35,323 nucleotides of DNA, taken from Deltaproteobacteria bacterium. Lineage in GTDB: Bacteria > Desulfobacterota > B13-G15 > RBG-16-54-18. The stretch's first letter is position 1; every line of letters starts with the position of its first letter. The notes below the pieces were generated by a model. That model saw nothing but the letters and a program-made list of their open reading frames with translations. It ran no database searches and was not told the DNA's origin. The position numbers were made by a program, and so were the translations under genes. The stretch lies in the NCBI GenBank assembly GCA_030672385.1, contig DAOVGN010000067.1, forward strand, positions 1-35,323, written 5' to 3'. Positions 1-35,323 of this stretch are shown one piece after another.

Positions 1-1347
1 AAATCCGAAGAGCTTCTCTTTACCCTTTCTGTATGCCTCCACCTCCTGAGGATGGGTCTGTAAGACCTCTTCCACCATCTTCGTTAAGGCATCTTCATCA
101 GTTATCTGAACCAGCCCCTGTTCCTTGACGATCTGGTTCGCCCCTTTGCCTGTTTTATACATCTCCTCAAAGACGGTCTTGGCGATCTTGCCGCTGATGG
201 TCCCCTCCTTCATGAGGCCCAGCATCTCTGTCAGCTGTTGAGGGGTAAGGGGGCACTCCTCCACCTCTTGGTCATCCTCTTTCAAGAGGCGCAAAAGATC
301 ACCCATGATCCAGTTGCTCACCTGTTTGGGCTCGGAAAAGAGCCCTACACACTCCTCGTAGTAATCGGCTAGGGCCTTGGAGGAGGTGATGACCCCGGCG
401 TCGTACTCGGGAATGTCGTATTCTCTGACGAAGCGGTCTTTGCGCTGCAAGGGCAGCTCCGGCAGTCCCTTTCTTGCCTCTTCTATCCACTCCGGGGAGA
501 TGGTCAAGGGAACAAGATCAGGATCGGGGAAGTAACGATAATCGTGGGCCTCCTCTTTTGACCGCATGGCATCGCTGATCCCCTTTTGTGGATCCCACAG
601 CCTGGTCTCCTGAATCACTTTTCCCCCTCCCTCGAGGACCTTTCGCTGTCTCTCTATCTCATAGGCCAGGGCCCTCTCCACATTGCGGAAGGAGTTCATG
701 TTTTTGACCTCGGTCCTGGTCCCCAGGGTCTGGGCGCCTGCGGGTCTGATGGAGACGTTGGCGTCACAACGAAAACTCCCCTCTTCCATATTCCCGTCGC
801 ATATCTCCAGGTACTGTAGGGTTGCTCGCAACACCCGCAGGTAATCGGCGGCCTCCTGGGGGGAGCGAAGGTCAGGCTCGCTCACGATCTCCAGCAGGGG
901 TACACCAGTCCTGTTGAAATCGACATAGCTGAAGGGGCCGTCTTCATCGTGGAAGAGCTTTCCCGCATCCTCCTCCATATGGATGCGGGTGATTCCCACC
1001 CGCTTCTTACCCCCCTCCGCGGTGGGGATTTCCACAGAGCCGTTGGTGGCGAGGGGAAGTTCATACTGGGAGATCTGATAGCCCTTGGGAAGGTCGGGAT
1101 AAAAATAGTTCTTTCGGGCGAAGATGCTGTAGGAGGCGATTTCACAGTTGGTGGCCAAGGCCATCTTGATGGCAAACTCCACCACCCTCCTGTTTAAGAC
1201 AGGGAGTGATCCAGGCATACCCGTGCAGACAGGGCAGGTGTGGGTATTGGGTTCACCGCCGAAGGCGGCGGAGCATCCGCAGAAGATCTTGCTCGTGGTC
1301 AGCAGTTGGGCATGGACCTCCAGCCCGATGACCACCTCATATTCCAC
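1..1347 (-). CDS. gatB: Aspartyl/glutamyl-tRNA amidotransferase subunit B, 3' end truncated by the window edge
   Basis: Reverse-strand translation from GTG at 1347 reads [67 protein letters not shown], typical GatB N-terminus; AAGGAGG-like RBS upstream; frame runs to base 1 (..GKEKLFGF). Confidence 0.95.
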
Positions 1348-1567
1348 AGCCCCTCCTTGATTGTGTTGACTTTAAACAATAGTACAGCCACCTCACCAAG
1401 TCAAGCCTCCTGCCTTGCAAGGATTGAGCGTGTAATCTTGTTCTGGTTCCCTGGCGTTCTTGGCGCCTTTGTGAGAAAAGAGCCGTTTTTTTCTTTTTTA
1501 TGCGGGCTTTCCCTTTGAAAGATCGAGATAATTTGATATAGTTTGAAATATTAAAGTGAGGTTAAAG

Positions 1568-2902
1568 ATGGATCTGTTCGAGACAAAGGTCTTGACGGTA
1601 AGCCAGCTCACAGCGGGGATCAAAGACCTTCTGGAGACCACGTTCGAAGAGGTATGGGTGGAGGGGGAGATCTCCAATCTGCGGTCTCCCCCCTCAGGTC
1701 ATATCTATTTCACCCTGAAGGATGAAAACAGTCAGATCAGGGCGGTGATCTTCAAGATGCAGGTGCGCTACGTGCGCTTTGACCTGGAGGATGGCCTGCA
1801 GGTGATCTGTTGGGGGAGGGTGGGGATCTATGAGAAGAGGGGCGAGTATCAGCTAATCCTCGACTACGTGGAGCCCAAGGGGATCGGGTCTCTGCAACTC
1901 GCCTTTGAGCAATTGAAGGAGCGGCTGGCCGAGGAGGGTCTCTTTGACGAGGCCCGCAAGAGGGGCTTACCCCTCCTGCCCAGGAGGATCGGGATTGTCA
2001 CCTCCCCGACAGGGGCAGCCATTCAGGATATGCTGAACATCGTGCGCAGGAGGTTTGAGAATATAGAGGTCGTTCTCTACCCTGTTAAGGTCCAGGGGGA
2101 GGGGGCAGCGGAAGAAATCGCCCAAGGGATCGGGTACCTCGGCGTACAGGGGGATGTGGATGTCACCATCGTGGGCAGGGGAGGGGGGTCGTTGGAGGAT
2201 CTCTGGGCCTTTAACGAAGAGGTGGTGGCCAGGGCCATCTTTGATTCCCCTGTACCTGTCATCTCGGCAGTGGGGCACGAGACTGATTTTACCATTGCCG
2301 ATTTTGTGGCAGATGTGCGTGCCCCCACTCCCTCAGCGGCAGCTGAGCTGGTGGTACAGCAAAAGAAGGATCTGCTCAGGATGATCGAGGTGCTAGGGGA
2401 AAGGATGGGGAGGGAGATGGATTACTTCGTTACCCGCAAGAGGGAGGAGGTGAAGGGGTTCGGGGGGAGGTTCAGGGACCCTCGCCGGCGGATGGAGGAG
2501 CTGCGTCTGAGACTGGATGAGTGCTGGAGTCGTCTCGCCACCGCTGCGCTCAGGACGTGGAGGGAGAGCAGGGAGCAGGCTGAAAGGGTTTTTCATCTCC
2601 TCCGCTCTCAGGACCCCTCATATGGGATAGCATCGCTCCGGGATGGCCTCAGCAAGAGGACCAAGGAGATGATCGGGGGTATTCATAGCCTCCTGAGTGA
2701 CAAAAGGAGCGTATGGGAAAAAGAGATGGCCAGGTTGGATGCCATGAGCCCTCTGGCCATCTTGAAGAGGGGATATAGCATCACCCGGCGCCTTCCAGAC
2801 GGCACGATCCTCAGGGATGCCCGGGATGTAGAGGTAAAGGGGACAGTGGAGGTGAGACTACATCGAGGTGAGATCGTCTGCCGGGTGGAGGGGAAGAGAT
2901 GA
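1568..2902 (+). CDS. xseA: Exodeoxyribonuclease VII large subunit (ORF opens at GTG 1556; ATG 1568 more likely)
   Basis: Translation MDLFETKVLTVSQLTAGIKDLLETTFEEVWVEGEISNLRSPPSGHIYFTLKDENSQIRAV is characteristic of XseA; xseB lies nearby. Confidence 0.95.
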   Translation: MDLFETKVLTVSQLTAGIKDLLETTFEEVWVEGEISNLRSPPSGHIYFTLKDENSQIRAVIFKMQVRYVRFDLEDGLQVICWGRVGIYEKRGEYQLILDYVEPKGIGSLQLAFEQLKERLAEEGLFDEARKRGLPLLPRRIGIVTSPTGAAIQDMLNIVRRRFENIEVVLYPVKVQGEGAAEEIAQGIGYLGVQGDVDVTIVGRGGGSLEDLWAFNEEVVARAIFDSPVPVISAVGHETDFTIADFVADVRAPTPSAAAELVVQQKKDLLRMIEVLGERMGREMDYFVTRKREEVKGFGGRFRDPRRRMEELRLRLDECWSRLATAALRTWRESREQAERVFHLLRSQDPSYGIASLRDGLSKRTKEMIGGIHSLLSDKRSVWEKEMARLDAMSPLAILKRGYSITRRLPDGTILRDARDVEVKGTVEVRLHRGEIVCRVEGKR

Positions 2903-3780
2903 GGGGGTTTATCCGCATTGTGCTATGGTGGGTTTGCGTCTTTAGTCTACTTGCTGTGCCCTGTTATGGGGGGGGGGTGGTCACAGTCAGTTGGTCTCCA
3001 CAAGAGTTGAGGCAAGGGGAGGCCCTCTACGTTGAGATAAAGACCGAGATGGAGGTCTCCTCCGCGGAGGCCGACTTAGACGGAACCCCTATCTTCTTAT
3101 ATAAACGGGATGGGGGCGGTCTTGCCGGTATCGCGGGTGTGGATATGGCCGCCTCACCGGGTCTGCGCCCCCTCAGGGTGCTGGTAAAAGACCTCGAGGG
3201 GAAACCCTTTGAAAAGGTCTTTCAGGTGAAGGTGCACAAGGGGAAATTCGGGGTTCAAAGGCTCACGCTGCCTAAAGAGATGGTGGAGTTGAAGGGGGAG
3301 ATACTGAGGAGGGTCTTGGAGGAGAACAGAAAGGTCAAGGAGATCTTTGTCACGCTCCGGCACGAGAAGTTATGGCACAATTCCTTTATCAAGCCCGTGG
3401 ATGGGCCGATAACTGGCACCTTTGGTCTGCGCAGGATCCTCAACGACCGGCCCCGTTCCCCCCATAGCGGGGTGGATATAGCGGCCCCATCGGGGAGCCA
3501 GGTGGGTTCATGCAATGATGGGGTAGTGGTCTTTGCCCAAGAGTTGTACTTATGCGGGAAGACCATTATAATAGACCATGGCTTCGGTTTATATTCTATG
3601 TACATGCACTTGGCCGAGATGCGGGTGAAAGAGGGCGAGGAAGTAAGGGTAGGTGATGTCATAGGGCTGGTAGGGGCCACTGGGCGTGTTACAGGGCCCC
3701 ACCTTCATTGGGGGGTGCGGTTGATGGGGGCACGGATCGATCCCTTTTCATTATTGAGGTTATTTCCTCAGGGAGATTGA
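2899..3780 (+). CDS. Secreted M23-family metallopeptidase
   Basis: N-terminal signal peptide; GTFGLRRILNDRPRSPHSGVDIAAPSG and GPHLHWGVRL motifs of LytM/M23 peptidases; 4-bp overlap with xseA. Confidence 0.9.
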   Translation: MRGFIRIVLWWVCVFSLLAVPCYGGGVVTVSWSPQELRQGEALYVEIKTEMEVSSAEADLDGTPIFLYKRDGGGLAGIAGVDMAASPGLRPLRVLVKDLEGKPFEKVFQVKVHKGKFGVQRLTLPKEMVELKGEILRRVLEENRKVKEIFVTLRHEKLWHNSFIKPVDGPITGTFGLRRILNDRPRSPHSGVDIAAPSGSQVGSCNDGVVVFAQELYLCGKTIIIDHGFGLYSMYMHLAEMRVKEGEEVRVGDVIGLVGATGRVTGPHLHWGVRLMGARIDPFSLLRLFPQGD

Positions 3781-3786
3781 AGATTT

Positions 3787-4026
3787 ATGGGTGAGAAGGG
3801 TTTTGAAGAGGCGTTGCGGGAGCTGGAGGAGATTGTCAATCGCTTGGAGCAGGGGGATTTGCCCCTGGAGGAGGCCTTGAGGCTCTTTGAGGAAGGGGTC
3901 AAACTCTCCCGCTATTGCCACACAAAGCTGGATGAAGCCCAGAGGAGGGTGGAGATACTCCTCAAAGATGAAAAGGGAAGAATAATGCCCCAACCCTTTG
4001 AGCCAGCCGAGGGGAAAGAGGAGTAG
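3787..4026 (+). CDS. xseB: Exodeoxyribonuclease VII small subunit
   Basis: 79 aa; FEEALRELEEIVNRLEQGDLPLEEALRLFEEGVKLSRYCHTKLDEAQRRVEIL typical XseB. Confidence 0.93.
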   Translation: MGEKGFEEALRELEEIVNRLEQGDLPLEEALRLFEEGVKLSRYCHTKLDEAQRRVEILLKDEKGRIMPQPFEPAEGKEE

Positions 4027-4917
4027 ATGGATATCAGGGAGTATCTCAAGCAGAAGCGGTTGCAGATAGACGCTGCCCTGGAAAAGGCTCTCCCTCCTGA
4101 AACTGAATACCCCGCCTCTCTCTACAAGGCGATGCGCTACAGCGTCTTTGCTGGGGGAAAACGGTTACGCCCTATCCTCGCCACCGCTGCCTATGAGGCC
4201 CTGGGAGGAAAGGATGATACGATCATCCCGTACGCCTGTGCCTTGGAGATGATCCATACCTATTCATTGATCCATGATGACCTCCCCGCTATGGATGACG
4301 ATGATTATCGGCGCGGCAAACCCACCAGCCACCGTGTCTTTGGGGAGGCCTTGGCCATCTTGGCCGGAGATGCCCTCTTGACCGAGGCCTTCGGGCTGAT
4401 GACCAGACAGGAGGTTGTGGATGGACTGGATGGAAAGATAGTTGTCCGGGTGATCAACGAGGTATCAAGGGCAGCAGGGGTTCAGGGGATGTTGGGAGGA
4501 CAGGTGGTCGATGTAGAGTCGGAGGGGGAAGAGGTGGATTTTACCACCTTGCAATGGATCCATCTGCACAAGACAGGGGCCCTTATCATCGCCTCTGTCA
4601 GGATGGGGGGGTGGTTAGGGGGTGCTGGAGAGAAGGAGATGACAGCCCTCACCACCTATGGGGAGGGTATCGGTTTGGCCTTTCAGATTACAGATGATGT
4701 CCTGGACGTGGAGGGGGATAAGGAGGATTTGGGTAAAAAGGTGGGGGTGGATCAGGAGCGGGGGAAGGCCACCTATCCCGCCTTCATAGGGCTGGAGCAA
4801 TCAAAGGCCAAGGCCAGAGAACTTATCGGGGAGGGCCTGAAGGCCCTGGAGATATTCGACCCAAAGGCAGATCCCCTCAGGGGTATAGCCCGCTTTATTC
4901 TGGAGAGGAGATCGTAG
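4027..4917 (+). CDS. ispA: Polyprenyl (farnesyl/geranyl) diphosphate synthase
   Basis: DDLPAMDDDD and DDVLD Asp-rich motifs; located xseB-ispA-dxs. Confidence 0.93.
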   Translation: MDIREYLKQKRLQIDAALEKALPPETEYPASLYKAMRYSVFAGGKRLRPILATAAYEALGGKDDTIIPYACALEMIHTYSLIHDDLPAMDDDDYRRGKPTSHRVFGEALAILAGDALLTEAFGLMTRQEVVDGLDGKIVVRVINEVSRAAGVQGMLGGQVVDVESEGEEVDFTTLQWIHLHKTGALIIASVRMGGWLGGAGEKEMTALTTYGEGIGLAFQITDDVLDVEGDKEDLGKKVGVDQERGKATYPAFIGLEQSKAKARELIGEGLKALEIFDPKADPLRGIARFILERRS

Positions 4918-4929
4918 CAGCGAGAGGAA

Positions 4930-6822
4930 ATGAGCAGGATCATTGATGTCATTGATTCACCAGAGGATTTGAGGAGGCTAAAGAGGGAGGAGCTGCCTCG
5001 TTTGGCGCAGGAGATCAGGGAAGAGATCGTCTCCGTCTGCTCTCGGGTGGGGGGTCACCTGGCCCCGAGCCTGGGGGTGGTGGAGTTGACCATGGCGCTG
5101 CACTATGTCTTCGATACCCCGAAGGACAAGCTGATCTGGGATGTGGGGCACCAGGCCTATGCCCATAAATTGCTCACCGGCAGGAGGAAGAAGTTCAAGA
5201 CTCTGAGACAACATGGAGGTATCAGTGGTTTCCCGAAGAGGGAGGAAAGCATATACGATCCCTTCGGTACCGGTCACAGCGGTACCTCTATCTCTGCGGC
5301 CTTGGGGATTGCGGAGGCCAGGGATCTACGTGGGGAGGATTTCAAAGTGGTTGCCATCATTGGGGATGGGGGGTTGACGGCGGGCATGGCCTTTGAGGCC
5401 CTCAATTGTGCAGGGGAACAGGAATGCGACCTCATTGTGGTGGTGAATGACAATGAAATGTCCATCTCCAGGAGCGTAGGGGCCATATCCTCCTGTCTCA
5501 ATAGGATCATGACCGGACAACGGATTAACCGCTTTCGGAAGGACCTCCAGGATTTTTTACAGGAGATTCCTGGCATCGGTAAGCCTGTGTTCAAATTTGT
5601 AAAACAGGCCGAGGAGGCTTTGAAGGGATTAATGGTACCTGGTATCCTCTTTGAGGAACTCGGTTTCAAGTATTTCGGCCCATTGCAGGGACATCACCTT
5701 GATCCTCTTATAGATACCTTTCGGAACATCAGGAAGTTGAGTGGACCTATCCTGGTCCATGTGGTCACCAAAAAGGGGAAAGGATATCCCCCCGCCGAGG
5801 AGAACCCCGCCTTATTCCATGGGGTGGGGAGGTTTGAAGAAAAGACGGGTAGGATCTATAACAACCCCTCCCCCATCACGTATACCGAGGTCTTCGGCAG
5901 GACATTGGTGGAGTTGGCCGAGGAGGACGAAAGGATTGTGGCCATAACGGCTGCCATGCCCCTGGGGACGGGACTGACGGAATTTTCGCAGAGGTTTCCC
6001 AGGCGCTTTTATGATATAGGGATTGCTGAACAGCATGGGGTGACCTTCGCTGCTGGTTTGGCCCTGGAGGGGATGCGCCCCGTGGCGGCCATCTATTCCA
6101 GCTTTCTTCAACGTGCCTATGACCAGATCATTCACGATGTCTGTCTCCAGGGGATACCTGTGGTTTTTGCCATGGACAGGGGGGGGATAGTGGGGGAAGA
6201 TGGACCTACGCATCATGGTCTCTTCGATCTCTCCTTCTTGCGGCATATCCCTCATATGGTGCTGATGGCCCCCAAGGATGAAAATGAGCTGCGCCGGATG
6301 TTGTTGACCGCTATACGATATGAAGATGGTCCAATCGCCTTTCGCTATCCGCGGGGAAGGGGATATGGAGTGCCATTAGAGGAGGAAATTGAACCCCTAG
6401 AGGTCGGCAGGGGAGAGATCCTGCGGGAGGGGAAGGATGCCCTCATCCTGACCATCGGTTCCACCGTTTATCCCTCCTTAAAGGCGGCGGAGATTCTGGA
6501 GGGAGAAGGGATAAGTGTTACGGTGGTCAACAGTAGGTTTGTGGTCCCCCTGGATGCGGAACTGATAGGCTCTCTGGTGAGGGGGCATGAGGCCCTGATC
6601 ACGGTGGAGGAGAATGTGCTGCCCGGCGGCTTCGGCAGCGCCGTCCTGGAGCTTCTGCACGAGAAGGGTTGCGTTCCTCCCAAAGTACGTTGCCTCGGCA
6701 TCCCAGCGCTCTTTGTAGCACATGGTCATCAGGACGCATTGAGGAAAGAGTACCGTCTTGACCCGGAAGGGATCGCTCTGGAGGTGAGGAAGTTGTTGAG
6801 AAATGGGAAAGGAGAGGCTTGA
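4930..6822 (+). CDS. dxs: 1-deoxy-D-xylulose-5-phosphate synthase
   Basis: 630 aa; [18 protein letters not shown] motif and [23 protein letters not shown] typical of DXS. Confidence 0.97.
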
Positions 6823-7549
6823 CAGGGTGTTGGTGGATAGGGGGTTAGCACCGAGCCGGACGAAGGCAAGGTCCCTTATCATGGCGGGGGCGGTCTTGGT
6901 TGATGGACAGAGGGAGGATAAGTCGGGTACCCTGGTCCGTCCCGAGGCAATCATCCGTATTACCCAGGATCCCCAGCCTTATGTAAGCCGGGGAGGTCTG
7001 AAACTGGAGAGGGCCCTGGAGTTTTTCGACGTCAACCCACGGGGAAAGGTGGCCATGGATGTTGGGGCGTCCACCGGAGGTTTCACCGACTGCCTCCTGC
7101 AAAGGGAGGCCCGGCGGATATATGCCGTAGACGTAGGGTATGGACAATTGGCCTGGAAGCTACAGCAAGACCCCCGGGTGATCAATCTGCAGCGCCACAA
7201 CATCCGTCACCTTGAGCGTGAAGAAGTTGAGGAAGAGGTTGATCTGGCTGTCATCGATACCTCCTTTATATCCCTTGAACTGGTCATCCCCCCCACCCTT
7301 TCTTTTATGAGAAGGGGGGGGGAGCTATTGACATTGCTAAAACCACAGTTTGAGGTGGGAAGGGGGGAGGTGGGCAAAGGGGGGGTGGTGAAGGATCCTG
7401 AGAAACACCGCCAGGTGGTGGAGAGAATCGTGAGGTTTGCCGAAGGTATAGGCTTGAGGCCACAGGGACAGGGGGTAATGGAGTCTCCCCTCCGGGGGCC
7501 CAAGGGGAACAAGGAGTTCTTTATTTATTTTATTTCTTCTCCAATTTAG
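6803..7549 (+). CDS. tlyA: TlyA family rRNA methyltransferase/hemolysin
   Basis: S4 domain start ([31 protein letters not shown]) followed by [15 protein letters not shown]; overlaps dxs by 20 bp. Confidence 0.92.
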
Positions 7550-7668
7550 TTAATGGGAGTAATAGGATTCAAGGAATCAAGGGGTTTGTATTTCACTAGA
7601 ACCCTAGGCCCCTGGAACCCTATGAGATAAATCCTTGGGCCTTTTTTGACAACTCTTTTGGAGAAGAA
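7534..7668 (+). repeat. Dispersed intergenic repeat, copy A (palindromic, MITE-like)
   Basis: Ends TTCTTCTCCAA (7534-7544) and TTGGAGAAGAA (7658-7668) are perfect 11-bp terminal inverted repeats; interior matches copies B and C. Confidence 0.75.
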
Positions 7669-7688
7669 CCTTTATTTTATGCACTCCT

Positions 7689-8225
7689 ATGGGGAAGATA
7701 GGGGTACCCAAACCGACAAAACTGATCATGAGCCTCATCACTTCCGATGATCACCTCTTGCACCAGGTCGTGGAGGTATTGGTGAAGACGTATGGAGAGG
7801 TTGATTTTAAGAGCGATGTCCTTCCCTTTGACCTTACCGACTATTATACCGCAGAGATGGGAGAAGGACTATTCAGGAGGCTTATTACCTTTCGTCCCCT
7901 GATCCCTAGGGAATCCTTGGTGAGGATCAAGCGGGAGGCTAACGAGATAGAGGAGTTGTTTTCCGTTGAAGGAAGGAGGAGGATAAACATAGATCCTGGG
8001 TATATCTCCGCAGAGCACTTGATTTTGGCAACCACTAAGGGGTATACTCATCGTCCCTACTTAGGGGAGGGGATCTATGCAGATCTCACCTTGATCTATC
8101 AAAGGGGGGAGTTTCGACCTCTGGAGTGGACTTACCCGGACTATACCTCAGCAGTGTTGAGGGAGATTTTGAAAGATGTGAGAAAGAGGTACTTGCAGGA
8201 GCTGAAGGGAGTGGGGAGTGATTAA
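7689..8225 (+). CDS. DUF4416 family protein
   Basis: 178 aa; PTKLIMSLITSDDHLL...LTDYYTAEMGEGLFRRLITF...IDPGYISAEHLILATTKGYTHRPYLGEGIYADLTL resembles the conserved DUF4416 family. Confidence 0.8.
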   Translation: MGKIGVPKPTKLIMSLITSDDHLLHQVVEVLVKTYGEVDFKSDVLPFDLTDYYTAEMGEGLFRRLITFRPLIPRESLVRIKREANEIEELFSVEGRRRINIDPGYISAEHLILATTKGYTHRPYLGEGIYADLTLIYQRGEFRPLEWTYPDYTSAVLREILKDVRKRYLQELKGVGSD

Positions 8226-9102
8226 GAGCATGACCGGATATGGTTTGGCAGAAGGGGATCTACCCTTGGGGAAGGTGGTTGTGGAGATAAGATCCCTCAA
8301 CCATAAATACCTGGAGACCTTCCTCAGGTTTCCACGGGGCTTCTTCCCTCTAGAGCCCAGGATTCGTGACCTAGTGAAAAGATGGGTCTCTAGGGGTCGG
8401 GTGGATCTTACCATGAGGATCGATAGCTCATCCTCCTCTGTATCCCGATACCGTTTGGAGGCCGACCTGAACTTGGCAGAAGAGTACATCCACATCTTAC
8501 ACCAGATAAAGGAGAGGTTCGGCCTGAAGGGGGAGGTGGTCTTGGATCATATAGCGGGTGTGAGGGAGATCCTGCCCTTTCTTGAAGTGGAGGAGAACTC
8601 AGAGATCTATTGGGATGAGATAGCCACCGTAACGGAACGCTCACTGCGGGCCCTGGATGAGTATCGGCGAAAGGAGGGAGAAGTCCTGGGAGGGGATCTG
8701 ACGGGCAGGTTGGAGGAGATCAGGAAGCTCGTGGAGGAGATCAAAGGCAGGGTTCCCTTTGTGGTTGAAGCCTATAGGGAGAGATTGCGGGAGAGGTTGA
8801 GGGTCCTCTTAGAGGGGAGCGACTTCGATGAGCTAAGATTTTACCAAGAGGTGGCCTATTTCTCCGAGCGCTCCGATATCTCCGAAGAGGTGATCAGGAT
8901 GGAGAGCCACTTGCGTCAGTTCGAGTCCAAGTTAAGGGAGGAGGGGCCTGTGGGGAGGGGGATGGATTTCATCCTACAAGAGATGAACAGGGAGATAAAC
9001 ACCGTCGGAGCAAAGGCCAATGATGCCTTAATTGCCCACAAGGTGATAGGGGTAAAGGGTGAGCTGGAGAAGATGAGGGAACAAGTGCAAAACATCGAAT
9101 AA
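8218..9102 (+). CDS. yicC: YicC/YloC-family endoribonuclease-like protein
   Basis: [32 protein letters not shown]-terminus and [25 protein letters not shown]-terminal signature. Confidence 0.93.
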
Positions 9103-9115
9103 GAAGGGGGGGAAA

Positions 9116-9370
9116 ATGAAGACAAAACTGTTGAATGTAGGTTTTGGAAATGTGGTGGTTGCCTCTAGGGTAGTAGCTGTGGTAGGTCCTAGCTCAGCAC
9201 CTATGAGGAGATTGAAGGATAGCGCGAAAAAGCTTGGTAAGTTGATCGATGCGTCCCAAGGTCGTAAGACCAGATCCATCATTGTTACCAATAGCGATCA
9301 TATAATCCTGTCGGCGATACAACCTGAGACCGTTGCACAGAGATTAGCCGCTGGAGAGGATGTAGAATAG
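9116..9370 (+). CDS. DUF370/RemA-like regulatory protein
   Basis: 84 aa; [27 protein letters not shown]...[33 protein letters not shown]; between yicC and gmk as usual. Confidence 0.9.
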
Positions 9371-9393
9371 GACTGAAAGGTAAAAAAAAGGGG

Positions 9394-10005
9394 GTGGTAA
9401 GAGGAGGAGCACAAGGGGTCCTTTTTATCGTCTCTGCCCCATCGGGGGCTGGGAAGACAACCCTCCTGAGGAAGGTGATATCCCAACTCTCCGGTGTGAG
9501 CCTATCTATTTCCTTTACTACGAGGGACCCTAGGCCCGATGAACGGGAGGAAGTTGATTACTTTTTTGTCCCCCGCACGAAGTTTATCAACATGGAGAAA
9601 GAAGAAAAGTTTATAGAGTGGGCGGAGGTGCACGGGGACTTATATGGGACCCCTAGAGCAAACTTGGAAAAGCTCCAGAGAGGTGAGGACCTCATCTTAG
9701 AGATAGACACACAGGGGGCGAGAAAGATAAAGGAGGAGTTACAAAATGGGGTTCTCATCTTTATCCTACCCCCCTCCCTTGAGGTCTTGCGGGAGAGGTT
9801 GAGGGGCAGGAGTGGGGATTCTGAGGAGGCAATCCAAGCCCGTCTGCAAAATGCTCAAAATGAGCTTGATCAAATGGCGTGGTACGATTATATTGTAATT
9901 AATAGAGAGGTCAAGGAAGCTACAAAAGAACTCACTTCCATCATACTAGCTGAGCGGTGCAAGACCGCCAGGGTATTAAGGGATAGAGGAGGAGAATATG
10001 GCTAG
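9394..10005 (+). CDS. gmk: Guanylate kinase
   Basis: P-loop [50 protein letters not shown]. Confidence 0.95.
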
Positions 10006-10273
10006 GATAACAGTTGAGGATTGTCTTGAGAAGGTGGAGAGCCGCTTTTCCCTGGCAGTCCTGGCCGCCAAGAGGGCCAAGATGCTCGTGAGGGGGGCGA
10101 GACCTTTGGTGGATACCGACAACAAACACGTCGTCAATGCCCTGAGGGAGATAGCTGCCGAAAAGGTCTCTTATAGTTGTGGGCCGGAAGGAGAGGTGGC
10201 AATGGAGGAAGGTCCCCAAGTGAAGTTGGTGGAGGGGGATGAGGAGGAGATCAAGGAATCCCAAGAATCATAA
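9998..10273 (+). CDS. rpoZ: RNA polymerase omega subunit
   Basis: 91 aa; [29 protein letters not shown]; position after gmk. Confidence 0.92.
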
Positions 10274-10302
10274 GGGAATAAGGGCTTATTTTTCTTTTTT
10301 AG

Positions 10303-11322
<1,020 letters not shown>

Positions 11323-11347
11323 ATATAGCCCCGAAAGGAGGGGTACC

Positions 11348-12532
11348 GTGGCCATTAAATGCATCGACGAGATAGAGATAACGGGTAAAAGGCTCTTTAT
11401 TCGGGTCGACTTCAACGTGCCCCTAGGCGATGATGGCGAGGTAAAGGATGATACCAGGATTGCTGCCGCCCTTCCCACCATCAGGTACGCCATGGAGAAG
11501 GGGACCAGGGTGATTTTGGCCTCCCACTTGGGACGCCCCAGGGGGGAGGTGGTACCGGAGATGAGCCTTGCCCCTGTAGCCCCCCGTCTCTCAACCCTTT
11601 TAGGTCGAGAGGTGGTGATGGCCTCTGATTGTGTTGGAGAAGAGGTAGAATCTCTGGTCGCAAGGATGAAAGATGGAGAGGTCCTCTTAGTGGAGAACCT
11701 CAGGTTTCACCCCGAAGAGGAGGAGAACGACCCGGAGTTTGCGCAACAATTGGCCCGTCTCGCCGATATCTATGTCAACGACGCCTTTGGCACCGCCCAT
11801 CGAGCCCATGCCTCTACAGAGGGGATCGCCCATCATATGGAGGTGGCGGTCTGCGGGTTTCTCATGAAGGAGGAGATAGAGTATCTGGTTCATGCCCTGG
11901 CCTCACCTCAACACCCCTTTATCGCCATTCTGGGCGGGGCCAAGGTCTCCGACAAGATAGGGGTGATCAAACACTTGATGGGTAAGGCAGATGCCCTCCT
12001 CATTGGTGGTGGCATGGCCTATACTTTTCTTAGATCCATGGGGTATGAGGTGGGCAGATCGCTGGTAGAGGAGGATAAGTTGTTATTGGCCAGGGAGCTG
12101 TTGAAGGAGGCCAGAGAGCACAGCTTGGACTTTCATCTCCCTGTTGACCATATGGTGGCCAAAGAATTTACCCCAGATGCTGAATATAAGGTGGTTACCA
12201 GCAGAGAGATCCCCCCTGGCTGGGTGGCCATGGATATAGGCCCCCAGACCGTCGAGGCCTTTACCGAGGTGATCAAGGGTAGTAAAACCATCGTGTGGAA
12301 CGGCCCCATGGGGGTATTCGAGATGGAGCCTTTCTCCAAAGGCACTGAGGGGGTTGCCAAGGCGGTGGTCGCCTCTGGGGCGATCAGTATTGTAGGTGGT
12401 GGGGAGACCATTGCGGCCATTAGGGGTTTGGGCTTGGCCGAGAAAATGACCCATATCTCTACGGGGGGAGGGGCGGCCTTAGAGCTTCTGGAAGGGAAGA
12501 CCCTGCCGGGTATGGCCATTCTGGATAGATAG
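11348..12532 (+). CDS. pgk: Phosphoglycerate kinase (GTG start at 11348; the ORF-track start 11267 overlaps gap)
   Basis: [45 protein letters not shown] motifs; AAGGAGGGG RBS upstream of GTG. Confidence 0.96.
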
Positions 12533-12548
12533 TGATAGGGAATTGAGG

Positions 12549-13307
12549 ATGCGCATACCGATCATAGCTGGGAACTGGAAGATGCATAAGACCGTGGGGG
12601 AGGCCATCGATTTTGTGACCCGGTTGCAGGAGGAGCTGGGAGAATGGGAGGGGACGGAAGTAGTGGTGGCCCCCTCTTTTATAGTCTTGGACCCCGTTGC
12701 TCAACGCTTAAAAGGAGGAACGATCTCCTTGGCCGCCCAGGATGTCTTTTGGGAGGAGAAGGGGGCCTATACAGGAGAGGTATCCCCCCCCATGTTGAGG
12801 GATGTGGGGTGTCGATATGTGATCATCGGCCACTCCGAGAGGAGGGCATATTTTGGCGAAACCGATGAGACGGTCAATAAGAAGGTGAAGATGGCCCTTT
12901 CCCATGACCTGAATCCCATAATCTGCGTGGGGGAGTTTCTGGAGGAGAAGGAGCGTGGGGATACCTTTAACGTGGTGGAAAGGCAGGTGAAGGAGGGTTT
13001 GAGGGGGGTGGACGCAGGGACGGCCCGGCAGATTGTGGTCGCATACGAACCCATTTGGGCCATCGGGACGGGGAAGACCGCCTCCCCTGAGCAGGCCCAA
13101 GAGGTACAATCATTTATTCGGGGAATTATAGGTGATATCTTCAGCCCAGCGCTGGCGGAGGTGATCAGGATCCAATATGGGGGCAGCGTCAAACCGGACA
13201 ATATAGATGAATTGATGGTTCAGCCCGACATCGACGGTGCCTTGGTGGGAGGGGCCAGTCTGGAGGTGGAGTCCTTCGCCAGGATTGTGAGGTTTGAGAG
13301 GAAATAG
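12549..13307 (+). CDS. tpiA: Triosephosphate isomerase
   Basis: IAGNWKMHKT, IIGHSERR, VAYEPIWAIGTG, YGGSVKPDN motifs. Confidence 0.97.
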   Translation: MRIPIIAGNWKMHKTVGEAIDFVTRLQEELGEWEGTEVVVAPSFIVLDPVAQRLKGGTISLAAQDVFWEEKGAYTGEVSPPMLRDVGCRYVIIGHSERRAYFGETDETVNKKVKMALSHDLNPIICVGEFLEEKERGDTFNVVERQVKEGLRGVDAGTARQIVVAYEPIWAIGTGKTASPEQAQEVQSFIRGIIGDIFSPALAEVIRIQYGGSVKPDNIDELMVQPDIDGALVGGASLEVESFARIVRFERK

Positions 13308-13318
13308 GAGGTAATCTG

Positions 13319-13627
13319 ATGGAGGGAATACTCACTGTTGTGCATGTCTTTGTCTGTGTGTTCATGATCATGATCATCCTTTTACAGACGGGGAAAGGGG
13401 CCTCAATGGGGGCGGCCTTCGGCGGCGGTTACAGTCAGACCCTCTTTGGGAGTTCAGGACCTGTCAGTTTTTTGAACAAGTTTACCACCGTAGTGGCCGT
13501 CTTCTTCATGCTTACGTCCCTTATCTTGGCCTTTATGGGCGGCAAGCTACCTACCAAGACGGTGGTGGACGAGGTGCCACGGCAAGAGGTCCCTGTTGCC
13601 CCTGGCCCAATGGGAGGAGGTGACTGA
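13319..13627 (+). CDS. secG: Preprotein translocase subunit SecG
   Basis: Two TM segments and LLQTGKGASMGAAFGGGYSQTLFGSSGPVSFLNKFT; follows tpiA. Confidence 0.92.
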   Translation: MEGILTVVHVFVCVFMIMIILLQTGKGASMGAAFGGGYSQTLFGSSGPVSFLNKFTTVVAVFFMLTSLILAFMGGKLPTKTVVDEVPRQEVPVAPGPMGGGD

Positions 13628-13679
13628 AAGAGGACTTGTCAAAGGGGACAAGTTGGGATATGTTGTATTTAATGAAAGT

Positions 13680-13766
13680 GCCGAAGTGGTGGAATTTGGT
13701 AGACACGCCATCTTGAGGGGGTGGTGGGTTATGCCCGTGCGGGTTCAAATCCCGCCTTCGGCACCA
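13680..13766 (+). tRNA. tRNA-Leu (anticodon GAG), CCA encoded
   Basis: Acceptor GCCGAAG/CTTCGGC, anticodon arm CCATC-TTGAGGG-GGTGG, long variable arm, T arm GCGGGTTCAAATCCCGC, ACCA end. Confidence 0.96.
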
Positions 13767-13782
13767 ACTATGGTAGATGCAA

Positions 13783-13811
13783 AGGGGAGATGGCCTTCCA
13801 TCTCCTTTTTA
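13783..13811 (+). terminator. Rho-independent terminator downstream of tRNA-Leu
   Basis: GGAGATGG-CCTT-CCATCTCC followed by TTTTT. Confidence 0.8.
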
Positions 13812-13820
13812 ATTTTTGGA

Positions 13821-13934
13821 TCTTCTCCAATTTGGGTTGGTGGCATTGAAAGGATTCGAGGAACCAACTATAAGGGTTCTAGGGGTCTAGGAGTCCAAGA
13901 TTCTAGTGAAAGACAAACACTTGAACCCTTGACC
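13821..13934 (-). repeat. Dispersed intergenic repeat, copy B (opposite orientation, one end diverged)
   Basis: TCTTCTCCAA end, AAGGATTCGA and TTCTAGTGAAAGACAAAC blocks match the reverse complements of copies A and C. Confidence 0.65.
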
Positions 13935-13975
13935 TCTGTATTTTTAAAGGCCTGGCAGTGTATGGAGGCTAATTG

Positions 13976-14005
13976 TTGACAGGGTTGATGGTTAGCTTAT
14001 AGAAT
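13976..14005 (+). promoter_or_regulatory. Candidate sigma70-type promoter upstream of proS
   Basis: TTGACA at 13976-13981; -10 either TATAGA (16-bp spacer) or TAGAAT (18-bp spacer). Confidence 0.5.
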
Positions 14006-14087
14006 GCAGCTAAAAAAGTGAGGATCATGGAGTATGTGGAGATGGTCCTTGCAGGGGGGCGACTAAGTCCATATTGAGGGTTAAGGG

Positions 14088-15815
14088 ATGCGATATTATC
14101 AGTTGCTGTTGCCTACCTTAAGGGAGGAGCCGGCGGAGGCGGAGGTGGAGAGCCATAAGCTGATGTTGCGGGCCGGTATGATCAGAAAGGTGGCTGCAGG
14201 TATCTATACATTTCTCCCCCTAGGGGTTCGGGTCATGCATAAGGTGGAGCGGATCATCAGGGAGGAGATGAATAGGGCAGGGGCCCAGGAGGTTTTGATG
14301 TCGTGCGTCCTTCCGGCGGACCTTTGGAAGGAGAGCGGCCGCTGGGAGCAATACGGAAGGGAACTGCTCAGGATAAAGGATAGACATGAACGGGAGTATT
14401 GCCTCGGTCCCACCCACGAGGAGATGATCACAGATATCGCCCGCCGGGAAATACGGTCCTATCGCCAACTTCCCGTCAACCTTTACCAGATCCAGACCAA
14501 GTTCCGGGATGAGGTGAGACCCAGGTTTGGGGTGATGCGCGCCCGGGAGTTTATCATGAAGGATGCCTATAGCTTTGACGCCGATGAAGAAGGTGCGCAG
14601 AAGAGTTATTGGCAGATGTTCGATGCCTATGCGATGATATTCAGGCGAAGTGGCCTGAGGTTCAGGGCGGTGGAGGCCGATACAGGGCTCATCGGAGGAA
14701 GTTTCTCCCACGAGTTTATGGTCCTGGCTGATACTGGAGAAGATGTCGTCGCGAGTTGTGGGGAATGTGACTATGCAGCCAACCTAGAACGGGCGGAGGT
14801 GGGCAGGGTTGTGGAGGAGGCGGATGAGGAGATAAAAGGATTGGAGAGGGTGGATACCCCTGCCCAAAAGAGTGTAGAGGAGGTGACCGAATTCCTCAAC
14901 GTCTCTCCGCAGAGATTGGTAAAGACCATCATCTTTGATACGGGTAAAGAGGTGATAGCTGCCCTAGTCAGGGGCGATCATGAAATAAATGAGAGCAAGT
15001 TGCGCCGGCACCTGGGAGCACTCCAGATGCAGATGGCCGGTGATGAGTTAATTGCTGATGTCACTCATGCCCCCAAGGGCTTTGCTGGACCGGTGGGGCT
15101 CGATCTGAAGATCATCGCCGATTATGCCCTGGAGGGAATGAGAAATTTTGTGACCGGCGCCAACGAACCAGATACTCATCTGATCAACGTAAATCTGGAG
15201 AGGGATTTTCAGGTAGATGAGTTTACGGATATCCGTCTGGCAAAGGAGGGCGATCCCTGCCCCAGGTGTCCGGGGAGGTTGCAGATGTTCAGGGGGATCG
15301 CGGTGGGGCAAATCTTCAGATTGGGGACCAAATACAGTGAGGCCATGGGTGCCACCTATCTCGATCCTCAGGGCAGAGAGAAACCCCTGATCATGGGTTG
15401 CTATGGCATTGGGGTGGGCAGAACCGTGGCAGCGGCTATTGAACAAAACCACGATGAAAACGGCATCATCTTCCCTATATCTATTGCCCCCTTTCATGTC
15501 CTGATCTTGCCTGTCAATAACAAAGACGCCCAGATCATGAGGGCAGCAGAAGATATCTACACTCTTCTCCAAGAGAAGGGGGTAGAGGTCCTCTTGGACG
15601 ACAGGGATGAGCGGCCAGGTGTGAAGTTTAAAGACGCAGACCTCATCGGCATCCCCCTTCGCCTGACGGTGGGGGAGAAGAACCTGAAGAAGGGAAAAGT
15701 GGAGATGAAGATAAGGAGGTCTGGAGAGGTTGTCCTGGTGGAGCTGGAAGGGGTACCAGAGGTGGCAATGAGGATGATCTCCGAACAGTTGGGAGATGGG
15801 GTTTCTGTTTCATGA
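14088..15815 (+). CDS. proS: Prolyl-tRNA synthetase
   Basis: 575 aa; MRYYQLLLPTLREEPAEAEVESHKLMLRAGMIRKVAAGIYTFLPLG, LGPTHEEMITDIAR, VMRAREFIMKDAYSFD. Confidence 0.97.
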   Translation: MRYYQLLLPTLREEPAEAEVESHKLMLRAGMIRKVAAGIYTFLPLGVRVMHKVERIIREEMNRAGAQEVLMSCVLPADLWKESGRWEQYGRELLRIKDRHEREYCLGPTHEEMITDIARREIRSYRQLPVNLYQIQTKFRDEVRPRFGVMRAREFIMKDAYSFDADEEGAQKSYWQMFDAYAMIFRRSGLRFRAVEADTGLIGGSFSHEFMVLADTGEDVVASCGECDYAANLERAEVGRVVEEADEEIKGLERVDTPAQKSVEEVTEFLNVSPQRLVKTIIFDTGKEVIAALVRGDHEINESKLRRHLGALQMQMAGDELIADVTHAPKGFAGPVGLDLKIIADYALEGMRNFVTGANEPDTHLINVNLERDFQVDEFTDIRLAKEGDPCPRCPGRLQMFRGIAVGQIFRLGTKYSEAMGATYLDPQGREKPLIMGCYGIGVGRTVAAAIEQNHDENGIIFPISIAPFHVLILPVNNKDAQIMRAAEDIYTLLQEKGVEVLLDDRDERPGVKFKDADLIGIPLRLTVGEKNLKKGKVEMKIRRSGEVVLVELEGVPEVAMRMISEQLGDGVSVS

Positions 15816-16285
15816 AGATATATTCACTGGGCACGAGCACCCGTACCATTGAGGAGTTCATAGGGATACTGAAGGCTTACGGCATAGAGGTCGCGGCGGA
15901 TGTGAGGAGTTTTCCCAAGAGCCGCTTTCTACATTTCCAACAAGCGGAACTCACCCGTTTTCTAAGTGAGGAGGGGATAAAGTATGTCTATTTGGGAAAA
16001 GAACTTGGGGGTTACCGCAAGGAAGGATATGATCTCTATATGGGCTCTCTCCCATATAAACGAGGGTTGAAGAAACTGGAGGAGATAGCAGAGAGGAAGA
16101 CGACCGCCTTCTTCTGCGCCGAGAGACTTCCCTGAAAGTGTCATCGGAGGTTTATCGGCGCCAGCTTGCAGGAGAAGGGATGGGAGGTCGTCCATATCAT
16201 CGAGGAGGGGAAGGTTTGGTTCCCTCGGCCCCTCTTTCGATCAGCTCTAGAGGAGGAAAGGATTGACTGTGGATGTATTGGGTGA
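15812..16285 (+). pseudogene. DUF488 family gene interrupted by an in-frame TGA (16133-16135); possibly a pseudogene or sequence error
   Basis: Frame continues in phase across the TGA: ..TTAFFCAERLP[TGA]KCHRRFIGASLQEKGWEVVHIIEEGKVWFPRPLF.. to the stop at 16283-16285; DUF488 proteins usually carry Trp at this position (CAE..PW[RK]CHR). Confidence 0.75.
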
Positions 16286-18044
16286 TTGGCGCCGTACCCA
16301 TAATTGTGGCGAACTGAGAAGGAAGGACGCCGGTAACCCAGCCGTCTTGATGGGCTGGGTTCAACGCCGAAGGGATCATGGAGGATTGATCTTTGTGGAT
16401 TTGCGGGACAGGTACGGGGTGGTTCAGGTGGTCTTTAACCCTGATATAGACCCCCAGGTTCATGCCAAGGCCCACTCTATACGGGGCGAATACGTCATCG
16501 CAGCCCATGGTAAGGTGGCATTGAGGCCGCAGGGGACGGAGAACCCCCGTCTGGCCACAGGGGAGATAGAGGTAATGGCCCATGAGTTAAAGATCCTTAA
16601 TGAGTCCAAGACCCCCCCCTTCCCCATCGAGAATGAGGCCGAGGTGGCGGAGAACGTAAGACTCAGGTATAGGTATTTGGATCTCCGCAGGCGTAGGTTG
16701 CAGGAGAACCTGATTCTCAGACATAGGGTGTCCAAGGTAGCGAGAGACTATCTTTCGTCCCAGGGTTTTCTCGAGATCGAGACTCCCTTTTTGACCCGCA
16801 GCACCCCTGAGGGGGCCAGGGACTACCTCGTTCCTAGTCGCCTTACTCCCGGCGGTTTCTACGCACTCCCCCAATCCCCCCAACTGTTTAAACAGCTTTT
16901 AATGATCTCTGGCTTCGACCGTTATTTTCAGATCGTCAAGTGCTTCCGAGATGAGGATCTCAGGGCCGATCGCCAGCCGGAGTTTACCCAGATAGATGTG
17001 GAGATGTCCTTCGTAGGTGCCGAGGACGTTCAAGAGTGCATGGAGGGGATGTTGGAGACCATATTCAGCGAGATCTTGGGTGTTGAACTCAAAAGGCCCT
17101 TCCCCAAGATGAGCTATCAGGATGCGATCTCCAGGTACGGTTCGGACCGTCCTGACATACGTTTTGGGATGGAGCTAGTCGATGTTACCGATTTGGTCTC
17201 TCGGTCACAATTTCAGGTATTTAACCAGATGTTAGATAGGGGAGGGATTGTCAAGGGGATGAACGTAAAGGGGGGTGGAGGCCGCTCACGCAAGGAGATC
17301 GATGGGCTCGTCGAGGTAGCAAAGGTCTATGGAGCAGGGGGGCTGGCCTGGATTAAGGTGGAGGCCGAAGGTTGCACGTCCCCTATTGACAAATTCTTCC
17401 GGCCCGAAGATTTACAGGAGATAACCATCAGGATGGAGGGGGAACATGGGGATCTTCTTATCTTTGTCGCCGATAGGGCTAAGGTGGTACATGAGACCTT
17501 AGGTCATTTGCGGCTGCATCTGGCCAGGGAGATGGGATTAATAAAGGAGGGGACCTATCAATTCCTCTGGGTTGTCGATTTTCCTTTACTGGAATATGAT
17601 GAAGAGCAGGGTAGATATGCGGCTGTACATCACCCCTTTACCGCCCCTAAGGATGAGGATGTGGCGCAGCTCAAAGATGCTCCCCTGGAGGTCAGGGCCA
17701 AGGCATATGATATCGTCTTGAATGGCGCGGAGATTGGGGGGGGAAGCATACGAAACCATCGTGGGAATATTCAGAGTTTGATCTTTGATATCTTGGGGAT
17801 CGGGCCAGAGGAGGCCGAGGAAAAGTTCGGTTTTCTCCTGGAGGCCCTCGATTATGGAGCCCCTCCCCATGGAGGGATCGCCTTCGGCTTCGATAGACTG
17901 GTTATGTTGCTGTGCGGTGCTGAATCCATCAGGGAAGTCATCCCCTTTCCCAAGACCCAGAAGGCCACCTGCCTCCTTACCGGTGCCCCCACCAAGGTGG
18001 ACATAGAGCAGTTAAAGGAGCTTCATCTAGATATAAAGATCTGA
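16263..18044 (+). CDS. aspS: Aspartyl-tRNA synthetase
   Basis: [45 protein letters not shown]; class II motifs; [15 protein letters not shown]. Exact start uncertain (TTG 16263 or GTG 16269). Confidence 0.96.
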
Positions 18045-18107
18045 GACGACCTGAAGGTTGTCTCTTCAGGGGGCCTGTGGTCCCCAAAGAGATGGGCTTT
18101 GCCCATC

Positions 18108-19499
18108 CTACCCTATTTCTTCCCTTTTTATCTTTAAAAGGAGTTTATCCTTGGGGTGTATCAGATTTCCTCTGATATTGTTCCAGCACTTTATCTCCTC
18201 AATATCTAGGTTATACATAAGGGCTATATCCCATAAGGTATCGCCTTCCTTTACCACATAGAAGATCTCATCTAAGGAGGCTTCATCTTTTTTTGGTTTC
18301 CACCTCTTGACCTCGACCTTTCTCTTTCTTTCCTTCTTTTTTAGGGATAATGCCTTGTCAGCAGGGATGGGGATGATGATGTGGGTTCCCGCCCGGAGGT
18401 GTCTTGGATTCCTGATATGGTTGATCTGCATGATAGGTCTTACACCTGTTCTATACCGCCTGGCGATGTGGGAGAGGGTTTCCCCCATCCTTACCCGATG
18501 GCATCGAAACGTTATCCTCTCCGAGGGCTTGAGTTGGGAGAAGTTTTGAAAAAAGACCTCTTTTTTCCCGGCGGGTATTTTTACTTGATAGCCGGGGTAA
18601 TTGGGGGGTGTACACCATCGTCTGAGCTCCGGATTTAGGGCCTTGATGGTACTGTAGTCAAATTCGCAGCAGCGTGCGATCACCCTGAGGTCTGTGGCAT
18701 CAGGGATCTCCACCTTTTCATAACGGATAGGTTCGTCGTACTCTATGTCTGCAAAACCATATTTTTTAGGTTCCTTGGCGATAAGGGCGGCGGCGATCAT
18801 TTTGGGGACAAAGTTCTTGGTCTCCATTTTCAAGTACCTGTACTTTGATAATTCCCAGAAGTCCCCCGTCCGGTAGCGACGTATGGCCCTAGAGATCTTA
18901 CCCTCCCCCGCATTATATCCCGCTGCAGCCAGATACCAGCAGCTGAACTGGTCGTATAGGTTCTTTAGGTATCTGGCTGCAGCGATAGTAGACTTTTCTG
19001 GGTCCCTTCGCTCATCTATCCACCAGTTGACCACCAGACCGTATCTCTTCCCCGTCTGAAAGATGAACTGCCATGGCCCCGACGCCCTGCGGCGTGAGTA
19101 GGCCTTAGGGTTGAAGCCACTTTCGATCATGGCCAGATAGACTAGATCTTCAGGCAGTCCATTATCCCTCAAGAGCTCCTTCATCATCGGGATGTATTTA
19201 CCAGATCTCTGCAACCAGCGGGCAAAGGCCTTTCTGTGCTCGATCTTAAAGTACTCGATAAAATACTCCACCCTATCATTTATCACGATGGGAATATCAA
19301 AGGTGATCTCCTTCTCTCCCTCACCTATTTCCAGGGGGGTTCTCTCTTCCTGCACCCCTGTCTTTTTAGATTGATCTGATAACTCAAGGGATTGAAGGGG
19401 AGGAGTTTCTTCTTTTTTTAGGAAATGAGGGCTACAGGCGACTAAGGAGAAGAATAGGATACCGATCAACCAAAGAGATTTCTTCAAAGCTACCTCCAC
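18108..19499 (-). CDS. MltD-like lytic transglycosylase lipoprotein with two LysM domains
   Basis: Lipobox LVAC; PEDLVYLAMIESGFNPKAYSRRRASGPWQFIFQTGKRYGL; C-terminal LysM repeats (RVRMGETLSHIARRYRT, YVVKEGDTLWDIALMYNLD). Confidence 0.92.
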   Translation of the reverse strand: MEVALKKSLWLIGILFFSLVACSPHFLKKEETPPLQSLELSDQSKKTGVQEERTPLEIGEGEKEITFDIPIVINDRVEYFIEYFKIEHRKAFARWLQRSGKYIPMMKELLRDNGLPEDLVYLAMIESGFNPKAYSRRRASGPWQFIFQTGKRYGLVVNWWIDERRDPEKSTIAAARYLKNLYDQFSCWYLAAAGYNAGEGKISRAIRRYRTGDFWELSKYRYLKMETKNFVPKMIAAALIAKEPKKYGFADIEYDEPIRYEKVEIPDATDLRVIARCCEFDYSTIKALNPELRRWCTPPNYPGYQVKIPAGKKEVFFQNFSQLKPSERITFRCHRVRMGETLSHIARRYRTGVRPIMQINHIRNPRHLRAGTHIIIPIPADKALSLKKKERKRKVEVKRWKPKKDEASLDEIFYVVKEGDTLWDIALMYNLDIEEIKCWNNIRGNLIHPKDKLLLKIKREEIG

Positions 19500-19586
19500 T
19501 GCCGATGGCTGAGAATGGGGATAGCTTAACTGAGGCGAAATTCCTTGTCAAGAATTTTAGTCAAGGGGGCGGTAACGAGAAAGGGA

Positions 19587-20957
19587 CTATTCCTTTTTTA
19601 GGTTGTATTTTTTGATCTTATTATAGAGGGTGACGCGATCGATCTCCAATATCCCAGCCGATTTTTGGATATTCCAATTATTTTCGTCCAAAATTTTTAA
19701 TATATGTTGTTTTTCAGTAGCTTTTAAGCTCTTTTCTTCTCGGGATTGTGACAGACTTTCTTCCTCCATTACTTGAGGGGATAGGTGCAGATCCTCTGCC
19801 TTGATGAAATTTCCCTTGGCGATGACCATGGCACGCTCTATCACATTCTCCAGCTCCCGCACATTGCCAGGCCAGTCGTATTTCATCAACATATCCAACG
19901 CCTCTTCTGCGATCCTTGCGACCTTTTTCTCCATCTCTATGTTAAACTTTTCTATAAAGTGATGGACCAAGAGGGGGATGTCTTCTTTTCGTTTCCTTAG
20001 GGGAGGTAGCTCTATGGAGATGACGTTCAGGCGATAATAAAGATCGTCTCTGAATTTCTCCTCCTCTACAGCCCTTTTCAGGTCACGGTTGGTAGCGGCG
20101 ATGATGCGCACATCGACCTTGGTCGGGCTTGTGCCTCCAACCCGAGTGAACTCCTTCTCTTGTAAAACCCGAAGGAGATTGAGTTGCACCTTGGGACTTA
20201 TATCTCCGATCTCATCCAAGAATATGGTACCGTCGTTGGCAAGCTCAAACTTCCCCTTTTTCTGTGTCTTGGCGTCGGTAAAGGCCCCCTTCTCATGTCC
20301 GAAGAGTTCGCTCTCGAGTAACGTTTCGGTCAGGGCGACACAGGAGACAGGGATGAAAGGTCCGTTGAACCGCAGGCTCTCATTATGGATTGCCCTTGCC
20401 AGAAGTTCTTTCCCCGTACCGCTTTCGCCCAAGATCAAGATGTTGGAGTTGCTTTTAGCTACGGTGCGGGCGAACTCGAACATCTTTTGCATCTTGGGAC
20501 TCTTGCTTATAAGGTCATGAAGTTGGTATTGCTTTTTGAGCTCCTTGCGCAGGTAGGATATTTCCTTCACTAACTGCTGGCTATCAATCAGCTTCTTGAT
20601 GAGCAGGGATATCTCTTCGGGATTGAAGGGTTTGACTAAATAGTCATAGGCCCCCTTTTTTATGGCCTCAACGGCCGTATTGACGGTGGCATAGGCGGTG
20701 ATCATGATCGACTGAACCTCCGGGCGGATCTCCTTTATCTTCTCCATCAATTCAAGGCCATCCATCCTTGGCATCTTTAAGTCCACCAAGGCTATATCCC
20801 AGGGTTTCTCCTTGATCTTTTCCAGGGCCTTGAAGCCGTCCTCAGCGGCTTCTACATGGTATCCATCCTCTTGAAGCCAATCAAGCAGGGAACTTCGCAC
20901 AATTTCTTCATCGTCAACTATCAGTATTTTTACATCTTCTTTCATCCCCTTCTCCAT
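19587..20957 (-). CDS. NtrC-family sigma-54-dependent response regulator
   Basis: Receiver domain (ILIVDDEEIVRSSL), AAA+ (LGESGTGKELLARAIH, GHEKGAFTDA), C-terminal Fis-type HTH. Confidence 0.95.
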   Translation of the reverse strand: MEKGMKEDVKILIVDDEEIVRSSLLDWLQEDGYHVEAAEDGFKALEKIKEKPWDIALVDLKMPRMDGLELMEKIKEIRPEVQSIMITAYATVNTAVEAIKKGAYDYLVKPFNPEEISLLIKKLIDSQQLVKEISYLRKELKKQYQLHDLISKSPKMQKMFEFARTVAKSNSNILILGESGTGKELLARAIHNESLRFNGPFIPVSCVALTETLLESELFGHEKGAFTDAKTQKKGKFELANDGTIFLDEIGDISPKVQLNLLRVLQEKEFTRVGGTSPTKVDVRIIAATNRDLKRAVEEEKFRDDLYYRLNVISIELPPLRKRKEDIPLLVHHFIEKFNIEMEKKVARIAEEALDMLMKYDWPGNVRELENVIERAMVIAKGNFIKAEDLHLSPQVMEEESLSQSREEKSLKATEKQHILKILDENNWNIQKSAGILEIDRVTLYNKIKKYNLKKE

Positions 20958-20995
20958 CCCTTTTTGAAGATAATTGATATCATAGCGTTGCTCTA

Positions 20996-22615
20996 TTAGC
21001 CCATCCCTTGTTCCTCTATAGGGGTACTTGTCTCAGTTGCCTTGGGCTTAATCGGCAACTTGAAGATGAAGGTGGTCCCCTCGCCCACTTTGCTCTTTAC
21101 CTCGATAGTGCCCTGGTGAGAGTTGGTAATCCCATAGACCACCGATAACCCCAACCCTGTACCCTGCTCCTTGGAGGTAAAGAAGGGGTCAAAGACCCTG
21201 GGCAGGTCTTCTTCTGCAATACCTACCCCGTTGTCTTTGATATCTACCTTGACCATTTGTTCCTCTTCCGAAAATATGGTGGTGATGGCCAATCTACCGT
21301 TATCTTTAATTGCCTCGCAGGCATTGAGGATGATGTTGACGAAAACCTGCCTCAGTTGCATAGGGTCGGCCACGATAGGGGGGAGCTGGCCAAACCTCTT
21401 CTCTAATTTAATCTCTTGCAAGGCTATTTGATTGGTCAAGAGTGATAGGGCTTCATCCATCACCGCATTGATATCCACATTGGGCTTCAAGGAGGGCTCC
21501 CTTTGTCGAGCAAAGTCGAGGAGGTTTCTCACGATGCTGCTGCACCTCTCCGTTTCCCTCTCCATGATCGCCAGATGGGAGCGGAACTTAGGGATGTCGT
21601 CTCTACTGAAGCGTTCCTTGTTTAGCTTCTTTTCCATCAGCTTAGTATAGGTCATGATTCCACTCAAAGGGTTGTTTATCTCATGGGCGATGGTGGCGGC
21701 CAACTTGCCGATGGAGGCAAGCTTCTCCGACTGCAAGAGCTGGTATTGGGCCGCTTTCAGTTCGGAAGTCCTTTCCTCCACCTTTTCCTCTAAGGTTCGT
21801 ATCAATTCTTTAATATCATTATCGGCCTTTTTCAGCCTTTGTGTCATCTTGTTGAAGGATTCGGCCAGTTGCCCGATCTCGTCCTGCGAGTGGGAGGTGA
21901 AGTGGTAGTCAAAATCCCCTGCTGCCACCCTGGTCGTCCCCTCGGCCAACTCTTTGACCGGCCGATAGACCGCCCTCTGGATAATCAGACCGATAATGGT
22001 GGAGACCGCCAGGATGGTGATGGCCGCAAAAAATGTAGTCTTATCCCTAATCTCTTTTATACTTTTATCCGTGTCGGCCAGAGAGACTGAGACATCAAGT
22101 ACCCCCAAGACCTTCTGCTCAGGAGGATGGTAATGACACTGGGCGTTATAGCAATCGGGCTCATTGTAGATGGGATTGATCATCCCCAACACCCGGTGCT
22201 TCCCAACCTTGAAGATCCTGCTCCTCTTTGGGATGTCCAACCTCTCCAGTGGCTTATCTACAGCATGGCAGGCGTAGCAGGCCTCTGCCCTTTTCCCCAC
22301 CATTTTGCCTATCTCCTCCTTGTCGGAGGAGAACTGGATCTCCCCCTCTTTGTTGAATATCCTTACCTTTTCTATCCCCTCCTGTGTTCCAACGGTTTCA
22401 ATCGAGTTGTAGAGGGCCTCCCGATAGTTATGCAGCATGTCAAACCTGAGGCTCCTCTTCAACGTGCCACTCAACTGTTTGGCCCCAAGGATGGCCTCAT
22501 CGAGCAGGTGTCTCCGTTGGACAGTTAAATTGACATAGGCGAAGGTCCCGATCACAATAACTGTGATTACCCCTACCCAAAAGATGAGCTTAACACTTAA
22601 ACTCCGGTACCACAT
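20996..22615 (-). CDS. Membrane sensor histidine kinase with c-type haem-binding motifs in the sensor region
   Basis: N-terminal TM; CYACH and CYNAQCH motifs; second TM, HAMP, HisKA (TIAHEINNPLSGI), HATPase (VKVDIKDNGVGI, GTGLGLSVVYGI). Confidence 0.93.
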   Translation of the reverse strand: MWYRSLSVKLIFWVGVITVIVIGTFAYVNLTVQRRHLLDEAILGAKQLSGTLKRSLRFDMLHNYREALYNSIETVGTQEGIEKVRIFNKEGEIQFSSDKEEIGKMVGKRAEACYACHAVDKPLERLDIPKRSRIFKVGKHRVLGMINPIYNEPDCYNAQCHYHPPEQKVLGVLDVSVSLADTDKSIKEIRDKTTFFAAITILAVSTIIGLIIQRAVYRPVKELAEGTTRVAAGDFDYHFTSHSQDEIGQLAESFNKMTQRLKKADNDIKELIRTLEEKVEERTSELKAAQYQLLQSEKLASIGKLAATIAHEINNPLSGIMTYTKLMEKKLNKERFSRDDIPKFRSHLAIMERETERCSSIVRNLLDFARQREPSLKPNVDINAVMDEALSLLTNQIALQEIKLEKRFGQLPPIVADPMQLRQVFVNIILNACEAIKDNGRLAITTIFSEEEQMVKVDIKDNGVGIAEEDLPRVFDPFFTSKEQGTGLGLSVVYGITNSHQGTIEVKSKVGEGTTFIFKLPIKPKATETSTPIEEQGMG

Positions 22616-23231
22616 ACAACTTTCCTAATCCCATACCTTATGTTAAAAGTATCATATTACTGGCTCAGTGTTCAAGGGATCAAATCCCCCCCCTTCAATC
22701 CACCGCTTCATCTATAGCGCCAACCTTTTTGCCGGATAGGGGTTTCATTAGCACATGGACCGAGCCTTTTAATGGCTATCCCTGGGTTCTTGTAACTCTT
22801 GAGCCCTGTTGATCAGCCAGCGGGTGAAGACACCTCGCACTGCCCTTTCTCAAAGTGTATTCCTCAAGGTGCTAGTATCAATTTCAAACCTAATACTATA
22901 TCGTTATATGTATAATACAAGGCAAATGCAGTCTCTTTACTCTTTGTCCCTATATTTCTATTCGTTATTGAGAAGGTATATATCGAAGTTATTGCTGTAA
23001 AAATACCATGGTACAATGAAATGCTCAAGGGTATCTTGGTTTTTTTGTTTTTTAGTTTTGCTCCTGTGATAAGGTCTTGTACGGAGATCCAGAAGGCAGC
23101 CACGTTCTTTATCTTGATTAGCTTTAGTTTCGGGGGCAGGGGAAAGGTTTGATGTGTGGCCGAAGATCAGGCGGGGCTACCTAACGGTGGATCAGGAGGT
23201 TACAGCAGAGCGATAAGATATAAGGATAAAA

Positions 23232-23262
23232 GGAGGACCGCCACAGAGACGGTCCTCCAAAG
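23232..23262 (-). terminator. Terminator-like hairpin (minus strand)
   Basis: GGAGGACCG-9nt-CGGTCCTCC; on the minus strand followed by TTTTATCC. Confidence 0.6.
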
Positions 23263-23302
23263 GTGTTGGTGCTAAGGATAAGAAGAAAAGGGATAGACTT
23301 TT

Positions 23303-23640
23303 TTATTCCGTCGTCAGCAGAAATTCTCGTGCAACCTTGTCCCATTCGTCAGGGGCGAGGTTTTTGGCAATGCCTGATACGGGAATACCTCCATCTTGGT
23401 GGACAACGCCGAGCTCGCTTGTTGCTATCCTCCCGCGCAGGGCATCAACAGTATCCTGCATCCATGCCTTTGCGAGTTTACCGATGAGGAGGTTTTTGAG
23501 GTCTGCCCTTATTTATCGTATGCTTATTACCTTCTTGGCATTTGGTACCCATTACGGGAGTCCCGCACGATGAGCATCCTATTACGATCCACCCGTACAA
23601 GCCCTTCACTCCCTGTAGAGCGCCCACACCAGATGGGTCT
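23303..23640 (-). pseudogene. Probable degenerate coding debris
   Basis: Minus-strand open frame 23303-23512 (..LLIGKLAKAWMQDTVDALRGRIATSELGVVHQDGGIPVSGIAKNLAPDEWDKVAREFLLTTE*) with a stop upstream; another short protein-like frame (GLVRVDRNRMLIVRDSRNGYQMPRR) precedes it. Ends at a terminator-like hairpin. Confidence 0.3.
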
Positions 23641-23641
23641 A

Positions 23642-23911
23642 TTATTTCCCCTCGGGCCCCTTTTGCTCCTTGACCTCATCACCACCATCAGCCATTGTTA
23701 GACCTAACTGGGCATCGGGGATCAAGCCATAGCCCTCCTTGGTGGCCTTCACCTTCTTCTGCCCATGCCCGTATGCCTTGAGCACCTGCACCCCCCCTCC
23801 GAGGGTCCTGACCAGGGGGAAGAAGGTGATGTAGGTGGCATAAGCCAGGATGACCAAGCCCAGAACCACTCCCACACCGACCATAATTATAGTAACAATG
23901 GTTTCTAACAT
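23642..23911 (-). CDS. Small membrane protein of unknown function
   Basis: 89 aa with one hydrophobic segment (IVTIIMVGVGVVLGLVILAYATYITFF); 3 bp after the GcvH-like gene on the same strand. Confidence 0.7.
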   Translation of the reverse strand: MLETIVTIIMVGVGVVLGLVILAYATYITFFPLVRTLGGGVQVLKAYGHGQKKVKATKEGYGLIPDAQLGLTMADGGDEVKEQKGPEGK

Positions 23912-23914
23912 GGT

Positions 23915-24838
23915 CTACCCCTCCTCTCTTTCTAAGAAGGTCTTTATCAAAAGGTCCCGCTGCGTCTGCTCCAGCGCCTTCTGCAGATTTCCTAACAAAT
24001 TTCCACCATCGCTCATCGTTACTCCGATCTCCGTCTGCAGGACGTGGTGAAGTCTGTCCACCTCCGTTTCGAGCCACCCTCGGGCCTTCTGGCCATGGAG
24101 AAATTGCTCTTCCTGCTGGTCCAGACGGGACAGCTCTCCTGGGTCTGGTTTCATCTCTAACAGCCAGCCTTGACCGTATGGATCAGCACTGATCAAGGAG
24201 GTGTCTCTGCATGTCTCGTCATTTACCTGTACTATCGTACCATGCAAGGGTGAAGAGATTGCGGCCGTGCCCTGAGCAGATCTAAACTTCAACATAGGAT
24301 GACCGGGTTTTACGTGCTCCCCTTGGCGGGGAAGGATGATCTCCTCTATCTCTCCGAGCAACCACTGGCCAAAATCATCCATCCCCATTTTCAATCTTCC
24401 ATTGATCGGCTGTAGCCAGATGTGCCCCTTGTGGTAGTACATGGTATCGTCAAAAAGAAAGCCACGCACATTGATTGCCTCCCCTTGGGCTGGGGCGATA
24501 TCCCCCTGGGCAATCCTCTCATAGGCAGGACAATCGATGTAACGATCGGTGGTGCACGGGCACTCCAGCCTGAAACAACTGGCCGGGATCATCTTCTTCA
24601 CAGGATAGACTTTGCAATATATTACCATCTCCACCTCTAGAAAAGGACATATCTTGTTTTTAGAATAAGAGGTTTTCTCTCCCATCTTATCCTGATAGGT
24701 GGAACAATGGATATAATCCTCCCTAAAGCATAGGTTGTCCTTGAGATAGAGCCTATCAAAAGGGAGCATCTTTTTGATAGGAAAGGCCCTACAAAAAGCC
24801 ACCCTCTCTTCTTTTAAAAATGGACATCTTGTTTCCAT
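23915..24838 (-). CDS. GcvH-like (lipoyl-domain fold) protein with two N-terminal Cys-rich repeats
   Basis: N-terminal duplicated CPFLx..VxxCxx.PxKKMxP..C....YIxCxxY modules; then GHIWLQPINGRLKMGMDDFGQWLLGEIEEIILPRQGEHVKPGHPMLKFRSAQGTAAISSPLHGTIVQVNDE..DPYGQGWLLEMKP aligning to GcvH; TAGGAGG RBS. Confidence 0.8.
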   Translation of the reverse strand: METRCPFLKEERVAFCRAFPIKKMLPFDRLYLKDNLCFREDYIHCSTYQDKMGEKTSYSKNKICPFLEVEMVIYCKVYPVKKMIPASCFRLECPCTTDRYIDCPAYERIAQGDIAPAQGEAINVRGFLFDDTMYYHKGHIWLQPINGRLKMGMDDFGQWLLGEIEEIILPRQGEHVKPGHPMLKFRSAQGTAAISSPLHGTIVQVNDETCRDTSLISADPYGQGWLLEMKPDPGELSRLDQQEEQFLHGQKARGWLETEVDRLHHVLQTEIGVTMSDGGNLLGNLQKALEQTQRDLLIKTFLEREEG

Positions 24839-24892
24839 TTTATCCTCCTACATGGTTTATTTTTCCTTATCTTTGTTTTTTCCTTGTATGTC

Positions 24893-24908
24893 AGCAATTT
24901 CTATGCCA
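24893..24908 (-). promoter_or_regulatory. Candidate sigma-54 (-24/-12) promoter for the GcvH-like operon
   Basis: Minus strand TGGCATAGAAATTGCT matches TGGCAyr-N4-TTGCW with exact spacing, 55 bp upstream of the start codon. Confidence 0.65.
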
Positions 24909-24912
24909 ACAG

Positions 24913-24944
24913 AATGGCCACTTGGCATCTGCCAAGTAGCCATT
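24913..24944. promoter_or_regulatory. Inverted repeat next to the sigma-54 promoter (operator/enhancer site or terminator)
   Basis: AATGGCCACTTGGCA-TC-TGCCAAGTAGCCATT, 15-bp arms with one mismatch. Confidence 0.6.
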
Positions 24945-24997
24945 TTCATTATGTTTTTTAAGTTTCCCCCTGCGTTGCTATTGTGTTGCTGAACATC

Positions 24998-25022
24998 TTT
25001 TTGTTGAATTTATCAACAAAAA
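24998..25022. promoter_or_regulatory. Perfect 10-bp-arm palindrome
   Basis: TTTTTGTTGA-ATTTA-TCAACAAAAA. Confidence 0.5.
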
Positions 25023-25118
25023 CTATGCTTCATCATAACCAGCTGTTTTTAAAGGCATTTTAATGTTTAAAAATTAAATACCAGGTAATGATTTTTAAAC
25101 GTCATTGGCAATCATGGC

Positions 25119-25691
25119 TTACGGTTTCAGGCCTACGGGTTTCTTTTGATTGCGCAGCAGCAGATCTTTACAGCTTTCACAGAAGGAAGATCCTTTGGCG
25201 TCCACATCCAAGATGGTATTGGCTACTGACATTACACATTCCCTCAGGGGACAGTGGACGAGTCCGAAGGTATGGCCTAGTTCATGTTTGATCTCTTTGA
25301 TCAGTCTCCTTTCCAGAAGGGTCTGATTAGGGGGCAAGTTGTAAAACTCCTGGCGCAGCCGGGCCAGAGAGACTATCCCCACCGTACCACCCAATTGGGC
25401 CTCGCCAAAGACAAAGGTCAAGATCGGTATAAAGAGGTCAACAGGAATGATGCCGATCATCCTCAGGGCATCAGGGGGGACGTCGTCCAACATCTCCTTT
25501 AAGATCTTGGTGGAATGATATTGTCGGCGTTCAGGGTCATAAAAATCTTCTGGGTCTATTTTGCTATTCAAAATTTTTTTAGGGAATCCAAACTCTCTCC
25601 TTAAATTTTCCTCCACTTCTCTGATGTTCACCAGTTTTTCTACATCTCCGATGAGAAGGATATAAATGTATTTCGCTACGTCTTTTTTCAT
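25119..25691 (-). CDS. amzA: Archaemetzincin-family zinc metalloprotease
   Basis: HELGHTFGLVHCPLRECVMSVANTILDVDAKGSSFCESCKDLL matches HExxHxxGxxHC..CxM...FCxxC of archaemetzincins. Confidence 0.93.
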   Translation of the reverse strand: MKKDVAKYIYILLIGDVEKLVNIREVEENLRREFGFPKKILNSKIDPEDFYDPERRQYHSTKILKEMLDDVPPDALRMIGIIPVDLFIPILTFVFGEAQLGGTVGIVSLARLRQEFYNLPPNQTLLERRLIKEIKHELGHTFGLVHCPLRECVMSVANTILDVDAKGSSFCESCKDLLLRNQKKPVGLKP

Positions 25692-25699
25692 TTAACCGT

Positions 25700-25754
25700 G
25701 AAAATATCACGGCAAGAGGAGACGTTCAAGTGCGTTTCTCTGCCATGATATTTC
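25700..25754. repeat. Imperfect inverted repeat in the divergent promoter region
   Basis: GAAAATATCACGGCAAGAGGAGACG ... CGTTTCTCTGCCATGATATTTC, arms ~22-25 nt around an 8-nt centre. Confidence 0.5.
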
Positions 25755-25811
25755 GACTTTCCTTAAGTGGACTTATCGTGTTAGAGTTTAAAAGAATACA
25801 AAATCTATTTC

Positions 25812-25840
25812 TTGACAACCAATATATGATTTTGTAAAAA
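25812..25840 (+). promoter_or_regulatory. Candidate sigma70-type promoter for the 13-haem cytochrome operon
   Basis: TTGACA-N17-TAAAAA, 40 bp upstream of the ORF start. Confidence 0.4.
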
Positions 25841-25880
25841 AGCACAAGCTACAAGAAAGGGTTAAGATAAGGAGGTAAAG

Positions 25881-27896
25881 GTGGTAGGGGAGAGGAGAAG
25901 TATAAGGAAGTTTGCCCACCCGTTTGTTCTTTTTCTTTTGACCTCCTTTTTGTTGTTCTCGTTGACAGGTGTTTCCCCTGCCATAGAGAACGAAGAATGT
26001 CTCGAGTGTCATGGGATGCGGGATATCCTCGAGATGAGTGAAGAAGAAAGGCTTGAGATGGTAATCCCCACCCCTGGAAAGAAGAAGGTTAGGAAGGGAA
26101 AGCTTACCTTATTCGTAGACTACGAGAGGTTTCGTTCTTCGTCCCATAGTGAATTAAACTGCATAGATTGTCATGCTAACATTAGTGATCTTCCCCATCC
26201 CCAGAGGATGGATATGGTGGACTGTGCCGCTTGTCATGATGAGATTATGGAGGAGTATAAAAAGAGCAAACATGCCAGAGTAAGCAAAAGACTCTGTTAC
26301 GAATGTCATAATCCCCATACTACTATCTCTTTCAGGAGGCTTGCCCAAAAGGAGAGGATAGAGATTTGCCTCCAATGTCACAAAAAAGAAGAGGGACATA
26401 CGTGGTTGCCTCAAAGAGAGCTTCACTTCCATTACTTAGAGTGCGCTGTCTGCCATGCCCCCGAGGCCGAAAAAGGGCTCTTTTTCCACCTCTCAACCCA
26501 GGGGGAGGAGGATAGGGAGAGGGTTCTCCTGTCCTATCAACAATTGAAGGATTTCGCCGGTGAATACAAGGGGAATGTGACAAAGGCCATCGACCCCAAC
26601 GAAAATGGCCTTGTAGAGGTTCAGGAGATTACCGGTTTTATCGCCAAGCTGAAGGAGGGAGGGATAAGAAGCCCTCGGCTTGAAGAAGAAGTCCTGGTAT
26701 TGAAGCCCTATCATAACTACACCGATGAGGTTGAGCATCTTAAAGATTGTACCATGTGTCATACTTCGGGGGCGCCCTTTTACGACCACGTCATGCTCCG
26801 GATACCCGATGAAAAAGGAGGATGGCGCACCATTAAGATGGATAAGGCCATCATGGCGAAGTTGCCGCCCATCCTCTCCAAAGACTATTACTTTACAACG
26901 TCCCATGGAAAGAGCGGAATAGAATGCATAGACTGCCATGCAGATTTGACTATTCTGCGTGATAAGGAGGGGTCCCGGGTCAAGAAACTGGGGACACCGA
27001 TCTGCGAGCAATGTCATGAGGAAATAATGGCGGAGTACAGAGATAGCTTACATGCCAAGGTCAGCAAGGAGCTTTGTTTTGGCTGTCATGATCCTCATTC
27101 CAGCGTGCCCTTCAGAGAGTTAAGCGTGGATCAAAGGAAGGCCATATGCATGAAGTGTCACGACCCGGAACGGAGCCACGACTGGCTGCCTCAAAGGGGG
27201 ATCCACTTTAGGTATTTGGAGTGTACCATGTGCCATGCTCCCCAGGCAGAGAAGGGGATTGTCTTTTTTCTCCAGGGGGTAGACAAACAGGGGAGGAAGA
27301 ACAGGCTTGACTACAGAGAGGTGGCCGAATTGTTAGGGATGGAGAATCCCGACTTGGTGAGCTTGGTGGACAGCGACGGCAGTGGGTTTTTGGATGACAG
27401 GGAAGTCCTTTCCTTCCTCCAGTTAATCAGGAAAAAGAGCCGGCAGACTGTAGAGTTCGGGGTAAATGTCTTGGTGCTGAGGTCTTCCCATAACTATACT
27501 GATAAGGGGACCAAGGCGAAGGATTGTTCGCTGTGCCATTCCTCGGGGGCGGAGTTCTATTCTAAGGTGATCATGGAAATACCAGAACGCGAAGGCGGTG
27601 TAAGGACTATTCCTATGGACAAGAGTATCCTGGTGGGGATTTCCCCGATTCCGGTTACCAGCGATTTTTACCTGCTGGGGGAGGGCAAGATCTCCAAGAG
27701 GGATATAATGGAACTTAAAGATGCAATTTACAAGAGGCTTACCCCAGACTTCATTTATGTGGTAAGGAAGATCGGATATAAGTGGCTGGATGTCATAGGT
27801 CTTCTGTTCATCGTTGGTGGCCTGGCTTTTGTGGGTTTGCATGGGTTGATCAGGGTATTGACGATAGGGATGAGGAGGAGAAGGCGCCAAGATTAA
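25881..27896 (+). CDS. Multihaem c-type cytochrome (13 CxxCH) with two EF-hand-like loops and a C-terminal TM anchor
   Basis: Signal peptide; 13 CxxCH counted by eye; DPNENGLVEVQE and DSDGSGFLDDRE EF-hand loops; C-terminal VIGLLFIVGGLAFVGLHGLI. Confidence 0.93.
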   Translation: MVGERRSIRKFAHPFVLFLLTSFLLFSLTGVSPAIENEECLECHGMRDILEMSEEERLEMVIPTPGKKKVRKGKLTLFVDYERFRSSSHSELNCIDCHANISDLPHPQRMDMVDCAACHDEIMEEYKKSKHARVSKRLCYECHNPHTTISFRRLAQKERIEICLQCHKKEEGHTWLPQRELHFHYLECAVCHAPEAEKGLFFHLSTQGEEDRERVLLSYQQLKDFAGEYKGNVTKAIDPNENGLVEVQEITGFIAKLKEGGIRSPRLEEEVLVLKPYHNYTDEVEHLKDCTMCHTSGAPFYDHVMLRIPDEKGGWRTIKMDKAIMAKLPPILSKDYYFTTSHGKSGIECIDCHADLTILRDKEGSRVKKLGTPICEQCHEEIMAEYRDSLHAKVSKELCFGCHDPHSSVPFRELSVDQRKAICMKCHDPERSHDWLPQRGIHFRYLECTMCHAPQAEKGIVFFLQGVDKQGRKNRLDYREVAELLGMENPDLVSLVDSDGSGFLDDREVLSFLQLIRKKSRQTVEFGVNVLVLRSSHNYTDKGTKAKDCSLCHSSGAEFYSKVIMEIPEREGGVRTIPMDKSILVGISPIPVTSDFYLLGEGKISKRDIMELKDAIYKRLTPDFIYVVRKIGYKWLDVIGLLFIVGGLAFVGLHGLIRVLTIGMRRRRRQD

Positions 27897-27908
27897 GAGG
27901 ATGGAACT

Positions 27909-28589
27909 ATGGTCGGTAACGGTAAGAGTAGAGAATTTTTACATCCACTCTCGGTGAGGATTTGGCACTGGGTGCATGCGATTGCCATCGTTTTGCTAGT
28001 GCTTACCGGGATCCAGTTGCGGTTTCCCGATTTGGTCAACTGGTTTGGAACCTTCAAGAGGGCGGTGAACATCCATAACATTTTTGGCTTTATCGTATTA
28101 TTTGATTACTTCCTCTGGTTTGGTTTCTATTTGGTTAAAAAGGAGTTGATTAAACAATATGTCCCCACGATGAAGGATTATACTTCAGGCATCCCCACAC
28201 AATCAACCTATTGCTTCGCCCGTATCTTTTTTGGCGATCGACCTCCCTTTGAGTCCACTCGCAGGGAGAAGTTTAATTCCCTGCAGAAAACCACCTATTT
28301 TGGCATCATGTTTGTCCTGGTCCCCCTACAGATAATAACCGGTGTCCTTCTCTGGGACCTGAAGAGGTTTCATTTTATTGTGGAGGCGTTAGGTGGAGTG
28401 AGAATAGTGGATGCCTTTCACATCATCGTAGCTTATGTCTTTGCATCTTTCCTAGTGGTCCACATCTACCTTTCCACCTTGGGTCACACCTTCTTTGCCC
28501 ATTTCAAGGCCATGATTGTGGGCTATGAAGAAAGGGAGATAGCGGAGGTTGAACCGGAGGAGACAGTTCCTAGACAAGATTTCGATTGA
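27909..28589 (+). CDS. Cytochrome b/b6-type integral membrane protein
   Basis: Several TM segments with conserved His (VRIWHWVHAIAIVLLVLTGIQLRF, NIHNIFGFIVLF, DAFHIIVAYVFASFLVVHIYLSTLGH); directly after the cytochrome c gene. Confidence 0.88.
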   Translation: MVGNGKSREFLHPLSVRIWHWVHAIAIVLLVLTGIQLRFPDLVNWFGTFKRAVNIHNIFGFIVLFDYFLWFGFYLVKKELIKQYVPTMKDYTSGIPTQSTYCFARIFFGDRPPFESTRREKFNSLQKTTYFGIMFVLVPLQIITGVLLWDLKRFHFIVEALGGVRIVDAFHIIVAYVFASFLVVHIYLSTLGHTFFAHFKAMIVGYEEREIAEVEPEETVPRQDFD

Positions 28590-28735
28590 CATTACGGCTC
28601 TACCATGATAGGGATTTAGTTGGTTAGTGATTATGGACGGGAAAGGGTACAATTTGACTATTTGGTGGTGGCGCAGACGGATACAGAGGGTAGAGGTCTG
28701 TCATGCGCCTCCATATTGATCCTTCAAACAATATT

Positions 28736-28780
28736 TAAAAAAGGAGCCATGGGAGATCCAAAACCCATGGCTCCTTTTTT
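28736..28780. terminator. Strong symmetric terminator hairpin immediately upstream of the aminotransferase RBS
   Basis: AAAAAAGGAGCCATGGG-agatccaaaa-CCCATGGCTCCTTTTTT, then GGAGGTATTGGATG. Confidence 0.85.
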
Positions 28781-28791
28781 GGAGGTATTGG

Positions 28792-29880
28792 ATGATCGCC
28801 GAGCGATTGAAGAGGATAAAGCCTTCAGGGGTGCGCCGCATTTTTGATATGGCAAAACGGATGAAGGACCCCATTGACTTGAGCTTAGGGGAGCCGGACT
28901 TCGACATCCCCGAGGAGATAAAGGGGGAGGGTATTCGCTGGATAAAGAGTGGCTTCAACAAATATACCCTGACCCAGGGGATCCCTGAATTGAGGCAGAA
29001 GGTAGAGGAGTACCTCAATGGGAAGGGAGTCGCATTTGAAACGGTGATGATTACCGCCGGGGTCACTGGAGGGCTTTTGTTGTGCTGCCTGAGTCTCATC
29101 GATCCTGGTGATGAGGTGTTGATCCCCGATCCCTATTTTGTCATGTACGAATACCAGGTCCTACTGATGGGAGGTGTGCCTAGATATATCGACACCTATC
29201 CGGACTTTCGCCTGCGCGAAGACAAGATCCGTGAGGCCCTCTCTCCGCGGACAAAACTCATCGTCATCAACAGCCCGGCCAACCCCACTGGAACCGTTTA
29301 CTCTCGGGGTGAGTTGGAAATGGTAGCCAGCATTGCCAGGGAACGGGATTTAATAGTAGTTTCCGATGATATATATGAGCGTTTTGTCTATGATGCGTCG
29401 GCGGCCCCTTGCATGGGACAGGTTTATGATAAGACCATCACCCTAAGTGGATTCTCCAAGACGTGGGGGATGACAGGGTGGCGCCTAGGGTATGCTGCTG
29501 GGCCCGATGAGATCATACAGCAGATGATCACCCTGCAGCAGTACTCCTTCACCTGCCCCCCTTCCTTTTCCCAAAAGGCAGCCTTGGTGGCCCTTGATTA
29601 TGATATGGAGGAATATATAAACCTCTATAGGGACAAGAGAGACTTCGTCTATGAGGCCTTAAAGGAAAGGTATCGAGTGGAAAAGCCTCGTGGGGCCTTT
29701 TTTATCTTCCCCGAGGCCGATGATGGGGATGGGGGAAAAATGGTGGAGAAGGCCATAAACAAAGGGGTCTTTATCATACCTGGAAGGGTTTTCTCGCAGC
29801 GTCGAAGCCACTTTCGCATTTCCTTTGCGGTCCCCATGGATGTCCTGGAAAGGGGGGTGAAGGTCCTGAAGGGGCTGTGA
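28792..29880 (+). CDS. Class I/II PLP-dependent aminotransferase
   Basis: VINSPANPTGTVYSRGELE, SDDIYERFVYD, TLSGFSKTWGMTGWRLGYAAGP. Confidence 0.93.
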   Translation: MIAERLKRIKPSGVRRIFDMAKRMKDPIDLSLGEPDFDIPEEIKGEGIRWIKSGFNKYTLTQGIPELRQKVEEYLNGKGVAFETVMITAGVTGGLLLCCLSLIDPGDEVLIPDPYFVMYEYQVLLMGGVPRYIDTYPDFRLREDKIREALSPRTKLIVINSPANPTGTVYSRGELEMVASIARERDLIVVSDDIYERFVYDASAAPCMGQVYDKTITLSGFSKTWGMTGWRLGYAAGPDEIIQQMITLQQYSFTCPPSFSQKAALVALDYDMEEYINLYRDKRDFVYEALKERYRVEKPRGAFFIFPEADDGDGGKMVEKAINKGVFIIPGRVFSQRRSHFRISFAVPMDVLERGVKVLKGL

Positions 29881-29908
29881 TCACCCATTCCTTAATTAAT
29901 AAATGAGG

Positions 29909-30032
29909 ATTTTCTCCAATTTAGTTGGTGGAATTTAGAGGGTTCAAGGGGTTTGTCTTTCACTAGAACCTGGAACCCTATGATTTGAGCCATCGAATCC
30001 TTGGACCCTTTTAGCAACTTTTTAAAGAAGAG
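29909..30032 (+). repeat. Dispersed intergenic repeat, copy C
   Basis: TTTTCTCCAATTTAGTTGGTGG ... GGTTCAAGGGGTTTGTCTTTCACTAGAACC...GGAACCCTATGA...AATCCTTGGACCCTTTTAGCAACTTTTTAAAGAAGA aligns to copy A. Confidence 0.75.
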
Positions 30033-30042
30033 CGATTCACAG

Positions 30043-30075
30043 AAAAGAAGGGGGTATCTTTACCCCCTTCTTTTT
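30043..30075. terminator. Bidirectional terminator between convergent genes
   Basis: AAAAGAAGGGGGTA-TCTT-TACCCCCTTCTTTT, perfect 14-bp arms. Confidence 0.9.
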
Positions 30076-30093
30076 CTCCTTCCCTAATTACAA

Positions 30094-30552
30094 TTACTCC
30101 ACCGGGTAACCGGCCTTCATCCAGGCCTTCCAGCCACCCGCCATGCTTACGGCATTTTTATACCCCATCTGTTTCAGGGTGTGAGTAGCCAGGGCGGACC
30201 TACCTCCGCTCTTACAGTAGGTGATAATATAGTCGTCTTTATTGGGTATCTTGCTGGCGACCTTAAACTCCAGCAGTCCTCTGGGGATGTTTATGGCCTT
30301 GGGCAAGTGGCCTCTTTTGAACCCTTTTTCCGTCCTTACATCCAGGACCTTCACAGGTGCGCCGGAGTCTATCTTGGCCTTCGCCTCGGCCACCGTGATC
30401 TCCGTGATATTCGCCTTGGCCTCCTTGACGAAGTCCGCAGCGGTCTTCTCCCCAGCCGCCGTGGTGGTGACATAGGCAGAGAGTGCCAAGACCAGGGCCA
30501 CCAAGATGATCCATACACCCTTCATCCGACGAAATTCCTTCATCTCCTTCAC
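30094..30552 (-). CDS. Exported rhodanese-like protein
   Basis: Signal peptide; VLDVRTEKGFKRGHLPKAINIPRGLLEF...YCKSGGRSALATHTLKQMGYKNAVSMAGGWKAWMKAGYPVE. Confidence 0.92.
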   Translation of the reverse strand: MKEMKEFRRMKGVWIILVALVLALSAYVTTTAAGEKTAADFVKEAKANITEITVAEAKAKIDSGAPVKVLDVRTEKGFKRGHLPKAINIPRGLLEFKVASKIPNKDDYIITYCKSGGRSALATHTLKQMGYKNAVSMAGGWKAWMKAGYPVE

Positions 30553-30582
30553 CTCCTTTCCCTATCTCTCTTCTTCGGTCAT

Positions 30583-31929
30583 CTATCTGGACCGAGGGAC
30601 AGCATCTTTCGGGACGATTACCTTCTTATTGGCCTCCCGCTCCTGCGGTGCTACATCCTGTTCCAGGAGAAAGAGCTCCTTTTTCCCGTGACAAGAGTTG
30701 CAGCTCTTGGTCTGGGGGGTTGTGCGCTGGATGTTATGAGGGGTGGCCATCTTCCAGTTGGGAAGGGCATCGAAGTTGGCCAGCCCGTCCTTTACATAGA
30801 AATCAAAAGTTCCCTTGCTCACCGGGATATGGCGAACGGTGATGAACTTATAGGGCCTGTTTTTATTGGGGTTCGGGTTCAGCCCGATCTTGAACCCAAG
30901 CTCGCTCTTGTCCGTCTTGAAGTAGGGAAGCCCTTTGGCGTCCTTTCCCACGTGACAGTTGTAGCAGTTTTTGTAGGTCACTGAATGGCATACGTGACAA
31001 CTCACCTTCCCTCGGTGCAGCCTATGGGTCTTGATCTTGGCCTTGGGACTCGCTGCATCCTGGTGGCAGTTCTCGCACCGGGGGGCATTCTCCACCTCAT
31101 AGCGATGGTTGAAGTTTTTCCCCATGCCGTGCATCTCCTCACCGGTGTGGCAGGCGATGCACTCCATCCCCTTCTTGGCATAGTGGGCATCGCCAGGTAC
31201 CCCAGGATTCTTGCCAAGATACTCCTTTTCAACCCTGCTGCCGTGGCATGAGGTGCAGTTGGTCTCCATGGGGGGGGTCTTATGGAAGAGATGACCCGCC
31301 ACAAACCCCCCTTCCACCGAATCTGGACGGGAGACATGGCACTGGCCACAACTGCTGTGACATTGGAAGCAGTGAGTTTTCATCCCCTTGAAGACCTTTT
31401 CCCTGACCGCCTTATCCGTACTGGCCCGCACGCCGACAAGGTGGCTGAATCCGCTAAGGCTTATGTGGACATTGGTCTTGTTCTTCGCGACGATCTCCTC
31501 ATGGCACTCACCACAGGCATTGGTGGCATTAGGGTATGTCGGATCGGGAATCATACCTTTGTGGGCGACCTTCCAGTTGGCGGCCTTGGGGTTTCCGCCA
31601 TGACATGCCTCACAGGCGATCTCCCCATGGGGATCTTCATCAAGGAATTCCTCATCTATCAGTACCTTCTCATATGGCTCCAACGGAGCCAGCTCTCCCC
31701 CTCACCCCTCCCCCTTGGACTCAGCCGATTTCTGACAAGGTCTCTTGCTCTTGGCGGCGATCTCCCTCGTGATCTTCACCAGGTCTTTTACTGAGGTATG
31801 GCAGGAGATACAGGTGCTCCCCTCTTGGGTCTGTACGGAATCTACGGTGCCCCAGATGAGGAAACATCCCACAAAAATCAGGGGCACCAACCACAGATAC
31901 CAGAGTTCTTTGCCTTTTTGCCGCAACAT
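30583..31929 (-). CDS. Multihaem c-type cytochrome, 11 CxxCH in total, interrupted by one in-frame TGA (31702-31704); candidate selenocysteine/recoded or nonsense codon
   Basis: ORF-track entries 31702..31929 (signal anchor + CISCH) and 30583..31683 (10 CxxCH, no signal peptide) are in the same frame: ..CQKSAESKGEG[TGA]GGELAPLEPYEKVLIDEEFLDEDPHGEIACEACHGG... Confidence 0.8.
31675..31691 (-). other. Hairpin just downstream of the in-frame TGA (SECIS-like candidate)
   Basis: TGA-GGGGGAGAGC-TGGCTCC-GTT-GGAGCCA: 7-bp stem, GTT loop beginning 17 nt after the TGA. Confidence 0.35.
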
Positions 31930-31931
31930 TT

Positions 31932-32591
31932 TTACCTCCTTTCCCTTAACTGTACCCTTATCTCAATCTCTTGTGGGGTTGCACACCCCCTTAATGAAGA
32001 GACCATCCCTTGGACAGTCTTGGAGATAATGGACTTGGTGAAGGGTCGCAGGGGGATAATCTCCCCATCTACCCACAGGGTGGCATCGACTCCTTTATGT
32101 ATGGATATGACCCGTTCTTCGATGATATCGGCTACTCTGGTGATGTCATTTGGGCTAAGACAGGGGATATCCATCTGGAGGGGTTCATCGCTCACCACGG
32201 CGATCAGGTTCTCCAGCTCCGATGCCAGGGGATGGGGATGGACCTCTTTTCTGAAGACCTCCACTTTAGGGTGTCTGTCTCGCTTAAATCCCTCCGCAAC
32301 GATGATGTCCGCCCCACGGATAAACCGAGCAGCCAGTTCGTCCAGGGGGAGGTCCCGAGAGACATCCTCTACCAGGGCGACCCTCTGCGGCGAGGAGATG
32401 ACCACTGTTTGGGCGCCGGCCTCTTGGTGGCGCCAGCTATCCTTTCCCTTGTGATCGATCTCAAAACTGTCTACGTTATGTTTAATGGTGGCTACCTGAT
32501 AGCCACGTCGGATGAGCTCTGGGATCAGTCGTTCAATAAGGGTGGTCTTCCCGCTCTTGGACCTCCCAACAATGGAAATGATAGGTATCAT
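31932..32591 (-). CDS. mobB: MobB-like molybdopterin-guanine dinucleotide biosynthesis GTPase with C-terminal extension
   Basis: IISIVGRSKSGKTTLIERLIPELIRRGYQVATIKHNVDSFEIDHKGKDSWRHQEAGA. Confidence 0.9.
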   Translation of the reverse strand: MIPIISIVGRSKSGKTTLIERLIPELIRRGYQVATIKHNVDSFEIDHKGKDSWRHQEAGAQTVVISSPQRVALVEDVSRDLPLDELAARFIRGADIIVAEGFKRDRHPKVEVFRKEVHPHPLASELENLIAVVSDEPLQMDIPCLSPNDITRVADIIEERVISIHKGVDATLWVDGEIIPLRPFTKSIISKTVQGMVSSLRGCATPQEIEIRVQLRERR

Positions 32592-32691
32592 AGATCACCT
32601 TTCTTTAGCAGTGCAGTGAGAGGTTGTAAAAGGAGCTTCTGGATTCGTTGCGTTGAATAATTATACAACAATTCTCCTTTCCCCGAAAAAA

Positions 32692-32720
32692 TATATATAG
32701 AGAGGAGAAAATATTGTCAA
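32692..32720 (-). promoter_or_regulatory. Candidate sigma70-type promoter for mobB/cytochrome/rhodanese
   Basis: Minus strand TTGACA-N17-TATATA. Confidence 0.6.
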
Positions 32721-32933
32721 GTTAAAAATAACTGTGTTGAAATTTTTAATAGATTCTCACCTAGTTGATGAGCGTAATTGGGCCATCGTTTTTAACCCAT
32801 TTAGAGCGAAGATAGGTTGCACCTGAGATGTGAGGGCTGTAACATTTTTTTAAGACTTTTTTATGGTCATTGCAAACCTGGCGGATAGGGTTTCATTATT
32901 GAGATTTGGTTACCATTATGGTATGGATAAGCC

Positions 32934-34166
32934 ATGGCCCTTCATGAAGAGAATCCGTCTAAGGTAAAGAGGGCGGATATCGTAGTCGGCATTCCCTCCT
33001 ACAATGAGGCGCAGACTATTTCTCACCCCACAACCCAGGCCGATCTGGGGCTCCTTCAGTTTTTCGGGGATAAGAGTTCAGTGATCATCAACTGCGACAA
33101 CAACTCCCCTGATGGGACTAAAGAGGCCTTTTTGAATACCCCCACTAAGACCCCAAAGATCTACCTCTCCACGCCCTCTGGGGTACGAGGAAAGGGGAAT
33201 AACCTGATAGAGCTTTTTGCCAAGGTCAATGAGTTGGGGGCCCATGCCTGCATCATCATTGATGCCGATCTGAAGAGCATCACCCCTAGGTGGATAAGAA
33301 ACCTGGGGGAACCCCTATTCATGGATTTTGGTTTCGTTGCCCCCCTTTACGTACGGCACAAATACGACGGTACCATCACGAATAATATCGCCTACCCCTT
33401 TATCCGCTCCCTCTATGGTCGTCGCGTCCGCCAACCCATCGGGGGGGAGTTTGGCATCTCCGGTGAGATAGTGCGCATATATCTGGAACGTGAATTTTGG
33501 AATAATGAGATCTCCCAGTTCGGCATTGATATCTGGATGACCACCCTGGCGATCGCCCATGACATACCCATCTGCCAATCTTACATGGGGCGTCCGAAGA
33601 TTCACCGTCCCAAGGACCCTGGGGCTGACCTTGGCCCTATGTTCGAGCAGGTAGTGGGCACCATCTTCAACATGATGATCCCATATGAACCCTATTGGAG
33701 AAAGATAAGGTGGAGCAAGCCCACAGCCGTCTTTGGATTCGGCCTTGGGGAGATGGAACTGCCCCCTTCGGTGGAGGTGGATCAGGAGGGGCTCTATCAG
33801 CGCTTTTTACAGGGCGTTGCCCAATTTCAGACGGTTTGGAAGAAGGTGCTGGCACCAGAGGTCTTCGCCAAGCTTATGGAGGTCACAGAGTTGGTTCGGG
33901 AGCATCTTGATTTCCCCACCCAGCTTTGGGCCCACATACTCTTCGATTATGCCATCGCCTACCAAAGGTTTAAGGGTGATAAAAAAATGTTGCTGGATTC
34001 CTTGATCCCCCTCTATTTTGGCAGGGTCTGTTCCTTCGTTCAGCGCACCGACAGGATGTCCATCCAGGAGGCGGAGGAATACATCGATGGCCAATGTCTT
34101 GTATTTGAGGAGGCTAGACCCTATTTGGATGAGAGGTGGGGGAAAGGGGGCGGGGAAGATGTATAA
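32934..34166 (+). CDS. Family 2-like glycosyltransferase, related to glucosyl-3-phosphoglycerate/mannosylglycerate synthases
   Basis: ADIVVGIPSYNEAQTI, NCDNNSPDGT, GKGNNL, IIIDADLKSITPRWI, QPIGGEFGISGE; substrate not determinable. Confidence 0.75.
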   Translation: MALHEENPSKVKRADIVVGIPSYNEAQTISHPTTQADLGLLQFFGDKSSVIINCDNNSPDGTKEAFLNTPTKTPKIYLSTPSGVRGKGNNLIELFAKVNELGAHACIIIDADLKSITPRWIRNLGEPLFMDFGFVAPLYVRHKYDGTITNNIAYPFIRSLYGRRVRQPIGGEFGISGEIVRIYLEREFWNNEISQFGIDIWMTTLAIAHDIPICQSYMGRPKIHRPKDPGADLGPMFEQVVGTIFNMMIPYEPYWRKIRWSKPTAVFGFGLGEMELPPSVEVDQEGLYQRFLQGVAQFQTVWKKVLAPEVFAKLMEVTELVREHLDFPTQLWAHILFDYAIAYQRFKGDKKMLLDSLIPLYFGRVCSFVQRTDRMSIQEAEEYIDGQCLVFEEARPYLDERWGKGGGEDV

Positions 34167-34557
34167 GATCCTAGTGGTCGATGATGAGGAGTCCATACGA
34201 TTCCTTTATCAAGAAGAGTTGACGGATGAGGGTTATGAGGTGATCACGGCCGAGAGTGGCTACAGGCTCGTGGAGAGGATCGAAGAGGAGGGGCCTGATC
34301 TCGTCATCTTGGACATCAAACTAGCTGGATACGATGGATTGGATCTGCTTCAAGAGATCCGCAGCAGGTATTATGATCTACCGGTTATTCTCTGTTCTGC
34401 ATACGAGGTCTTCAAGAGGGATATAAAGACCATTGCCGCCGATGCCTACGTGGTCAAATCATCGGATTTGACCCAGCTCAAGGAGATGGTCCGCAGGGCC
34501 CTTGAAGGAAGGACAAGCTTGGAAAGGGGGAGTGATGAAGATGGAGGAGGAGTTTGA
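34159..34557 (+). CDS. Single-domain response regulator (receiver only)
   Basis: MYKILVVDDEESIRFLYQEELTDEGYEVITAESGYRLVERIEEEGPDLVILDIKLAGYDGLDLLQEIR; no output domain; start 34159 preferred over ORF-track 34018. Confidence 0.88.
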   Translation: MYKILVVDDEESIRFLYQEELTDEGYEVITAESGYRLVERIEEEGPDLVILDIKLAGYDGLDLLQEIRSRYYDLPVILCSAYEVFKRDIKTIAADAYVVKSSDLTQLKEMVRRALEGRTSLERGSDEDGGGV

Positions 34558-35320
34558 GCTTTCCCTCTTAGAACGACCTGAGGTCTCACATTTTATCTTC
34601 TATCCACGCAGAGACCCTCCTCCAGAGGATGATACAGCCATTTATCCAGTACAGGTGGAGGAAGGGGTATCCATCGTCTGTCGCTTCTATCCGGCCGCAG
34701 AGGAGGCTGCCACCATCCTCTACTTCCACGGAAATGGTGAGACTGCAGGGGACTATGACCTCGTCTCTTCCCTCTATACCTCTCGGGGGATCAACTTCTT
34801 TGTAGCCGACTACCGCGGGTATGGTCTGAGCACAGGGGAGCCTTCCATAGGGCATATATTTCGGGATGCCCATCCCATCTTTCAGAGGCTCAAAGAGGTC
34901 CTCCAGGAAGGAGGTCATCCTTGGGTGATCTTCGTCATGGGCCGTTCCTTGGGGAGCGCTCCGGCCATAGAGGTGGCCTTTCACTACCAGGATGAGTTAA
35001 AAGGGCTTATTGTGGAGAGTGGTTTCAGTGACGCCTTTCGCCTTCTCAGCTACATAGGGTTGCCCCTGGAGACTGCAACACGCCAAGGGGAGTTCCCTAA
35101 TGGGACGAAGATGCGCTCCATCCGTCTGCCCACCCTCTTCATCCATGCTGCCGATGATCATCTAATCCCCCTGCGGGAGGCCGAGGAGTTATATAGCTTA
35201 TGCGCCGCCCAAGAAAAGCAGATGCTGGTGATACCGCGGGCTGACCACAACAATTTGATGATGGTGGGAAGGGATCGTTACTTTCAGGCCATCCAGGAGT
35301 TCATTAAGAGACATGCATAA
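34535..35320 (+). CDS. Alpha/beta hydrolase
   Basis: ILYFHGNGETAGDYD, GRSLGSAPAIEVA nucleophile elbow, FIHAADDHLIPLREAEELY; start 34535 inferred from overlap and RBS (ORF track 34502). Confidence 0.85.
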   Translation: MKMEEEFELSLLERPEVSHFIFYPRRDPPPEDDTAIYPVQVEEGVSIVCRFYPAAEEAATILYFHGNGETAGDYDLVSSLYTSRGINFFVADYRGYGLSTGEPSIGHIFRDAHPIFQRLKEVLQEGGHPWVIFVMGRSLGSAPAIEVAFHYQDELKGLIVESGFSDAFRLLSYIGLPLETATRQGEFPNGTKMRSIRLPTLFIHAADDHLIPLREAEELYSLCAAQEKQMLVIPRADHNNLMMVGRDRYFQAIQEFIKRHA

Positions 35321-35323
35321 CGT

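Follow-up and report, generated by a model that had tools for sequence, protein, structure and literature searches.

An in-frame TGA very probably decoded as selenocysteine in a family of predicted eleven-haem cytochromes c with a rhodanese partner

The question raised by this locus is whether the single TGA that interrupts a multihaem cytochrome gene of a Deltaproteobacteria bacterium ends one gene or is decoded as selenocysteine (Sec) within it. The window, by which we mean the whole stretch of 35,323 nucleotides that was analysed (contig DAOVGN010000067.1), carries on its minus strand two open reading frames, 31702..31929 and 30583..31683, which lie in one frame, as the first-pass annotation had claimed, with the TGA at 31704-31702 being the sole stop between them. 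The count of haem motifs given there also holds, with the hydrophobic segment and one CxxCH (CISCH) lying upstream of the TGA and ten CxxCH lying downstream, 11 in total. If translated alone, the second half would have to begin at the TTG at 31683, with no other start being offered there, and it would have no export signal, again as claimed; this TTG sits in the apical loop (31684-31682) of the hairpin discussed below. The coding sequence, the ATG of which is preceded by AGGAGG, is based on homologues of full length that carry this in-frame TGA as well, and is listed with its neighbours in Table 1.

Table 1. Coordinates of the Sec-cytochrome locus and of its adjacent genes in the window
Feature	Position	Strand	Details and basis
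Predicted Sec-containing 11-haem cytochrome c CDS	30583..31929	minus	ATG start, TAG stop; 448 residues if the TGA is decoded as Sec76
Putative Sec codon TGA (Sec76), motif GEG-U-GG	31702..31704	minus	TGA in 71/71 aligned members (selected for one readable TGA) and in 73/73 distinct main-group sites
Hydrophobic helix near the N terminus (residues 10-34), either a membrane anchor or an export signal	31828..31902	minus	sequence and AlphaFold2 helix
First haem motif (CISCH), before the Sec codon	31798..31812	minus	sequence, alignment
Haem motifs 2-11, the ten CxxCH that follow the Sec codon	30688..31614	minus	sequence, alignment
Candidate bSECIS hairpin with a stem of 7 bp and the GUU loop at 31684-31682	31675..31691	minus	covariation, codon freezing, bSECIS criteria
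Exported single-domain rhodanese, active-site loop YCKSGGR	30094..30552	minus	PF00581 at 7e-23, 81.5 bits; 30 bp downstream of the cytochrome
mobB-like gene	31932..32591	minus	ends 2 bp before the cytochrome start

The joined protein combines several CxxCH motifs with an export signal, the features by which a multihaem c-type cytochrome is recognized. All 11 motifs are retained in 69 of the 71 aligned family members, and this alignment has nine invariant His residues outside the motifs versus 11 haems, from which up to two haems may lack a conserved distal His. The AlphaFold2 model of the cytochrome has a pLDDT of 90.6 and a pTM of 0.84; the fold search of the PDB with this model gave no match below E 0.001, and the sequence search of the PDB gave weak haem-repeat matches only, with UndA being the best (2.6e-06).

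The homologues do not end at the position of the TGA, but continue in the readthrough frame. A search of 59 relatives gave eight homologues of full or almost full length, distributed over seven genomes, including the window's own, with the others being 48-81% identical to the window protein, each having exactly one in-frame TGA, and with the common motif KSxExxGEG-U-GGxVxPLxPxEK around it. Across the phylum (395 genomes), one in-frame TGA is present in 50 of the 52 matches at E 1e-40, the two exceptions being L082, which ends at a contig edge before the site, and L074, which has another residue; in a further class-wide search the TGA is present in all 23 matches. In the diverse alignment, where the other 70 rows are 35-72% identical to the window, all 71 rows have TGA at the codon, but it should be noted that these rows were selected for one readable TGA, and thus the unselected 50 of 52 and 23 of 23 are the fairer measure. 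Counted over distinct main-group sites, TGA stands at the Sec codon in 73 of 73, which is far beyond chance, and in all the same TGA together with the hairpin is found in more than 100 related genes. From a scan of GTDB genomes the best 80 of 387 relatives were kept, and these include the complete chromosomes of the cultured Desulfosarcina alkanivorans PL12 and D. widdelii PP31 (L097 and L107) as well as two MAGs labelled Spirochaetes. One locus, L155, was considered as a TGA-less member and was rejected, as its TGA is present and a frameshift lies in a T-run just behind it.

The codons around the TGA show that both sides are translated. At the Gly codons −3, −1 and +2 the first and second bases are fixed while the third base varies nearly freely (1.94, 1.75 and 1.84 of 2 bits, respectively, over the 73 main-group sites). 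This freedom of the third bases implies translation on both sides of the TGA.

Behind the UGA the constraint is of another kind. The hairpin starts 10 nt behind the UGA, with its loop 17 nt from the codon, and the folding energy is −12.2 kcal/mol over 48 nt. The published bSECIS model has a loop of 3-9 nt with a G in its first two places and a stem of 4-16 bp, located 16-37 nt from the UGA, and an MFE of at most −7.5 (PMC13188914); the window hairpin lies within every one of these bounds. Compared with shuffles, the energy of the single sequence is ordinary (z −1.0), and the case for the hairpin therefore rests on covariation and codon freezing. In the alignment of eight hairpin sequences, 97.9% of the cells are paired, both sides have changed in 4 of 6 stem pairs versus 0.7 in shuffles, and sliding the arms abolishes the pairing; among 42 distinct stems, each of the inner six pairs is kept in 37 to 42. 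Moreover, the codons inside the hairpin (+5 to +8) are, as judged from the alignments, frozen beyond what the protein would need, with Pro being CCG in 68 of 68, Leu being TTG in 71 of 71 and Glu at +5 being GAG in 37 of 37. The two arms trade codons with each other, in the combinations GAG..GCT (34), GCT..GAG (28), ACG..GCG (4) and GCG..GCG (1), so that the peptide alternates between EPLAP and APLEP while the stem is kept.

A natural control for the identity of the bSECIS is provided by one clade in which the TGA has been replaced. In the genus of genome G338, where the cytochrome is fused to a rhodanese, the frame is open with no stop, and a Tyr codon, TAC or TAT, stands at the three sites that were read (L074, L195 and L196); at these same sites the hairpin is gone. 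It appears, then, that TGA and hairpin were lost together, as would be expected of a SECIS. The first-pass annotation had named Cys or Sec at the aligned residue as support for Sec, and of these the Sec codon is what occurs throughout, whereas Cys occurs in none of the homologues sampled, the position holding only Sec or, in this one clade, Tyr. Cys homologues are usual for selenoproteins, although they are not required.

The genome of the window (G000, a draft of 104 contigs, 93% complete) has all of the decoding machinery that the first-pass annotation had listed for checking: the tRNA-Sec(UCA), SelB (a match of 407 bits), SelA and SelD, the SelD gene itself carrying an in-frame TGA. The presence of this machinery is permissive and not diagnostic. 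The co-occurrence of the family with SelA was also considered as proof of Sec and was dropped, since SelA is found in 355 of the 395 genomes of the phylum; the SelA match was absent in four family-positive genomes (G008, G076, G156 and G163).

Based on these data, the explanations of the TGA can be weighed. A recent nonsense mutation, a pseudogene or a sequencing error at 31702-31704, which the first-pass annotation had kept as an alternative, would need just one base change in a draft genome of 104 contigs; it is nevertheless excluded, for all aligned members share the TGA at this codon, over many families of the phylum and in closed, single-contig genomes, with the frame behind it intact and the hairpin covarying. 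That the locus is a conserved operon of two distinct genes, a doubt that was raised by Fujita et al. 2007 for the Geobacter protein (PMC1914089), also has a very low probability. In the main group the TTG at 31683 could indeed start the second frame, but the codons from the TGA to this TTG are under protein constraint, with the third bases free at Gly +1 and +2, and this freedom in the flanking codons answers the operon alternative; in addition, the TTG belongs to the hairpin loop and is not followed by an export signal, a corresponding codon is missing in the subgroups of L075 and L083, and the Tyr clade has a single open frame through the site. Hardly more probable is that the UGA is read through with a residue other than Sec, by a suppressor tRNA or by programmed readthrough. 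This would be compatible with evidence from sequence only, but TGA terminates other genes here, as the first-pass annotation had stated and as can be seen at xseA, which ends at 2902 with the next frame starting from 2899 (an ATGA overlap); moreover, the gene has a bSECIS, the genome has SelB and tRNA-Sec(UCA), and the hairpin vanishes where the TGA does. Readthrough as Sec, which the first-pass annotation had offered, thus gains support from the conservation of the TGA, from the hairpin and from the presence of SelB, tRNA-Sec, SelA and SelD, and we consider it very likely that the UGA at 31702-31704 is decoded as selenocysteine. By comparison among genomes, the conserved TGA, the SECIS, the translation across the TGA, the machinery and the rhodanese partner may be regarded as established.

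We next consider how this family is related to systems already described. Sec-containing multihaem cytochromes were previously known from very few families. An inventory of 119 selenoprotein families of 2026 includes ExtKL, the GSU2204 beta-barrel and a TIGR04315 octahaem cytochrome in its Sec form (PMC13188914), and the eleven-haem architecture is matched by none of these three. The nearest precedent is ExtKL/MccSep (NF040886; GSU2937+GSU2936; PDB 9wt8 and 9wt9), for which a role in selenite reduction has been proposed (PMC5877670). It has in common with the window protein that it is a cytochrome c with several haems, a single in-frame TGA as Sec and the look of two reading frames, that it is clustered with a rhodanese (ExtH there), and that it occurs mainly in the same phylum. 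The differences are that ExtKL has 5 haems versus 11, that its Sec site is C-terminal behind the haems (AGHxIPDG-U-PTPNR) whereas that of the window family lies between haems 1 and 2 (GxG-U-[GA]G), and that a SECIS is clear in the window family whereas none was found for the Geobacter protein by Fujita et al. 2007 (PMC1914089). NF040886 (cut-off 250 bits) gave no match to the window protein at E 10 and none in the window genome at E 1e-10. Elsewhere, at G035:C12:96118-98740, two adjacent genes of the ExtKL family (491-493 bits) have no in-frame stop and are apparent non-Sec paralogues.

The TIGR04315 family of tetrathionate reductase octahaem cytochromes is likewise multihaem, and Sec-containing members of it are annotated in GenBank and listed in the inventory (PMC13188914); it has, however, eight haems versus eleven, and the window protein is unmatched by TIGR04315 (cut-off 375 bits) even at E 10. 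The best NCBIfam matches are weak and of partial coverage, resembling the haem repeats, namely ExtM (NF040943) and the DmsE-type decahaem cytochromes (TIGR03508 and NF041028), with scores of 45, 25 and 24 bits versus cut-offs of 800, 192 and 325, respectively; ExtM and the DmsE-type cytochromes are absent from the selenoprotein list (PMC13188914). The MtrC/MtrF-like domain II/IV and the cytochrome c7/c3 domains (PF22113, PF14522 and PF14537) match stretches of the protein above the gathering score, but they are generic haem-repeat domains, none of which extends over the Sec region or over the full length. With no NCBIfam model above its cut-off for the window protein, we take the family to be an undescribed selenoprotein family, as judged against NCBIfam and the open-access literature.

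The neighbourhood of the gene bears on its function. The rhodanese that follows in the window has a PF00581 match over the gathering score and the active-site Cys loop, and the gene directly behind the cytochrome is a same-strand rhodanese in at least 64 of the 75 loci that had sufficient sequence (55 of them like that of the window and nine of a longer type), which is a lower bound as some of the apparent absences stem from antisense frames in the greedy picking of genes. Moreover, family f102 has fusions of the cytochrome with rhodanese domains, and eight of the fetched frames of fusion length (L185, L186 and L188-L193) have the TGA and the same hairpin. The downstream rhodanese and the fusions together tie the cytochrome to the transfer of sulfane sulfur or selenium; the association indicates sulfur or selenium chemistry, and does not point to a substrate. 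The mobB-like gene is probably co-transcribed with the cytochrome in the window, and it is not a conserved neighbour across the family loci. In three loci (L096, L100 and L101) a PhsC-like cytochrome b lies directly behind the Sec cytochrome.

The best reading is that the exported 11-haem cytochrome and the rhodanese would handle sulfane sulfur (or selenium), a substrate that we infer, and the following pathway can be envisaged. The bSECIS hairpin would direct tRNA-Sec and SelB to decode the UGA as Sec. The protein would be exported via its N-terminal segment and then be loaded with 11 haems c, with Sec76 placed in the loop between haem 1 and haem 2. The exported rhodanese would bring a sulfane-sulfur (or selenium) group, the selenolate of Sec76 would take over the group held by the rhodanese, and the haem chain would supply or remove electrons, exchanging them with a periplasmic pool, where the reaction may run in either direction. 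The cytochrome-rhodanese pair would then act in the periplasm as an oxidoreductase of sulfane sulfur in the form of polysulfide, persulfide or thiosulfate. We put forward this reading, with the selenolate as the site that accepts the group from the rhodanese and the haem chain as the conductor of electrons, only tentatively.

Two other functions have to be set beside it. It may be that the protein is a selenoprotein serving the reduction of selenite or tellurite, as has been proposed for the Ext cluster (PMC5877670). That cluster likewise joins a Sec cytochrome with a rhodanese, ExtH, which the fused rhodanese of L074 matches weakly (37 bits); on the other side, the cytochrome is not ExtKL, the porin or bc-type genes of ext are not among the common neighbours of the family loci, and the wide occurrence in genomes resembling those of sulfate reducers suits sulfur at least as well, and we regard this function as rather unlikely. 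The other is that Sec is an axial ligand or a second-shell residue of a catalytic haem and not a group-transfer nucleophile. It is in line with this that 11 haems stand against nine invariant non-motif His, and that the residue taking the place of Sec in the sample is Tyr, which could ligate a haem or serve as an active-site phenol, and in no case Cys, although less conserved residues may supply the His ligands; on balance such a role is unlikely. Tyr is incapable of thiol-like chemistry, and with Tyr as the sole replacement the idea of Sec acting only as a redox nucleophile is weakened; the Tyr clade calls for caution and suggests either a role near a haem or an altered function in that clade. 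A more specific form, to which we likewise give a low probability, is that Sec76 would be the distal ligand or neighbour of a haem with no conserved His, and that this site would carry out the redox conversion of the sulfane sulfur or selenium delivered by the rhodanese. We know of no counterpart of a selenolate-haem catalytic centre of that kind. The cytochrome-rhodanese fusions make the chemistry testable.

The family adds a widespread Sec cytochrome to those known, present in Desulfobacterota-type genomes and in the two MAGs labelled Spirochaetes. Standard gene calling splits such a Sec cytochrome in two, and searches for Sec/Cys pairs would miss the family since Cys homologues are lacking. 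If the proposed function is true, annotation would have hidden a system for sulfane-sulfur redox chemistry in the periplasm of sulfate reducers and their partners.

Finally, we note some other observations on the family loci and the window. A PAS-domain regulator of sigma-54 type is near the Sec cytochrome in 33 of about 79 loci (for example L095:2474-3826), at a median of 0.8 kb upstream, and perhaps regulates it; formate dehydrogenase-like subunits occur within a few kb in 11 loci (L089, L101, L103, L108, L132, L151 and others). Both kinds of neighbour were named by eye from the sequence and are not counted in the system. In the window, a second multihaem cytochrome of 671 aa with doubled CXXCH motifs (25881-27896, plus strand) is followed by a PhsC-like b-type cytochrome (27909-28589, plus), and this pair is convergent to the Sec-cytochrome operon. 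A protein of 307 aa (23915-24838, minus) has a GcvH-like domain behind two Cys-rich segments and is below all NCBIfam cut-offs. A sensor histidine kinase (20996-22615, minus) has CYACH and CHYH in its N-terminal sensor part and is possibly a haem sensor; it is adjoined by an NtrC-type sigma-54 response regulator (19587-20957, minus).
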